A stretch of DNA of 64,000 nucleotides from Desulfosporosinus acidiphilus SJ4 (lineage in GTDB: Bacteria > Bacillota > Desulfitobacteriia > Desulfitobacteriales > Desulfitobacteriaceae). The notes under the pieces are model-generated. The model saw only the letters and a list, made by a program, of their open reading frames with translations. It had not been told where the DNA came from and ran no database searches. Position 1 is the first letter of the stretch. Each line of letters begins with the position of its first letter. A program made the translations under genes and the position numbers. The stretch lies in NCBI RefSeq assembly GCF_000255115.2, contig NC_018068.1, positions 3,009,977 through 3,073,976 on the forward strand, in the 5' to 3' direction. Shown here piece by piece: positions 1 to 64,000 of this stretch.

Positions 1-166
1 TTTCCCTTAGCAATTACTTTGTCTATTTATGGCTATCATTTCAGGAAAGTTTTTGAAAAAACGGCCCTCGAGAGCTAATCATAAGAAAAAACGGCGAACA
101 CTTTAGAGTCCTCAGAGAAAACATGGGACCGTTGCATAATGAGTATTTATACGCTTTTATAAATAA

Positions 167-213
167 AACCCTGCATATAAGTGGATGATTTTAACCACTA
201 TTTATGCAAGGTT
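167..213 (-). terminator. Hairpin terminator after the chemotaxis-like gene
   Basis: An imperfect inverted repeat (AACC, TGCATA and GTGG arms pairing with CCAC, TATGCA and GGTT) lies about 70 bases past the stop of the PrpR_N-MCP gene. On the minus strand it is followed by a TTTTATTTAT tract, as expected of an intrinsic terminator. The rest of positions 1-280 shows no gene. Confidence 0.55.
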
Positions 214-280
214 ATTGTTTTCTAAATTCGTGTACAAACACAAACAATTTGTGTACTTAAATCACCTTTGCCAAAACCTA

Positions 281-1342
281 CTAGGATACAGTTGTGAGTT
301 TTTCCCCTAGTACTTTGAGACTGTCTAATTTCCGAGCCAATTCTTGAGTGGAAGTTGCCTGTTCCTTAGTGATCACATTGCTCTGTTCGACATTTTTTTG
401 CACCCGTATAACTGACTCTCGAAACTTTTTAAGCATTTCATCAATATTTTTGGCCGACTTATTGCTTTCAACAGCTAGCTTGCGCACTTCCTCAGCTACC
501 ACCGAGAAGCCTTTCCCTTGTTCCCCCACACGAGCGGCTTCAATAGCAGCATTGAGTCCTAATAAGTTAGTTTGCTGTGCCACCCGCCGGATAACTTCCA
601 ATATATCGGTAATGCCTTTCACCTCATCAGCAGCAATTTTAGCAATATTAGACGATTCTTCGCTCGTAGCAGCAAGTTCCTCTGAAGAGGCCGCTAATTC
701 TTGTACAAAGGCTGCTGACTGCTCCAGCTCCCCGTAAAGTTCAGATAACACCTGCTCGTAGCGGCGCATTTTCTCTCTCTCTAATTCCTGCACTTGAGCA
801 ATTTTCAAGGCCTCATTAATTGCTCGCTTCACAGCCAGTTTTCCCGATTCCAGAAGATCCACGATAAAATTACTCTGCTCCTTCGCCGCAGTGTAACCAC
901 CTTTATCACCCGTAATTGCGTTCACACCTATTTTATTCAACTGCTCTAATATCTTCGGAATATCCTCAAGAGTATTCCATGGTCTCACAAAAATCATTGT
1001 TTCTCCCACAGCAAAGTCCGAATCATCCATATCCAAAAACCCACGATGAGCCACCACACCCACTTTTACAGCTCCGTTAACGATCAAACGCTGGACTGCC
1101 TCAAGCATTTCGGCAATAGTCATAGTGAGACCTACAACTGGTTTGTCCGTATGATCCCGCAAAAGATCTACCATTAGACCTCTGCTGATCATCACATCGA
1201 TCTGAGGATTAGCTCTAACCACATCCGGACCTCTATCGAAACTCACCACTTCAATGGGAAAGGACAAATTGAGTTCACGCCTTACCTGTTCCGCAATTTG
1301 AGCCATATCAGGTGTCAAAGCTGCAAAAAAAATGGATTTCAT
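281..1342 (-). CDS. PrpR_N sensor domain fused to MCP signalling domain
   Basis: A 353-residue soluble chemotaxis-type transducer. Residues about 1-170 resemble the PrpR N-terminal domain, a periplasmic-binding-like fold known from propionate and acyl-CoA responsive sigma-54 activators. Residues about 200-353 are the coiled-coil methyl-accepting signalling domain, with the conserved hairpin tip around [20 protein letters not shown], the contact site for CheA/CheW. No signal peptide or membrane helix is visible, so it should act in the cytoplasm. The ATG start has GGGAGGA upstream. It is monocistronic, with no che genes nearby. The ligand is unknown; a small organic acid or its CoA derivative is only an inference from PrpR. 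Confidence 0.8.
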
Positions 1343-1542
1343 ATTAGCTTCCTCCCTTGAAAACTTACCTCTAAAATTTTGCTTTTGCTATAATAACTTT
1401 AACTATTCTGTAACCATTTACATTTTTTTATAATTCTACCTCAATCAACAATTATCCTTTAATAATCTAAAAATTCGCCTGCAAATTTCACAAAGTGCCT
1501 TAAAACACAATCTTATGATGATCAGCAGAAGTTTAGTTCATT

Positions 1543-2709
1543 TTAATGGTTAACTTGAATATTCTGATTTAGATCTCCAACATTGATTATTTTTGCAGTG
1601 ACTGAGACATCATAGGTTATATCCGGAAATTTCCTGTCCCACTTATCTTTCCATAAATGCCAGATCTCTGGATTCTGGCGATGTAAGAAATATCCAAAAC
1701 CTACAAAGTCCGAATTTAAAGTTTGGGCCTTATCAATTGTGTCTTTAACAATTGCACTTATTTTTTCTCCCACCTCATTTTCTAAATCTGGAATGCTCTT
1801 TGAAGAAACCTGGATACCACTTACATCAACGACGCTCCCCATTGTCTTTAGAATTATTTTTACATGCATAGAATCTCCCTGAATCTCAGGAACGATCTTG
1901 CATTGATCTGTTCGGAGAAGATACGTGTATTTCTCTTGGTCGCTTCGTACAATGGCAATGGGAGTACGGCAGTTTCTGAATTTATTCCAAAGTAACAGCG
2001 AACCAATGGTTTCATTAACATTAAGATAACCTGCCAGTTTATCTTTGCGAAAAGCCGCCATTCCAATGATACTAATCCTATCTTCGTGAGTTGTAGGAGA
2101 GACAGATTTTTTTATAACACCCGTTGTCACAGCTCGGTCCTCTGCTAATAAATCCTGAAAGAGCTCGTTTAGATCACAACTGCTGGAAACTCCCAATTTT
2201 ACATTACTGGAATCCGCAAAATCAATGATTTCGCGGGACAGAGATTCATCCATTTCCGGCTTACTCTTCAAGACATCATAGGCAGTACCCTTCGCCACTA
2301 AAATATAGTTCCTGAGACGAGCTTCAGGGTAGCGTCCCAATAATTCGATGACTTGGTTCAAGCCGTCCCTGGCCAACGACTCTCCCACAATAACTGCTTC
2401 CATCTGACCAAAAAAAGGCTGACGAGGGGTACGGAGAGTAGCCTCGCGAGAGGTTTCTTGCAAAGTATCACCCGTCCCGGTTAACAGAAGATCACCTTCC
2501 CCCGACCCTGACTTTCCACTGGCGCCCTTATTTCTTTGAGGCTTTAATACCAGATCCGTGATTCGATACTCTACTCGTCCGTCGATGATTTCCTTATCAT
2601 ACCCCGCTACATTGACAATTGCCAGCTTTTCCAATTCTCGTTTGCTCCAACACCCCGATAGTAGCAGCAATATAAAGCCGCAAAAAAGGAAAATAATGAA
2701 TCGTTTCAT
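1543..2709 (-). CDS. Ger(x)C-family spore germination lipoprotein
   Basis: C subunit of a GerA-type germinant receptor, a lipoprotein on the outer face of the inner spore membrane. The N-terminus is a lipoprotein signal ending in LLLSGC, with Cys as the lipidation site, followed by WSKREL, typical of the Ger(x)C family; length about 388 residues is normal. I start at 2709 because AGGAGGACAA sits just upstream and the ATG overlaps the stop of the upstream B gene as ATGA, indicating translational coupling; a longer reading from 2763 would put residues before the signal peptide. Last gene of the A-B-C operon. Expression by sigma-G in the forespore is expected from the family, not shown here. Confidence 0.9.
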   Translation of the reverse strand: MKRFIIFLFCGFILLLLSGCWSKRELEKLAIVNVAGYDKEIIDGRVEYRITDLVLKPQRNKGASGKSGSGEGDLLLTGTGDTLQETSREATLRTPRQPFFGQMEAVIVGESLARDGLNQVIELLGRYPEARLRNYILVAKGTAYDVLKSKPEMDESLSREIIDFADSSNVKLGVSSSCDLNELFQDLLAEDRAVTTGVIKKSVSPTTHEDRISIIGMAAFRKDKLAGYLNVNETIGSLLLWNKFRNCRTPIAIVRSDQEKYTYLLRTDQCKIVPEIQGDSMHVKIILKTMGSVVDVSGIQVSSKSIPDLENEVGEKISAIVKDTIDKAQTLNSDFVGFGYFLHRQNPEIWHLWKDKWDRKFPDITYDVSVTAKIINVGDLNQNIQVNH

Positions 2710-3830
2710 TTTGTCCTCCTCACTTGCTTGCTCCACTTGATACGAATAAATGCCGCGAACCAAATGAATAAAAGCAAACCCCCTTCAAAAGCGAAAGCCA
2801 TTTTCACCCAGATCAACGTTAAAAATTCATTGATATCTAAGGTGTTGGAAAAAAGAAATGTAGCTCCAAGTATTTGAACTATTGCTAGTAAACAGAGAAT
2901 CCATCTTGAATTATTGATGTTTAAATTTTGGGCCAGGCCCTCATGAACTGCGTAAAAAAACACGATGATTTTTAAAAACATGGTACCAATCCAATAACCG
3001 ATCATATAGGTTTCCAACCTCTGAAACAAGGAACCAATTTTTATATATTTTATCAGTGACATGACCGGAAATGTAAGAACTGCGGTCAAGTCCGGGCCAA
3101 AAACGGCCAAAGTTGCAAAGGTATCTAGGGTCACCATCAAACTTAAAATTATAACCATTAAAATACCTTTTTTTAGCATCTCTTGGGGTTTATTTACATT
3201 AGGCATAAACATCGTCAGTAGAATCATCTCTCCAAACCAAGCAGATGGTACAATGGAACCACGAATAATCGGGATGATTCCTCCTTCGAAGACAGGAGTC
3301 AGCCTTGTATAATTCCAATCTGGGATTGTTAAAGAGATTAAGATAATAAAAAACGTGATAAATAATGGAAGTAAAAATTGAGACATTCTGCAAATTACCT
3401 CAGGGCCTTTAGGCACAACATAGCAGCTGGCAATAACAAAAACTCCTGACAAGAAAATGATAGGTGTCCCCGGCAAGAGCATTACGGTTAGAAATTCAAC
3501 TAATTCACGAATGATTACAATATTCGTTATTAGAAAATAACAAACATAGGAGAAAGCCAGCAATTTACCCACTATTTTGCCAAAAATCAACTCACAGTAT
3601 TGAATAATTGTTTGATCCGGATACCATTGAGCGAGTTTTGTTGCGAGAACAACGTTGAAAATGCCCGTCAAGGACGGAATCACCCCTGAAGCTAACCATG
3701 AATCTTGATGAGCACCCTGAGCGGCAATGGCAGGAACAAACAAAGTGACCGTGGATATAATGCTTATAAACATCAACATCGCCAGTTGTGTGTCCGAAAT
3801 ATTCCTGATTGGAGCGGCTCTTTTATTCAT
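2706..3830 (-). CDS. GerAB-type spore germination permease
   Basis: B subunit of a GerA-type germinant receptor, an integral membrane protein of the amino acid/polyamine transporter (APC) superfamily that binds the germinant. About ten hydrophobic segments run through the protein, with the family opening ISDTQLAMLMFISIIST and a normal length of about 374 residues. The start at 3830 (MNKRAAP) has AGGATA about 8 bases upstream and overlaps the end of the A gene by 8 bases; an upstream ATG at 3869 has no ribosome site. Overlaps the C gene by ATGA. The germinant cannot be read from sequence. Confidence 0.9.
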   Translation of the reverse strand: MNKRAAPIRNISDTQLAMLMFISIISTVTLFVPAIAAQGAHQDSWLASGVIPSLTGIFNVVLATKLAQWYPDQTIIQYCELIFGKIVGKLLAFSYVCYFLITNIVIIRELVEFLTVMLLPGTPIIFLSGVFVIASCYVVPKGPEVICRMSQFLLPLFITFFIILISLTIPDWNYTRLTPVFEGGIIPIIRGSIVPSAWFGEMILLTMFMPNVNKPQEMLKKGILMVIILSLMVTLDTFATLAVFGPDLTAVLTFPVMSLIKYIKIGSLFQRLETYMIGYWIGTMFLKIIVFFYAVHEGLAQNLNINNSRWILCLLAIVQILGATFLFSNTLDINEFLTLIWVKMAFAFEGGLLLFIWFAAFIRIKWSKQVRRTK

Positions 3831-5436
3831 TATTCTTATCCTGTTCTCCGGGTTTCTGGGGAGTTGCATTTTGATAGATACGCAATGGTTTTTTTTCGCC
3901 TCCGAAACGAGGCAAGTAGATCATATTCCACCAAGGAGCGCGTATAATTGTATCTTTCAGGGAGCCGACGGACAACGGGGCAAATGGCGATAAATAAGGA
4001 ACACCGAAAGAACGCAGATCACAAAGGTGGGCTAATACCAGCATGAGACCTAAAATAATACCTGGTATGCCTAACACAGAGGCAGCTATGAGGAATACAA
4101 ATCTAAGCAAGCGAATGGTAAAAGCGGCTTCATAATTTGGAATGGTAAAATTTGCCACTGCAGTGAGTGCTACTATGATAAGCACACCTTGACTGACAAA
4201 TCCTGCCGTTGCCGCAGTTTCACCGATTACCAAACCGCCGACGGTACTGACTGCCTGACCACTGACTTTTGGTAATCTGACACCCGCTTCTCGTAAAATC
4301 TCGAAAATCAATTCCATCATAAATACCTCAACAAACGTTGGAAATGGTACTCCTTCTCTTGACGCCATTAGGGAAGCTATTAACGGCCCCGGGAGTATTT
4401 CCTGATGGAAACTCAAGGCCGCCACATAAAGGGCAGGCAACAGTAAGGCAATATTTAGAGCAACAAATCTGAGGATGCGTAAGGATGTCGCAAATAATGA
4501 TCTGTGATAATAATCTTCAGCGGCTTGTAACAAACTTACAAATGTACACGGAACAATCAAGGCATTGGGGGTGTTATCCGTTAAAATACCTACACGACCT
4601 TCTAATAGAGCACCAACCACTTTATCAGGACGTTCCGTATTTTGTATTGTGGGAAAAATACTATAAGGTTCATCTTCAATTAACTCTTCTACAATGCCGC
4701 TGGCCATAATGCCATTACCTTTAAATCTTTCAAGCCTGGCTTTAACTTCGCCAACTATAACATCGCTGGCAATTCCTCGAACATAACAAATGCATATTTT
4801 TGTATTGGTTAACTTCCCCAGGACAAGAATTTCAGTCTTAAATTGACTGGTATGAAGCCTGCTGCGCAGAAGAGCTATGTTGCGGTCAATATTTTCTACA
4901 AACCCATCATGAGGACCACGCACAGAGGGTTCAACATCCGGTTCATCAATAACACGCCCTTCAGGGCCTGCTACACTAACCGAAATAGCCTTGTCAGCAT
5001 GATCTAAGAGCATTATGATATTGCCCGCAAAAATCGTTTCCATCAAAGCAGCGAAGGTATCAACTAGCGAAACATTCATTGTGGGAAGAAATTTACTAAC
5101 AAGAACCTGAATAAAATCAGACTCTGTTCCAGAATCTTCAGCCAAAATTTTAGGCAGCTCCAGCATAATACTTTGGAGAATGAATTCATTATTTGAATCA
5201 AATTTATTCTGCCCTGATAGATAAACGAAAGCCATACCTAAGGGGCGCTCAAGTTGGAGAGTAATTTCCCTGAATACTATGTCGGAACAATATTCAAACT
5301 CCGCCTTTAGCAACTTCATTGTATCTTGGATATTGGTCGATATTGTTTGATTATCGCTGAACCCAGTTTCGACAGTTGGTTTCCCTTGAAATCCTTTTCG
5401 GGCTGGGTTTAATATTTTTTTTGTAATCTTTTTCAA
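3823..5436 (-). CDS. GerAA-type spore germination receptor subunit
   Basis: A subunit of a GerA-type germinant receptor. A large hydrophilic N-terminal region of about 300 residues precedes a C-terminal membrane domain with several helices; family hallmarks include VRGPHDGF and EGRVGILTDNTPNALIVP. I favour a TTG start at 5436, preceded by AGGAGTGA; the first ATG at 5478 lacks a ribosome site and adds 14 residues not typical of the family. First gene of the A-B-C operon. Its upstream region carries a 14-base palindrome at 5520-5533 and a terminator hairpin. Sigma-G control is expected but I could not identify the promoter with confidence. Confidence 0.9.
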   Translation of the reverse strand: MKKITKKILNPARKGFQGKPTVETGFSDNQTISTNIQDTMKLLKAEFEYCSDIVFREITLQLERPLGMAFVYLSGQNKFDSNNEFILQSIMLELPKILAEDSGTESDFIQVLVSKFLPTMNVSLVDTFAALMETIFAGNIIMLLDHADKAISVSVAGPEGRVIDEPDVEPSVRGPHDGFVENIDRNIALLRSRLHTSQFKTEILVLGKLTNTKICICYVRGIASDVIVGEVKARLERFKGNGIMASGIVEELIEDEPYSIFPTIQNTERPDKVVGALLEGRVGILTDNTPNALIVPCTFVSLLQAAEDYYHRSLFATSLRILRFVALNIALLLPALYVAALSFHQEILPGPLIASLMASREGVPFPTFVEVFMMELIFEILREAGVRLPKVSGQAVSTVGGLVIGETAATAGFVSQGVLIIVALTAVANFTIPNYEAAFTIRLLRFVFLIAASVLGIPGIILGLMLVLAHLCDLRSFGVPYLSPFAPLSVGSLKDTIIRAPWWNMIYLPRFGGEKKPLRIYQNATPQKPGEQDKNNE

Positions 5437-5519
5437 AGTTATTGTAATCACTCCTATATGTATGTTTATAATTTCCATATTTATCTTTAATATTCCAAAG
5501 TATAGCTGCCTGATGAGTT

Positions 5520-5533
5520 TTATAACGTTATAA
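5520..5533. promoter_or_regulatory. 14-base perfect palindrome upstream of germination operon
   Basis: TTATAACGTTATAA is a perfect dyad about 85-100 bases upstream of the favoured gerA-type start. It could be an operator or a chance AT-rich palindrome. Confidence 0.25.
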
Positions 5534-5542
5534 CTTTGGAAA

Positions 5543-5693
5543 ACAAATGATAAAAATTAGCCCCGGCAAACTGCCGCGGCTAATTTTTGTACTTCACTTT
5601 TTTTACCTGCTTTAAAACAACGAAACTAATCGCCTTAATAACATTATTCTACCTGACCCAGTTCAATAGCCTTGGATAAGGTTTTAATAAAAG
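5543..5693 (-). pseudogene. Duplicated 3' end of the DUF1385 gene plus its terminator
   Basis: About 150 bases here match 9558-9712, which is the 3' end and downstream region of the DUF1385 gene. Reading minus from about 5693, the frame gives IKTLSKAIELGQVE then a stop at 5646-5644, against IKTLSKAIELDRVK in the intact gene. Upstream of 5693 the similarity stops, so only the last 14-odd codons remain. The simplest explanation is a duplicated DUF1385 gene of which all but the tail was deleted; a partial local duplication is also possible. Confidence 0.65.
5552..5588. terminator. Bidirectional terminator hairpin
   Basis: AAAAATTAGCC and GGCA arms pair with TGCC and GGCTAATTTTT around a three-base loop with one internal mismatch, giving T-runs on both strands. 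It is the diverged twin of the hairpin at 9577-9602 and belongs to a duplicated segment. Confidence 0.7.
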
Positions 5694-5768
5694 ACCGTTG
5701 ATTATAAATTTGCTTGAATTAAGGCGCCAAACTCATTTGTCAAACCTTAGTGATTTACCTGCCTCACG

Positions 5769-6431
5769 TTAGACATCCCTACGTGTCACCGATAAATAAC
5801 CGACGAATATGACTATGAGTATCGTTAACACCGCCACGACAATCCCATCACCATATCCCAGACCCGTAATGCCCTTTGGTTTTCCAAACCAGTCTGCAAA
5901 GGAAGCACCAAGGGGACGGGTCATAATATAGGCAAACCAGAAAGCAAATATTTCGTTCAACCCAAACAAAAAGTAACCCACTGCTGGAAGCACGAACAAT
6001 ACTATGAATAGGATTCCTGAAGCTAAGTAGCCTAGATTTAAGGTCATTGCGGTCATATCCCCCGTGGCCGTTCCCATGGCAAACGTAGCAAGTACTGCTG
6101 CCCAATAAAACACCTCACGTCGACGTGTATAGATGCTGTGGATAGATAACGTCTTTTCCACCTTGTACCAAGTCGAAAATACCACGGTCAAGATAATGGC
6201 AAAGGCGATGGTGGACGCATAATACGGAACACCTAAAACGATATGTATGACATCGGCAACCATTGTTCCAAAGATAGCCACCATGACCACGAGAAGCCAA
6301 TATACCCAAGCCACATATTTGCGAACTGAAAATTGTAAGATTAGCGCGATAACAAATCCTACTGCCCCCAGGATTACAGCCAAATATGGATTGATATTAT
6401 TGACCAGATAATCAGATGTCGATTCGCCCAT
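5769..6431 (-). CDS. DUF347/COG4705 membrane protein, probably 5'-truncated
   Basis: A multi-helix membrane protein of unknown function with the repeated DUF347 signatures (GESTSDYLVN, GTATGDMTAMTLNLGY, TRPLGASFADWFG, ending in TRRDV). The first ATG gives 220 residues, shorter than the usual 250-260. In-frame codons continue upstream of that ATG as EIWIVKLLTTA, which matches the conserved first segment of the family, but the frame runs into a TGA at 6491-6489 with no ATG, GTG or TTG between. The gene therefore seems to have lost its true start, so it may be a remnant or may be translated from the internal ATG at 6431, which lacks a clear ribosome site. Confidence 0.65.
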   Translation of the reverse strand: MGESTSDYLVNNINPYLAVILGAVGFVIALILQFSVRKYVAWVYWLLVVMVAIFGTMVADVIHIVLGVPYYASTIAFAIILTVVFSTWYKVEKTLSIHSIYTRRREVFYWAAVLATFAMGTATGDMTAMTLNLGYLASGILFIVLFVLPAVGYFLFGLNEIFAFWFAYIMTRPLGASFADWFGKPKGITGLGYGDGIVVAVLTILIVIFVGYLSVTRRDV

Positions 6432-6857
6432 GGCGGTAGTCAGCAGTTTGACGATCCAAATTTCGTAACTATTCCAGTCCTTTTGAAGTCAGATGGAAAA
6501 ACGAGGCTAAAGCATTTGTTGCTAAAGCCTCGTTTTTACTTTGTAATTCAGCTCACTATAAATAATCCGCCGCCTTCAGTCGAATCTTAATAATATATCC
6601 TTGTGTTCCTTATTTACTAAACCACTAGTACCGATAACAATGAACGTAAAGGATTCGACTCAAATAGCTATTTTCATACAATTTTAATCTATTTTTAAAT
6701 TCTTTTTCAAATGATAATGTTACAATTTCTTTAAAACCTGAACGAAACGCTATCTGGTTTAATTCACAAATTTCCCGCATTAACCTATAACTTAAATAAC
6801 TAATCCACTAAGTAATCCGCCAATAAATGCAGCCTATTCGTAGAAAGGTATATTCCT
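6432..6857. other. Intergenic stretch with hairpin at a gene truncation point
   Basis: No gene is seen. It begins with the 19 in-frame codons of the truncated DUF347 gene, then a strong hairpin (6497-6535). The remainder is AT-rich leader of the GH18 gene without a recognisable regulatory motif. Confidence 0.5.
6497..6535. terminator. Bidirectional terminator hairpin
   Basis: AAAAACGAGGCT and AGCA pair with TGCT and AGCCTCGTTTTT; both strands end in a T-run. It lies directly upstream of the truncated DUF347 gene on the minus strand, an odd place for a terminator unless the 5' part of that gene was lost by rearrangement. Confidence 0.7.
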
Positions 6858-7922
6858 ATGTGTAAAATAAATAAACGTTTACTGTTTTTATCTGCAGCTG
6901 TGGTCCTTTGTATTCTGATGGCAACGATTTTTCTTATTGGTAATTCTAAGAATACCTTTCCTAAGAGAATTCGTTCAATTAATGGTTGGATTCCTTACTG
7001 GAATCAGGCAACAGCTATTACCTCTGTTAAGAATAATCCGGAAGTATTTACTGAGATCTCACCCTTCTGGTATGACGCAACAAAGAGCGGCGACATTAAA
7101 CCACTTAATAATTCGGAAGATCCTCAAATAATCCATTACGCGCAGAATAAAAAATTAATTCTCACACCCTTAATCAGTAACGAATTCAGCTCAAGTTTAA
7201 TATCCGCCATTGTTAATGATCCTGTATTAATGCAAAATCATATCCAAAATATAGTAAACATAGTAACATCTCAGAACTACTCTGGGATTGACCTTGATTA
7301 CGAAAATGTTTTACCATCCGATAAAGGGGCCTTTACCTTGTTTGTTCAAAAATTAGCAAATGCACTTCATGAAAAAAATAAGCTTCTTTATGTAACCCTG
7401 ACTTCAAAGACTTCAGCAACTGAACACCCTGGACAAGATTACAAAGCTATTGGTGAAGCAGCCGATAAGGTCCGTATTATGGCCTATGATCACTCTTGGT
7501 CAACCTCCAGTCCCGGCCCCATTGCTCCTGTGAATTGGGTCAATGACATCATTTCTTATGCGATATCCGTTATTAATCCAAATAAAATCGAATTAGGCAT
7601 ACCGGACTATGGCTATAACTGGTCGGACTCTAAAGGTATTGGTATAAATTATTTGCATGCTATAAATACAGCCGCTCGTTATAAGAGCAAAGTTATCAAT
7701 GAGCCAAATAGCGGTCCCCATTATACTTACTCAGACAAAAAAGGCAAACATACAGTATGGTTTGAAAACGAAGCATCTATACAACCCCTTCTCGACCTAG
7801 TAAACAAGTATAACCTAAACGGCATTTCAATTTGGAGTTTGGGGGGAGAAGATCCTAAAATTTATACGGCGATTAATGCAAAATTCTCATCCGTTGTTGA
7901 AATCGCAAGATTAAATAATTAG
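6858..7922 (+). CDS. GH18-family glycosidase with N-terminal anchor
   Basis: A 354-residue secreted or membrane-anchored glycoside hydrolase family 18 protein. One hydrophobic segment (about residues 8-27) is a signal or anchor. The catalytic strand is YSGIDLDYENV, with D145, D147 and E149 fitting the family DxxDxDxE pattern and E149 the acid. The C-terminal NGISIWSLGGEDP strand is also typical. The closest relatives by architecture are spore-cortex or cell-wall lytic enzymes of the YdhD/SleL type, but no LysM repeat is present. Start is ATG with AAAGG upstream. Monocistronic, with a terminator at 8008-8061. Substrate (peptidoglycan or chitin-like) is not settled. Confidence 0.85.
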   Translation: MCKINKRLLFLSAAVVLCILMATIFLIGNSKNTFPKRIRSINGWIPYWNQATAITSVKNNPEVFTEISPFWYDATKSGDIKPLNNSEDPQIIHYAQNKKLILTPLISNEFSSSLISAIVNDPVLMQNHIQNIVNIVTSQNYSGIDLDYENVLPSDKGAFTLFVQKLANALHEKNKLLYVTLTSKTSATEHPGQDYKAIGEAADKVRIMAYDHSWSTSSPGPIAPVNWVNDIISYAISVINPNKIELGIPDYGYNWSDSKGIGINYLHAINTAARYKSKVINEPNSGPHYTYSDKKGKHTVWFENEASIQPLLDLVNKYNLNGISIWSLGGEDPKIYTAINAKFSSVVEIARLNN

Positions 7923-8460
7923 ATGTTTATCATTATCCATTAAATTTTCTAGGATCTCGCTTCTAATTTCTGCTTAGAAATTGCATAACTGTTCTATTCC
8001 TTAAAAGAAAAATCAAAAAGAAGTTTTGACCGCATTTGGTTGAAACTGCTTTTTGATTTTTAAGTACTGGCCGGGTTGATGGCATAAATTATTCTTGAAG
8101 TTGGGGGTACACCAACCATTATAATAGACGCCATCACTATGATGATCATTTTACTACTCTTAAATATTCTCAAATTAACTCCCATTCCTTCGTTTGTGCT
8201 CTCAAAAATGAAAAAGCCATTCAATCAGGAACGTTATCTGTTTGCTCTGTTTCATTTAATTCGGAACTTGATAAATAACCGATATTCTCCCCAACGGCAA
8301 AAAATAACTTACATCCTTTAAATTACATAGCTCCACACATCTGCTCATTCGAACGATTGGTTAAAGCTCTTGAATTAAATATTGGATATTTCTAGAGGAG
8401 ATTTATCTTATTTATCGAATCATTAGCTTATGTCATTTTATGGAAGGAGAAGCAGCTTTA
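7923..8460 (+). other. Intergenic stretch with terminator
   Basis: Contains the terminator at 8008-8061 and then about 400 bases with no supported gene. A 60-codon frame at 8139-8321 has no ribosome site and no recognisable composition, so I leave it out. Confidence 0.4.
8008..8061 (+). terminator. Terminator after the GH18 gene
   Basis: AAAAATCAAAAAG and AGTTT pair with AAACT and CTTTTTGATTTTT with a single mismatch, giving a long stem with T-rich ends on both strands. Confidence 0.75.
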
Positions 8461-9408
8461 ATGATGTACGGCAAACCAAGTCCTCGAAAATCTGATTTTG
8501 GTAAAATCCTAGGTTTTTTTATTTTAGTACTCGTTATTTCCACTACGGTCTTCTTAAAAATTTATTTTTATAATGCTTCTAATTCACTTAATAAACCTAA
8601 TAAACCCCTGTCATCTGCCAATGCGGCTTTGAATAACAATCGTTCCGAATCATTGGATCAACTAAATCCCACGAAAACCTCCGCTGGCCCAATCAAAGTC
8701 GTGTATGAACTTCCAGAGAAACAGCCCGTAGTATATATCACTATTGATGACGGTTGGTATCCAAACGAAGAAGTTATAAAGTTAATGCAACAATACCATC
8801 TACCCATTACTACTTTCCTTATAGAACAAGCAGCTCAGAAACATCCTGACTTTTGGAATGAATTCTTGAAGTCAGGTGGACATATTGAAGACCATACTTT
8901 TAGCCACCCTTATTTGACGCATTTGTCAGTGACCGATCAAAAAAATCAGATTTCTCAACCTATAGATTATTTACGCCAGATCGGTTCACCACCTGATGAG
9001 TTACGGCCACCTTACGGGGATTTCAATTCTGAAGTTGGACAAGAAGCCCATGATTCTGGGATTAAATATATCGTAATGTGGGATGCAGAAATGGAAAATT
9101 CCAAATTTACTACAAGAAATGCTTTGGGGCTTAAGGCAGGAGATATTATTCTTTTACATTGGGTTCCTGGGCTGGATAAAGAACTTATAGAGCTATTAAA
9201 CATCATTCAGAACCAGAATTTAGGTATCGCTGACTTAACCCAGGCATTAAATGGAGAACCTTTAACAATATGCTGGCTGAAGAAACCAATTCCTGTCCCC
9301 AAACCCAAGGCAACAACATCTACCGGAACCAGTAAGATTAAAACTACCAAAACTTCTAACACTCAGGAGACCTCTACCACTACCACCGGAGCCTTTACCA
9401 TTCCTTGA
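8461..9408 (+). CDS. Polysaccharide deacetylase (NodB/CE4 family)
   Basis: Extracellular, membrane-anchored N- or O-deacetylase of a polysaccharide such as peptidoglycan. One N-terminal membrane helix is followed by a linker and the NodB domain: ITIDDG (metal-binding and catalytic Asp pair), HTFSH (two metal-ligand His), RPPYG, and the closing ILLHW. The last 35 residues are Thr/Ser/Lys-rich and of low complexity. I start at 8461 because AAGGAG lies upstream; an ATG at 8440 would place that site inside the coding region. It follows the GH18 gene with its own terminator between, so the two cell-wall enzymes are neighbours but probably separate units. Confidence 0.88.
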   Translation: MMYGKPSPRKSDFGKILGFFILVLVISTTVFLKIYFYNASNSLNKPNKPLSSANAALNNNRSESLDQLNPTKTSAGPIKVVYELPEKQPVVYITIDDGWYPNEEVIKLMQQYHLPITTFLIEQAAQKHPDFWNEFLKSGGHIEDHTFSHPYLTHLSVTDQKNQISQPIDYLRQIGSPPDELRPPYGDFNSEVGQEAHDSGIKYIVMWDAEMENSKFTTRNALGLKAGDIILLHWVPGLDKELIELLNIIQNQNLGIADLTQALNGEPLTICWLKKPIPVPKPKATTSTGTSKIKTTKTSNTQETSTTTTGAFTIP

Positions 9409-9576
9409 GCCTCAACTACCCCAGAAACCTCAAAAACTTAGGGTGCATAAAGGCTGTAGAATAGCTCCCTATGGGGCAGCATTTGCAGATGGGCTTTGGT
9501 GAAAAGTGGATGCAGTCCATTGATGGGGAGCGTAAGTAACAAAAAGAAACACCTTCATACAAATGATATAAATTCA

Positions 9577-9602
9577 CCCCGGCAAACTGCAAACTGCCGG
9601 GG
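9577..9602 (-). terminator. Hairpin after the DUF1385 gene
   Basis: CCCCGGCA pairs with TGCCGGGG around a 10-base loop. It lies about 70 bases past the DUF1385 stop. The T-run is weak. The homologous hairpin in the duplicated copy is at 5552-5588. Confidence 0.5.
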
Positions 9603-9668
9603 CATATTTATACTTCACTTTTATTACCTGCTTTAAAATGACGGAATCAATCGCCTTTTTTATTTCAT

Positions 9669-10391
9669 TCATTTTACCCGATCCAGTTCAATAGCCTTGG
9701 ATAAGGTTTTAATAGCCAACCTTAGCTGATCTTCATTAGGTTCTTTCGTGACAATGTACTTTTGGAGGATGGCAGCAATTTTAAAAATGATGCTAAGACG
9801 CTTTCGCCGATAACTCCAATCGAATATTTCATAACTCAAAGACATAGATACCAAATACAAAAGTAAGGGAATCTGGATTAATACATTGGAAAGCAAGAAG
9901 ACAATTGGCAGCATAATGACAACTAAATTGGTACCACACCGACTACTCACTCGATCAGCAGCTTGTACCTGCTCCGCTTCAAGCAGTCCTCCGCTGGAAT
10001 ATACATTAAAAGCTTTGTGTTCCGCACCATGATATTGCCACAATTCTTTAAAAAGGAATACCAATACAATCAAAACAGTACCATATATGGCAATAACAGA
10101 CCAAAGAGAAACAGCTGCATCCGCGGAATTAGATGAGAAAAACCATTCCCAGGGAATAGCTAACAACAAGATAATGACAAGAAACAATTTTCCGTTAAGC
10201 TTGGCAAGTTTAGAAATCCCTCGAATAAAGGGGATTCGGTCCATCACTTCAAGCAGCCGGTTTTCCGGCAGCTTTCGAATATGAATCCTAACATCCCCAT
10301 TTTTTAGCTTGCCACGCACCACAAACTTATTGGTAGCAAACGTAATCCCGTTTAGATGGGCGCGTCCTCCAAGTACTGCCAATTGACTCAC
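9669..10391 (-). CDS. DUF1385-family membrane protein (divergent YqhQ type)
   Basis: A 240-residue integral membrane protein with about four hydrophobic segments. The family core is present: YHGAEHKAFNVYSSGG, then RVSSRCGTNLVV, with conserved His, Glu and Cys positions. The N-terminus is short and divergent (GGRAHLNGITF in place of the usual GGQAVIEGVMMRG), and the total is well below the usual 300 or so residues. Start is uncertain: GTG at 10391, or TTG at 10382 with GGAGTGA upstream. Function of the family is not known. The last codons and terminator are duplicated at 5543-5693. Confidence 0.8.
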   Translation of the reverse strand: MSQLAVLGGRAHLNGITFATNKFVVRGKLKNGDVRIHIRKLPENRLLEVMDRIPFIRGISKLAKLNGKLFLVIILLLAIPWEWFFSSNSADAAVSLWSVIAIYGTVLIVLVFLFKELWQYHGAEHKAFNVYSSGGLLEAEQVQAADRVSSRCGTNLVVIMLPIVFLLSNVLIQIPLLLYLVSMSLSYEIFDWSYRRKRLSIIFKIAAILQKYIVTKEPNEDQLRLAIKTLSKAIELDRVK

Positions 10392-10451
10392 TCCATGTTG
10401 TTTTAGCTCAACTATACCATAGGTAAAGGTTATTTTGATAATTTTAGAATT

Positions 10452-10640
10452 CTAGCAGCTGATTTTAGGAAAAGAGGTGGGTTTATAAATATCATTAGCA
10501 CCCTGAAGTTCAAACTGAATCTTTCGAGCACAGAATTCACAGATATAGGGATACTTAGAGTTCTTTTTGACTGAGGAATAATCTTTATGCGCTGGAGTAA
10601 TTTCTTGCTTAGATCCACAAATATTGCATTGTATTTTCAT
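10452..10640 (-). CDS. Small zinc-ribbon protein (DUF2197-like)
   Basis: A 62-residue protein with two CxxC knuckles (CNICG near the start, CEFCARKI at about residues 34-41), fitting a zinc ribbon and resembling the DUF2197 family of short proteins found in Firmicutes. The AGGAG site 9 bases before the ATG is strong, so the gene is real despite its size. It is divergent from another small CxxC protein at 10843. Role unknown. Confidence 0.75.
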   Translation of the reverse strand: MKIQCNICGSKQEITPAHKDYSSVKKNSKYPYICEFCARKIQFELQGANDIYKPTSFPKISC

Positions 10641-10677
10641 TTCGATAATCTCCTCTCATTCCGCCCAAAAAAATCAC

Positions 10678-10704
10678 AAGAAGTAGGTAACTTACTACCT
10701 TCTT
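10678..10704. promoter_or_regulatory. Inverted repeat between two small zinc-ribbon genes
   Basis: AAGAAG and GTAA arms pair with TTAC and CTTCTT around a short centre. It sits in the divergent promoter region of the two small zinc-ribbon genes and could be an operator shared by both. Confidence 0.3.
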
Positions 10705-10842
10705 ATCCAATATAGTATTAGCGTTTTATGAAAAGTGCTACCCCACTCCCCCTCAGGTGAATGGATACTCCCAAATTATTGGTAAGATTACTTGGAACCT
10801 TGTTCATGATTGTCCATAAATTAGAGTAAGGGAGGAATTAGC

Positions 10843-11043
10843 GTGAAAGAAGAAGTTGAATGTGTTCATTGTGGTAAAAAAAACAAAAAAGAACTTTGGT
10901 GTATAACGACTGCTTACGCTTTAACTATGAACAGTGAGGAGGTTATAAAACGAAATAATCCAAGCTTAGTCTTCTTTTGTCCAAGTTGTGGTTTGCCAAA
11001 CTCGCAAAAAAATGAGGATTTGGAAGAAATCCCGGAAAATTAA
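10843..11043 (+). CDS. Small zinc-ribbon hypothetical protein
   Basis: A 66-residue protein starting at GTG with GGGAGGA about 8 bases upstream. It has CVHCGKK near the N-terminus and CPSCGLP at about residues 46-52, two CxxC pairs suggesting one bound zinc. No family was recognised. It is divergent from the DUF2197-like gene; the 220 bases after it hold no gene. Confidence 0.65.
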   Translation: MKEEVECVHCGKKNKKELWCITTAYALTMNSEEVIKRNNPSLVFFCPSCGLPNSQKNEDLEEIPEN

Positions 11044-11264
11044 CTTTCTATTCATAAGGCGGTACCGCTTCGCGGCATGGGGAGCCACCTTCATACCCTA
11101 CCCTAAGCGGCACCTATTGATCAATGAAATTTATATCACGTCAAAACGAATAATCTCCGGTGTATACTTTCGAATATGTCTGAAGCCTGACAACTATAAT
11201 TAAATTTCATAATCCTAAACACTTTAAGACAAACTAAGATAAACATACAAGGAGGATAATTCCT

Positions 11265-12458
11265 TTGTACTCACTACTTCTTAAGAATTGCCTGATTTTA
11301 GAACAACACGGAAACGTTGAACTTAAGGATATTTTAATCGAAAAGGGAAAAATAACGTCTCTAGGAGAGAATCTATCCTCCGCCGGTCGTTCTAAAACTA
11401 TTGATATAGAAGAACATTATGTCTTACCTGGATTTATTGACTGCCATACACACTTAGGTATCATTGAAGAATGTACAGGAAAGATTGGAGTTGACAATAA
11501 CGAAACATCCAACGCTGTTACCCCCCATCTTCGCGGAATTGATGCAGTTAACCCGCTTGACGTAGGTTTTAAAGACGCTCTTAAGTCCGGAGTTACAACA
11601 GTTATGGTTGGTCCAGGCAGTAATAATGTAGTTGGTGGACTCTCCTTGGCCTGTAAAACCTCAGGAAGTATTATAGATCAAATGATTATCAAAAGTCCTG
11701 TTGGCTTAAAAATCGCTCTTGGAGAAAATCCAATCAATACTTATGGAACCGACAGCAAATGTCCTGTTACAAGAATGGGGACCGCTGCCTTAATCAGAGA
11801 ACTCTTCGCAAGGGCTGAAGATTATCAAGATTTAAAAAAGCAAGGCAAAATCAAGTACCGTGATCTTCGTCTAGAATCAATCATCCCGGTCCTCCAAGGA
11901 GAAATTCCTCTACGGGCGCATGCTCATAGGGCCGACGATATTGTTACCGCTGTTCGAATAGCTGAAGAGTTTAAAATTCACAAACTTGTCATCGAGCATG
12001 GAACTGAAGCTGACCTGGTCAAAGATTATCTAAAAGAGCGTGAGATACCGGTAGCTTTTGGCCCTATGTTGACACCAAGAATCAAGATGGAACTCAAAAG
12101 CCGAAATTATAAAACCGCCGTCAATCTTGTGGCAGCGGGTATAAAAGTAGCATTAATTACTGACCATCCTTATAATTCAATTGACCAATTGCGTACGATT
12201 GCAGCCTTGAGCATCAGCGAAGGCTTGAATCAGGACGATGCTTTGCGTGCCCTCACTATAAACCCCGCCGAAATTCTCGGTTGCGGTCAACAGATTGGAG
12301 CAATTAAAAACGGCTTTGATGCTGATCTGGTTGTTTTTGATGGTAACCCTTTTAATCTTAACTCAAAGGTCGATTTTACTTTCATTAATGGACAACCGGT
12401 ATATTCAAAAGACATGACTCAGTCTAAGTTGCAACAAATGCCTCCTGAACACAAATAA
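11265..12458 (+). CDS. Amidohydrolase-family metal-dependent hydrolase
   Basis: A 397-residue amidohydrolase-superfamily enzyme related to imidazolonepropionase, N-acetylglucosamine-6-phosphate deacetylase and dihydroorotase-like proteins. The metal site shows as LPGFIDCHTHLG (HxH), LRAHAHRADD, VIEHGTE and ALITDHPYN (the catalytic Asp region), and the C-terminus returns to the beta-sandwich at GFDADLVVFDGNPF. Start is TTG with AAGGAGGAT upstream, a strong site. It is monocistronic, ending at a good terminator (12533-12564). Substrate unknown; similar proteins are often annotated only as amidohydrolase. Confidence 0.85.
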   Translation: MYSLLLKNCLILEQHGNVELKDILIEKGKITSLGENLSSAGRSKTIDIEEHYVLPGFIDCHTHLGIIEECTGKIGVDNNETSNAVTPHLRGIDAVNPLDVGFKDALKSGVTTVMVGPGSNNVVGGLSLACKTSGSIIDQMIIKSPVGLKIALGENPINTYGTDSKCPVTRMGTAALIRELFARAEDYQDLKKQGKIKYRDLRLESIIPVLQGEIPLRAHAHRADDIVTAVRIAEEFKIHKLVIEHGTEADLVKDYLKEREIPVAFGPMLTPRIKMELKSRNYKTAVNLVAAGIKVALITDHPYNSIDQLRTIAALSISEGLNQDDALRALTINPAEILGCGQQIGAIKNGFDADLVVFDGNPFNLNSKVDFTFINGQPVYSKDMTQSKLQQMPPEHK

Positions 12459-12532
12459 ATTATTATGTAATCTGTCAACTTGGTATCATTTTATTGTTAT
12501 TTTGACGTGCTGTACTATCTAATATTCTCTGA

Positions 12533-12564
12533 CTGCGAGCTCTATAGGGCCCGCAGTTTTTTTT
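12533..12564 (+). terminator. Terminator after amidohydrolase gene
   Basis: CTGCG and GC arms pair with GC and CGCAG, followed by eight T residues on the plus strand, a classical intrinsic terminator. Confidence 0.8.
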
Positions 12565-12763
12565 ATTCACTCGGTATTTCATAGCGGGCGCAATCTCTCT
12601 GCCACTCGCGGTGGAGGCAACATAAAATTTTCTGCTGACAACTATTCGAGTAGGAGTTCGCTTTCCCCTGTCGAAGTTTATTAATTGCAACTGATCTAAA
12701 CATTCTGAGTTCTTTAGGTTGGTTGATCATGTCAAAGGGGGTGTTAATCTAGAAATCAAGAGG

Positions 12764-12782
12764 TTGGACATCCAATGTCCAA
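12764..12782. promoter_or_regulatory. Perfect 8-base inverted repeat upstream of nucleotidase gene
   Basis: TTGGACAT, three bases, ATGTCCAA, centred about 147 bases before the nucleotidase start. The dyad is a plausible operator, for example for a phosphate- or nucleotide-responsive regulator, but no specific factor is recognised. Confidence 0.4.
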
Positions 12783-12919
12783 TGTTACATATGCATTATG
12801 CAAAGTTTTCGGCCAGATATATTATTTTATACTGTTCATAAAGGAAACTCGGCTTGTGCGGAGCTTGCAAAAGCAGAAGCCGTATAAAGAAAGACCAATG
12901 ATTTGGAGGAGAATCAGAA

Positions 12920-15900
12920 ATGTTGGGAATCAAGTTTAGAGAAGCGAAACATAAGGCTTTAAGCTTCTTAATGCTAGCCGTTATGATCCTGAGCGTTTTT
13001 GTCAGTATACCGCAAATTGCTATCGGTGCAACAGCTGCCAAAACATTCGATTTCGTTGAAGTGACAGACTTTCATGGCACTTTGAACCCTGTCGGCAGCA
13101 CCCAGCCGGTGGCTGCAGTCTTAGCTGAGCAAATAAAGACCATCAAAGCACAAAACCCCGATACAGTTGTTCTATCCGGTGGAGATATGTTCCAAGGCTC
13201 TGCCTTATCCAATATTCTAAAAGGACAACCAGTCATTAATATGATGACGAACATTGGGTTTGATGCTATGGCTCTGGGAAACCACGAATATGATTGGGGG
13301 ATTGATTCTGTCATCGATTCACAGAACGCTGTAATAAAAGGAACCTCTATTCCCGTTCTGGCCTGCAATATTTATAGTAAGACAACAGGACATCCGGTCA
13401 GCTACTCCAAACCTGACATCATGCTGGAAAAAGACGGTGTTAAAATCGGTTTGATCGGTGCAGTAGACAATTTGGAGTTTCCAACCTCAATCACTCCTGG
13501 GTTAATTAAAGATGTGAATTTCAAAGATCCTGCTCCAATTATCAATCAATTGGCTAAGGATTTAAGGAATCAAGGTGCCCAAATTGTCGTTGTTGTGGCC
13601 CATATGGGAGCTTCTCAGGACAAAAACGGAACTGTAAGCGGCAATTTAATTGATATGGTGAAACAGCTGTCCGGGGTGGATGCAGTCTTTGGCGGACATA
13701 CTCATACGATTGTTACTACCAAAGTCAATAATATCCCTGTGGGTATTGGTAATGCTTATGGCAAGGGATTTTTAGATCTCAAGGTCACACTGAATTCAGA
13801 TGGAACAGTAAGTGCCGGAAATATGATCTACAACGACGATACCGTCATGTATAAAGCTGACAATCCAGCAGTCGATTCTGAAGTGAAAGCGATCGTGACC
13901 AAAGCTTCAAAAGATGTAGGCCCAACCTTTAACGAAGTAGTGGGAACCGCTTCTCTTAATCTGACTAGAGAGCAAAGCGCCATGCCGTTTGGCGATTCCC
14001 TCTTAGGTAACTGGTCCAGTCAGGCCATCAAAGATACGGCTCAAACGGACTTTGCGTTTATGAATAACGGCGGGCTGAGAGTCGATCTTCCTAAAGGAGA
14101 CATTACAGTCAGTGATGTTTGGGCCTTGATGCCCTTTGACGATACAATCTATACCATGAAAATGACCGGGGCTCAAATCAAAGCCGTGCTTGAAGATGCT
14201 GTGCAGGATGGCGGACTCGGGATACAAATTGCCGGTCTTTCCTTTGCTTACGACCCTTCTAAACCTTCTATGAATCGCGTTATTTCAATAAAGTCCTCCG
14301 GTGGAATCCCCATTGAATTATCGAAAAGCTATACAGTGGCAACCAATGACTTTATGGCTGACGGAGGCGACAAGTTTATTGGGTTTAATGATCCTTCAAT
14401 AGTGAATAAACAAGATACGGGCATTCTCGTACGTGATGCGTTTATTAAAGAGATGAAAACCCAAAAAACAATGACTGCGTCCGTAGACCACCGGATTCAG
14501 TCAACCGCGGTCGAAGTAACTGTTCTAGCTACTTCTGACATTCACGGAAGCATTTTGCCATGGGATTATAGCAGTGCCAAAGAGGCTGACCTGGGTCTGG
14601 CAAAAATCTCAACCTACGTCAATCAAGTCCGGTCCCAAAATCCCAATGTGGTTTTAGTTGATGACGGCGATTCCATTCAAGGGACACCACTAACCTATTA
14701 TTATGACAAAATCGATACCAAAACTGAATATCCCATCGCGAAGGTCATGGGAGCCATGGGATATGATACTTGGACTCTCGGCAACCATGAATATAACTAT
14801 GGCCTGGACGTTTTGAACCGCGTAATTGGCGATATGCAGAAGGAAAATATCAATGTTCTTTCAGCCAATACTTATAAAGACGATAACTCAAACTTTGTTA
14901 AACCCTATTACATTAAGACAATCTCCACTAACCAAGGAAATGTGAACGTTGGCATTATCGGTTTAACCACCAAGTGCATTCCAGATTGGGAGGACAAGGC
15001 CCATTATTCCGGACTTCATTTCAATGATCTCGTCGAAGAAGCGAATAAATGGGTACCAATTGTCAGAGCGGCCGGAGCCGATATCGTGGTGGTTGCGGCT
15101 CACTCCGGTGAAGAATCACCTTCCGACACCATTCCTGAAAATCAGATTAAAGCTATGGCAACCGGAGTCAATGGGATTGATGCCATTGTAGCCGGCCACA
15201 CACATAAAAAAATTGATGAGGATACTTTCACTAACCCTGACGGACAAAAGGTTATTGTCACCGAACCCAGGAATGCCGGAAAAGATGTCTGCCAAATTAA
15301 TTTTACCATCACCAAAGATGATCATGGAAAATGGCAAATTGCTGATAAATCAAGCAAAGCGATCACCATTGACAGCAAGATTGCTGCTGATCCCAAAATC
15401 CTTCAGATCGCCAAGCCGTATCAGGATGAAACGTTATCCTATGTAGCTACAAAGATTGGTGCGGCCACCGGTGATTTCCTTGGTACTAACCAGTTGAGCC
15501 AGGAAACACCATTGATGGACTTGATAAACAAAGTCCAAAAGCACTATGCCAAAACCGATCTTTCCATTGCCGCGCCGCTCAGCAACAAAGCCAAAATTCT
15601 AAAAGGTGACGTGACCATCCAAGACCTCATGGGCGTTTACGTCTATGAGAACTACCTTTATGGAATTAAAATGACCGGCAAACAGTTGAAAAACTGGATG
15701 GAATGGTCGGCGCGCTACTATAAACAAGCTGCATCTCCTAGTGATCCTGTGACTAAGGACACCGCATTAAATGTTCCGGACTACAATCTCGACCAGTTAT
15801 ACGGAGCAACCTACACGATTGATTTGACTCAGCCCATTGGCAGTCGAATTAAAAATTTAAAGGTCAACGGCAAGCTTGTACAGGATAATGATGTATTTAC

Positions 15901-16540
15901 TGTTGCCATTAATAACTACCGTTATAATGGCGGGGGCGGCTTCATGGACAAAGCGGGAATCAGCAACCCGGAAGTAACCTTTGACTCCGCCAAACAATAT
16001 GGAGACGACGGTCAAGTTCGTAACTTAATGATCAAGTATATCCAGGAAAAAGGCACCATTGAACCGACCATTGATAATGATTGGACGATCTCAATGAATC
16101 CGGTCATAAATGGAACCGGTTCTGCAGTTCCTGCCCCCAGTACAACTGATGCGAACAAACTGCAAGTTACGGCCTCATGGCTCAATCTCCGCACTGGTCC
16201 GGGACTTGATTATTCAGTCGTTGGCTCGATTCCTCACGGTACTCTGGTGGAACTCGTAAGCACCTCTGGAGATTGGGACAAAATCAGTTATCAGGGGAAT
16301 ACGTATTTTATCAATGCCAAATTTGTTAAACCCAGATCTCAAGTTCTAAAAACTGTAAAGGTTATTTCGCAAATAGGACTCAATGTCCGCGATGGTGCCG
16401 CATTATCCGGCAAAATTCTCGGTGCATTGCCCTATGGTTCTCTCGTAGAGGTCGTTGGAGCTTCCGGCGATTGGTATAAGATTATTTACAAAAACGGATA
16501 TGGATATATTTATGCCCAATTCACTGCCCAACTTTCCTAA
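12920..16540 (+). CDS. Secreted double 5'-nucleotidase with SH3b repeats (YfkN-like)
   Basis: A 1206-residue exported phosphoesterase made of two complete modules. A signal peptide (about residues 1-37) leads to metallophosphatase module 1 (TDFHGT at 49-54, GGDMFQG, GNHEYDWG at 120-127, GGHTHT) and its 5'-nucleotidase C-terminal domain, then module 2 (TSDIHG at 538-543, DDGDSIQG, GNHEYNYG at about 621, AGHTHK) with its own C-terminal domain. Two SH3b domains (about 1080-1140 and 1147-1206) likely bind cell wall. Both sets of metal-binding residues look complete. The plan is like B. subtilis YfkN, which combines 2',3'-cyclic phosphodiesterase and nucleotidase, but with SH3b rather than a sorting signal. 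ATG start with GGAGGAG upstream. Role: scavenging phosphate and nucleosides outside the cell. Confidence 0.9.
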   Translation: MLGIKFREAKHKALSFLMLAVMILSVFVSIPQIAIGATAAKTFDFVEVTDFHGTLNPVGSTQPVAAVLAEQIKTIKAQNPDTVVLSGGDMFQGSALSNILKGQPVINMMTNIGFDAMALGNHEYDWGIDSVIDSQNAVIKGTSIPVLACNIYSKTTGHPVSYSKPDIMLEKDGVKIGLIGAVDNLEFPTSITPGLIKDVNFKDPAPIINQLAKDLRNQGAQIVVVVAHMGASQDKNGTVSGNLIDMVKQLSGVDAVFGGHTHTIVTTKVNNIPVGIGNAYGKGFLDLKVTLNSDGTVSAGNMIYNDDTVMYKADNPAVDSEVKAIVTKASKDVGPTFNEVVGTASLNLTREQSAMPFGDSLLGNWSSQAIKDTAQTDFAFMNNGGLRVDLPKGDITVSDVWALMPFDDTIYTMKMTGAQIKAVLEDAVQDGGLGIQIAGLSFAYDPSKPSMNRVISIKSSGGIPIELSKSYTVATNDFMADGGDKFIGFNDPSIVNKQDTGILVRDAFIKEMKTQKTMTASVDHRIQSTAVEVTVLATSDIHGSILPWDYSSAKEADLGLAKISTYVNQVRSQNPNVVLVDDGDSIQGTPLTYYYDKIDTKTEYPIAKVMGAMGYDTWTLGNHEYNYGLDVLNRVIGDMQKENINVLSANTYKDDNSNFVKPYYIKTISTNQGNVNVGIIGLTTKCIPDWEDKAHYSGLHFNDLVEEANKWVPIVRAAGADIVVVAAHSGEESPSDTIPENQIKAMATGVNGIDAIVAGHTHKKIDEDTFTNPDGQKVIVTEPRNAGKDVCQINFTITKDDHGKWQIADKSSKAITIDSKIAADPKILQIAKPYQDETLSYVATKIGAATGDFLGTNQLSQETPLMDLINKVQKHYAKTDLSIAAPLSNKAKILKGDVTIQDLMGVYVYENYLYGIKMTGKQLKNWMEWSARYYKQAASPSDPVTKDTALNVPDYNLDQLYGATYTIDLTQPIGSRIKNLKVNGKLVQDNDVFTVAINNYRYNGGGGFMDKAGISNPEVTFDSAKQYGDDGQVRNLMIKYIQEKGTIEPTIDNDWTISMNPVINGTGSAVPAPSTTDANKLQVTASWLNLRTGPGLDYSVVGSIPHGTLVELVSTSGDWDKISYQGNTYFINAKFVKPRSQVLKTVKVISQIGLNVRDGAALSGKILGALPYGSLVEVVGASGDWYKIIYKNGYGYIYAQFTAQLS

Positions 16541-16632
16541 CTCATGGAATCTTATCGTCTTAGCCGGCGACCGCTAGTTCAAGTTTGCTTGGCAAGTAAA
16601 TAACAAAGTTTATGCTTTTCTGTGGAATAACA

Positions 16633-16678
16633 GGGGTTGCATAATGAACGTTTCAAGTTCGTTATGCAACCCCCTTTT
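16633..16678. terminator. Bidirectional terminator between convergent genes
   Basis: GGGGTTGCATAA pairs with TTATGCAACCCC (with inner GAACG/CGTTC-like pairing), followed by CTTTTG on plus and C-rich then TGTTATTCC on minus. It serves the convergent nucleotidase and alpha/beta hydrolase genes. Confidence 0.8.
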
Positions 16679-16719
16679 GTCTGAAACCATCTGAGAATAT
16701 CCGGCTCAATAATCCATAT

Positions 16720-17511
16720 TCAATATATAACTTGCACAAATTCACGCGGGATGGTTTTTTCATGAATCCATAACCGAATGATTTTATTAAATTCTTCATA
16801 CCTAGTCCATGGGTAGGTATGGTCTGCCTTATTTAATAATATTCCTCTCGAATCGGGCAGGATTTCGGCAATTTCCTTGACGGACTGTTTCATTGCCTTA
16901 AGTTCCTTTTCTCCGGCTAGTATTAAAGTTGGAACATTTGCCAGCTCCAAATTTCTGGGAATCTTAGAAAATTGAATTAGCTGGTCATATAGCCTAAAAA
17001 GGGAGTCTGAAGTGAGGTTCGAGAAATCCTCCTTATAATGTTCGATAGAGTACTCGTCAGGTAACTTTAACAGTTTAATGAGCAGATATTGCACAACTTT
17101 GTTTCGTAACATTAGTGAAGAGATTTTATAAGTAACCGGCCGATGGATGAGCTTAAGGCAAAATAGTGGTCCAACGAATGCACTGGCTATGATGGCATGA
17201 TCAATTAAATCCGGCCTCGTGCTCAATAATTCAACAACGACTTTACCTCCCAGCGAATGACCAATGACATGGGCTTTGTGATTATTGGCGCGGTTTTCAA
17301 TGAGTTCTGCTATAAGGGCTGAACAATCCTTTAAATTCATTATCCCTTGACTCAGACTTTTCCCATGTCCGGGCAAATCAGGCACAAGGCAGTGATAATC
17401 GTTAAAATGTTCAACTTGCCTGCACCAAACCCAGCCACTTAATCCGCCGCCATGAATAAATACGATCGATGGCCTGCTTCTGTTCCCCATCTCTTCATAA
17501 TAAATTGTCAT
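16720..17511 (-). CDS. Alpha/beta-fold hydrolase
   Basis: A cytoplasmic alpha/beta hydrolase of about 263 residues. The oxyanion region is FIHGGGLSG, the nucleophile elbow GHSLGG, the acid probably in the LILAGEKEL strand, and the His in NKADHTYPW. I favour the ATG at 17511, which has GGGGTG just upstream and begins where the family normally begins; an ATG at 17544 would add 11 residues and has no clear site. It follows a small unknown gene by about 56 bases, so the two probably share a transcript. Substrate unknown. Confidence 0.82.
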   Translation of the reverse strand: MTIYYEEMGNRSRPSIVFIHGGGLSGWVWCRQVEHFNDYHCLVPDLPGHGKSLSQGIMNLKDCSALIAELIENRANNHKAHVIGHSLGGKVVVELLSTRPDLIDHAIIASAFVGPLFCLKLIHRPVTYKISSLMLRNKVVQYLLIKLLKLPDEYSIEHYKEDFSNLTSDSLFRLYDQLIQFSKIPRNLELANVPTLILAGEKELKAMKQSVKEIAEILPDSRGILLNKADHTYPWTRYEEFNKIIRLWIHEKTIPREFVQVIY

Positions 17512-17567
17512 CCCGACACCCCATTCTGGAAACACAGCTGACATCCTATTCTAATTTTTCGGAGACT

Positions 17568-17843
17568 TCACTTGTCTCCGATTATTCTGGCCCTGTCATA
17601 AGCTAAACGGTTCTTGATATCCTTTACTTCTTCAGAAATAGCCTCAGGATTTAATTCCCCACTCGTAGAAAGACCGTACCTTTTTTTTGCAACAAGAAAT
17701 GATCCCTTTCGTTTGGAAAGTTTTTTAAACCGGTTAAACTGGTACATTTGTTCCCCTTCTCCCTTTTGTGGGTCTGCAAATGCCAGCTTTCGGGTTGGGC
17801 GTATGCTGCTGATTGGTTTTATTTCCTCTATCCTGTCATCCAA
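17568..17843 (-). CDS. Hypothetical 91-residue basic protein
   Basis: A 91-residue protein of unknown function starting at TTG with AGGGGGG seven bases upstream. The N-terminus DRIEEIKPISSIRPTRKL is followed by basic stretches (KKLSKRKG) and a charged C-terminus. No membrane helix or cysteine motif is present. It precedes the alpha/beta hydrolase gene on the same strand. No family recognised. Confidence 0.6.
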   Translation of the reverse strand: MDDRIEEIKPISSIRPTRKLAFADPQKGEGEQMYQFNRFKKLSKRKGSFLVAKKRYGLSTSGELNPEAISEEVKDIKNRLAYDRARIIGDK

Positions 17844-18161
17844 ATAATTCCCCCCTGCTCAAGACTTTATCTCTAATTATGTTATCGATATTTCATTTGA
17901 GAAAATTCACATTGAGTTATTATGATCTTTAAACATATCCTGGCACAAAGATTTATTCTAAAGGGTAAAAAAACACAAACTTGCCAGTAGGTTTGGCAAT
18001 TAAAACCTTCGTGGAATTCAAAAACCTTTTCTGAGCACTCACTCTATTTGACTCTATTTAATATATTGGATTAAACAGTATCTAATATCTGTAATATATC
18101 TCAAATCGCAGCAGATATTTCCAAACACAGTACATCTGACAAGGGAGGTAGACACGGATAA
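17844..18161. other. Divergent intergenic region
   Basis: AT-rich, no gene. A small hairpin, TTGCC pairing with GGCAA at 17981-17999, is the only structure seen. It separates the 91-residue gene from the divergent metallophosphoesterase gene. Confidence 0.4.
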
Positions 18162-19079
18162 ATGGATAAGTTAAAACGTATTTCGAAAATCTTTCAAGAT
18201 GCGGAAAAAATTCCCTTCGACGACTCCTCTAAGATTATTCTATTTAGTGACGTTCATAGAGGGGACGGTAGTTGGGCTGATGATTTTTTAAAGAACCAAA
18301 ATTTGTACTATGCCGCCTTGAACCATTACTATCATGAAAATTATAGCTACATAGAGATTGGCGACGGTGACGAACTTTGGAAAAATAATAAACTGTCCGA
18401 AATAATCGATGTGCATAATGATACATTTAACTTACTTTCTAGGTTCTATAATGAAGGCCGGTTTTATATGATTTCAGGAAATCACGACATTGTAAAACAA
18501 TCTAATCAATATGTAACAGATAATTTATATCAATACTTTGATGAACGAACTAAAAAATATGTCCCTTTATTTGAGAAGATTAAAATACATGAGGGTTTAA
18601 TTTTGAAACATCGAGAAACGAATCAGCAACTCTTTTTGATCCACGGGCATCAAGCAAACATCATGGATTATGAACTGTGGTGGTTTTCAAGATTTCTCGT
18701 CCGATATCTCTGGAGACACCTTGAGTTGTTTGGCATGAACGACCCCACAAGCACTGGAAGAAATTACGAAAAGAAAGAAGAAGTCGATAATATTTTAATC
18801 GATTGGGTAACTCAAAATAACCAAATCCTTATTGCCGGACATACCCATAGACCGATGTTTCCTGAAGTAGGCACTCCCCCCTATTTTAATGACGGAAGTT
18901 GTGTCCACCCGCTGAGCATCACGGGAATTGAGATCAATGATGGTTCTATTGCCCTTATCAAGTGGAGTGTTAAAACCAAAGATGATGGGACTTTATACAT
19001 TGACAAAGATTTTCTTGAAGGACCTAGAAAATTATCAGATTATCAATATTCCGCAAACGACATATTAAGATGGTTTTAA
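18162..19079 (+). CDS. Calcineurin-like metallophosphoesterase
   Basis: A 305-residue cytoplasmic phosphoesterase with the full metal-site series: FSDVHRGDG (DxH), GDGDELW (GD), SGNHD (GNHD), the HGHQAN His, and AGHTHRP (GHTH). The order and spacing resemble the LpxH/YbbF-like branch of the calcineurin family, although no lipid A pathway is expected in this organism. ATG start with GGGAGG about 13 bases upstream. Monocistronic. Substrate unknown; a phosphodiester or nucleotide is the family-level expectation. Confidence 0.85.
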   Translation: MDKLKRISKIFQDAEKIPFDDSSKIILFSDVHRGDGSWADDFLKNQNLYYAALNHYYHENYSYIEIGDGDELWKNNKLSEIIDVHNDTFNLLSRFYNEGRFYMISGNHDIVKQSNQYVTDNLYQYFDERTKKYVPLFEKIKIHEGLILKHRETNQQLFLIHGHQANIMDYELWWFSRFLVRYLWRHLELFGMNDPTSTGRNYEKKEEVDNILIDWVTQNNQILIAGHTHRPMFPEVGTPPYFNDGSCVHPLSITGIEINDGSIALIKWSVKTKDDGTLYIDKDFLEGPRKLSDYQYSANDILRWF

Positions 19080-19215
19080 GCATAAAAGTTCCAATATTTG
19101 GCCTATAGACGGGTTCTAATTAATCTTTATAATAAAAATGATTAGCGGAATTTGTAGTAATTTCGAAAGTTTTCGACAGAAAGTTTATTAAAATTAATAC
19201 AAGGGAGCAATTTCT

Positions 19216-20382
19216 ATGCCTACCAGAAGAAGTTTTCTCAAAGTCCTTTTAGCTGCAAGCTCTGGTTGGTACTTATCAGGCTTGTTGCCGCTGACGAATG
19301 AGACTGCAAAAGCAATTCCAATACCCCAAACTGCTCAATTAGGCGCCGGCTCCCTTGTCAACACATCACAATCTAAACCTCTTCAGAGTAAATTAAACGG
19401 CCCAAAACCCTTATTTAATGCCTTAAGTCACTTAAGTACCCCCACTTACGATCGTTCAGATCAGTCTGTTCACCCTAGTGTCATTGATTTGAAAACCGAA
19501 TACGGCGTTAACAGTTGGGGAGGATTCCGATATTGGATGGCTCTTACACCTTACCCAAACTTCAATAGTGCTTTTGAAAATCCAAGCATATTAGCGAGCA
19601 ATGATGGAATAAGATGGATTGCCCCTCCCGGTATTATTAATCCTTTAGCACCAAAACCAACCGGCCACGTCCTAGATAGTTATAATTCTGATCCAGAATT
19701 AGTCTTTGACCCGGATCAAAACATCCTAATCTTGTACTGGCGTGAATATCGAGGGAATGTTTTCGAAAAAATATGGGCCAAAAAAATAACATCAAATTAT
19801 CAGCAAAGCGACAAATTTCTATGCTTAGAAAAAATATGGGACTTCAAAAAGACTGGATTAATTTTATCTCCGACGGTCTGGCGTAAAAATTCGAAAGAAT
19901 GGTTTATGTGGACTTGTGACGGGAGAATGACCATAGATTTATACACCTCCCCGGATGGTATGACCTGGAGCTCACCTCAGCCTTGCAGTAGCCCCTGGGA
20001 AACTTGGAACGGCGGCTATGTTCCCTGGCATGTTGCCGTAAAACCAAATTACCCTGAACAAACTATTGAATTTCTAATTGTCGGTTGGCCAAAACAAAAA
20101 ACAATTAATAATTGCCAATTGCTGTATGCAATCGCACCCATGAAAGAACCTAAAGAACTAAGTATGCCATTAATGAGTCCGGTATTGGAAGCTGGCAGCA
20201 AAAGTCGCTGGGATGACGGGTATATCTATCGAAGCAGTTTTGTTCGGGAACACGGAAATAACCCTAAATTTCGGGTCTGGTACTCCGCTTGCTCGAAAGC
20301 AAAAGCATGGCATATTGGGTATACCGAAGGTACTTTAGACCCTTTACTATCTAATGGCGTAAAAAGCTCAGATACCATATGA
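19216..20382 (+). CDS. Tat-type secreted protein, possible glycosidase-like propeller
   Basis: A 388-residue exported protein. The N-terminus TRRSFLKVLLAASS fits a twin-arginine signal (RRxFLK followed by a hydrophobic core). The mature part is rich in Trp, Tyr, Pro and Asp, with repeats of the SNDGIRWIAP and SPDGMTWSSP type, each resembling a bladed sialidase/GH43-like beta-propeller strand, and the SDPELVFDPDQN segment. I cannot assign an enzyme class. ATG start with AAGGGAG upstream. No partner genes; a tatAC locus is not in the window. Confidence 0.65.
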   Translation: MPTRRSFLKVLLAASSGWYLSGLLPLTNETAKAIPIPQTAQLGAGSLVNTSQSKPLQSKLNGPKPLFNALSHLSTPTYDRSDQSVHPSVIDLKTEYGVNSWGGFRYWMALTPYPNFNSAFENPSILASNDGIRWIAPPGIINPLAPKPTGHVLDSYNSDPELVFDPDQNILILYWREYRGNVFEKIWAKKITSNYQQSDKFLCLEKIWDFKKTGLILSPTVWRKNSKEWFMWTCDGRMTIDLYTSPDGMTWSSPQPCSSPWETWNGGYVPWHVAVKPNYPEQTIEFLIVGWPKQKTINNCQLLYAIAPMKEPKELSMPLMSPVLEAGSKSRWDDGYIYRSSFVREHGNNPKFRVWYSACSKAKAWHIGYTEGTLDPLLSNGVKSSDTI

Positions 20383-20515
20383 ATTCCGCACCAAGAGATG
20401 CTAAAACTTAGGGAATTTTGCCATAAAAGGGGACTGTGCCAAAACTTGATGGCCCACGCATTGCATCCCCTCTTTTGCTTCACTAATCACTAAAAGAAAG
20501 GCGTTCGGACGGCAA

Positions 20516-21007
20516 TCATCTCTTCATATCCTTGACATCCATTGAAACAACATAAGCTGATGAATCAAACTCTTCAATTAACATCGTCAATTCTCTAAAC
20601 CGCTTCTTCTTAACAATAATTATCAGTTGTGACTTTTCTGCGCCGTTCATTCCATATCCTTTAGCCGTTGTTACTGCGAACCCTTGCTCTCGAAGTGTAT
20701 CCGCCAAGTTCCACTCGTCACGATTGGTCACTACTAAAACATAAACACTGTCTCTCGAAAGCTTGTCATCAATTAACATACCCACATAATTACCTGCTGC
20801 GTATCCGCAGGCATAGAAGAGCAGCACTACCGGATGCATCACGTATTTAAACGCTTGAGATGCCCCTAAGGTATAAACAATAATTTCAATGAAGGCAATC
20901 AATGAAACAATAAATTTCTTTCCTCTGATCATTGACTTAAGCCGGAGAGTGTCCAAAGAAACGTCTATAATCCTGGCAAAAAATATTAAAACACCCAATA
21001 TTATCAA
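20516..21007 (-). CDS. UPF0316 / DUF2179 membrane protein (YebE-like)
   Basis: A 163-residue protein with three N-terminal membrane helices, conserved FFARIIDVSLDTLRLKSMIRG, then a soluble alpha/beta domain (DUF2179) from about residue 90. This is the normal length and order of the UPF0316 family, whose function is not established; the C-terminal domain resembles small-ligand or regulatory domains of YitT-like proteins. Start is TTG with AAGGGAGGT upstream. Monocistronic. Confidence 0.85.
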   Translation of the reverse strand: MIILGVLIFFARIIDVSLDTLRLKSMIRGKKFIVSLIAFIEIIVYTLGASQAFKYVMHPVVLLFYACGYAAGNYVGMLIDDKLSRDSVYVLVVTNRDEWNLADTLREQGFAVTTAKGYGMNGAEKSQLIIIVKKKRFRELTMLIEEFDSSAYVVSMDVKDMKR

Positions 21008-21195
21008 AGCAATACCTCCCTTAAAAGGAATTCAAGAACATTCTTACTGCCATAACACAAATTAAGATATTTGCCATGTTTAGTACATAACGATTGAATC
21101 CGACAAATATTTGATTCAAGGATATCCAGATCAACTAAAATTGACGGCGTTGACAATAACAATAAAGGCCACAGCCTATAATTATAGGTGTGGCT

Positions 21196-21603
21196 CTAAC
21201 CTGAGGCAGAACTGCGCATTCCTCTCTTTTTTTCAAACTCGGCCCATCGTTCTTCCATTGACATTGCTCGAGTCTTCTTGCCTTTCGGAGAATTAACTGC
21301 CTCCGCTTTTAGAGGCCCATTGAGTTCATTTACAGTATTCTCTAAAGTGTGACTTGGAACTTGAGTATCTCCTTTTGTTCCTTCGATGGATTGTTCTATT
21401 TCCGCCACGACGCGTGCAATTCGGGCACTCGTTTCTCTCACCCGTTCATCAATGATGCTTTCTTTTCTAACAGTACTAAGAATTTTCTTTTGTAATAAAA
21501 CAATCACTAATATTAGTACTAAAATGGACAGAACTTCGAGTAGTTCAAATAAATTAACCTGAAAACTAATCCTTTGACAAGATTCAAAAATTTGAGCAAC
21601 CAT
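21196..21603 (-). CDS. Hypothetical single-pass membrane protein
   Basis: A 135-residue protein with one membrane helix (about residues 24-40) and a charged cytoplasmic or external tail with coiled-coil tendency (VRETSARIARVVAEIEQSIEG) and a basic C-terminus with ERWAEFEKKRG. ATG start; GAGGTGG is somewhat far upstream. No family recognised. Confidence 0.55.
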   Translation of the reverse strand: MVAQIFESCQRISFQVNLFELLEVLSILVLILVIVLLQKKILSTVRKESIIDERVRETSARIARVVAEIEQSIEGTKGDTQVPSHTLENTVNELNGPLKAEAVNSPKGKKTRAMSMEERWAEFEKKRGMRSSASG

Positions 21604-21763
21604 ATTAATTTAGTCCACCTCAATCCTAATATAAATCTTTGAATAATAATATTACCTAATTCACTGAAAGATTATTTCCTCTTATTTTCTATGAATCATT
21701 AATAATTACCTTCCAATATATTGTAATATTTTGTAAGATTATTTCCATTTATAGGTAACAAAT

Positions 21764-21802
21764 AGAGCTCCCTAGATTTATATCCTTAAGCTATGGAGCT
21801 CT
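21764..21802 (-). terminator. Terminator after the Cys-rich small gene
   Basis: AGAGCTCC pairs with GGAGCTCT across a 23-base loop, about 100 bases past the stop of the Cys-rich gene. The following T-tract on minus (CTATTTGTT) is weak. Confidence 0.4.
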
Positions 21803-21899
21803 GTTCAGAACTCGCATTGACTAACCTTTCAACTTTATTATACTCACGGAATGTCACCGGAACCAAAGATGGCCGGAAGAGACCAAGTTCGCCAAAGGC

Positions 21900-22136
21900 T
21901 TAGCGTTTGAACGTGTATTTTAAACTCTTTTTCTTATATCGATTTCCAGAGCTCTTTTCTTCATTGTTAAGCAAAATATCATCAATTCCGATTTCCGCAT
22001 AATCCCCTTCAAGAGTGTTGATACAGCGGCAACAATTGTCACATAATTTGCTTGGGTCTAAATCACAAAGTTCGCATTCGCCACAATTTGAACAAGGACG
22101 ATTTTCTAAAATACAAGGTTCACCAATTTTTTTCAA
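21900..22136 (-). CDS. Cys-rich small protein, possible metal or Fe-S binder
   Basis: A 78-residue protein with nine cysteines in the first 40 residues, arranged as C, C-x2-C-x2-C-x2-C, C-x2-CC-x-C. The pattern suggests a zinc or iron-sulfur site. The C-terminus is basic and Cys-free. I place the start at TTG 22136 because AAAGGA lies 9 bases upstream; a TTG at 22145 directly abuts that site. No family named. Similar short Cys-rich proteins occur in clostridia. Confidence 0.6.
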   Translation of the reverse strand: MKKIGEPCILENRPCSNCGECELCDLDPSKLCDNCCRCINTLEGDYAEIGIDDILLNNEEKSSGNRYKKKSLKYTFKR

Positions 22137-22409
22137 GCCTATCAATCCTTTTGATAATATAGTTTAGTACTGTTTTCCCAGTTACAAGCTAAACAATTTC
22201 TTTATTATTTACTTGCTTCCAAATCACTCTGACTTTCTTATTTCTCTTCTCTATCTTTCTTGATCTTTTTCTTTATTAAATTGTAAGACTCCCACTTAGA
22301 CAAGTGAGAGTGGTTCCCATATCATGCTTCAGTGGGGGTAAAGTTCCCGCTTATTTCATAGTTCATTATTATTTATATCATAACACAAAATTGCTAATCT
22401 AGACTCTGA

Positions 22410-23381
22410 TTAAAAAAGTCCCGGGCTAAAAAAGAAATCTCTTTGATCATTGGAAAGGTTACGAATCGCAGCGTTTATTCGTTGATCAGCCCAACCCTCA
22501 TCCAATAATTTTATGCTATCGCTGTAACGCTGCTTACTGCCTAATAGTATGAGCAAAAGCTCCCCATCCGGTCTGCAGACATAGGAAATGAGACATTGAC
22601 CGGCTTCTGTTGTAGTCCCTGTTTTAAGACCTTGATCACCGGGGTAAACGCCCAAAAGACTGTTAGTATTTTTAAGCAGCGCTGAATGGTTCTGACCTTT
22701 TGAATCCCTCCAGCGGACGGCAGCACTTGTTTCCTTAACAAATTTCATGAGATTAGCCTGTTTTAAAAAGGCACCTGCAATTTTGCTGAGATCTTCAGCA
22801 GTGGTATAGTGACCTGGCTCAGGCAATCCATGAGGATTTCGGAAATTGCTATTCAAACATCCTAAGGATAGGGCATAGTTATTCATTTCTACGGCAAAGG
22901 CTGGAATAGAACCGCTTACTTTTACTGCAATGGCAGCGGCTGCGTCATTGGCACTTTGAACATAGAGTGCTGTTAAGAGATCATGAACTGAAATTTCGTC
23001 CCCTGGTTTTAGGCCTAACCGAGAGCCTTCAACTTCCACTTCCCGGCCAACCCGAACTAACTCAGTTTCCTTAAGATCCTTAACAGCAATTAATCCGGTA
23101 AGGAGTTTTGTAGTGCTTGCGGGAGCACGCTTAATGTCACCTTGGTACTCGTTTAGTATCTGCTTATTTTGAGGATTTAAAAGAACATAACTCGAATCTT
23201 TCGTTATGAGTTCCGGAGATGATGTATTAACAACGGAGCTTTGCCCTTTAATTTCAGAGTCTGCTAATAAGTTGTTGTTTTCTTTAACGAAGTTTGCTGT
23301 TGAATACGGAAAACAGCTTAAAAACACTCCGGATATTAGGAATAGCATGACCCAGAGTATACTTTTTATTTTATTAGACAT
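22410..23381 (-). CDS. D-alanyl-D-alanine carboxypeptidase (S11, short form)
   Basis: Penicillin-binding D,D-carboxypeptidase acting on peptidoglycan outside the membrane. A signal peptide or anchor is followed by the S11 catalytic motifs: PASTTKLL (Ser89, Lys92), SAND (143-146) and KTGTT. At 323 residues it lacks the C-terminal PBP5 domain found in the second S11 protein of this window (48035-49303). It lies 48 bases downstream of the M23 peptidase gene on the same strand, so both may be co-transcribed from the lexA-divergent promoter. Confidence 0.88.
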   Translation of the reverse strand: MSNKIKSILWVMLFLISGVFLSCFPYSTANFVKENNNLLADSEIKGQSSVVNTSSPELITKDSSYVLLNPQNKQILNEYQGDIKRAPASTTKLLTGLIAVKDLKETELVRVGREVEVEGSRLGLKPGDEISVHDLLTALYVQSANDAAAAIAVKVSGSIPAFAVEMNNYALSLGCLNSNFRNPHGLPEPGHYTTAEDLSKIAGAFLKQANLMKFVKETSAAVRWRDSKGQNHSALLKNTNSLLGVYPGDQGLKTGTTTEAGQCLISYVCRPDGELLLILLGSKQRYSDSIKLLDEGWADQRINAAIRNLSNDQRDFFFSPGLF

Positions 23382-23429
23382 TTAGAAAAGTCCCCTTTGT
23401 TCAAACGTAAAACTATGTACATTTTCAGA

Positions 23430-24233
23430 TTAATTTCCTTGTTTATCCCAATATTGCCATACAACTAAAAAAGGATAAGGATTAAGCCACTGGCCATTTG
23501 GAAGTTCAATTCCCAAATGAAGATGATCCGGAGTTGTCAATGCATCTCCAGTATGCCCCATCCTTCCAATGTCTTCGCCTTTTTCGATGTGTTTTCCTTT
23601 TACTAGTTTGGGAGATATGACTTGTAAATGAGCGTAATAATAATAATTTCCGTCATCACCCCGTACGCCCACACGTTCTCCTCCCAAACGATTCCATCCT
23701 AACTGTTCTACCCTTCCTTGGCAAATATTAATAATTGGGGTACCCTCCGGAGAAAAAAGATCTGTCCCTTCATGAGTACGTTTGCCTCCTTCTCGGTCTG
23801 ATCCGAAACTATCTTCATACCATGTTTTTCCGACAACGGGGAACTTATACCTGCCAGGTGTAAAAAATTGATATCGGAGTAATATCTTACGATGTCTGGT
23901 AACTGTCTTTACAGTCTGAGAAGGAATAGTTCCCCAATTTAAATTGACAAAAGCAACGCTATTCTGCAGCTGTTCGATTAATGGCCGAGCAATATCTTCG
24001 GTAAGAGTAGAACGGATCGCCAGAAGATCCTCCCAAGAAACCGTTTTTTTTGCCTGATATTCTTGGGAACATTGTATTACGAGAGACGGAGAAATTGAAC
24101 GTAAGTAAGGATAAATGTCTTTGTCCTGGCTGGGTGGCCGATGGAGTATGTTCCAAAGAACCAGGGCCACCATCATCAGAACTATGATCTGAGATATAAT
24201 AACCATTAAATTGGACTGAACTTTTGTTTCCAT
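23430..24233 (-). CDS. Membrane-anchored M23 peptidase divergent from lexA
   Basis: A 267-residue LytM-type peptidoglycan endopeptidase. An N-terminal membrane helix (residues about 8-28) is followed by a 110-residue linker and the M23 domain with HEGTD (zinc His and Asp), YYYYAHL, and DHLHLGIEL (HxH), so the active site looks complete. ATG start with AAGGAGATAAG upstream. It is divergent from lexA with only 116 bases between starts, and an SOS box lies inside that space. In B. subtilis the gene divergent from lexA is the SOS division inhibitor yneA; this peptidase occupies the same position. SOS control is an inference. Confidence 0.88.
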
Positions 24234-24281
24234 ATACTTATCTCCTTGCTCCTAGGCATTTTACTTACCGTAATAATTTCA

Positions 24282-24295
24282 CGAACGTTTGTTTG
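24282..24295. promoter_or_regulatory. LexA (SOS) box
   Basis: CGAACGTTTGTTTG matches the Gram-positive SOS box CGAACRNRYGTTYC at 12 of 14 positions. It overlaps the -35 hexamer of the lexA promoter and lies 48 bases upstream of the M23 peptidase ATG, so it can act on both. Confidence 0.75.
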
Positions 24296-24321
24296 CACTT
24301 CGGTTTAAGAAATGGTAAAAT
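24293..24321 (+). promoter_or_regulatory. lexA promoter
   Basis: TTGCAC, 17 bases, TAAAAT, immediately upstream of lexA. The -35 overlaps the SOS box by three bases, the arrangement expected for autorepression. Confidence 0.6.
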
Positions 24322-24349
24322 ATACTTGAATTTAAAGGGGGGTGAAAGT

Positions 24350-24967
24350 ATGTACCCAGATTTATCTGAACGTCAGACTAGAATTTTAGATTTTATCAAA
24401 CAGGAAATCCATAAAAAGGGATATCCCCCTTCAGTTAGAGAAATTGGCGAAGCAGTTGGCTTATTATCTAGTTCTACAGTTCACGGGCATCTTCAAACTC
24501 TTGAAGATAAAGGATATATTCGGAGAGACCCTACAAAGCCAAGGGCCATTGAGATTTTAGACGGGTCTAGTGACACTCTTGATTCCAGAAAAGTTGTTCA
24601 TATTCCAATTATCGGTCGTGTGACAGCAGGTCAACCTATTTTGGCTGTGGAAAACATGGAAGGAACGTTTCCTCTTCCTGCAGATCTGGTCCGTCAAGAC
24701 AATGTATTTATGCTGCGGGTGCAGGGAGACAGCATGATCGAGGCCGGAATCTTAGATGGCGACTTAATTATTGTTCATCAACAAAATGAAGCTCGCAATG
24801 GGGAGATCGTCGTCGCGTTAATCGGGGACGAAGCAACAGTAAAACGATTTTTCAAAGAAAGAACTCTCATTCGACTTCAGCCTGAAAATTCAGCCATGGA
24901 ACCTATCTATTCTCAAGATGTTTCGATCCTAGGAAAAGTCATGGGTGTTTTCCGTACTCTTCATTAA
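24350..24967 (+). CDS. lexA: LexA repressor
   Basis: SOS repressor and self-cleaving serine peptidase, 205 residues. The N-terminal winged helix has [12 protein letters not shown] and [13 protein letters not shown]; the self-cleavage site is VTAGQP (Ala93-Gly94); catalytic Ser128 is in QGDSM and Lys165 in ATVKRFF. I start at 24350, preceded by GGGGGGTGAAAGT; an in-frame ATG upstream at 24224 would add 42 unlikely residues across its own promoter. Controlled by the SOS box at 24282-24295. Confidence 0.95.
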
Positions 24968-25190
24968 TCTTAAACTAAACTCTCTTCTTAAGATATGCAT
25001 CTTCAGTAATACTTAGGTCAGCCTTCTCACAAACTTGAATGATTGCTCTGATAGTTTAGGAAAACTCGTCAGCCGACGTCTACCGAGCTGCGTTTAACAA
25101 TAATACAATGCATATTTATTCTTTCTGACGAATTAAAGAAAACTTAGCTGGCGCTAAGCCTCTGGCGAAAGCGGCAGGTTAGTTGCACTG
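24968..25190. other. Intergenic stretch between lexA and the IS element
   Basis: No gene seen. The stretch has no obvious terminator for lexA, so transcription may run on into the element. Confidence 0.35.
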
Positions 25191-25239
25191 ATATGAACGA
25201 GACTGTCAACTAGCCCCGTCTTCTTTTTTAAAATTTTAT

Positions 25240-25440
25240 TGGTAAAACCTTATTTTGGGCACATTTTGGTAACACTATAGGTAGCTCTTGCCAATCTTAG
25301 AGGATAGGGCAATGCTGGAGAGCAACCTGAGCGCTAGATTGGTTTCTGCTGCAATGAGGAATTGGGAACAAATTGTTCCCTTCCTTTTTAAATTGCAGGA
25401 GAATTTAAAGCGTTAAACTCTTGGGGCGAAGCCCCAACAT
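25240..25440 (-). ncRNA. Candidate IS1111 guide RNA region
   Basis: The noncoding end downstream of the recombinase contains hairpins GGGAACA/TGTTCCC (25364-25380), TTGGGGC/GCCCCAA (25421-25437), and GCTCT/AGAGC with an inner TGCC/GGCA (about 25282-25323). By analogy with IS1111 elements this is where a seekRNA would be encoded. Limits and strand are inferred, not shown. Confidence 0.3.
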
Positions 25441-25707
25441 TCTTTTCTGCTGATTTAAAAACACGGCACGAAGGCAAACGATTTACATCGACGATGAGCA
25501 GTCTGATATTCGTGGATTTTCACATTTTATCGCTTCGTCTGGGGAGCTGCCACGAACTTATGGCGTGCGTTCAGTTTGTATAACAAACCTAGCAACAAGT
25601 GCAACTCGTGGATTCTCCTTTACGGACTTTTCCTTTTGCCTACGTGCCCTACTTTTAATTCGCACCTCTTATAATCCAAATTCTTTAATAATCATCCTTC
25701 ACCAAAT

Positions 25708-26817
25708 TTAGGATGCTTTTTTCACCTCACATGCTATCGCCCAAACAAAACCCGCTAATTCTCTTGCAACGGCTGCAATTACTTTCCCACTTGGTTTTCC
25801 TCGCCCCATTAATCGTTTATATTTCCGATGTAACCGGTCTTGGGCCTTCCATGCAATCATTGTGATCTCTGGCGGTTTCCCTTGCTGCCTTTTACGAATC
25901 TCCCCCTTTATCGCAGGTGTATAACGATAGCTCCAGGCGGCTTCAATCAATATACGTCGTACATGAGCATTTCCCGTTTTGGTCATCTTTCCCTGATGAC
26001 GTGTTTCTCCCGTCGAGCGCTCGCTTGGAACCAACCCAGTATAAGACATTATTCGTCGGGCACTGCCAAACCGTGTAAACGATCCAATCTCAGCAACTAA
26101 ACTGGTCGCTGATAGCTCTGCCACACCTCGCAGGGTTTGCAGCGCTTGAATCATCGGGGCATGAACACTATCTGTCGCCTGGTCATGAATTTCTGCTTCA
26201 AGCCGTTTTATGCGCTGTTCAATCTCGTCTAAATGGTGAAGGTACTCTTGAAATACTGTACTCTGTGCAGCACGGCTGAACTTCAGAAGGGTCCAGCCCA
26301 ATCCCGGTTAACCTGCTGTCCACTTTTTTATGCCTGCCGGAGGATTTAAGTCATATCGCAATAAGAATTTCGTTAATCGATGCCTTGCTCGAAGCTGATC
26401 CTCTTTTGAATCCTCTCGAGCACGAACTAAATCTCGCAAAGTTTCATCATCCTCAGTAGGAACATAAATGGGGGTTAATTCTCCAGCACGAAATAATTGA
26501 GATAAGCGAATAGCATCACGACGATCGGTTTTTACACGTTCTCCAGGTTTTGTGGGAATCAAAGAAGGAGCTACAACGCTACATTCGATGCCCAGACTAA
26601 GCAATAATCTATAAAGTGGATACCCCGTAGGGCCAGCTTCATAGCAAACTTTGAGTTGTCCCGGTGTTCCTAACTGTTTCATTAACTTTCTAATCGATTC
26701 AGAGTTATTTTGGCAAACACCCCAGTAGCGTGGGGCTTCTCTGCCCTCATCGGCAATTGCAACTGCTATTTTTTCTTTGGATACGTCTAAACCTACGTAT
26801 TTTGTGTTATCCTTCAT
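25708..26817 (-). pseudogene. IS110-family recombinase broken by in-frame TAA
   Basis: DEDD-type recombinase in two same-frame halves. The N-terminal half (26817 to 26308) carries GLDVSKEKIAVAI, YEAGPTGYPLYRLL and KTDRRDAIRLSQLFRAGEL, the RuvC-like DEDD acidic residues. The C-terminal half (to 25708) has LVAEIGSFTRFGSARRIMSYTGLVPSERSTGE and KTGNAHVRRILIEAAWSY, the transposase_20 region with the catalytic Ser. They are split by TAA at 26310-26308. Around it one alternate frame reads NRDWAGP, close to the expected RDWLDP, so several single-base insertions, or assembly errors, are more likely than a plain nonsense change. Probably inactive as one chain. Confidence 0.8.
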
Positions 26818-26847
26818 AGTAACGGCTCCTTTCGCATTTCAGCTCTG

Positions 26848-26883
26848 TTTTGGTAATCATTAACATGTATAGCATTACCAAAA
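26848..26883. repeat. Inverted repeat upstream of IS recombinase
   Basis: TTTTGGTAAT at 26848-26857 and ATTACCAAAA at 26874-26883 form a perfect 10-base dyad with a 16-base centre, 31 bases upstream of the recombinase ATG. It may be an operator or part of the IS end structure. Confidence 0.45.
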
Positions 26884-27012
26884 ATAACCTGTGTGCTGCG
26901 AATTGGGGCCGTCTCGTTCATGATAACTTATGCTAGAGGACGAAGACACTGTCTTCGCACGTATAAACTCTTCTTGCAGTATTTAACCGAAGGTTATACT
27001 TTCTGATAGTGC

Positions 27013-27062
27013 AAAAAAGGGGATGGAACAAACGTCTAATCGTTTGCTCCATCCCTTTTTTC
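27013..27062 (-). terminator. Terminator after ddl
   Basis: AAAAAAGGGGATGGA and CAAACG arms pair with CGTTTG and TCCATCCCTTTTTT, with T-runs on both strands, directly after the ddl stop. Confidence 0.85.
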
Positions 27063-27083
27063 TTTAGCATTAAAGGTAATTTA

Positions 27084-28187
27084 CTAATCCCTGGATATTC
27101 TGCTTTTTTGTTTTTCTTGATAACGTTCAAAACCTAAGTCGATCAAGTGATCAATCAGTTTCGAATAAGGAATACCCGTTGCCTCCCAAAGTTTCGGATA
27201 CATTGAAATTTCTGTAAAACCAGGCAAGGTATTAATTTCATTTAGAACAATCTCATTTTTTTCGGTGACGAAAAAATCCACTCGACTGAGCCCACTGGCA
27301 TCAACAGCCAGAAATGCTTCTCTAGCCATCTTCTGTAATTGATCTATAACAAATTGCGGAAGGGGCGCCGGAATTTTTAAACTTGAGCCTATATCCGAAT
27401 ATTTAGCTTCATAGGAATAAAACTCTTCGGCCGGCAAAATTTCCCCCGGTAATGAAGCCTTAGGTTGATCATTACCCAAAACCGCAACTTCTATTTCTCT
27501 GCCCACAATGTTTTCTTCGACAACAATTTTACGGTCATAGTCAGCGGCTAGTTTTAAGGCCTGAATTAATTCCGAGCGATCATGGGCTTTGGAAATCCCT
27601 ACGCTGGAACCTAAATTGGCAGGCTTCACAAAACAAGGATAGCCAATCTTAGCTTCAATGTCAGCCACCCAATTATCCGGATGATTAAAATAATCGGAAC
27701 GCAAAAGGGTAACAAATCGAGCTAAGGGCAATTTTTTGTCTAAAAAGGCTGCTTTCATACGATCTTTATCCATGCCAAGGGAAGACCCCAGAACTCCTGA
27801 GCCTGCGTAGGGAACATTGGCCATTTCTAAAAGTCCTTGCAGCGTTCCATCCTCTCCATAAGGACCGTGAAGCACTGGAAAGATCAAATCAAACTTACCG
27901 TCATTTGGCAAAGGGCGGCCATCTAAAGCGATAAAGCGCGGATTGGACGGATCAACCACCAAAGTCACTTGAGGGGCCTCCCCGGTCTCCGGAAATCCCT
28001 CCTTAAGTAAAGTTTGGGGAAGAAGACCCCAAAACCATTGGCCTTGCTTATTGATGCCAATAGTTTCAACGTCAAAGCGACTGCGATCAATAGCTTTAAA
28101 AATAGACTGGGCCGAATTCAGAGAGACTTCATGCTCTCCTGAACGCCCACCAAATAAAAGAATCACACGGATCTTGTGATTTTCCAC
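27084..28187 (-). CDS. ddl: D-alanine-D-alanine ligase
   Basis: ATP-dependent D-Ala-D-Ala ligase of peptidoglycan precursor synthesis, 367 residues. Motifs include LFGGRSGEHEVSLNSA at the N-terminus, PVLHGPYGEDGTLQGLLEM, GSSLGMDKDRMK, the ATP-grasp segment CFVKPANLGSSVGISK, and NEINTLPGFTEISMYPKLWEATGIPYSKLI. Start is GTG with GGTGGAGG upstream. Residue Tyr/Phe that separates D-Ala from D-lactate forms was not resolved by eye, so a vancomycin-type depsipeptide ligase is not excluded, but no van genes are nearby. Own terminator follows. Confidence 0.93.
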   Translation of the reverse strand: MENHKIRVILLFGGRSGEHEVSLNSAQSIFKAIDRSRFDVETIGINKQGQWFWGLLPQTLLKEGFPETGEAPQVTLVVDPSNPRFIALDGRPLPNDGKFDLIFPVLHGPYGEDGTLQGLLEMANVPYAGSGVLGSSLGMDKDRMKAAFLDKKLPLARFVTLLRSDYFNHPDNWVADIEAKIGYPCFVKPANLGSSVGISKAHDRSELIQALKLAADYDRKIVVEENIVGREIEVAVLGNDQPKASLPGEILPAEEFYSYEAKYSDIGSSLKIPAPLPQFVIDQLQKMAREAFLAVDASGLSRVDFFVTEKNEIVLNEINTLPGFTEISMYPKLWEATGIPYSKLIDHLIDLGFERYQEKQKSRISRD

Positions 28188-28310
28188 AAACCTCCACCCT
28201 CTCCTAAGTATTTATTGATACCATATGTCCCGGCAAATTATGTTATTAAAATAAAACTATTAAATTTACTATTAAATTGTAACGTCCTTTATAGTATATG
28301 ATAAAAATTT

Positions 28311-28342
28311 AAAAAAGCTCCCGCCTTATCGGGCAAGAGCTC
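28311..28342 (-). terminator. Terminator overlapping the end of lepB
   Basis: AGCTC and CCCG arms pair with CGGG and AGCT, followed by TTTTTT on minus. The last lepB codons lie within the hairpin. Confidence 0.75.
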
Positions 28343-28871
28343 CAAAATGATTAAGCGGCCAATAGCGGAACAGAGTTCGGCCCGTAATATTCTTAATTGG
28401 CAAAAAGCCCCAAACCCTAGAATCATCACTGTTGTTTCTGTTATCACCCATTACAAATACGGAATCTTGCGGAACAACAACGGGGCCGAAATCATTTTTT
28501 GATTTTTCTAAGATGTAGGGTTCATCGAGAGGTTGACCGTTGACATATGTGGTGTGATTACGTATCTCTATTTTATCTCCGGGCAAACCGATGATACGTT
28601 TTATAAAGTCTTCCGTAGCATGGGCGCTGGCCGGTGGTTTAAAAACCACAATATCACCTCGATTCAGGTGACCAAACTCTTTAAAGAAAAACTTATCTAC
28701 GATGACTCGGTCTTGAAGCTGAATGGTCGGGAGCATCGAACCGGTAGGAATTTTACGTGCCTCTACTACATAAGTTCGTAAGACCCAAGAGAGCGCGAAA
28801 GCAATCAAGATAATTTCAAGCAATTCCACAACAAAGCGAGTCGTGCTTTTCTTTGATTCCAACTCTTCCAT
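28326..28871 (-). CDS. lepB: Signal peptidase I
   Basis: Type I signal peptidase, 181 residues, with one N-terminal membrane helix (about residues 17-34). Catalytic Ser45 is in IPTGSMLPTI and Lys91 in DFIKRIIGLPGD; GDNRNNSDDSR is the conserved box E. Cleaves Sec and Tat preproteins on the outer membrane face. ATG start with GAGGTGG. The coding end forms part of its terminator. Confidence 0.95.
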   Translation of the reverse strand: MEELESKKSTTRFVVELLEIILIAFALSWVLRTYVVEARKIPTGSMLPTIQLQDRVIVDKFFFKEFGHLNRGDIVVFKPPASAHATEDFIKRIIGLPGDKIEIRNHTTYVNGQPLDEPYILEKSKNDFGPVVVPQDSVFVMGDNRNNSDDSRVWGFLPIKNITGRTLFRYWPLNHFGALAR

Positions 28872-28939
28872 AATCCACCTCGTTTCTTATTTTATACTAT
28901 CACAGGATAGGTAAACTTCCAAATTTCATGGCGAAATTC

Positions 28940-30205
28940 TTAGGTCAAAAGACCTTGCTGCCATAAATTCAGAGCCGCTAAAATATTCCCCATTTGGATA
29001 TAGGTATGAGAGATACCACCCTGCTGATAAGCAATATAGGGCTCCCGCAAAGGACCATCGGCAGAAAATTCACTGGTTGAACCTTGGATAAAGGTTCCTC
29101 CCGCCATAATAATTTCATCTTCATACCCAGGCATCCCGGAGGGAACAGGTCTAATATGGGAATCAAGGGGTGACCCTTTCTGAAGTCCTTGACAGAAGGC
29201 AATCATTTTTTCCCTCGACCCGAGTTTTACGGCCTGAATGAGATCTGTTCTTGGTAATTCCGGCTCGGGATTCACTTCAAAACCTAATGCTCGCCAAAAA
29301 GCAGCTGAGAAGACAGCTCCTTTAAGAGCTTCGGCTACTGTTAAAGGACTAAAAAATAAGCCTTGATAAAATAAGCGTTGCCATTCAAGAGTCGCACCCA
29401 TGTGCCCCCCTACTCCAGGTGCTGTTAAACGTTGTGAGGCCAAATCGACTAAATCAGATCGTCCTGCAACATAGCCTCCGGTAGGAGCTATACTCCCGCC
29501 CAAATTTTTAATAAGCGATCCTGCCATCAAATCTGCCCCTATATCCCCTGGTTCCAAAGACTCGACTAATTCACCATAACAATTATCGACAAAAATAACG
29601 AGTTTTGGAAAGTGTGTTTTGACAAAGTCTACCAGCTCTTTTAGTTGAGCAATAGTAAGAGAATTTCTCCACGCATATCCCCGCGAACGCTGAACCGTCA
29701 GCAATTTAGTTTTGTCCGTTATAACCTCTTTTAATAACTCAAATTGAATATTTCCTTGAAAATCTAAAGAAATCTCTTGATAGCCAACTCCAAAATCCCT
29801 CAAACTTCCTTGTCCTTCTCCCCGAAGCCCTATCACTTCCTCAAGCGTGTCATAAGGAGTACCGCTGACGGAAATCATTTCATCACCGGGACGCAGAACA
29901 CCAAATAAGGCAGCAGCAATGGCATGAGTACCGGAAACAAACTGGCCGCGAACAAGTGCCGCCTCTGTCCCAAGGATACGTGAAGCCACGCGGTCAAGAG
30001 TTTCCCGACCGCTGTCACCAAGGCCGTAACCCGTGGTTCCCTGAAGATGATAGGCGGATACTCGCTCTTCTTGAAAAGCCCTGAGGACTTTTTCATGATT
30101 TCGTGCAGATACTTCCATCAGATGAGGCAATTGTTGCTGGAGAATATTCTCTGCCTCAAATACAGCTTTATTGATAAACTCTGGCCAATTAGAATTCGGA
30201 TACAC
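28940..30205 (-). CDS. Methionine gamma-lyase family / aluminum-resistance-like PLP protein
   Basis: A 421-residue fold-type I PLP enzyme of the family annotated as aluminum resistance protein or cystathionine-beta-lyase-like (YnbB in B. subtilis, which also lies near hfq-glnA loci). Features include GTTGYGLGDSGRETLDRV, GTEAALVRGQFVSGTHAI, VDNCYGELVE and the PLP lysine in AGSLIKNLGGSIAPTGGYV. I start at GTG 30205 with AAGGAGGAGCATC upstream; an ATG at 30244 lacks a site. It lies after hflX, matching the ynbA(hflX)-ynbB order of Bacillus. Confidence 0.87.
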   Translation of the reverse strand: MYPNSNWPEFINKAVFEAENILQQQLPHLMEVSARNHEKVLRAFQEERVSAYHLQGTTGYGLGDSGRETLDRVASRILGTEAALVRGQFVSGTHAIAAALFGVLRPGDEMISVSGTPYDTLEEVIGLRGEGQGSLRDFGVGYQEISLDFQGNIQFELLKEVITDKTKLLTVQRSRGYAWRNSLTIAQLKELVDFVKTHFPKLVIFVDNCYGELVESLEPGDIGADLMAGSLIKNLGGSIAPTGGYVAGRSDLVDLASQRLTAPGVGGHMGATLEWQRLFYQGLFFSPLTVAEALKGAVFSAAFWRALGFEVNPEPELPRTDLIQAVKLGSREKMIAFCQGLQKGSPLDSHIRPVPSGMPGYEDEIIMAGGTFIQGSTSEFSADGPLREPYIAYQQGGISHTYIQMGNILAALNLWQQGLLT

Positions 30206-30348
30206 GATGCTCCTCCTTATTATTTCAAAAGTAATTTTTACCAACGAAAGACTTCCCCATCTATGCCTCTCACTTCACTGCCCCGAACACTTTAGAACCC
30301 AAAGGCTGGAAGCTTCGACCACAAGAGTAAACTCGTTGCATGGAGGCG

Positions 30349-31959
30349 CTACTCCAACAACGATTCCAGGACATTCCATATGGGAGCTAATGAATCCCCA
30401 CGTTTAAGTGATAGTGGAATAGAATAGGGCAGCAATTGTGCTATCCTAGAGATTTCCTCATCATCGTGGACTTTATCAACCTTGTTAAGCAGGGTGATGA
30501 CCGGCTTATCATGACACTCCAATTGTCCTAAAATTTCATGGACCGTCTCAGCTTGCTGCAACGCTTGAGGATGGCTGACATCTAAGACATGAATAAGTAT
30601 ATCTGCCTGCTGGACTTCTTCCAGAGTGGCTAAGAAGGCCTTGAGCAGTTGTGTGGGGAGCTTGCGAATAAATCCTACGGTATCACTCAGCAGAATCTCT
30701 AAAGAGGGCGTAAGTTTTATCCGGCGAACGATGGGATCCAGGGTGGCAAATAGTTTATTTTCTCCGCTTGGGATATCAGAGCGAAAGCCGGCTTGCTCCA
30801 TGGCATTCTTCATAAAGGTTGTCTTTCCGGCATTCGTATAACCAACCAGGGCTATCATAGGCAAGCCGCTTTTAGCCCTTTGCCGCCTCTGAATCTCCCG
30901 GTGCTGGAGAACAAGTTTCAACTCTTTATCCAGGAGATTAATACGCTGCCGCATCCTCCTGCGATCGAGTTCTAGCTTCGTTTCTCCGGGGCCGCGCGAG
31001 CCAATGCCTCCCCCCAACCTGGATAGGGTTTGACCTTGTCCTGTTAAATAGGGCAGCAAGTGCTTAAGCTGAGCGAGTTCAACTTGGAGTTTACCTTCAC
31101 GAGAATGAGCTCTCTGAGCAAAAATATCTAAAATTAATCCCGTCCGGTCTAATATCTTTAATCCCGTTTCCATTTCTAAGGTTCGCAATTGTGAGGGAGA
31201 TAATTCATCATCACTAATGAGGACATCGGCTCGGGTTTCCTGAATCCGGTGAACCAATTCTTCCAGTTTGCCGCTCCCTATGAAGCTCCGAGACTGGCTG
31301 GAGCGACGCGGTTGGACAAGCTGTCCAACCACTTCGACACCCGCAGTGTCCGCTAATTCCGCCAACTCTTCCAGGTTTTCGCTAACTTCCTGCTCCCCAT
31401 CTTGGAGCGCAAGCAGAAAAGCCCGCTCTTTGTCAGGCTTTGATTCCAGTTTTATTTGACTGTTATGATTATGATAATGCTCTTGCTGAGACTCAAAATA
31501 GTTAAATTTGTTCCAGTTATCTGGTTTAAGGTCAACAACATAAGGACTACCGTCACTTGTTAAATAAGCCAATTGAAAACCGGTAAGTTCTCCACGAAGC
31601 ACTCCGATTGCAGTCATGCTTTCAAGCTTTAAAGATGTTAAAGCACTGAAATCCAGAGAACTGAGTCTTGGAACCCCATTGGGATGGGTATGAAGACAGC
31701 GCAAATGTTTGCTCTGAGATCTACCCTTGAGGGGAAGCAGAGTCACTGTCGCATGTTTTCCCACGGCAGACGCGATTAAGAGCCCTGACCGCGAGAGATA
31801 AATACAAATTTCCCGATTCCAAAGCTGTGTCAAGCGTATTAGGCCTGAGAGAATTTCGGGATGAATTAAATCATCCCGCCCCGTTTGATATTCTGAGAGT
31901 TTTTTTAGGTCCCGCAATTGACTAGCTTTTATCCCAGACAAATCGCCCGAGATTTCCAT
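30349..31959 (-). CDS. hflX: HflX ribosome-associated GTPase with N-terminal JAMM-like segment
   Basis: HflX GTPase that binds 50S subunits and splits stalled ribosomes. Core: N-terminal HflX domain from about 178, with GSGKLEEL and FIGSGK, RLGGGIGSRGPGETKLELDRR at 315-335, then the G domain with GYTNAGKTT (373-381), DTVGFIRKLP and NKVDKV. At 536 residues it is about 100 longer than the classical HflX. The extra N-terminus has a motif fitting the JAMM metalloprotease pattern: E50, H90-T-H92, S100 and D103 with exact H-x-H-x7-S-x2-D spacing. Whether it is an active peptidase is unknown. Adjacent to the YnbB-like gene as in Bacillus. ATG start with AGAGG. Confidence 0.92.
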   Translation of the reverse strand: MEISGDLSGIKASQLRDLKKLSEYQTGRDDLIHPEILSGLIRLTQLWNREICIYLSRSGLLIASAVGKHATVTLLPLKGRSQSKHLRCLHTHPNGVPRLSSLDFSALTSLKLESMTAIGVLRGELTGFQLAYLTSDGSPYVVDLKPDNWNKFNYFESQQEHYHNHNSQIKLESKPDKERAFLLALQDGEQEVSENLEELAELADTAGVEVVGQLVQPRRSSQSRSFIGSGKLEELVHRIQETRADVLISDDELSPSQLRTLEMETGLKILDRTGLILDIFAQRAHSREGKLQVELAQLKHLLPYLTGQGQTLSRLGGGIGSRGPGETKLELDRRRMRQRINLLDKELKLVLQHREIQRRQRAKSGLPMIALVGYTNAGKTTFMKNAMEQAGFRSDIPSGENKLFATLDPIVRRIKLTPSLEILLSDTVGFIRKLPTQLLKAFLATLEEVQQADILIHVLDVSHPQALQQAETVHEILGQLECHDKPVITLLNKVDKVHDDEEISRIAQLLPYSIPLSLKRGDSLAPIWNVLESLLE

Positions 31960-32016
31960 GGCTCAAAACCTCTACTTTATCCGTAATTGCTAACTGATCA
32001 TAGACCTAATTCAAGG

Positions 32017-32982
32017 TCAAATTGTTTCCATATTAATATCTTCTGGTAAAATTTGAATAAGTTCTTCCCGGCTGGAGCTTGCTTTTTGAAATAAGCGTAC
32101 CGCCTGTTTGCGCACTGTTTTCTCAACGAGATTGCGCACCAAACGAGCATTTCCGGCATAAGGATGGGAATGCAGAAGAGTTTGCAAATAATTACGCAGA
32201 GCTGCATTGGCTTCTTTGGTTAACTCATATTGCCGGGTCTTAAACATGAGGTTTCCGATAGCTAACAGTTCATCTAAAGTATAATCCGGAAAATCAATAT
32301 GAATAGGGAATCGGGAACGAAGTCCCGGATTCGTCTGAAGAAACCAATCCATTTCTTGACGATAACCTGCTAAAATTAAGACAAGATTGTCTTTGTTATC
32401 CTCCATAGCTTTAACCAAAGCATCGATAGCTTCCTTGCCAAAATCCTTCTCTCCGCCGCGTGCCAAAGAGTAGGCTTCGTCGATAAAAAGAACTCCTCCC
32501 AGGGCCTTTTTTAATTGTTCCCTGGTTTTTTGAGCCGTATGCCCGATATATTCACCGACAAGATCTGCTCGTTCACACTCGATGACATGACCTTTTTGCA
32601 GAACTCCCATCTCTTTATACAATCGTCCAATTAAGCGGGCAACCGTGGTTTTTCCGGTTCCCGGGTTTCCACGGAAAATCATATGCAGAACCAAAGGCTC
32701 TGAAACAAGTTTCTCTTGAACTCTGCGTTTTTGTATTTCGACAAAAGCCTGTAAGTCTAAGATAAAACGTTTCACCGTTTCAAGTCCGATATATGATTGC
32801 AGCTCAGCAAGGATTTCCGCAATTTTATCTTTATCTTTCTCGACGGAAGAAAGACTATTTTTGCGAATGCGTAACCCTATCCCCTCCGTGGAATGAGCAG
32901 TCACCTCGGGTTTTGGAGGGATAGGCGTTTGAATCACCGGTGATTGCTGATTCTCCGGACGAAACGTAACTCGGATTGTCAT
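32017..32982 (-). CDS. spoVK: Stage V sporulation protein K, AAA ATPase
   Basis: CbbX/SpoVK-type AAA+ ATPase of about 321 residues. Walker A GNPGTGKTTVARLIG, Walker B VLFIDEAYSLARGG and the arginine-finger region NPGLRSRFP are intact; ETVKRFILDLQAFVEIQKRR marks the family N-terminal helix. SpoVK is needed for spore maturation in Bacillus. I start at ATG 32982, 11 bases after GGAGGTG. It lies between hflX and typA, a known clostridial order. Confidence 0.88.
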   Translation of the reverse strand: MTIRVTFRPENQQSPVIQTPIPPKPEVTAHSTEGIGLRIRKNSLSSVEKDKDKIAEILAELQSYIGLETVKRFILDLQAFVEIQKRRVQEKLVSEPLVLHMIFRGNPGTGKTTVARLIGRLYKEMGVLQKGHVIECERADLVGEYIGHTAQKTREQLKKALGGVLFIDEAYSLARGGEKDFGKEAIDALVKAMEDNKDNLVLILAGYRQEMDWFLQTNPGLRSRFPIHIDFPDYTLDELLAIGNLMFKTRQYELTKEANAALRNYLQTLLHSHPYAGNARLVRNLVEKTVRKQAVRLFQKASSSREELIQILPEDINMETI

Positions 32983-33055
32983 ATGTACAGGCACACCTCC
33001 CATCCTTACTACTATACGCAGGAAGGAATAAAAGGTGTCCTAATTTTAATTGTTA

Positions 33056-34879
33056 TTATTTTCCTGTCAAGCTTTTAGCATATTTTACTCGAGAGTCACG
33101 ATCCAGGAATTTCTTCCTCAAGCGTACGCTTTTAGGGGTGATTTCCACGAACTCGTCATCATTGATGAATTCTAACGATTGTTCTAAGGACATTTCCCTA
33201 GGTTTTTCCAAGCGCAGAGCATCATCGGCAGCACTTGTCCGCATATTTGTAAGATGCTTTTTCTTACAGACGTTAACTTCAATATCTTGTTCGCGGTTGT
33301 TCTCTCCCACAATCAGTCCCGCATATACATGAAGTCCGGGATCAACGAACAAAGTCCCTCTCTCTTGAGCGGAATACAACCCATAGGTTGTCGTTTCACC
33401 TTCCTCAAAAGCGATCAAGGCTCCCCGTGTTCTGCCGGGAATTTCTCCTTTATAAGGTTCATACCCAAGGAAGACGTGGCTCATCATGCCTTCGCCCCGT
33501 GTTTCTGAAAGGAACTCACCACGGAAACCAATAAGACCGCGGGCAGGGATTTTAAACTCAACTCTCAGCTGAGTCTCCGACAGGCTCGTCATATTGGCCA
33601 TTTCCGCTTTCCTCTTCCCTAAAAGCTCCATAACCGCTCCCAGGGATTTTTCATGGACGTCACAAATGAGAAATTCCATAGGTTCACATTTTACCCCATC
33701 AATCATCTTATAGATAACTTCAGGTTTAGAGACTTGCAGTTCATACCCCTCGCGGCGCATGTTTTCAATTAGTATTGAAAGGTGCAGTTCTCCTCGACCG
33801 GATACTTTAAAGCAATCTGCCGAATCCGTTTCTTCAACTCTTAAACTAACATTGGTTTCAATTTCTTTCCAAAGCCGTTCCCTCAGCTTCCGGGAAGTAA
33901 CAAACTGCCCTTCGCGTCCGGCAAAGGGACTTGTGTTAACCATGAAATTCATAGACAACGTCGGTTCGTCTACTTCAATCGTAGGCAAAGCTTCGGGATT
34001 AAGAGCACAAGCCACAGTTTCCCCAATATTGGCGCTGGTTAATCCGGTGAGAGCAACAATTTCTCCCGCTGACGCTTCAGCCACATCTTGGCGTTTCAGC
34101 CCTTCAAAAACCATAACCTTGCCAACTTTGGCGCGTTCAAAACTCTCGTCCCTTTTGATAAGGGTGATATTTTCATTCTGATGAACTGTTCCTCTTACAA
34201 TTCTGCCAACAACGATTTTTCCAACATAATCATCGTAATCAAGAGTCGTAACGAGCATTTGAAAGGGAGCTTCAAGGTCCACCTCCGGTGCCGGAATGTG
34301 ATCAAGAATAACCGAGAACAAAGGCTCCAGGGTATCCTCAAGAGCATCGTGGGAAAGTCCTGCAATCCCAGCCCGAGCTGAAGCAAAGACCACGGGAAAA
34401 TCCAATTGATCATCATCTGCTCCAAGTTCAATAAACAAATCTAAAACTTCATCCACAACTTCCGTGGGACGGGCATCCGGACGATCAATTTTATTAATGA
34501 CAACAATAGGAATCAATTTCAATTCCAAGGCTTTACGCAAAACAAACCGAGTTTGAGGCATAGGTCCCTCAAAGGAATCTACAATGAGAAGAACTCCATT
34601 AACCATTTGCAAGACCCGCTCGACTTCTCCTCCGAAATCGGCATGTCCTGGTGTATCAATAATGTTAATTTTTGTGCCTAGCCAATGAACCGAGGTATTT
34701 TTGGATAAAATAGTAATACCACGCTCACGTTCTAAATCATTGGAGTCCATGACTCGTTCCACAACCTGTTGATTGGAACGAAAGGTTCCGCTTTGTTTTA
34801 ACATCGCATCAACAAGTGTTGTTTTCCCATGATCAACGTGAGCAATAATTGCAATATTTCTTAAATTTCGAGTTTCCAT
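33056..34879 (-). CDS. typA: Translational GTPase TypA/BipA
   Basis: A 607-residue ribosome-associated GTPase of the EF-G family. G motifs are [20 protein letters not shown] and [21 protein letters not shown] is the switch region. Domains II, III and V and the C-terminal domain follow in normal order with [17 protein letters not shown] and the basic tail [11 protein letters not shown]. Acts in 50S assembly and stress growth. ATG start with AAAGGAA. Separated from hfq by a terminator. Confidence 0.95.
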
Positions 34880-34958
34880 AGTGGATTGAATTCCTTTCTT
34901 TTACCTTTATAAATGCACACAAAGCTAACATATCACAGTTATGTGGTGAATTCAAGTA

Positions 34959-34998
34959 AAAAGAACTAAGCTCGGCATTTTTCCGAACTTAGTTCTTT
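34959..34998 (-). terminator. Terminator after hfq
   Basis: AAAAGAACTAAG pairs with CTTAGTTCTTT across a GC-containing loop. It lies 69 bases past hfq and before typA, closing the mutS-to-hfq cluster. Confidence 0.75.
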
Positions 34999-35066
34999 AG
35001 TTCAAGTTTAAATTTCGTCAGGATTTTTATGTTTGTCCTTAAAATTAAGAATTATTTATAAAATTT

Positions 35067-35306
35067 CTATTCTACCGCAGCTGCAGTTGTGAAATTAATT
35101 GGACGTATGGGCATAACCGTAGAGATGGCATGTTTATAAACCATTTGTTGTCTACCTTCGAATTCAATCACAACCGTGAAATTATCAAAGCCTTTGATAA
35201 GTCCTTTAAGTTGAAATCCGTTAACCAAATAAATGGTCACGGGAAGGTTTTCCTTGCGTACTTGATTTAAAAAGGTGTCTTGCAAATTGATGGGTGATTT
35301 ATTCAT
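35067..35306 (-). CDS. hfq: RNA chaperone Hfq
   Basis: Sm-like hexameric RNA-binding protein, 79 residues. Sm1 reads [36 protein letters not shown] and Sm2 has [12 protein letters not shown], both standard; the C-terminal tail is short, as in Firmicutes. Directly follows miaA, a widely conserved order. ATG start with GGTGGAGG upstream. Confidence 0.97.
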
Positions 35307-35340
35307 ATATTTCCCTCCACCACCTTATATTTCTACGCCT

Positions 35341-36282
35341 CTATTCTACACGAGTTTGATAGGCTCTGCAAGTCTGGATTAGTTCTTTGAGAATCCGGTC
35401 TATTCCCCCTTCCGTATCGTACCAGTGAATTCTGGGGTCACGCCGAAACCAGGTCAATTGCCGCTTGGCAAAATGCCGGGTATCCCTTTGCAGAATCCGC
35501 AGCATCTCCGCCTGGGTCACCAGGCCTTTCAAACACCAAATTGCATGTCGATACCCAATACTTTGCAGTGGTTTTAAGGCTGATGAATACCCTGCCTTAA
35601 GAAGATTCAGAGTTTCTGCGAGCAATCCATCGTCGATCATCATTTCACAGCGGCGATTAATCCGATCATAGATGATTTCTCGGGGAGCAGTCAACCCGAT
35701 GTAAAGAACCCCCGGATCCAAAGGTCGGTATTCATCATCCTTAAACTGACGTTGGTCAGACAAAGGTTTACCTGTCAATTCGTGAACTTCCAGAGCTCGA
35801 ATCACCCGCAAGACATTATTGGGATGCAATTGCCGGGCAGTTTCCGGGTCCCGTTCCTCTAAAATGTGATGAAGGGCTGTGTTTCCATGAATTTGGGCAA
35901 ATTCTTGCCATTTTAGCCGAATTTCTTCTGAGCCATGCTGCAAAAAATCATAAGGATCGAGCAGGGAACGAATGTACAGACCTGTTCCGCCAACCACGAT
36001 GGGAACGTGGTTTCGTTTTCTAATTTCCTGCATGAGCGACGTTGCCGATGTTTTAAATTGAGCTGCTGTAAATGGCTCCGCAGGATCTAAACAATCGATT
36101 AAATGATGAGGAACAAGTTGAAGTTCTTCTCTGGTTGGTTTAGCAGACCCGATGTCAAGTTGTTTATACACTTGTACGGAATCCCCGGAAATAATTTCCC
36201 CCCCGATTTCTTGAGCCAGAGCCAGACCCAAGGAGGATTTGCCAATACCGGTAGGACCGATGATAATAACCAGTGGTAACAC
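35341..36282 (-). CDS. miaA: tRNA dimethylallyltransferase
   Basis: Transfers dimethylallyl to A37 of UNN-reading tRNAs, 313 residues. P-loop is IIIGPTGIGKSSLGLALA, with SGDSVQVYKQLDIGSAKPT and VVGGTGLYIRSLLDP typical of the family. Start is GTG with GGGGGAG 8 bases upstream. Its product is the substrate of MiaB, encoded 10 kb away in the same direction. 13 bases separate it from the methyltransferase gene before it. Confidence 0.95.
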   Translation of the reverse strand: MLPLVIIIGPTGIGKSSLGLALAQEIGGEIISGDSVQVYKQLDIGSAKPTREELQLVPHHLIDCLDPAEPFTAAQFKTSATSLMQEIRKRNHVPIVVGGTGLYIRSLLDPYDFLQHGSEEIRLKWQEFAQIHGNTALHHILEERDPETARQLHPNNVLRVIRALEVHELTGKPLSDQRQFKDDEYRPLDPGVLYIGLTAPREIIYDRINRRCEMMIDDGLLAETLNLLKAGYSSALKPLQSIGYRHAIWCLKGLVTQAEMLRILQRDTRHFAKRQLTWFRRDPRIHWYDTEGGIDRILKELIQTCRAYQTRVE

Positions 36283-36295
36283 GTCAACTCCCCCA

Positions 36296-37093
36296 TTAAA
36301 CTAAAATCACACCATAATCAACAGAACTATATCGTCCTCCAGGCAAAACGTCAAAACCTAGGCGCTTAAACTCCGCGCTGTCCTTACGTTCCTTAAGTAC
36401 AACTCTTTTACGGGCGACCCGGCAGGCTTCCCTCACGGTCTGCAGATCAAGAGGGCTATGCTCAGACCACTGGTGCAGGGGTTGAATGGAAGCAGATTCG
36501 TGGAATGTTTTGCGGAACATAGGATCAAAGTAAATTACGTCAAATGACTCTGACGGGCAATGACTCAGAAACTCCCCATGGTCCGCCCACTGAACTTCAA
36601 TTCTGCGGGCAGCCTGAACCAGTGACAGCCAAGCTTGTTTTTTGGGCTCAGTTTTGACGTTAAAGCTATGTTCTCCAAAATGCTTTAAACCGTCTTGCAT
36701 AACCACTGCTAAAATCGGGGATTTTTCAAGTCCCAAAACCCGACCGTGATCTCCAACTGCCAGGGCAGCGATGAGAGAGTCCGAAGCCAGTCCTAAAGTA
36801 GCATCGAGAAAGAAATCACCGAGGCCCAATTGGGCAGCTGCAAGAAACCGGTCCGAGCTGCCTCCCAAAATATTCATGGCACGAATAAGGGCCATACTTG
36901 GATGAAACGTGATACGCTCTTGATTAAATAGCAGCTCCACGCCACGACGGGAAACTTTAAGCTCAGGAAGAGAATCTAAATCATTCTCGTTCGCGGCCCA
37001 TTGGCAGCCCGGCTGCTGACGAAACCATTGAACTCTCTCCTGGAGTTCTAAATCAGACTGGGTTGCTCTTATGCGAATGGGTATGTCCTTAAT
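36296..37093 (-). CDS. Class I SAM-dependent methyltransferase with noncanonical start
   Basis: A predicted SAM methyltransferase related to the RsmJ-like group. Motif I is FFLDATLGLASDSLIAA, motif II has VLGLEKSP, and FDVIYFDPMF is the catalytic-loop region. The first ordinary start, GTG at 36940, has no ribosome site and gives 214 residues. In the same frame coding-like sequence continues upstream for 51 codons (ending LPELKVSRRG before the GTG) back to ATT at 37093 and ATA at 37096, just after an AGGAG at 37104-37108. I propose ATT (10-base spacing) or ATA (7-base) as the true start, giving about 265 residues. Function is not established; tRNA or rRNA modification suits its neighbours. Confidence 0.65.
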   Translation of the reverse strand: MKDIPIRIRATQSDLELQERVQWFRQQPGCQWAANENDLDSLPELKVSRRGVELLFNQERITFHPSMALIRAMNILGGSSDRFLAAAQLGLGDFFLDATLGLASDSLIAALAVGDHGRVLGLEKSPILAVVMQDGLKHFGEHSFNVKTEPKKQAWLSLVQAARRIEVQWADHGEFLSHCPSESFDVIYFDPMFRKTFHESASIQPLHQWSEHSPLDLQTVREACRVARKRVVLKERKDSAEFKRLGFDVLPGGRYSSVDYGVILV

Positions 37094-37197
37094 TATGAAT
37101 CATCTCCTAGAATCATCTATACAGCGTCCAATATCATTCCATTACTTTCCATGCAGCATTACCATTAGTATTCTCTTCCTGCCAAGTACACAAACTT

Positions 37198-39252
37198 CTA
37201 AAAAACACGATAGAAACGTTTTTCCAATTCTGCGCGGGTAATTTTGATCGTAGTAGGTCGCCCGTGCGGACAGGTATAAGGGTTCTCTGTTTGATTTAAA
37301 CGAGCCATTAATTGTTCCATTTCTAATAGAGCCAGGGAATCTTTGGCCTTGATAGATTCCTTGCAGGCCAAAAGATAAATCCATTCTTTCAAGAGATGAT
37401 CATAGCTTGGGGTGGCATTTTTCTGCAAGACCTCTTCAAGAAATTGACGCAGCAACTCGTCTGCCGGAAAATTTCCTGTTTGAACCGGAACACCACGCAA
37501 TAAATAGGTTTGGCTGCCAAACTGTTCCAGGACAAACCCCATTTCGTTAAGCATCCACATATGCTCAAGTAAGACTTGTTCTTCTTGTAGGGTAAATTCC
37601 ATAGGAATTGGTATTAGAAGCGTTTGACTTGCTTGCTGCTTTTGTTTAAACTCGGCAAGGATTCGTTCATAGTTTATCCGTTCGTGGGCTGCATGTTGAT
37701 CAATCATAAGTAAAACTTCGCCATCTGTGGCCAAAATGTAAGTATTGAACAGTTGTCCTATCGGCCAAAAATTGCTGAGTAATTGACCTGCCTGATTTTC
37801 CTTATTTTCCTTGACTTCCTTATCTTCATTGTCTGTTGCCTTTGAAACATTCGTTTCCGGCTCACTGCTTTTGGGATTTTTTTTGGTATCCCAAGGAATT
37901 ACTTGATTCAAAGAGGTATTGGGAAATAAATTCGTTTGCTGTAATAGTTCTTTGGTGATCTCAGAGACCTGAGCGACCTCAGTAACCTCAGGGGTTGACT
38001 CAGCTTTCATCGACAAAGGCATCGTCGTAGAGACTATTTTCCTAGAGTCCTTGATTTTATCTTCCTCTCTCTGAAAGAAAGCTTTGGAAGCTGAAGGCTC
38101 TACGGTATCCTTATTTTCTCGAACCTGCTCGGCCGTTTTAAGCAAACTGTTTCGCACAGCATAAGAGGAATCTGTGATAGTCATGGACTTACTCTCAATT
38201 GGAGAATTCAGAGTTGGTTTAAAAGCCGACTCCCTCTCCCCTCGAAAAGATGGCAGAGGTCGACTTTTGAGCAATGTCTGATAAACAGTTTTAGTAATAA
38301 AGGACGCGAGTTCTTGTTCGTTCTTAAATTTTACGTCCATTTTTGTGGGATGGACATTGACATCATAATCTGAAGGGGAGCCATGTAAATGAAGGGCAAC
38401 GATAGGATGGAACTTTACGGGAATCAGGGTATGATACCCCTCTTCTAACGCATTACTTAAGAAGGAGGAGCGAACAACCCGTCCGTTAATCATAAAGGTC
38501 TGGGCTTGCTTTGTCTTGCGTACCAGATCCGGCGGGCTGATTAAGCCTTCCAGTCTCCAGTCTTGCCCCTGGACATCTACTGCAATGAGCTGACGAGCCA
38601 GCGATTGCCCAAAAATGGCGCCCATGGTTTCCTTTAAATCTCCCCGCCCTGACGTCTGTAAAACAGTTTGGGTGGGATGGGCTAAGGAAAAGGCAATGTT
38701 CGGATGGGCAAGAGCAAGCCGCCCCACGGTATCACTAATCAGACCAAATTCTGTGGCTTTGGATTTGAGAAATTTCAAGCGTGCCGGAGTATTAAAGAAT
38801 AGGTTACGAATAGTAACAGACGTTCCGGCCGGACACCCCACTTCTTGGAGAACTCCGGTTTCACCTCCGGTGATCGTATAAGATAAGCCAGAGATCTCTG
38901 CCCCGGGGCGGGAAATAATTTCCAAGGTTGAAACAGAAGCAATGCTTGCTAAGGCTTCTCCGCGAAAACCCAGGGTTTGTAAGCGATCCAAGTCTTGAAT
39001 GTTGGTGATTTTACTGGTGGCGTGACGAAGCACAGCTAAAGGCAAATCCTCTTTGCTCATACCCTTGCCGTCATCTCTCACCCGGATCATCGGAACACCG
39101 TTTTCTTCGATAGAAATATCAATATGTTTTGCTCCCGCATCTAAGGCGTTCTCAATCAGTTCCTTGACCACGGAAACCGGACGTTCCACCACTTCACCCG
39201 CTGCGATTTGATTTGCAGAATGGGAATCAAGGATATGAATTGCTGATGTCAA
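37198..39252 (-). CDS. mutL: DNA mismatch repair protein MutL
   Basis: Mismatch-repair ATPase and endonuclease, 684 residues. The GHKL ATPase has ENALDAG, DDGKGMS and GFRGEALASIASVS. The C-terminal endonuclease motif DQHAAHERINYE (DQHA-x2-E-x4-E) is intact, as is CPHGRPT, so it is the nicking type used where no MutH exists. A variable linker (about residues 335-480) is charged and rich in Thr and Ser. Start is TTG with AAGGATTAAGGC upstream. It follows the HDAC-like gene by three bases, so both are on one transcript. Confidence 0.95.
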   Translation of the reverse strand: MTSAIHILDSHSANQIAAGEVVERPVSVVKELIENALDAGAKHIDISIEENGVPMIRVRDDGKGMSKEDLPLAVLRHATSKITNIQDLDRLQTLGFRGEALASIASVSTLEIISRPGAEISGLSYTITGGETGVLQEVGCPAGTSVTIRNLFFNTPARLKFLKSKATEFGLISDTVGRLALAHPNIAFSLAHPTQTVLQTSGRGDLKETMGAIFGQSLARQLIAVDVQGQDWRLEGLISPPDLVRKTKQAQTFMINGRVVRSSFLSNALEEGYHTLIPVKFHPIVALHLHGSPSDYDVNVHPTKMDVKFKNEQELASFITKTVYQTLLKSRPLPSFRGERESAFKPTLNSPIESKSMTITDSSYAVRNSLLKTAEQVRENKDTVEPSASKAFFQREEDKIKDSRKIVSTTMPLSMKAESTPEVTEVAQVSEITKELLQQTNLFPNTSLNQVIPWDTKKNPKSSEPETNVSKATDNEDKEVKENKENQAGQLLSNFWPIGQLFNTYILATDGEVLLMIDQHAAHERINYERILAEFKQKQQASQTLLIPIPMEFTLQEEQVLLEHMWMLNEMGFVLEQFGSQTYLLRGVPVQTGNFPADELLRQFLEEVLQKNATPSYDHLLKEWIYLLACKESIKAKDSLALLEMEQLMARLNQTENPYTCPHGRPTTIKITRAELEKRFYRVF

Positions 39253-39255
39253 GCC

Positions 39256-40581
39256 TTAATCCTTCTTTCTCTGCCATACATCATGTTGATTATGGAGTTG
39301 ATTTTGGAACACACCGCTTTTAATCTCCTGATGCTGATGTTGAACGTAGTCCCAGAGATCATAACCCGCCTGTTCACACTGAGGGCACGCTGCAAAAGGA
39401 ATCCGCACTAAAACTGACTTTTGGGAAGATGTTCGTTGACTTTCAATGTAGACCGTCCCGGCGCAATGATTACATTTGCGCACGAAATCATGCCTGGTTT
39501 CTTGAAATCCCTCCGTATCATAATAGACAGAATGAGGAATGTAAACCCAATCCCCCTGCGGGAAGAACTTAACATTATGAATTAAAAAATCTGGTTTAAC
39601 CATTAGAGATTGCTTTTTAAGGGTTTCGAGATAGGATTTAAGGCTGGCAAAAGGCAAGCTTGAGCGCCCAATTTTTTGAGGTTCCCGCACATGATGATAG
39701 TCTTCCCCTGCCAAAGCCAGTAAAATCGCCAAATTCACGAAAGGAAGCGCTCCCTCAATAGAATACCCGCCTTCCAAGACAGCCAGGTCAGGCCGGAGCA
39801 GTTCGGTAATCCGTCCATACCCTGAAGCCGTGAGATTCATCGAAGCTAAAGGATCTGTAAAATGATTGTCCTGTCCTGCGGAATTAATAATCAGTTCCGG
39901 TCCAAACGCTTGGAGGCGGGGTAAGACCCAAGTCTCCAACGTATAATGATAGCCTTCATCCCCCGTACCGGGAGGAAGAGGAATATTAAGGGTCTGTCCC
40001 CAGGCGTTGGGGCCGCCTTGTTCATCAATGAAACCACTGCCAGGATAGAGAGTGCGCCCATCCTGATGAAGTGAAATAAATAGAACATCAGGATCATGGT
40101 AAAAGATATCTTGAGTTCCGTCGCCATGATGAACATCAGTATCAACAACAGCAATTTTCTTGATGCCATAGCGCGCCCTTAACTGATTGATGAGAATTGC
40201 CTCATTATTTAAGGTGCAAAATCCACGGTTTCCCCACACCGTTGCTCCTGAATGATGTCCGGGGGGGCGGACAAGAACAAAACCATTGGTAATCTCACCT
40301 TTAACCCGTGCCTCTCCAAGTAAAATGGCACTTCCTGCCGCAATAAGATGAGGTTCTAAAGGCTCCGCATAAGAAGACGGGGTGGGAAATAAGGCTTGAG
40401 CTTGGGCTGCATCATTTAGTGAAGCAATACGAGGAGTAAATTGTCTTATTTGGGGCAGATCAAGGACACCCTCTTCGAAAAGTTGTTCCTGTGTATAAAG
40501 AAGGCGTTCCTCCCGTTCGGGATGGGAAGTACCCAAGGACCAATCAAAGGCGGGGAAAAATAAAATTCCTGTCTGCTTCAT
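39256..40581 (-). CDS. HDAC/acetylpolyamine amidohydrolase-like protein with C-terminal zinc ribbon
   Basis: A 441-residue deacetylase-superfamily protein. The catalytic core has RPPGHHSG (His109-His110), DTDVHHGDGT (metal ligands Asp149 and His151), SAGQDNHFTDPL (third metal Asp) and EGGYS. After residue about 330 comes an extra domain with CxxC at 370/373 and CxxC at 399/402, consistent with a zinc ribbon. Substrate could be acetylpolyamine, acetoin-related or protein acetyl-lysine; the sequence does not say. Its ATG overlaps the stop of the hydantoinase-like gene as ATGA, and mutL follows three bases later. Confidence 0.85.
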   Translation of the reverse strand: MKQTGILFFPAFDWSLGTSHPEREERLLYTQEQLFEEGVLDLPQIRQFTPRIASLNDAAQAQALFPTPSSYAEPLEPHLIAAGSAILLGEARVKGEITNGFVLVRPPGHHSGATVWGNRGFCTLNNEAILINQLRARYGIKKIAVVDTDVHHGDGTQDIFYHDPDVLFISLHQDGRTLYPGSGFIDEQGGPNAWGQTLNIPLPPGTGDEGYHYTLETWVLPRLQAFGPELIINSAGQDNHFTDPLASMNLTASGYGRITELLRPDLAVLEGGYSIEGALPFVNLAILLALAGEDYHHVREPQKIGRSSLPFASLKSYLETLKKQSLMVKPDFLIHNVKFFPQGDWVYIPHSVYYDTEGFQETRHDFVRKCNHCAGTVYIESQRTSSQKSVLVRIPFAACPQCEQAGYDLWDYVQHQHQEIKSGVFQNQLHNQHDVWQRKKD

Positions 40582-42245
40582 TTTACAACCCTCCCTGTTA
40601 CTCCGGGTCGAAGATGGGCGGCCCCACGAATAATTTGACCTACCGTTTGATAGTTCTGCACAATAGGGAAGAAATCAAAGGGCTCTTTTTCTAAATCCTG
40701 AATTTGAATTCCATACTGTTGCGCTTGTTTTTGCACAAGCTGATCCAGAAAGCCCTCAACTTCCCGGTAGGGACGGGACGATCCGCTCCATTTTCCCTGT
40801 TCCCCTGTTTCTTCAACGTGGTAACGTTTCATGTAGGTATCAAGGTGAAGAGTACAGTCAAAGGTCGGACGAGCCATGGCGGCACCCAGAGCATTGGAAA
40901 CTTCAGGATATATTCCAAGTTGTACGGGGGTACCAAAACGTTCTCCCAAAGCCTTAGCAAGCCCTTGGGCACCCCCTCCGCTTACCAAGGTGTTAAATAT
41001 CTGAGCCTCATGAGGATGAAGTACTTCCCATACTTTATAGGCAGGCTCTTCTTGCCATTCGCGTTTTAACGAATCAACAGCCTCCGCAATCCGATTCACC
41101 ACAGCATGGATAATCTCCGTGGCAAACGCTTGATAAAATTGAGATGCTCTTCGCTCTGGCGGTAAAAGAGAGGCCAAAGCTTCTTCAGCCAATTGCCGGC
41201 TGCCATAGTCAATCAGCCCAAGATAACGCATAGCATCCGTAGGGGTCAAGGCCTTGCCTCCAAGACAATAAGCCGGTCCAAGACGATAGCTTTTCAGCTC
41301 AAATCCCTCTTCGGATGCTTCAATTACCGAATCTCCTCCCACCGGAATCGAGCGTACGGCCAGGGAATGAACGAGTGTAGCGTATGGACCGATTTGAGCC
41401 CCTCGCGCACTGAGCAAAGGAGATCCGGAAAGAATTAATCCTAAATCTGTGGTGGTTCCGCCAATATCGACGACAATTGTCGAAACAGCGGTTTCACTCT
41501 GTGTCAAAGCGGCAAGTACACTTGCAGCAGGACCGGAGTATATTGATTCGATCGGCCGAAGTTTGCCAAGAGGCAGGATGCCTCCGTCTGCCTTTAAAAT
41601 AGATACGGGGGCTTGTATTTCCAGGCTTGAAAGGGCTGCTTGCAAGTGACGGCTAAATTGTTGATAGAGACCTGATACCCCTAAATTCAGATAGGTCGTA
41701 AGGCTGCGGCGATAAAAATTTGCCTGACCCCACTCATGGCCTAAAGCAAGCTGACATTGAGGATGAGATTTTCTCAGATAGTCGGCAAGCTGAGTTTCAT
41801 GAAGATTATTACGATGCGAAAACTTCCCTACAATTGCAGCCAGCCCGGTATGATTGGGGCTTTCAGTCCAGGGCAGACGCTGCCATTCGCTCGGATCAGC
41901 AGGTATCACTTCCCGTCCCCGAAAATCCATTTCCCCTGATAATACATGATAATCAACGGGCCAGGGAAGAGCAGTCAAACTCATGCCGTTACCGGGAAAT
42001 AATAATAAGTTGACGAATGGCAAACGTCCCTGAAGTATGGCATTCGTGACAAGTGTCGTACTAACGGTAATATGGTTTAGTTGCTTTACGTCAGGCAATT
42101 TCAAAGTTTCCAGGGCATTAATGATAGTTCCTACAAGATTTTCTTCCCGAGTTGGGACTTTTGCTGTCTGCAGAATTGCACCGTCTTCAAGACACACTGC
42201 ATCAGTATAAGTACCTCCAACATCAATACCTACGTGACAGGACAT
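40578..42245 (-). CDS. Hydantoinase/oxoprolinase-family protein (HyuA-like)
   Basis: A 555-residue ATPase-fold protein of the N-methylhydantoinase A / acetone carboxylase beta family. The N-terminus MSCHVGIDVGGTYTDAVC is the first phosphate-binding motif; TIVVDIGGTTTDLGLI is the second. There is no HyuB-like partner in the window. I start at ATG 42245 with GGGGGGATTTAC; an upstream ATG at 42284 lacks a site. Translationally coupled (ATGA) to the HDAC-like gene, and placed between mutS and mutL. Substrate unknown. Confidence 0.85.
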   Translation of the reverse strand: MSCHVGIDVGGTYTDAVCLEDGAILQTAKVPTREENLVGTIINALETLKLPDVKQLNHITVSTTLVTNAILQGRLPFVNLLLFPGNGMSLTALPWPVDYHVLSGEMDFRGREVIPADPSEWQRLPWTESPNHTGLAAIVGKFSHRNNLHETQLADYLRKSHPQCQLALGHEWGQANFYRRSLTTYLNLGVSGLYQQFSRHLQAALSSLEIQAPVSILKADGGILPLGKLRPIESIYSGPAASVLAALTQSETAVSTIVVDIGGTTTDLGLILSGSPLLSARGAQIGPYATLVHSLAVRSIPVGGDSVIEASEEGFELKSYRLGPAYCLGGKALTPTDAMRYLGLIDYGSRQLAEEALASLLPPERRASQFYQAFATEIIHAVVNRIAEAVDSLKREWQEEPAYKVWEVLHPHEAQIFNTLVSGGGAQGLAKALGERFGTPVQLGIYPEVSNALGAAMARPTFDCTLHLDTYMKRYHVEETGEQGKWSGSSRPYREVEGFLDQLVQKQAQQYGIQIQDLEKEPFDFFPIVQNYQTVGQIIRGAAHLRPGVTGRVVK

Positions 42246-42360
42246 GTAAATCCCCCCAGATCGATATTCGTGGTTCGATAACATTGGACATCATTCAATG
42301 TTCTAAAAGCGCTTTCGGCGGAACTGTTCACAGGACACTTTCGTAACTGAAACCCCGATG

Positions 42361-42376
42361 TTCAGCTTTAGCTGAA
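42361..42376. repeat. Small hairpin between mutS and the hydantoinase-like gene
   Basis: TTCAGC, TTTA, GCTGAA forms a perfect 6-base stem about 25 bases past the mutS stop with no T-run, so it is a weak candidate for attenuation or RNA processing rather than full termination. Confidence 0.3.
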
Positions 42377-42399
42377 CGGTTCACTTCATTGCCCATAGT

Positions 42400-44952
42400 T
42401 CAAACGGTTTCATCGGATTGAATGCGATCTCTGAGATCAAAGAGATATTGTAAGGCCTGGCGTGAGGTCATGTCTTCCAAGGGCAGTTGGGCAAGTTCTT
42501 CTAACAGGGGATGAGGTTTAGGAAGGTCAAAGAAAGAGAACTGAGTTACCGCTTGAGAAGAATCTGCCAGGGAAGGCACTGATTTAGTGGCTTCAAGTTC
42601 CAAAAGCAAGGTTTTAGCTCGCTGAAGAAGTTCATGAGGCAGACCGGCTAAGCGGGCAACTTGAATTCCGTAGCTGCGGTCGGCACGCCCCGGTAAAATC
42701 TTATGTAAAAAAATAATGTCCTCCCCACGTTCCTTAACTCCTACATGGAGGTTGAATAAGCCTGGAAAATCATCTTCAAGTTGGGTCAATTCATGATAAT
42801 GAGTTGCAAAAAGGGTTTTCGGGGTAAATTCAGGATGTTGAACTAAATATTCTGCGACAGCCCAAGCAATGCTCAAACCGTCAAAAGTTGCTGTTCCTCG
42901 GCCTATCTCATCTAAAATGATTAAACTCTTCTTGGTGGCATATTTCAAAATATGCGCTACTTCATGCATTTCGACCATAAAGGTGCTTTGTCCAGCGGCT
43001 AAATCATCCGAGGCTCCAACTCGGGTAAAAATCCGATCCACTAGGCTAATGGCTGCTTGTTTCGCAGGCACAAAAGAGCCAATGTGAGCCATGAGGACGA
43101 TGAGTGCTACTTGACGCATATAGGTGGATTTTCCGGCCATGTTCGGACCGGTTATAACTGCTAAATGATGGTCAAAAGAGAGTTGAGTATCATTAGGTAC
43201 AAAGACTCCTGCTTCCAGCATATCTTCTACGACCGGATGCCGCCCTTCGGTAATTGAAATTTGGCCATCCGTTGTAATCTGGGGACGTGTATAGCGTTTG
43301 CGAACTGCGATTTCCGCAAGACTCACATAAACATCGATCTCAGCTAAACTATCCGCCGCTCTTAGGATAACCTGGGTATAGGAACGGACTTCCTCTCTTA
43401 ACGTCTGGAAAAGTTCAAACTCCAATTCCTTGAGTCGTTCTTCAGCACCTAAGATTTTTTGTTCGTACTCTTTGAGTTCCGGAGTTACGAAACGTTCTGC
43501 ATTGGATAAGGTCTGTTTTCTTATATAATCTTCGGGTACAAGGCGCGCATTGGAATGGGTAATTTCAATATAATAGCCAAAGACTTTCGTATAACCAATT
43601 TTTAAAGATCGAATTCCTGTTCTCTCACGTTCGGCATTCTCAAGCTTTGCAACCCATTCTTTTCCGCCCGTCGCAATGGATCGTAATTCGTCCACCTCTT
43701 GGGAATAACCGGTTTTAATGATATTGCCATCCCGAAGGGATATGGGTGGTGAAGGATTCAAAGCATCCAGAAGCTTATGAACTAAAGGGTCAAGCCCCTC
43801 CAGTAACGGAACTTTCGCTTTCAGACTTCCTGCAGTACTCGCTTTCAAAACCTCACGAAGTTCCGGGAGGAGAGCCAGGGTTTGAGCCAGGGACAATAAG
43901 TCTTTAGCATTGGCCGTTCCATAAGAGACTCGTCCCATTAATCGTTCCAGATCATAAACTTTCGCTAGGATTTTGCTTAAATCCTGGCGAGAAAAAGAAT
44001 CTGACGTTAATTCTTCAACATTGTTTAAACGTTGTTCGATCTCTGCTTCCACAAGCAAAGGTTTATCAATCCAATGCCTCAATAATCGCCCGCCTAAGGC
44101 TGTTTGGGTCATGTCGAGGACTGAAAGAAGAGTACCTTTCCTGCCTTGATTTCGTAGGGATTCAGTAAGTTCAAGGTTTCGGCGAGTCCATTGATCCAGA
44201 AACATCCGCTGTTCGGAGCGATAGGTTTTGATTTCAACAATGTGAGAAGGATCGACTCCCGGCATAGTTTCCAGAACATATTCCCATAAAGCAGCTGCTG
44301 CTGAAGCAGCCACAGGAAATTCCTCCAGAAGAGATGCTTGACCCGGGAAACGCTGATCAAGGACTCTGCTCTGATAAGAACTGCGATCTCGAATACTGCA
44401 AAAATATCCGACCCATAGTTTCGATTTTTTCATCAGCTCAGGAGGCAGAAGAATTTCAGCCGGATGGATAAGGGAAAGTTCTGCAAGCAAGACCTCGGAT
44501 TCAGCAGTCTGAAAGATTGTAAATTCCCCTGTTGATAAGTCTAAAAAAGACAACCCCCACTGTGTATCAAAAAATACACTCGCCAAATAATGATTACTGC
44601 GTTCGGAAATGAACTCAGTTAAGGTACCTGGAGAAACAATGCGAATAATGTCTCGTTTGACAATACCCTTTGCTGCTTTGGGGTCTTCAACTTGCTCACA
44701 GATGGCAACTTTATGTCCCGTACTTACAAGTTTTATTAAATAGGTTTCTGCTGCATGATAGGGTACACCGCACATAGGTATACGTTTGCCTTCTCCCGCA
44801 TCACGGCTTGTCAGGGCAATTTGCAGGATTGGAGCAGCCAGTTCAGCATCCTCACCAAACATTTCATAAAAATCGCCTAGCCGATAAAAAAGTATGGCAT
44901 CAGGTACCTTTGCTTTAATTCCTTGATATTGTTTCATCATCGGGGTAGTCAT
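42400..44952 (-). CDS. mutS: DNA mismatch repair protein MutS
   Basis: Mismatch-recognition ATPase, 850 residues. The mismatch-binding Phe-x-Glu is in RLGDFYEMFGEDA near the N-terminus; Walker A is ITGPNMAGKSTYMRQ, with DEIGRGTATFDGLSIAWA and ATHYHELT following. Length and domain order are normal. ATG start with AGAGGGAG upstream. It follows miaB and the RicA-like gene; a terminator precedes it. Confidence 0.96.
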   Translation of the reverse strand: MTTPMMKQYQGIKAKVPDAILFYRLGDFYEMFGEDAELAAPILQIALTSRDAGEGKRIPMCGVPYHAAETYLIKLVSTGHKVAICEQVEDPKAAKGIVKRDIIRIVSPGTLTEFISERSNHYLASVFFDTQWGLSFLDLSTGEFTIFQTAESEVLLAELSLIHPAEILLPPELMKKSKLWVGYFCSIRDRSSYQSRVLDQRFPGQASLLEEFPVAASAAAALWEYVLETMPGVDPSHIVEIKTYRSEQRMFLDQWTRRNLELTESLRNQGRKGTLLSVLDMTQTALGGRLLRHWIDKPLLVEAEIEQRLNNVEELTSDSFSRQDLSKILAKVYDLERLMGRVSYGTANAKDLLSLAQTLALLPELREVLKASTAGSLKAKVPLLEGLDPLVHKLLDALNPSPPISLRDGNIIKTGYSQEVDELRSIATGGKEWVAKLENAERERTGIRSLKIGYTKVFGYYIEITHSNARLVPEDYIRKQTLSNAERFVTPELKEYEQKILGAEERLKELEFELFQTLREEVRSYTQVILRAADSLAEIDVYVSLAEIAVRKRYTRPQITTDGQISITEGRHPVVEDMLEAGVFVPNDTQLSFDHHLAVITGPNMAGKSTYMRQVALIVLMAHIGSFVPAKQAAISLVDRIFTRVGASDDLAAGQSTFMVEMHEVAHILKYATKKSLIILDEIGRGTATFDGLSIAWAVAEYLVQHPEFTPKTLFATHYHELTQLEDDFPGLFNLHVGVKERGEDIIFLHKILPGRADRSYGIQVARLAGLPHELLQRAKTLLLELEATKSVPSLADSSQAVTQFSFFDLPKPHPLLEELAQLPLEDMTSRQALQYLFDLRDRIQSDETV

Positions 44953-45005
44953 CCCTTATACTCTCCCTCTTGAACATCGTTATTTGCTAACAAGCTTAAT
45001 CTTAA

Positions 45006-45038
45006 AAGGGAAGAGCTATAGATTTAGCCCTTCCCTTA
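45006..45038 (-). terminator. Terminator after the RicA/YlbF-like gene
   Basis: AAAAGGGAAGAGCT pairs with AGCCCTTCCCTT across an AT-rich loop; minus strand then reads TTTTAAG. It separates the miaB-ricA unit from mutS. Confidence 0.6.
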
Positions 45039-45065
45039 GGTAATCTCGAACGTTGTCTTAGATCA

Positions 45066-45467
45066 TCAGCCGCAGCTGCAGCTTCCGCAGCAGCCACTGG
45101 AACAACCGCCGTCTCCACAGGAACCATCCTCTGAAGCGTTTGCAATAGCACCTGCCAGGATGGCATTAACACTGTCCAACATCTGAGTAAAATTATCCTG
45201 AGCTTTCATGTAAGCAGAAATAGCGGGATTAGCCTCTACTTTCGATTCGATTTCATCCACCGCTTTTTTATCCTCTTCAGAAAGCTCTTGATTGTTTTGC
45301 TGCAGTTCCATAAATCGTTCTTGCGCTTTCTGTAACTCTGCAATCAGTTGTTGTGCGGAATCATCAGCTGTCATCGCATCTTCCATGTTATGCAACTCAG
45401 CAAGCTCCGGACTTCGAGCAATCGCATCTGCTAAAATCTGAGCCTTTTCTAAAATTTCACTTGTCAT
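45066..45467 (-). CDS. YlbF/YmcA-family protein with Cys-rich tail (RicA-like)
   Basis: A 133-residue helical protein of the YlbF/YmcA family, whose Bacillus members RicA and RicF join RicT in a [4Fe-4S]-bearing complex that promotes RNase Y processing and biofilm/competence/sporulation. The first about 110 residues are helical (EILEKAQILADAI, DSAQQLIAELQKAQERF). The last 20 are a cysteine cluster with C-x4-C-x3-CC-x2-C-x-C spacing, a natural Fe-S or zinc ligand set. I start at ATG 45467, 7 bases after GGAGG. The gene follows miaB, as ymcA follows ymcB (miaB) in Bacillus, favouring RicA. Confidence 0.82.
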   Translation of the reverse strand: MTSEILEKAQILADAIARSPELAELHNMEDAMTADDSAQQLIAELQKAQERFMELQQNNQELSEEDKKAVDEIESKVEANPAISAYMKAQDNFTQMLDSVNAILAGAIANASEDGSCGDGGCSSGCCGSCSCG

Positions 45468-45545
45468 ATTCACACCTCCATTTCCTACATTCTACATTAA
45501 ACAACTTAATTCCTGCCTAATGACAATTAAAAAGTGTTTAAGAGC

Positions 45546-46877
45546 TTATTCCGTTGTTTCGAGTTCTCCCACTAAGGTCCAAGAACCTGCTTCGATAATC
45601 CTCAGAGAAACTAAGGAACCGATAACTTCCTGAGGTCCGTTAAATACCACAAGAATGTTACCCCGGGTACGTCCTGTCAGGCGATTCGGATTTGTTTTGC
45701 TCGGGCCCTCTACCAGTACTTCATAGAATTTTCCAATCATTCGCTGTCTCAGTTGATGACTCTCTTCATTTTGGACACTCATCAGCTTTTGCAGGCGGCG
45801 CTTTTTTACATCCAAGGAAATTTGGTCATTCATGGTGGCTGCAGGAGTGCCGGAACGTTTCGAATACATAAAGGTAAAAGCTTGACTATAATGTACTAAA
45901 TTTATCATTTCCAGGGTTTGCTCAAAGTCTTCCTCAGTTTCACCGGGAAATCCGACTATAATGTCGGTGGTCAATGTCGCCTGAGGAACAAGATCGCGAA
46001 TTTTTTCTACAATACTCAAATAGTATTCCCTGGTGTATTGCCGATTCATACTAGATAAAATAGAATTACTGCCTGATTGCAGGGGAAGATGAAAGTGTTC
46101 GCAGAGTTTTTTTCCACTGGCTATGGTTTGAATTAATTTATCAGACAAATCTTTGGGATGAGAGGTAATAAAGCGAATACGTAAAAGCTCAGGAATTTGA
46201 TCGACCTCCCTAAGCAAATCTGCGAAATCAAAGGGAGGATCAAAGTCTTTTCCATAAGAATTCACATTTTGCCCCAGCAAGGTAACTTCCCGGCAGCCAT
46301 TCGCCGCCAAAGATTTAATCTCTTCAATGATCTCCTCCGGCTTACGGCTTCTCTCTCTTCCGCGTACATGGGGTACAATACAGTAAGAACAGAAATTATT
46401 ACAGCCATACATGATATTCACATTGGCCTGAAGCTTTCCTTTTTCCGCCAGGGGCGTTGACTCGATTGTTTCCTGAGGTTCCTGCCAAATTTCGGCGACT
46501 TTAGACCCTGCAGCCGAGCGATGCAGAAGCCCCGAAAATTCATGCAGATTGTGAGTGCCAGTCCAAATGTCGATATGAGGTGCACGTTTTTGCAATCTCT
46601 CTAAGGCACCGGGTTGCTGGACCATACAGCCGCTGACAGCAATTTTCAAGTTTGGATTTTTATCTTTAAGTTTTTTAAGGTCACCAATTTTGCCTAAAAT
46701 CTTGTTTTCTGCACTTTCTCTAACACAACATGTATTAATTATAATTAAGTCAGCATTTTCAAGATCATTCGACGTTACATATCCTTCTTGGCGTGAAATT
46801 TCGGTCAGAGTCTCAGCATCGCGTTCCGACATCTGACATCCATATGTCAAGGTGACGACTTTCTTTTCGTTATTCAA
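45546..46877 (-). CDS. miaB: tRNA-2-methylthio-N6-dimethylallyladenosine synthase
   Basis: Radical-SAM methylthiotransferase acting on i6A37 of tRNA, about 443 residues. The N-terminal UPF0004 domain has TYGCQMSERDAE, NTCCVRESAENK and VSGCMVQQ (auxiliary cluster cysteines); the radical-SAM cluster is CNNFCSYCIVP (CxxxCxxC). A C-terminal TRAM domain ends the protein. I favour TTG at 46877, preceded by AGGAG at 8 bases; GTG at 46886 abuts that site. Uses the product of MiaA. Confidence 0.94.
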   Translation of the reverse strand: MNNEKKVVTLTYGCQMSERDAETLTEISRQEGYVTSNDLENADLIIINTCCVRESAENKILGKIGDLKKLKDKNPNLKIAVSGCMVQQPGALERLQKRAPHIDIWTGTHNLHEFSGLLHRSAAGSKVAEIWQEPQETIESTPLAEKGKLQANVNIMYGCNNFCSYCIVPHVRGRERSRKPEEIIEEIKSLAANGCREVTLLGQNVNSYGKDFDPPFDFADLLREVDQIPELLRIRFITSHPKDLSDKLIQTIASGKKLCEHFHLPLQSGSNSILSSMNRQYTREYYLSIVEKIRDLVPQATLTTDIIVGFPGETEEDFEQTLEMINLVHYSQAFTFMYSKRSGTPAATMNDQISLDVKKRRLQKLMSVQNEESHQLRQRMIGKFYEVLVEGPSKTNPNRLTGRTRGNILVVFNGPQEVIGSLVSLRIIEAGSWTLVGELETTE

Positions 46878-46930
46878 TAAATTCACTCCTAAATGGCTGT
46901 TTACTCTACTTCATTATAAAGAACTATCTG

Positions 46931-46980
46931 GAAAAAACCAAATCAAAGCCTCTAACCATAAAGGCTAAGCGGCTTTGATT
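46931..46980 (-). terminator. Terminator after ytvI
   Basis: AATCAAAGCC pairs with GGCTTTGATT around a 20-base loop; on minus it is followed by TGGTTTTTTCC. It ends the dac-ytvI unit before miaB. Confidence 0.7.
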
Positions 46981-46988
46981 GATTTAGA

Positions 46989-48035
46989 TTAAAGATTACG
47001 GAAAACGCCTGCCTTGCTCAACGCATGGTATGCGATAAGGATGAACGGTCCCAAAACCAGACCGACAATCCCCGTTGAGGCTAAACCAATATACATACTT
47101 ATGAGAACAAAGAGAGGATCAAGCCCCACATTATCTCCTAAAATTTTAGGCTCAATGACGTGTCTGGTAATCGTAATAATAATCGTGAGGAGAATTAATT
47201 CAAAGGCTAATAAATTATGTCCGCCGATGAAAGCAATAAATGCCCAAGGAACTAAAACAATCCCGACGCCCAGGACAGGAAGGATACCAAAAATCCCTGT
47301 TATGGTCCCCAGCATAATTGCATATTTCGGATGAATGATCAACAATCCAACAATGGATAAAAAAAGTGTCACAAGGAACACGATGAATTCCGCCCGCACA
47401 AATCCCGCAAATGCTCGTGAAAAGTCATAACCCAATTCTCGCACCTCATCACGCCACTCAAAAGGAAAAATACTGACGATGTCATTAAGATAGCGTTTAG
47501 CACCCTTAGACATGAAAAATGTCGCCACAAGGGCTATGACTATAACGATAATAAATTCGGGAATCTTGGCAGCGAATGTCAAGACATTCGAAAGAACATC
47601 TGGCACTCTGCTCACAAAACCCTTAACGGTATTATTAATACTTTCCTCAGAACCAGGGATATTTAAATAATAGACATCAATTTTCGTAAGCCAATGGGTG
47701 ATAAAACGCTGTAGAAACTGGTTATAAAATGGCCAATGAATATAAATATCCTGAACTTCTCGAATCAAACGAAGTACCAAAAGGGTAATTACGATACCTA
47801 AACCGCCAATTTCTACAATCATTGCCGTCAGTACGGCCGGAACCAAAGGAATTTGAGCTTTTCTGATCAAAAAATTCTTGAGTGGGCTAATGGCAGCGGT
47901 CATAATAAATGCCAAAATAAACGGCAAAAAGAGATAACTGTAGCGCCCCACTAAATATATCAAGATACCAATCACTAACCAAAAGGCAATAAATTTTAGG
48001 CTTCGTATCAAAAACTGCTTCGTTACATGGCTCAC
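46989..48035 (-). CDS. ytvI: AI-2E-family membrane protein, sporulation YtvI type
   Basis: A 348-residue integral membrane protein with about eight helices of the AI-2E transporter (PerM) family, with the family C-terminal STGIVGLVLGPFILIAYHAL. Length and local gene setting fit the YtvI group linked to sporulation, but that assignment is inferred. Start is GTG sharing one base with the stop of the upstream dac gene (TAGTG), with GGGAG upstream: translational coupling. Confidence 0.8.
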   Translation of the reverse strand: MSHVTKQFLIRSLKFIAFWLVIGILIYLVGRYSYLFLPFILAFIMTAAISPLKNFLIRKAQIPLVPAVLTAMIVEIGGLGIVITLLVLRLIREVQDIYIHWPFYNQFLQRFITHWLTKIDVYYLNIPGSEESINNTVKGFVSRVPDVLSNVLTFAAKIPEFIIVIVIALVATFFMSKGAKRYLNDIVSIFPFEWRDEVRELGYDFSRAFAGFVRAEFIVFLVTLFLSIVGLLIIHPKYAIMLGTITGIFGILPVLGVGIVLVPWAFIAFIGGHNLLAFELILLTIIITITRHVIEPKILGDNVGLDPLFVLISMYIGLASTGIVGLVLGPFILIAYHALSKAGVFRNL

Positions 48036-49303
48036 TAACTAGACTCCCTTCTTCTAGCAAGCAATATCCGTTTTTGGGCTAAACGTTTTGCCATGATCTT
48101 TCGACGATAGAAAATTAGTACAAAAAGACTGGCGATTATTATACCCGCCTGCCAAGAAAAATCCGGTTTAAGACTCTTGGCACTGGCCCGCGGAAGTGTA
48201 ATTGTCTTTCCGGCTTTAAGGGGGAGCGTATCGAGAAGAGTTGTTCCATCATATACCTCAACTCGCCCAACCTCCTGTCCTTCCTCAACCGAGTTCAGAG
48301 CATTCTTAGGGCCTGATACTTTTAGGGTCAAATCAGCAGGTGTTTGATCATTGACCCCTTGCGTTAAATAAATCGGCCGATCTATTTTTAAATCAACCGG
48401 TTCTTGATTAACTGTTATTGAGGTAAGAACAGAACCTGCGGGTTTAAAGATCTTATCCGCATATTGTTTATACCCATAGTCCAGCATTGCCTGCATATCG
48501 GTATAGATCTCCCGTCCGGGAGATTTAAGAATCACACCAATCAATTGACGTCCGTTTCTGGTCGCTGAGGCCACAAGACAGTTTTCTGCTGCGGCTGTAT
48601 ATCCTGTTTTTATGCCATCGACCTCAGAATCACGCCATAACAGTTTATTTTCATTAACCATTTGAGTGGGCATATCCGGCTTAGCTCTGGGAATGACATA
48701 ATTTTTGGTGCGAACATATTGAGCAAAGACAGGGTTTTGATAAGCTGTTCGAGCAATTAAGGCTAAATCATGGGCAGTCGTCACATGTCCATCCGCAGTC
48801 AAACCGCTCGGATTCACAAAATGTGTCCGTGTAGCTCCAATCTCAAGGGCTCGTTGATTCATCAGGTCAACAAATTTACTGACATTTCCTCCAATATGTT
48901 CTGCCACGGTTACGGCAGCATCATTGGCAGAATTCAAAAGCATAGCATAGAGCAAATCTTTAAGTGACATTTTTTCACCCGGTTCCAGATAAATCTGGGT
49001 TCCATAGACAAGCTTATTATTAAGCAAGGTAGATGATGCCGTAACCGTGTCATTCAAATTGCCTCGCTCAATAGCTAATAATCCTGTCATAATTTTTGTC
49101 GTGCTGGCGGGTGCCAGCTGTTCATTGGGATTTTTGGCAAAAAGAGTCTGGCCGGATTGAACATCGATTAGATAAGCTCCCTCACCGTGCACTACCGGCA
49201 AGGATTGACTGTCAGAAGGCTTGTCCGCTGCATAAGTAGTTTGAATATTGCTCATCATCATTGATAAAGCCAATACAAAAATCGTCATGAATTTAAATTT
49301 CAA
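48035..49303 (-). CDS. D-alanyl-D-alanine carboxypeptidase (DacF/DacB type)
   Basis: Secreted S11 D,D-carboxypeptidase, 422 residues. Signal peptide, then PASTTKIMTG (SxxK), SANDAAVTVAEH (SxN), KTGYTAAAENCLVA (KTG), a PBP5 C-terminal beta domain (about 275-370) and a C-terminal membrane helix with a basic tail (KRLAQKRILLARRR). This full-length form contrasts with the short one at 22410. Coupled to ytvI, which suggests a shared sporulation-phase role in trimming peptide side chains. Confidence 0.9.
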   Translation of the reverse strand: MKFKFMTIFVLALSMMMSNIQTTYAADKPSDSQSLPVVHGEGAYLIDVQSGQTLFAKNPNEQLAPASTTKIMTGLLAIERGNLNDTVTASSTLLNNKLVYGTQIYLEPGEKMSLKDLLYAMLLNSANDAAVTVAEHIGGNVSKFVDLMNQRALEIGATRTHFVNPSGLTADGHVTTAHDLALIARTAYQNPVFAQYVRTKNYVIPRAKPDMPTQMVNENKLLWRDSEVDGIKTGYTAAAENCLVASATRNGRQLIGVILKSPGREIYTDMQAMLDYGYKQYADKIFKPAGSVLTSITVNQEPVDLKIDRPIYLTQGVNDQTPADLTLKVSGPKNALNSVEEGQEVGRVEVYDGTTLLDTLPLKAGKTITLPRASAKSLKPDFSWQAGIIIASLFVLIFYRRKIMAKRLAQKRILLARRRESS

Positions 49304-49326
49304 AGAAGAGAAGCCTCCTGTTCTTG

Positions 49327-50178
49327 CTATACTTTACGCTGATAAAAAAGTGCGAGAGTGCCTGGCCCCGTATGACTGCCTACTACACAGCCAATATCAC
49401 TAATCCAAATGTCTTTTACGACAACGCGTTCCCTGATTTCTCGGGCAAGAATCAATGCTTCTTCATAACATGCTGAGTGCGATATTCCAATGATCTGTTC
49501 TCCAGGATTATCAATTTCCTGCTCCAAGACTTCGGCTAACTTACGAATAGCTGCTCGTCTGGAACGCACTTTGGCAAAAGGCTCAATTTTTCCCTCAGAG
49601 GTCATGTGTAAAACAGGTTTCACGTCGAGTAAACCACCTAGGAGTCCGGCGGTTTTACTCACCCTGCCTCCTTTAACTAAATACTCTAAGGTATCCAATG
49701 TAAAAATATATCGCATCTTGGCCCGAAGATCAAGAATCGCAGCTTCAGCTTCTCTCCAATTTGCAGCAGAGGTAAGAATTTGCTGAGCCAAAATAGCCAG
49801 CAAACCATAGCCGAAGGAAGCTCCCAAGCTGTCAATGATGTGAACCCGCTCCGGTGCCGAAGTGGATTCGGCCATTATTTGAGCTGTGGCAAAGGTTGAA
49901 CTAAGACCCGAGGAAAGATGGATAGCCACCACATCATACCCCAGAGATAAATACTGCTCATAATGCTCTAAAAGGATCTTGGGATTAGGCTGAGATGTTT
50001 TAGGCAATTCTTTGAAGTGGCGATAGTCTGCATAAAAATCTTGAGTATTAAGATTAACGCCTTCGAGATAAGTATTCCCGTCAATAGTTACCGTCATTGG
50101 AATTATATCGATACCTGCTGCAATGGCGCGGTCTAAAGGGATATCTGACGCGCTGTCAACAAGAACTTTGAAAGACAT
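49327..50178 (-). CDS. DegV-family fatty-acid-binding protein
   Basis: A 283-residue DegV protein (FakB-like), a fatty-acid carrier for fatty-acid kinase. The N-terminus MSFKVLVDSASDIPLDRA, the SQPNPKILLEHY segment, HLSSGLSSTFATA and IDSLGASFGYGLLA are all family features. I start at ATG 50178 after GGGAGGT; a longer reading from 50247 lacks a site. Overlap with neighbours is nil. No fakA nearby. Confidence 0.92.
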   Translation of the reverse strand: MSFKVLVDSASDIPLDRAIAAGIDIIPMTVTIDGNTYLEGVNLNTQDFYADYRHFKELPKTSQPNPKILLEHYEQYLSLGYDVVAIHLSSGLSSTFATAQIMAESTSAPERVHIIDSLGASFGYGLLAILAQQILTSAANWREAEAAILDLRAKMRYIFTLDTLEYLVKGGRVSKTAGLLGGLLDVKPVLHMTSEGKIEPFAKVRSRRAAIRKLAEVLEQEIDNPGEQIIGISHSACYEEALILAREIRERVVVKDIWISDIGCVVGSHTGPGTLALFYQRKV

Positions 50179-50261
50179 AATAATACCTCCCAACAAACAG
50201 GGTTCGACGTTATATAATTCGAGATGGGGCAATATTATCCTGCACACTTAAAAAAAATAAA

Positions 50262-50286
50262 TGCCCATGCTTAATCGCAATGGGCA
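50262..50286 (-). terminator. Terminator after the 40-residue gene
   Basis: TGCCCAT pairs with ATGGGCA; on minus the stem is followed by TTTATTTTTTTT. It lies 54 bases past a small minus-strand gene. Confidence 0.75.
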
Positions 50287-50339
50287 CTTAATTCTATGAC
50301 AATTAATCAGCGGGTTATTATAATCGGATACATTGACCT

Positions 50340-50462
50340 CTAAGACGCTAATCGTTGAATAATGGCATGTTGCCCAACAATAGACATCAATTTCGGAAGT
50401 TCCTGTTTCTTAACCAACCGATAATTTACTTCTTCGCCTTCGATCCATGTTACTAAAAACAT
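50340..50462 (-). CDS. Small 40-residue hypothetical protein
   Basis: An ATG frame of 40 codons beginning MFLVTWIEGEEVNYRLVKK and ending QRLAS. AAGGGA precedes the ATG by six bases and a strong terminator follows, so it is probably a real gene although very short. No family was recognised. The N-terminal half looks like a beta strand pair and the C-terminal half helical. It lies between the DegV and thioesterase genes, both on the same strand. Confidence 0.55.
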   Translation of the reverse strand: MFLVTWIEGEEVNYRLVKKQELPKLMSIVGQHAIIQRLAS

Positions 50463-50562
50463 AGAATCCCTTCTCTCAATTGCATTTTGGATTATGTATA
50501 CATAATACCATAATACATTATGGGAAACAAGGCTTTCCGAAGGGCCATAAACGATTCCTATA

Positions 50563-50976
50563 TCAATTATTACTAATAATCATCTGTAGTTGTCGCCATA
50601 AATCAGTATCTCGAATATCGGTATGCCGCCCTTCTTTGTTAATGAACAGATGGACCGTTTTTCCTTGAGCTAATAACGTCTCATCTCGATACACCAAATA
50701 AGAAAACGTCACTGAACGAGTTGTAACTTTATCAATCGTTGTCACTATTTTAATATCATCATCATAGCGTGCTGGCTTTCGATATCGGCAATTAGCTTCG
50801 ATCACCGCTAAAGAAAAGCCTTGCTCTTCAAACCTCGTATATGGGAGATTTATTTCTCGAAAAAGTTCAGTACGGCCTACCTCGAACCAAATGAGATAAT
50901 TCGCATGATAAACGATCCCCATTTGATCCGTTTCAGCGTAGCGAACTCGCAATCGACTCGTTCCTGATAACCCCAT
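50563..50976 (-). CDS. Acyl-CoA thioesterase (YbgC/FadM-type hotdog)
   Basis: A 137-residue hotdog-fold thioesterase of the 4HBT family. The catalytic Asp is in YAETDQMGIVYHANYLIWFEVGRTE, the signature of the YbgC group; YRKPARYDD follows. Hydrolyses short or medium acyl-CoA. ATG start with GGGAGGG upstream. Monocistronic. Confidence 0.88.
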   Translation of the reverse strand: MGLSGTSRLRVRYAETDQMGIVYHANYLIWFEVGRTELFREINLPYTRFEEQGFSLAVIEANCRYRKPARYDDDIKIVTTIDKVTTRSVTFSYLVYRDETLLAQGKTVHLFINKEGRHTDIRDTDLWRQLQMIISNN

Positions 50977-51168
50977 TTTTAGCCCTCCCTTATATCGTAT
51001 ATCCCCGTAAAAGGCCTTTTCTATAGTTTTCCCTTCATGACGTTAATTAAACTTGTCCCAAAGTGCAGGTATCCCTTGAAAGACCGCCGTCCTGTTTTAA
51101 TTATTTGTTACAACATGTTATAATTGAATATCGTAATCTCAGTAAATCCTACGAAAGGGGCATATTTC

Positions 51169-51363
51169 TTGACGACTTCATCAATTAACATACTGATTCA
51201 AAGAATCAATGAACTTTCTAGAAAGCAACGATCTGAAGGTCTTGAAGAATGGGAGAAGGCTGAACAGGAGGTCTTGCGGCAAGAATACTTATCTTTTATC
51301 CGCGGCCAAGTGAAAGAGACCTTAAGCAAAGTCAAATTTGTTGATGATCCGCCCATTCAATAG
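51169..51363 (+). CDS. DUF896 / UPF0291 small protein (YnzC-like)
   Basis: A 64-residue protein with INILIQRINELSRKQRSEGL, the helical hairpin of the DUF896 family (Bacillus YnzC), and the family C-terminus GQVKETLSKVKF. Start is TTG with AAAGGGG nine bases upstream; the frame's earlier start at 51124 adds 15 atypical residues. Function unknown; YnzC is associated with SOS and cell-division genes in Bacillus, which cannot be tested here. A strong terminator follows. Confidence 0.88.
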   Translation: MTTSSINILIQRINELSRKQRSEGLEEWEKAEQEVLRQEYLSFIRGQVKETLSKVKFVDDPPIQ

Positions 51364-51387
51364 AGGCATCGCATACATCCCCATCTC

Positions 51388-51418
51388 AGCCCCCCACTTA
51401 TCGAAGCGGGGGGCTTTC
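51388..51418 (+). terminator. Terminator after the DUF896 gene
   Basis: AGCCCCCC pairs with GGGGGGCT, followed by TTCCTT. High GC stem of eight pairs. Confidence 0.75.
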
Positions 51419-51509
51419 CTTCGATTTCTTCATCCAATCGTAGATTCTCGTGGGAGTGGTCCCAATGTTCGTCTTTAGCTAAACGCGAGTTGATTAAGGG
51501 TAGAATTAC

Positions 51510-52166
51510 TTAACTATTTAAAGTTCTTTTGAGTGTGTCCAACCAATGACTCGACGCTGGGGTCGCAGGGCCATGACCGGGCAGAATCCAACGTAAGGAA
51601 CGCTCAGTTACACTGCGGGCCGAATCTTTTAACATTTTTTTATCCCAAGTAAAATAATTCGGAGCAAGCCGAATCTCGCCTCCCTGAAATAAATCTCCGA
51701 CAATGGCTATCCCATTACGGTAGAGTGCAATATGCCCGGGAGTGTGTCCAGGCGTAGGTATCACTTCCCAATCACCGAATATTTTCCCATCCTTCAGTGG
51801 TGTTATTTCTTTGGGAAGATTCAATCGTCCAAAAATAGGACGAGTCAAGGTTGGTAACCAGCGTTTAATGCCATAACGCTTCTGCTGTCCTATGATAAAT
51901 GGAATCTCAAGCAAATGGGCATAAAGAGCACATGTAAAATAGTTTTGTAGTTTAACTGCACTTCCAACGTGATCGATATCATAATGGGTAAGAACAATTC
52001 CTTCTATAAGCATAGGATCTAGTCCAATTGTATTCATATACTTTATTATCTTATATTCTTGACCAGGCATTCCTGTATCAACTAAAAATGTATGTGAACC
52101 AGTTATCAGATAAGAGTGGGCACCCTTAACCCCATCAATTAAATGAATACCATCAGTTACCAACAC
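51510..52166 (-). CDS. MBL-fold metallo-hydrolase
   Basis: A metallo-beta-lactamase-fold hydrolase of about 218 residues. Metal site: LTHYDIDHVGSA (HxxxDH-type), PTPGHTPGHIALY, GDLFQGG and the late His in LPGHGPAT. I start at GTG 52166 (GGGGGA upstream), which gives the family-typical opening GIHLIDGVKGAHSYLI; TTG at 52217 has no site. Substrate unknown; the group includes glyoxalase II-like and quorum-lactonase-like proteins. Confidence 0.82.
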   Translation of the reverse strand: MLVTDGIHLIDGVKGAHSYLITGSHTFLVDTGMPGQEYKIIKYMNTIGLDPMLIEGIVLTHYDIDHVGSAVKLQNYFTCALYAHLLEIPFIIGQQKRYGIKRWLPTLTRPIFGRLNLPKEITPLKDGKIFGDWEVIPTPGHTPGHIALYRNGIAIVGDLFQGGEIRLAPNYFTWDKKMLKDSARSVTERSLRWILPGHGPATPASSHWLDTLKRTLNS

Positions 52167-52401
52167 TATGATATTTCCCCCATCCAACGGAAACGTGCTG
52201 ATCTGTTCACTTAACAATTAGGAACATTAGCAGTTTATTATTTCTTAGGTAAGTTTGTTCGACAGAAAACGTTAAATACCTTTTCAATGAACTTTGTATG
52301 GTGGACGATTCAAAATTACAAAAACTTTGTCAATGTATTTTTTACACCATACGGCAAATAATAAGTAATGCTCAAACGTTTTAAAAAGGAGGAGGATTTC
52401 T

Positions 52402-52695
52402 TTGCCGGAACGAATTCTAAAATTTGGAGGCGTCAAAATCCGTAATCTTGTCCCCCCAGTAAAGATAAATCGTTTTGTCAATCAGTTGCCATTAAACAAA
52501 CGCGATTCGCTTTTTGAAATTGCCTCCGAATTACAAGATGCTGGAATGATTGATGTTTTAAATTCGCGTTCCCAGAGCACAATGGATAAGGACACAATTG
52601 ATGACCAAATGACGAATACTGGTAATTTTGCACATGATTTAACAAGTTTTAAACGGCATATCAACGAAAAAGATTCCTTAAACCTGCCCAAATAG
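52402..52695 (+). CDS. Hypothetical 97-residue protein
   Basis: Start is TTG with AAGGAGGAGG eight bases upstream, a very strong ribosome site. The protein opens PERILKFGGVKIRNLVPPVK and is otherwise polar, without membrane helices or Cys. A terminator follows at 52776-52820. No family recognised; the strong site and terminator argue it is expressed. Confidence 0.65.
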   Translation: MPERILKFGGVKIRNLVPPVKINRFVNQLPLNKRDSLFEIASELQDAGMIDVLNSRSQSTMDKDTIDDQMTNTGNFAHDLTSFKRHINEKDSLNLPK

Positions 52696-52775
52696 AATTA
52701 GTCATTGTCATGATCTCTAGTCTTCATTACGTGTTTACGTGTATAAAATGATGTTCCATAACGGTTGCACTAAAT

Positions 52776-52820
52776 AAACGTTTGCGTTCACTTCACTGTT
52801 AAGTTAAGTGGACGTTTTTT
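52776..52820 (+). terminator. Terminator after hypothetical gene
   Basis: AAACGT and CACTT arms pair with AAGTG and ACGTTTTTT, with a T-run on plus. About 80 bases past the stop. Confidence 0.6.
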
Positions 52821-52890
52821 ACTGTTATTCAGTGGCTATAAAACCTAGCCACTGCCCACACCTACATCGTGACGATAACATAATATACAC

Positions 52891-52931
52891 AAAAAATTCC
52901 GTACAAACCTTATTTGTAACGGAATTTTTTT
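52891..52931 (-). terminator. Terminator after deoR-type gene
   Basis: AAAAAATTCCGT and CAAA arms pair with TTTG and ACGGAATTTTTTT, T-runs on both strands, 21 bases past the regulator stop. It closes the gap-pyk-deoR unit. Confidence 0.85.
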
Positions 52932-52951
52932 AGTGGCGCCGGAAGATAAGC

Positions 52952-53701
52952 TTAAGCAAGAAGAACCTTAACTCCCATTGAATTTAGTTTTTCTCTGACC
53001 GATTCCTCTAAGCCGGAATCGGTAACTAAAGTTTGAATGCTATCCCAGCTAGCGAAGGAATGAAAATGAATTTGCCCTATTTTAGCACTGTGCGCGACAA
53101 GGATAACTTCTTTGGCAACTTTAAGCATCTCTTGTTTTGCTTCTGATTCTAGCATGTTTGCAGTTGATAGACCACGTTCGATGGTTACACCTGTTGCCCC
53201 CAAAAATAGTTTATCCGCGTTAAAACCTTTTATAACTGAACGTGTTATCGGTCCAACAAGAGCATAATTCTTACTTTGGACTTCCCCTCCAGTTAGTAAA
53301 ACGGTAATATCATTCCGATTTCCTAGGACACTCGCAATAGGTAATGAATTGGTTATTACGGTACATTTAGTAGTCAATGCTTGGGCTACAGCTAACGTTG
53401 TTGTTCCTGCATCCAAAAAAATTGAATCTCCTTCGGAAATCAGGGTTGCAGCTAAATGTCCGATTCTGGCCTTTTCACGCTCGGCTTCTCCCATACTCAT
53501 CATCAAAATATCCGTTGTTGGAACTGGAGGATAGATCGCTCGTCCATGTTCGCGTTGGATTAGACCCAGAGCGGCTAAGTTTCTGAGATCTCTGCGAATG
53601 GTCATTTCTGAAACGTTAAACCGCTTGGCCAATTCAGTGACCGTTAAATTGCCGTGTTCTTGAAGTAACCACTGAATTTCATCTTGCCTTTCAGAACTCA
53701 C
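52952..53701 (-). CDS. DeoR/GlpR-family transcriptional regulator
   Basis: A 249-residue repressor with an N-terminal DeoR helix-turn-helix (LTVTELAKRFNVSEMTIRRDLRNLAALGLI) and a C-terminal sugar-phosphate sensor domain (FLDAGTTTLAVAQAL, LLTGGEVQSKNYALVGP). Start is GTG with GGAGGGAG. It follows pyk by 30 bases on the same strand, so it is likely the third gene of a gap-pyk-deoR unit and a candidate regulator of it. The effector is probably a glycolytic sugar phosphate, by family analogy. Confidence 0.88.
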   Translation of the reverse strand: MSSERQDEIQWLLQEHGNLTVTELAKRFNVSEMTIRRDLRNLAALGLIQREHGRAIYPPVPTTDILMMSMGEAEREKARIGHLAATLISEGDSIFLDAGTTTLAVAQALTTKCTVITNSLPIASVLGNRNDITVLLTGGEVQSKNYALVGPITRSVIKGFNADKLFLGATGVTIERGLSTANMLESEAKQEMLKVAKEVILVAHSAKIGQIHFHSFASWDSIQTLVTDSGLEESVREKLNSMGVKVLLA

Positions 53702-53731
53702 GATCTCCCTCCTCTCGATTTTAAAGTTGAA

Positions 53732-55465
53732 TTAAAGAATACTCATTGAACCTTCATACATGATACCTGTCAATGCATCAACGGTGACCAACTGTCCATT
53801 GGATATTTTAGAGAAAGCATCTACCGCACCGACAATTGCAGGAATTCCATATTGTAATGCTGCAATTGCTGCATGTGAAGTCAAGCCACCCTCTCCAACG
53901 ACAATTGCCCCGGCGCGGGAAATAAGTGATACAAAACTGGCATCTGTACTCTCGGCTATTAAAATATCACCGTCGTTGAATTTATCCTGAGCAGGATTCT
54001 TAACTTTTTGTGCAATACCGGAGTAAGATTTTCGGCCAATACCGGTTCCTTTGGTAAGGATATTGCCAATAATCTGGACTTTAATCATATTCGTGGAACC
54101 AACTTTACCAATTGGAACCCCGGCCGTAATAACAACCACATCGCCTGAGGAAATATAATTCATAGTTAAGGCACTGTTGACAGCCACAGATAACATTTGG
54201 TCAGTTCCTGAACTTTCGGGGACTACAAGGGGTTGAACTCCCCAGGTGAGAGACAGCTTTCTAGCCGTTGCCGCAAAAGGAGCTGCAGCTACAATCAGAG
54301 CTTTAGGACGATATTTGGCAATCATTCGTGCTGTCAATCCGGAATGAGTCGGAGTAAGAATAGCAGCAGCATCAAGATCATTAGCAATATTATATGTTGC
54401 ATAACTTATTGCTTCAGCTACATTTAAATGCGGATGACGCTTTGCCTGAGTGTCTAAGATCGTCTTCTCGGTACGACAGGCAATCTTATCCATCATTTGA
54501 ACAGCTTGGATAGGAAATAGACCAGCCGCTGTTTCACCTGATAACATAATGGCATCAGTTCCATCCCAAATGGCATTAGCAACATCACTGGCTTCTGCCC
54601 GGGTTGGCCGGGGTTGGCGAATCATCGAGTCTAACATTTGAGTGGCGACAATCACCGGTTTTCCCATAAGGTTACATTTCGATATCATTTCCTTTTGATA
54701 AATCGGAACTTCTTCAACTGGAACTTCCACCCCTAAATCACCACGGGCAACCATTAATCCATCGGCTACTTCTAAAATAGAATCCAAGTTTGCGATGCCT
54801 TCTTGACTTTCTATTTTGGCAATAATGTGAACATCAGCGCCCATTTCTTCAACGACCCTGCGCACATCCAGAATATCAACTGCCTTTTGAGTAAAGGAAG
54901 CAGCAATAAAATCAATGCCTTGTGAGACTCCAAAACGAATATCATCAATATCTTTTTGGGTTACTGCCGGCAAATCAACGTGAATACCCGGAACGTTGAC
55001 TCCCTTTTGCGATTTAAGAACTCCGCCATTGCGTACAATGGTCTGAATCTTTTCGTTTTCGACGGAACTTACTTCTAAATCAAGTTGTCCGTCATCAATA
55101 AGAATATGGGTTCCGGGTTCAACATTTTGCCACAAGGTTTTATGAGTAATTCCTACCCGTTCTTGATTCCCAAGGCTGAGATCTGTATCAAGTATAAATG
55201 TCGAGCCATTTTCTAACCTGACTCCCTCATTGGGGACCATTCCGGTACGAATTTCCGGACCTTTTGTATCGAGAAGAATACCTAAATGCTTGCCGATTTT
55301 AGCGGCTTCTTCTTTTAATACTGCAATTCGTCGTCCATGTTCCTCATGGGTTCCATGCGAAAAATTCAAACGTGCTACATTCATACCCGCAGCCAGAAGC
55401 GCTTGAACATTTTCCCTAGATTCACTTGCCGGGCCTATCGTGCAGACAATTTTAGTCCTTCTCAT
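53732..55465 (-). CDS. pyk: Pyruvate kinase with C-terminal PEP-utiliser-type domain
   Basis: Glycolytic pyruvate kinase, 577 residues. The core has RRTKIVCTIGPAS, ARLNFSHGTHEEH, RGDLGVEVP and MLSGETAAGLFP. The last about 110 residues form the extra domain of the Bacillus type, similar to the PEP-utilising mobile domain, with GGLTSHAAIAAL including the His. ATG start with AGGAGG. 17 bases separate it from gap, so they are co-transcribed. Confidence 0.95.
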   Translation of the reverse strand: MRRTKIVCTIGPASESRENVQALLAAGMNVARLNFSHGTHEEHGRRIAVLKEEAAKIGKHLGILLDTKGPEIRTGMVPNEGVRLENGSTFILDTDLSLGNQERVGITHKTLWQNVEPGTHILIDDGQLDLEVSSVENEKIQTIVRNGGVLKSQKGVNVPGIHVDLPAVTQKDIDDIRFGVSQGIDFIAASFTQKAVDILDVRRVVEEMGADVHIIAKIESQEGIANLDSILEVADGLMVARGDLGVEVPVEEVPIYQKEMISKCNLMGKPVIVATQMLDSMIRQPRPTRAEASDVANAIWDGTDAIMLSGETAAGLFPIQAVQMMDKIACRTEKTILDTQAKRHPHLNVAEAISYATYNIANDLDAAAILTPTHSGLTARMIAKYRPKALIVAAAPFAATARKLSLTWGVQPLVVPESSGTDQMLSVAVNSALTMNYISSGDVVVITAGVPIGKVGSTNMIKVQIIGNILTKGTGIGRKSYSGIAQKVKNPAQDKFNDGDILIAESTDASFVSLISRAGAIVVGEGGLTSHAAIAALQYGIPAIVGAVDAFSKISNGQLVTVDALTGIMYEGSMSIL

Positions 55466-55482
55466 TGTTCATTTCCTCCTGA

Positions 55483-56496
55483 TTACAAACCTTTCGCGAC
55501 AATCAGTTTAACTAAATCAACAACACGGTTGGAGTAGCCCCATTCATTGTCATACCAGGATAATACTTTAACCATTCGATCTCCCATCATCATCGTTGAT
55601 AAACCATCAACAATTGAGCTTGCAGGATTTCCGTTGAAATCATGCGAGACAAGAGGCAGATCGGTATATTCGAGAATACCCTTCAATTCGTTATTTGCAG
55701 CTTGACGCAAGGCGGCATTAACTTCTTCTTTTGTAGTTGGTTTGCTTAAATTAGCTACAAAATCAACTAATGAGACATTGGGAGTTGGAACACGGACAGC
55801 CAGTCCGTTCATTTTTCCTTCTAATTCAGGAAGAACTAGGGTCACCGCTTTAGCCGCACCCGTTGTGGTGGGAATCATAGATTGGTATGCAGCCCTTGAC
55901 CTGCGCCAATCGGAGTGTTCTAAATCCAAAATTCTTTGGTCATTGGTTACCGAGTGAGTTGTTGTCATCATTCCTTGCTCAATGCCAAAGGAGTTCATTA
56001 ATACTTTGGCCACGGGAGCAAGACAGTTGGTGGTGCAAGAAGCATTTGAAATAATATGATGGTTTTTAGGATCATATTTACCCTCGTTAACACCCAACAC
56101 AATGGTTATGTCTTCATTTTTTGCCGGTGCGGAAATGACAACTTTTTTAGCCCCTGCCGTGAGATGTTGGGCCGCTGCATCACGTTTTGTAAAACGACCA
56201 GTTGATTCAATGACAATATCAACACCAAGTTTTGCCCAGGGCAAATCCAAGGGATTTCTCTCAGCCAAAATTTCAATACGTTTTCCGTCAATGACCATGG
56301 CGTTTCCGTCGAGTTCTACGGAATTGGGAATAATTCCATGGTTAGAGTCATACTTAAACAAATGAGCCAATAAAGCCGGACTTCCTAAGTCATTAATTGC
56401 GACTACCTCAAAAGGAAGTGATTGTTGTTTGAGAGCGGCACGAAGTGTTAGTCTGCCAATTCTACCGAATCCATTAATAGCTACGCGTAAACTCAT
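55483..56496 (-). CDS. gap: Glyceraldehyde-3-phosphate dehydrogenase
   Basis: A 337-residue NAD-dependent type enzyme. [16 protein letters not shown] is the cofactor fold, and the catalytic Cys lies in [12 protein letters not shown] with the His in [11 protein letters not shown]. Swaps phosphate into glyceraldehyde 3-phosphate in glycolysis. ATG start with GAGGAGG. Its upstream region carries a repeated ACATTTATT motif 52 bases apart. Confidence 0.95.
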
Positions 56497-56559
56497 TTTT
56501 ATTAACCTCCTCTTAATGATCCAACGTTCAGCGTCAGATAATGCAACTCTTGCATATTA

Positions 56560-56620
56560 ACATTTATTCTGTGCAAATAAACAAATTCCTGCATAAAAAA
56601 TGTTTAATTACACATTTATT
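56560..56620 (-). promoter_or_regulatory. Twin ACATTTATT motifs upstream of gap
   Basis: ACATTTATT occurs at 56560-56568 and 56612-56620, 52 bases apart (about five helical turns), 64 to 124 bases upstream of the gap ATG. The phased spacing suggests paired sites for one regulator, possibly the DeoR-type repressor of the same unit. Not matched to a known operator. Confidence 0.35.
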
Positions 56621-56652
56621 TTGTTTGTACATAGGGTTCCCTAAACACAACG

Positions 56653-56684
56653 AAAACTTGCAAACCATAGTTTGCAAGTTTTTT
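56653..56684. terminator. Terminator between thl and gap
   Basis: AAAACTTGCAAAC pairs with GTTTGCAAGTTTT around a four-base loop. T-runs on both strands. Confidence 0.75.
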
Positions 56685-56777
56685 CGAACCGGCTGCGCTA
56701 ACAAAACACAATTAGACCCGTAAATAGTCGTTCTTATCTTTTAACTGAACAAGTTTACTTTGTTAAGAAAATTTAAG

Positions 56778-56815
56778 AACGGCTTGTAACAGTGGTAAGT
56801 TGTTAACAAGCCGTC
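56778..56815 (-). terminator. Terminator after thl
   Basis: ACGGCTTGT pairs with ACAAGCCGT with partial inner pairing; first hairpin past the thl stop on the minus strand. Confidence 0.6.
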
Positions 56816-56886
56816 TTCTAAATAATTATGCTTTGTGAAAAACTCTGACGCTATACTTAACTATTTGTTATTAAACAGTTTATTCA

Positions 56887-58065
56887 TTAACGTTCAACAA
56901 TTACGGCGATTCCTTGGCCGCCTCCGATACAGAGTGTAGCCAAGCCCCTTTGAGAATTTCTGCGCTTCATTTCATGAAGCAAGGTAACTAAAATTCGCGT
57001 TCCCGAAGCTCCCACTGGATGGCCCAGGGCAATAGCTCCACCATTAACATTGGTTTTTTCCATATCAAGCTTTAATTCTTTAGCTACCTCTAACGTTTGA
57101 GACGCGAAGGCTTCATTTGCTTCAACAAGATCGATATCCTCAATCTTCAAGCCACATTTTTCTAGAGCTTTCCGAGTTGCAGGAATCGGTCCTGTGCCCA
57201 TAATGCGCGGATCAACTCCAGCCGAAGCCCAGGATTTAATGGTAGCTAAGGGGGTTAAGCCCAACTCTAAAGCCTTTTCTTTAGACATTACTACGACCAC
57301 TGCAGCACCGTCATTGATACCTGAGGCATTAGCTGCAGTCACGGTACCGTCTTTTTTGAAGGCTCCCTTTAATTTGGCCACATACTCATAAGAAGCACCA
57401 AAACGCGGGAATTCATCTTGGGAAAATACAATCGGATCTCCCTTGCGCTGCGGAATAGATACCGGAACAATCTCCTCGGTAAACTTGCCGGCTTTAATGG
57501 CAGCTTCCGCCCGGTTCTGGCTTGATACTGAATAACGGTCTTGTTCTTCACGAGAAATACCAAATTGCTCGGCAATATTCTCAGCTGTAATTCCCATGTG
57601 AATATTATCAAAAGCATCTGTAAGTCCGTCATTAACCATTAGATCTATGACATTTGCATTCCCCATTCTTAATCCCGTTCTAGCCTTTGGTAGACCATAG
57701 GGTGCGAGGGACATGCTCTCCATTCCGCCTGCAACGACTATATCAGCATCTCCGCTAATAATTGCTTGCGCAGCACAGACAATGGATTTTAAACCGGAAC
57801 CGCAAACTTTATTTAACGTCCATGAAGGAACTTCTTGGGGAATTCCGGCTTTTATCGCCGCTTGGCGAGCAGGATTTTGTCCTAAACCGCCTTGCAATAC
57901 GTTGCCTAAAATAACTTCGTCTACTTGATCAGGGGTAATTCCAGCTCTTTGGATTGCCTCTTTGATGACGACTGCCCCAAGTTCTACGGCAGGTATTTGT
58001 CCTATAGCCCCGCAGAAAGAACCTACTGGGGTACGTACAGCGCTAACGATAACAACGTCTTTCAT
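56887..58065 (-). CDS. thl: Acetyl-CoA C-acetyltransferase (thiolase)
   Basis: Thiolase that condenses or cleaves acetoacetyl-CoA, 392 residues. The acylated Cys is in [12 protein letters not shown], the catalytic His in [12 protein letters not shown] and the second Cys in LCIGGGQG. Last of the hbd-crt-bcd-thl operon. ATG start with GTAGGAGATG. Lies 48 bases after the dehydrogenase gene. Confidence 0.95.
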
Positions 58066-58112
58066 TAAGTCATCTCCTACAGCAATATTTAAAGTATTGA
58101 AGGATTCTTATA

Positions 58113-59255
58113 TTATCCTTTAAGGATATGGCTGCTAATAACGACACGTTGAATCTCATTGGTTCCTTCATAAATTTCCGTAATTTTGGCATCCCGCATC
58201 ATACGCTCAGCTGGATATTCACGTGTATAACCATATCCTCCATGGAGTTGAACTCCCATGGTCGTCACAGCCATTGCCGTTTCAGAAGCAAACAATTTAG
58301 CCATTGCCGATGCCTTGGAAACCGGTACGTGTGCATCAGCCATTTTACAAGCTTTATAAACGAGCAAGCGAGCAGCTTCAATTTGAGTTGCCATATCGGC
58401 CAGTTTAAATTGAGTGTTCTGGAACTCTGAAATGGCTTTGCCGAATTGCACACGTTCTTTTGTGTACTTCATGCATTGCTCATAGGCTCCTTGAGCAATA
58501 CCTAAAGCTTGGGATGCAATTCCAATCCGACCAAAATCAAGGGTCTGCATCGCAATTTTAAATCCTTGGCCTTCTTCACCCAAGAGATTTGCAGCAGGTA
58601 CATGAACATCTTCAAACACTAACTCATAGGTTGCCGAGGAACGAATCCCCATCTTCTTCTCTTTTTTACCAAAGGAGAATCCAGGCATGCCTTTTTCAAT
58701 AATAAAAGCGGCAATTCCGCGATTACCTTTGCTCTTATCCATTTGGGCTGTAACAACATACGTATCAGCATAATAGGCGTTGGTAATAAAGATTTTGCTG
58801 CCATTTAAGATATACTCATCGCCTTGACGAACTGCTGTAGTTCTCGTTCCGGAAGCATCGGAGCCAGCCATGGGTTCTGTTAAACCAAACGCTCCAAGTT
58901 TTTCACCTGTGGCTAAAGGAACTAGATATTTCTTCTTTTGCTCTTCCGTTCCAAATTTATAGATAGGGTTGGCACAAAGGCTGGAATGAGCAGAAATTGT
59001 AACACCCACTGAAGCATCAACCCGGGAAAGTTCTTCAACGGCAATAGCATAGGAAATATAATCTGCTCCTACACCGCCATACTCTTCAGGGAAAGTAATG
59101 CCGGCTAATCCAAGCTCACCGGCTTTTTTCCAGATCTCTACAGAAAACTCTTCAGTTTCATCCCGATGTTCCGCACCCGGTGCACATTCCTTTTCTGCAA
59201 AATCACGTACCATTTTTCTCATCATGATATGGTCTTCAGTTAAATCAAAATTCAT
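58113..59255 (-). CDS. bcd: Short-chain acyl-CoA dehydrogenase (butyryl-CoA type)
   Basis: Flavin acyl-CoA dehydrogenase, 380 residues. [16 protein letters not shown] and GSKIFITNA line the FAD site; the catalytic Glu is in [14 protein letters not shown] near the C-terminus, the short-chain position. Likely butyryl-CoA dehydrogenase given its neighbours. Electron transfer needs EtfAB, which are not next to it here, unlike the classical clostridial bcd-etfBA cluster. ATG start with GGAGGC. Confidence 0.9.
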
Positions 59256-59288
59256 GAAACTCAGCCTCCAATTATTTTTCTTCTAGTT

Positions 59289-60071
59289 TTATCGTCCTTC
59301 AAAGTTAGGTTTGCGTTTTTCTACAAAAGCAGTACAGCCTTCTGTTTGGTCTGATGTACTAAAGGTTAAGCCGAAAACTTCAGCTTCATAACCCTGAGCA
59401 CTATCTAAGTCTAAATTAATTCCTCTTTGAATGGCGCTCTTGGTTAACTGGACAGCCACAGGAGCTCTTCCTGCAATTCTCTGAGCAAGTTTCAGAGCCT
59501 CCTCCATTAAAGAGTCTAAAGGATATACTTTATTGACAAGTCCAATGCGGTAAGCTTCCTGAGCATCAATGATATCACCGCTAAACAGCAATTCGCTGGC
59601 CAGTCCGGTACCTACTAAACGCGGCAAACGCTGAGTCCCCCCAAATCCGGCGGTAAGCCCTAGCGTCACTTCCGGTTGTCCGAATTTGGCATTCTCGGCG
59701 GCAATGCGAATATCACATGCCATTGCCAGTTCACATCCTCCGCCTAAGGCAAAACCATTAACGGCGGCGATCACAGGCTGAGGCAAAAGCTCCAGTTTTC
59801 GGAAGGTTGCCTGACCCAATTGAGCAAATCGGCGGCCTTCTAAAGGAGAAAAGTCTTTCATTTGAGAAATGTCTGCCCCGGCAATAAATGCTTTTTCACC
59901 GCTGCCTGTAATAACGAGTGCTTTGACACTGGAATCTCTCCCCAGTTCATCAAGGGCGGTGGACAGTTCCGACAATGTGTCACTGTTTAAAGCATTTAAG
60001 GCTTTCGGCCGATTGATTGTTAGGACAGCAATATTTCCTTGTTGTTGAAGCAAAAGATTGGTGTACTCCAC
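59289..60071 (-). CDS. crt: Enoyl-CoA hydratase (crotonase)
   Basis: Crotonase-fold hydratase, 260 residues, converting crotonyl-CoA to 3-hydroxybutyryl-CoA. AFIAGADISQM and GGGCELAMACDIRIAAENAKFGQPEVTLG contain the oxyanion hole and the catalytic Glu pair. Start is GTG with GAGGAGG upstream. Lies 103 bases after hbd. Confidence 0.93.
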   Translation of the reverse strand: MEYTNLLLQQQGNIAVLTINRPKALNALNSDTLSELSTALDELGRDSSVKALVITGSGEKAFIAGADISQMKDFSPLEGRRFAQLGQATFRKLELLPQPVIAAVNGFALGGGCELAMACDIRIAAENAKFGQPEVTLGLTAGFGGTQRLPRLVGTGLASELLFSGDIIDAQEAYRIGLVNKVYPLDSLMEEALKLAQRIAGRAPVAVQLTKSAIQRGINLDLDSAQGYEAEVFGLTFSTSDQTEGCTAFVEKRKPNFEGR

Positions 60072-60174
60072 GCTTTGACCTCCTCATTTTACAAATCTCA
60101 TAAATATCCTCACTCTTTAATGGAGCAGATATTACAGCAAAGACTTGTATTAGCCATGATAACGACCTTCTGTA

Positions 60175-61020
60175 TTATGACTCATATTGATAGAAGCCTC
60201 GGCCCGTCTTCCTTCCTAACCAACCTGCTTTGACATATTTGCGAAGTAATGGGCAAGGACGATATTTATCGCCTAATCCTTCGTGGAGAACCTCCATAAT
60301 TGACAGGACTGTATCCAAGCCGATCAAATCAGCTAAAGCCAACGGACCCATAGGGTGGTTCATCCCCAGTTTCATGACGTTATCAATAGCTTCAACCGTT
60401 GCGATGCCTTCAGAAAGTGTATAAATGGCCTCGTTGAGCATGGGGATTAAAATCCTATTGGCAACAAAACCTGGAGCATCATTAACCTCTACTGGTGTTT
60501 TACCCATCTTTATACTAAGGTCTTCGATGGTGGAATAAACGTCATTGCTGGTAGCTAAGCCACGAATAACCTCGACAAGTTTCATTACTGGAACAGGGTT
60601 CATAAAGTGCATCCCTATTACTCGGTCAGGACGTTTCGTGCAAGCAGCAATTTCAGTAATCGGGAGTGATGAAGTGTTCGTTGCAAGAATCGTATGTTCA
60701 GGGCAAATCACGTCAAGCTGAGAAAAGATCTGTACCTTTATGGCCATATTTTCCACTGCCGCTTCAATGACCAAATCTACGGAAGCTGCATCTTGCAAGG
60801 AAGTAGATTTAGTGATTCGGGACAAAATACTATCTTTTTCCTCTGCCGGCAGCTTTCCTTTTTCTACCGAACGATTCAGATTCTTCTCAATGATCCCAAA
60901 GCCACGATTCACGAATTCTTCTTTAATGTCATTTAGGACAACGGAATAACCTGCTTGAGCTGCGACTTGGGCGATCCCGCCACCCATTTGTCCTGCCCCG
61001 ATAACCATGATTGTTTTCAC
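60175..61020 (-). CDS. hbd: 3-hydroxybutyryl-CoA dehydrogenase
   Basis: NAD(P)-dependent 3-hydroxyacyl-CoA dehydrogenase, 281 residues. The Rossmann start [19 protein letters not shown] is followed by the catalytic [15 protein letters not shown] and [13 protein letters not shown] start at GTG 61020, right after AGGAGGAGCATGT; an ATG at 61122 would run through the promoter region. First gene of the operon and target of the sigma-54 promoter at 61095-61110, about 64 bases downstream of the predicted +1. Confidence 0.94.
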
Positions 61021-61094
61021 ACATGCTCCTCCTTTTTCTATTATAATTTTTAGTACCCGCAGAAATGGGTGATTCCGAATCATACGAATCTTAA

Positions 61095-61110
61095 TGCAAT
61101 TTCCATGCCA
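61095..61110 (-). promoter_or_regulatory. Sigma-54 (-24/-12) promoter of the hbd-crt-bcd-thl operon
   Basis: TGGCATGGAAATTGCA on the minus strand fits the consensus TGGCACGNNNNTTGCA with one mismatch and exact 10-base GG-to-GC spacing. The predicted start of transcription is near 61084, leading directly into hbd. Confidence 0.85.
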
Positions 61111-61204
61111 TTTATTATTCAATAGATTCAGAATCTTAAATCCGGCTCTGACAAGCCTTCCAGTGACTGATCTATGAATATTAAATAAGAAAAGAAACGG
61201 AAAC

Positions 61205-61222
61205 TGTAAACGTTTATTGACA
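61205..61222. promoter_or_regulatory. Second enhancer site (UAS2) for sigma-54 activator
   Basis: TGTAAACGTTTATTGACA, which shares TGTAAACGTT and ACA with the complement of the site at 61288-61315. Centred about 130 bases upstream of the predicted start. Confidence 0.6.
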
Positions 61223-61273
61223 CTAATTTAATGCGAACAAGGCATTTGCGATTTATTTCCAGCGAAAATCAAA

Positions 61274-61315
61274 ATGTCTATAAATTGAGACATGTTCACG
61301 AACGTTTACATGTCT
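61274..61315. promoter_or_regulatory. Main dyad-symmetric enhancer site (UAS1)
   Basis: A 28-base imperfect palindrome spans 61288-61315: arms AGACATGT and ACATGTCT with inner ACG and CGT, 22 of 28 positions symmetric; its core is TGTTCACGAACGTTTACA. An extra ATGTCT at 61274-61279 pairs with AGACAT of the left arm, giving a second overlapping dyad. Centred about 217 bases upstream of the predicted start, typical of sigma-54 activator sites. Confidence 0.7.
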
Positions 61316-61392
61316 GTTTTAAATATTCTGACCATTAAAGAGAACTGCCTTTAAAAGAACAAGGAAATCTACAGCTCTACAAGAGTATATCC

Positions 61393-63117
61393 TTAATGAA
61401 GATCATGTTTTATTAATTTCTTATATAAGCCCGCACGCGATAGACCTAAACTTTTTGCCGCTTGCACTTTATTGCCGTTGGTTGCATCCAAAGCATAAAT
61501 TAATGCTTCTTTTTCCACGGTATCAAGAATACTCTCCAAAGTTCCTGAAAGATGGCGAGTTTCCGTACCCGCTAAAATTTGCAAATAACTCGGCAAATGC
61601 TTTAACTGAATTTCCGAACCATCAAGCATATTAAAGGCTCTCTCAATAATGTTCTCAAGTTCACGGACATTCCCAGGCCAACGATAATTTAGAAATACTT
61701 TTCTTGTTTCCTCCGAAACTCCTGTGACCGATTGAGCAAATTGAAGATTAAACTTCTTTATAAAGGTATCAATGAGAGCATCTATATCTTCTATTCTGTC
61801 TCTTAAAGGCGGAATTGTTAAGGTGACAACGTTTAAACGATAATACAAGTCCTCACGAAACTGTTTTTCACGAATCATCGTTTCGAGATCACGGTTTGTA
61901 GCAGCCACTAGCCGAACCTGTATTTTTCGTGGTTTACTGCTGCCAAGACGTTCAATTTCTCGTTCTTGCAGTACACGAAGCAATTTAACTTGCATCGCCA
62001 TTTCCATATCCCCGATTTCATCAAGGAACAAGGTTCCACCGTCAGCGAGTTCAAACTTGCCGATCTTACCTCCTTTTCGGGCCCCGGTAAAAGCTCCCTC
62101 TTCATAACCAAACAATTCAGATTCCAGCAGATTTCCCGGAACCGCGGCACAATTTACTTTTATGAAGGGACCTTCTTTGTTTAAGCTCTCCATATGAAGC
62201 AATTGGGCAAATAATTCTTTTCCTGTCCCGCTTTCTCCTCTTAAAAGAACCGTAGATTCTGATTTCGCAACTCGAAGAGCAATTTGCACCAAAGAAACCA
62301 TGCGAGGATTTTTCCCTTTTAAAAGCTCTATGGCAGAAAAATTTTTCTTCAGAATGGTTTTTTTATAATAATCAAGTTCTGAGCGTAGCGAATTAACTTT
62401 TTTCGTCAAAGCATATAGTTCATTGACATCTTTAAAGACAACCTTACCTAACGCCCCAACTATTTTTCCTTCTTGAGTAATAGGAATTCTGCTGGCGATG
62501 ATTTCATGACCATTTAAATCATGAATATAGCCATGAACAGGTTGTCCCGTAACCAGTACATCCGTAAATTTTGGATTTTCATAAATTTCCTGGATGTGTT
62601 TTCCGATCATTTCCTCAGGAGATTTGTTAAAGAAATTAGCGAAAGCTTGATTCGTCATGGTTACAATTCCCTTTTCGTTCGTGACAATTAAACCATCGTA
62701 AGCAGTATTAAGAACAACCTCCAGAGTTCGTTGAAGTTGCTTCGTTTTTTCATGTTCGATTACTAAGTTATCAATTACGTTTTGGAGATCTGTAATATCC
62801 TGAAATACTGCCACGGCTCCCACGAGCTCACCATGAATATGAATAGGCGTGCGATTACTTAATAGAACCTTATTATTCATGGTCAACTGCTGGCCTAACT
62901 CAGGAATTCCTTTTTCGAATACTCTTAATAACCCGGTTCCGGGAAAATAGGTGGTAATTGATTGCCCAACAAGGTCGCGATCCGGAGTTTGCAGAATATT
63001 ATAGACAGCCCTATTAGCGTAGATTATTTGGCCTTCTAAGTTGACGGCAATCACTGCATTATTCGTGTTATCGAGTATTTTATCTATAGGAATTGTTCCA
63101 GACTGCTGCTCCAGCAT
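61393..63117 (-). CDS. PAS-containing sigma-54-dependent transcriptional activator
   Basis: Enhancer-binding protein of 574 residues. Two PAS domains (about 12-105 and 130-230), a short coil (about 235-260), an AAA+ domain with Walker A GESGTGKE (294-301), the sigma-54 contact GAFTGA (341-346) and Walker [11 protein letters not shown] (360-369), then a Fis-type helix-turn-helix at the end ([19 protein letters not shown]). No receiver domain, so it senses a ligand, redox state or energy state through PAS rather than phosphorylation. It lies upstream of and parallel to the hbd operon, whose promoter is sigma-54-type, so it is the likely regulator. ATG start with GGGGGG. Confidence 0.93.
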
Positions 63118-63342
63118 CGTTGAGAGCCCCCCTGAAATTTCTGTCTAGTCAATCATATTCGACAGAAATCAAACGAATCCTTCTACTGAAGCGCTTAGTG
63201 TTTTCTTCCCTAACAGTCCTATTTACAACGCTAAAAGGGTCTAATACCGATCAGTTTTTAACCCAAGTCATTCTTGCGGCCTCTAGCGCGGGCGACTGCC
63301 TAGAATGCCGCTAAGCGGCATGGAAGTCTGATAATGTAAAAA

Positions 63343-63379
63343 ATTGAGGAGTGTGCTTACTTATTTCACACTCCTCAAT
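63343..63379 (-). terminator. Terminator after the 39-residue gene
   Basis: ATTGAGGAGTGTG pairs with CACACTCCTCAAT across an 11-base loop, five bases past a short minus-strand gene; on minus it is followed by TTTTTTACATT. Confidence 0.85.
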
Positions 63380-63383
63380 CTCT

Positions 63384-63503
63384 TTAACCATTTGGTATTG
63401 TTTTCTGGATATTTCGTTCTTTGTGAGTATCATATTCAGTGTAATGGGGATCAGATTTGGTAACGGGAGATTTCGGTCGAGATACTTTCTTTCGAGCGCC
63501 CAT
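63384..63503 (-). CDS. Small 39-residue basic protein
   Basis: An ATG frame of 39 codons starting MGARKKVSRPKSPVTKSD with GGGAGG six bases upstream and a strong terminator immediately after its stop. Both flanking signals argue for a genuine gene. The product is basic and Lys/Pro/Thr-rich with an aromatic, acidic centre (HYTEYDTHKE). No family recognised; a sporulation-related small protein is possible but unproven. Confidence 0.65.
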   Translation of the reverse strand: MGARKKVSRPKSPVTKSDPHYTEYDTHKERNIQKTIPNG

Positions 63504-63712
63504 ATCCATCCTCCCTTTCGATCATTTTTACACTCTATATCTTTTCCAAGATAAAAAGTCTTATGCTTTTAATCGTTGTTGTTTAAAGAACGAAATTTTG
63601 GAGAAACACATCTATGAAAAGAAAATCCCATAAATCCGTTTTAAATTTTGACTCTTTTTACGCTATAATAAAGAGAAAAGCTAATCGACTGATTGCTACG
63701 GGGAGGTATGAC

Positions 63713-64000
63713 GTGTTTAAAGAGCAAAAAATTAAAGAGTTATTGACGATAAAACCTTTCACAACAATGTCTGATGAATTTATTGATTTTTGTATAACCC
63801 ATGGCCGAACGCGTCATTATGCACCAAAACAATACCTTTACTTTGCCGGAGATGAAGGAAATACTGTCTACTTTCTATTATCCGGAAGAATCAGATTATA
63901 TCTAATGGGAGAGTTAACTGAAAAGATCATCCGAGTCTTAAGCCCCCCGGTATTCTTTCCTGAAGTAATTCTGGATGGAAGGCCATACCCTCATGCAGCA
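63713..64000 (+). CDS. CRP/FNR-family transcriptional regulator (partial, runs off the edge)
   Basis: The first 96 codons of a cyclic-nucleotide-binding-domain regulator, open at the right edge. Start is GTG with GGGGAGG six bases upstream. The visible jelly-roll part has YAPKQYLYFAGDEGNTVYFLLSGRIRLYL, the usual CRP/FNR turn with GDxGxxxYFLLxGRIRLY, and ends in SPPVFFPEVILDGRPYPHAA. The DNA-binding domain is outside the window. In related organisms such proteins often serve halorespiration or redox control (CprK-like), but this cannot be told from the fragment. Confidence 0.85.
   Translation, partial: MFKEQKIKELLTIKPFTTMSDEFIDFCITHGRTRHYAPKQYLYFAGDEGNTVYFLLSGRIRLYLMGELTEKIIRVLSPPVFFPEVILDGRPYPHAA

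Follow-up and report, generated by a model that had tools for sequence, protein, structure and literature searches.

The locus and domain layout of the extended HflX

We analysed a 64,000-nucleotide stretch of the Desulfosporosinus acidiphilus SJ4 genome (hereafter the window; contig NC_018068.1, positions 3,009,977 to 3,073,976), in which the gene for the GTPase HflX lies on the reverse strand. Its features, in window coordinates, are as follows.

30349..31959, (-): complete hflX ORF with stop, a JAMM-HflX fusion of 536 aa in one reading frame
31471..31959, (-): JAMM/MPN-like domain, HflX residues 1-163, with E50, H90, H92, S100 and D103 (AF2 model, VIA, conservation)
31810..31812, (-): E50, where the first core strand starts, predicted to act as general base (AF2 model, alignment)
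31651..31692, (-): H90-T-H92-x7-S100-x2-D103, predicted zinc ligands and catalytic serine, in register with RadC HNHP..S..D and Prok-JAB HSHP..S..D
31426..31470, (-): low-confidence linker, residues 164-178 (pLDDT <50)
31117..31380, (-): HflX GTP-bdg_N domain, residues 194-281 (Pfam PF13167, E 6.4e-32)
30877..31113, (-): HflX GTP-bdg_M (helical) domain, residues 283-361 (Pfam PF16360, E 1.3e-29)
30481..30855, (-): HflX GTPase domain (MMR_HSR1), residues 369-493 (Pfam PF01926, E 2.1e-16)

The NCBIfam model GTP_HflX (TIGR03156) matches residues 180-532 with 421.8 bits (E 1.9e-126), passing its cut-off of 216.75. Since this match starts at residue 180 and GTP-bdg_N at residue 194, the classical HflX core is preceded by about 178 residues, in line with the N-terminal extension of roughly 170 residues that a sequence-only reading of this DNA had described. 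The core itself is ordinary: the full-length model matches structures of 50S-bound HflX and HflXr (best E 3.4e-34). From the family and from the likeness of the model to 50S-bound HflX, we infer that this protein would bind and split ribosomes. At the C-terminus (30349-30480), 164 residues follow the P-loop as compared to about 216 in 600-aa forms, i.e. about 50 fewer in this lineage; the residues absent here are from the end of the protein at which other HflX proteins carry a stalk-base-contacting domain.

A JAMM motif in the N-terminal extension

All five residues of the JAMM-type metalloprotease signature claimed in the sequence-only reading, with H-x-H-x7-S-x2-D spacing, were found exactly at the positions given there: E50 (codon 31810-31812), H90 (31690-31692), H92 (31684-31686), S100 (31660-31662) and D103 (31651-31653), all on the (-) strand. 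The extension thus contains every residue by which JAMM/MPN+ domains are recognized (E..HxH..x7..S..x2..D), and its spacing H-T-H-x7-S-x2-D is identical to that of the JAMM motif, EXnHS/THX7SXXD, as worded in an excerpt of PMC300881. The bare pattern H.H.{7}S..D can come from shuffling (it was regenerated in 381 out of 200,000 shuffles of residues 1-178), so that conservation and fold have to carry the decision. Among the 251 stop-to-stop frames of at least 60 residues in the window, there are two matches to the pattern versus 0.08 expected after shuffling, both inside the hflX ORF; the second (HNHNSQIKLESKPD, near residue 163) falls in the low-confidence linker.

Profile comparisons and predicted fold

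Taken alone, the window's extension matches no Pfam family at E <= 10, and nothing significant was found for it in PDB (phmmer), PHROGs or NCBIfam; an 11-bit match between residues 90-113 and the end of the NCBIfam anti-phage model cap2_3 (E 0.096) was not counted. The extension misses the gathering cut-offs of both Pfam Prok-JAB (PF14464) and Pfam RadC (PF04002), each of which weakly matches 12 of 32 relatives (best E 0.0049 and 0.0054, respectively). Using hhalign, we obtained E 4.8e-5 and a probability of 68% against RadC, with HTHP..S..D in register, and Prok-JAB aligned in the same register (E 0.016). The alignment profile also has weak matches in PDB (E 0.035-0.06), including AMSH-LP/Sst2 (E 0.035) and the Prp8 JAB domain (E 0.05). 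In the profile search against MPN/JAB families suggested in the sequence-only reading, the alignment profile reaches RadC, AMSH-LP/Sst2 and Prp8 weakly, and the window sequence alone reaches no family; information came solely from this profile and from the predicted model. We conclude that the domain belongs to MPN/JAMM and that, in the window's protein, it is divergent enough to escape the searched libraries. The term peptidase, which that reading had offered, is not established, because RadC, the nearer of these two JAB profiles, is a clade proposed as nucleases (excerpt of PMC3482391).

The AlphaFold2 model of the domain, built with 32 relatives, has a pLDDT of 85.3 and a pTM of 0.80, with residues 1-163 confident, and its core runs in the order helix, strand (E50), strand, strand (H90, H92), helix (D103) and three strands. 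Foldseek E-values against PDB are weak, none reaching 0.001, at TM of about 0.4: the top match is an Rpn11 homologue (E 1.6e-3), the next ones include RadC and chains of the COP9 signalosome, which we take to be CSN5, and cytidine deaminases appear from rank 8. VIA-align, run on Foldseek's candidates with Z differences <1 read as ties, ranks Pyrococcus furiosus JAMM1 best (Z 8.8, rmsd 3.2 A over 113 residues), followed by scores such as 7.3 for AMSH, 7.3 for the Caldiarchaeum Rpn11 homologue, 7.2 for RadC (2qlc) and 6.5 for AfJAMM; three chains only have Z of at least 8. All 50 VIA entries listed are JAMM/MPN proteins or complexes containing one, where the JAMM/MPN chains of the complexes are those that we take to be so. 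As predicted by AF2 and compared by VIA and Foldseek, the extension would thus have an MPN-like fold, and the refuting outcome named in the sequence-only reading, a predicted fold unlike MPN, did not occur. Residues 1-163 are very probably a JAMM-type domain with intact active-site residues attached to HflX; the fold, the residues and their conservation all lend good support to the earlier JAMM assignment.

Conservation, distribution and degenerate versions

We sampled 299 genomes from the phylum (Bacillota) and scored the extension by profile (at least 59 bits). HflX is found above the family cut-off in 227 of them; in the remaining 72 no HflX passes this curated threshold, which suggests that many of these bacteria can do without the protein. 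The extension was found in 53 genomes, and 46 of these keep all five residues E, H, H, S and D when all 53 are aligned, indicating that the His, Ser and Asp do not vary freely, the point on which a conservation survey had been proposed. None of the seven exceptions (families f42, f94 and f86) has a complete metal site, and H90 is absent from all seven, a joint loss that suits an all-or-none active site. In a group of four genomes (G235, G329, G209 and G259; loci L188-L191), E50, S100 and D103 are kept and Phe and Arg replace the two His; judged from their sequences, these are putative natural 'dead' versions of JAMM-HflX for comparison. None of the five active-site residues aligns in G175 and G097, and the sole aligned residue in G233 is a His at position 92, where the alignment is uncertain. 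As the extension persists in seven of the 53 although their metal site is incomplete, the domain can serve non-catalytically. A long extension without the motif was also found in G207, outside the 53. Apart from the four-genome group, the loci L183, L184, L187 and L192 have long HflX extensions with metal-site residues nearly or wholly lost.

The five residues are invariant in 32 of 32 and in 44 of 44 aligned sequences, both sets chosen as motif-bearing, and in the full-length alignment of 44 motif-bearing proteins they are as invariant as the GTPase motifs. Since only motif-bearing sequences went into alignments A1 and A4, this invariance arises partly by selection; the A1 profile may favour intact relatives, and 46 out of 53 is the fairer figure. 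Among the best 80 of 276 relatives, retrieved by a pattern that fixed RC[IL]HTHPxG alone, S100 and D103 are found in all 80 named loci, which are not independent since 24 of the locus titles are Desulfosporosinus. By title, these best 80 all come from Bacillota groups except for one unplaced 'bacterium', and the carriers include Phascolarctobacterium, Propionispora, Acetivibrio mesophilus and Christensenella.

We also looked for a second HflX in 42 genomes (37 with the full motif and five degenerate ones, G175, G097, G233, G235 and G207). The extended protein is the sole HflX (E <= 1e-30) in all 42, and no separate classical HflX was found beside it in any. G043 has a weak match (E 0.04), no HflX ORF was found in it, and it was excluded.

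Evolution of the fusion

A quick tree was built from 113 of 167 extracted HflX cores, including 69 intact, 36 short and 8 degenerate forms (L193 and L194 were assigned to the short class manually); it omits ten near-duplicates, 18 loci without a detected core, and the majority both of the window's genus and of the named metagenome loci. On this tree the extension is scattered over many families. The intact forms need at least eight changes (shuffled mean 34.9), of which the starred branches force one only, and ten changes are needed for extension versus none. One possible history is a single ancient fusion followed by repeated loss and several decays.

Relation to known systems

The window's protein shares GTP-bdg_N, GTP-bdg_M and MMR_HSR1 with the HflX family (TIGR03156; E. 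coli HflX, Listeria HflX/HflXr) and differs from it by the ~178 extra N-terminal residues, which are MPN-folded in the model. P. furiosus JAMM1 (5ld9/5lda) and AfJAMM (1oi0, 1r5x) have a fold like that of the extension (Z 8.8 and 6.5) at 12-16% identity and, to our knowledge, are not fused to a GTPase. AMSH/Sst2 and Rpn11-type deubiquitinases, which act on ubiquitin in eukaryotes, likewise have an MPN fold, with a weak profile match (E 0.035). The E..HxHx7SxxD pattern is common to the extension and to JAMM1 and AfJAMM (excerpt of PMC300881). RadC (PF04002) resembles the extension in its JAB fold (2qlc, Z 7.2) and in the aligned HxHP..S..D, whereas the window's extension has no Pfam RadC match and genome G000 carries a separate RadC. 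According to an excerpt of PMC12493154, the N-terminal extension (NTE) of mycobacterial HflX sits at the same end of the protein and promotes splitting, but with 39-58 residues it is far below the size of an MPN domain; NTEs are noted there in 'several Clostridium spp.', with no domain named in that excerpt.

We found no report of a fusion of HflX with a JAB/JAMM domain by title or by abstract start, a search whose scope left out most subscription papers and preprints, so that novelty is provisional. HflX is not mentioned in Iyer 2006 (PMC1779556), and the part of the HflXr paper that describes its HflX phylogeny (PMC6310831) mentions no extension. PMC6389857, an HflX paper containing a word that starts with 'jamm', was discarded as the word is 'jamming'. 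The fusion is a real and conserved one, widespread in related bacteria, for which we found no existing name.

Gene neighbourhoods and co-occurring families

With a survey of 27 stretches, in 24 of which hflX was recognised, we identified the genes that recur next to it: methionine gamma-lyase (10), a SpoVK-like AAA gene (7) and typA (4), the lyase and the AAA gene being named by Pfam. These are ordinary housekeeping genes and give no clue to a substrate. A link to RqcH was rejected: NFACT_N (PF05833) is found in 296 of the 299 genomes, so that its co-occurrence has no discriminating power. Neither the hflX neighbourhoods nor NFACT_N across the 299 genomes yielded a neighbour or co-occurring family that names a substrate. 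We note that the window also contains an apparently broken copy of an IS110-family transposase gene (25708-26817, (-)) between ddl and a lexA-like gene, split in two frames that match DEDD_Tnp_IS110 (26308-26817) and Transposase_20 (25708-26301) in Pfam.

Proposed activity on the ribosome and alternative readings

In the full-length model both parts are kept (pLDDT 83.5, pTM 0.63), and the linker has pLDDT <50 at residues 163-178 in the domain model and at residues 166-173 in the full-length model. The drop in pTM to 0.63 and the low-confidence linker make the JAMM domain look tethered rather than docked; rigid docking on HflX was rejected for these reasons, no fixed arrangement is claimed, and in the models the tether is probably flexible. 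Excerpts of PMC12493154 describe HflX as binding the intersubunit face of 50S, with HflX-ND1 displacing H69 and the helical domain extending towards the peptidyl transferase centre, and the short mycobacterial NTE as contacting uL16 and H38 and reaching the H69-H71 junction. Since the JAMM domain is at the same end as that NTE and is held by a flexible linker, it would roam the intersubunit face of the splitting subunit.

As the simplest mechanism we consider targeted hydrolysis, in which the GTPase part would dock on 50S, with GTP-dependent binding serving as targeting, and HflX would split a stalled or idle ribosome; docking and splitting are taken from the literature on the family. Once the subunits part, the JAMM site could meet a substrate exposed on the large subunit, where the domain, presumably with one zinc bound, may hydrolyse an amide-type bond within a peptide or protein substrate; candidate substrates include a ribosome-bound factor, a ribosomal-protein tail and nascent-chain material. 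The domain is quite likely to be catalytic in vivo. The fuller proposal, an MPN+ (JAMM) zinc hydrolase flexibly tethered to an ordinary HflX and targeting a bond in a protein or peptide on the split 50S, has in our judgement about an even chance of being right. Its narrower form, in which the hydrolase would be coupled to splitting and, at the 50S intersubunit face, would cleave either the tail of a ribosomal protein or the stalled product (nascent chain or linkage to the tRNA in peptidyl-tRNA), is decidedly unlikely as it stands. If stalled-product cleavage were true, one bacterial polypeptide would join ribosome splitting and product release by means of the eukaryotic Rpn11 fold. Splitting by HflX is described as mechanical (excerpt of PMC12493154), and if an enzyme domain is delivered there, many Clostridia-type Bacillota would, in addition, carry out a chemical processing step on the split subunit. 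The system is tractable, with a small domain that is well folded in the model, predicted catalytic residues, putative natural 'dead' versions and no second HflX (42 genomes).

Among the other readings, a coincidental motif in an unrelated extension is extremely improbable: the bare pattern does come up in the segment shuffles (381/200,000), but the fold, the conservation and the profile matches all contradict it. A RadC-like nuclease of JAB type that cuts RNA on the split 50S (e.g. tRNA, or the 23S helices near H68-H71) is unlikely; RadC is the better of the two JAB sets compared (E 4.8e-5 versus 0.016 for Prok-JAB), the fusion partner HflX is an rRNA-binding protein, and RadC-clade JABs have been proposed to be nucleases, an activity that is itself a proposal in the excerpt of PMC3482391. 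VIA, however, scores JAMM1 and AMSH, both of peptidase type, no lower than RadC, with differences <1 being ties. The domain might instead be mainly a structural MPN scaffold that aids ND1 docking or rRNA disordering, like the short mycobacterial extension, with any zinc being structural; we regard this as unlikely, even though degenerate versions persist (seven of 53 genomes, families f42, f94 and f86, plus G207 outside the 53) and many MPN domains of eukaryotes have no catalytic activity. A scaffold is also favoured by the mycobacterial extension, whose action is on helices of rRNA (excerpt of PMC12493154), but it would not need E50 and S100 conserved jointly with the zinc ligands, as they are in 46 of 53 genomes.

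The sequence-only reading had also suggested processing of a modifier on stalled ribosomes. Deconjugation of a ubiquitin-like protein of ThiS/MoaD type from ribosomes or stalled chains is very unlikely, despite three points that fit it: the nearest solved folds include AMSH and P. furiosus JAMM1, the latter solved with the ubiquitin-like SAMP2, ThiF-family proteins are present in 46 of the 46 genomes with an intact JAMM-HflX, and cleavage of MoaD-MoaE has been reported for a JAMM protein from Deinococcus (excerpt of PMC8832034). Searching these 46 genomes with PF02597 gave no match in 11, and in four more (G014, G037, G039 and G041) the matches lie only inside frames of 728-744 aa, where they are inferred to be the TGS domains of RelA/SpoT. 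A small ThiS/MoaD-type protein is thus lacking in 15 of 46 overall, so that, by PF02597, such a modifier does not accompany the enzyme in every genome, and the 27 stretches showed no recurring E1 or ubiquitin-like neighbour of hflX. These two results weaken the modifier branch of that reading and leave its JAMM assignment supported. The presence of a JAMM domain in genomes seemingly without small ThiS/MoaD-type proteins also calls into question whether such systems are what bacterial JAMMs other than RadC serve, as has been assumed. The window's own genome has a short ThiS-like frame of 78 residues.
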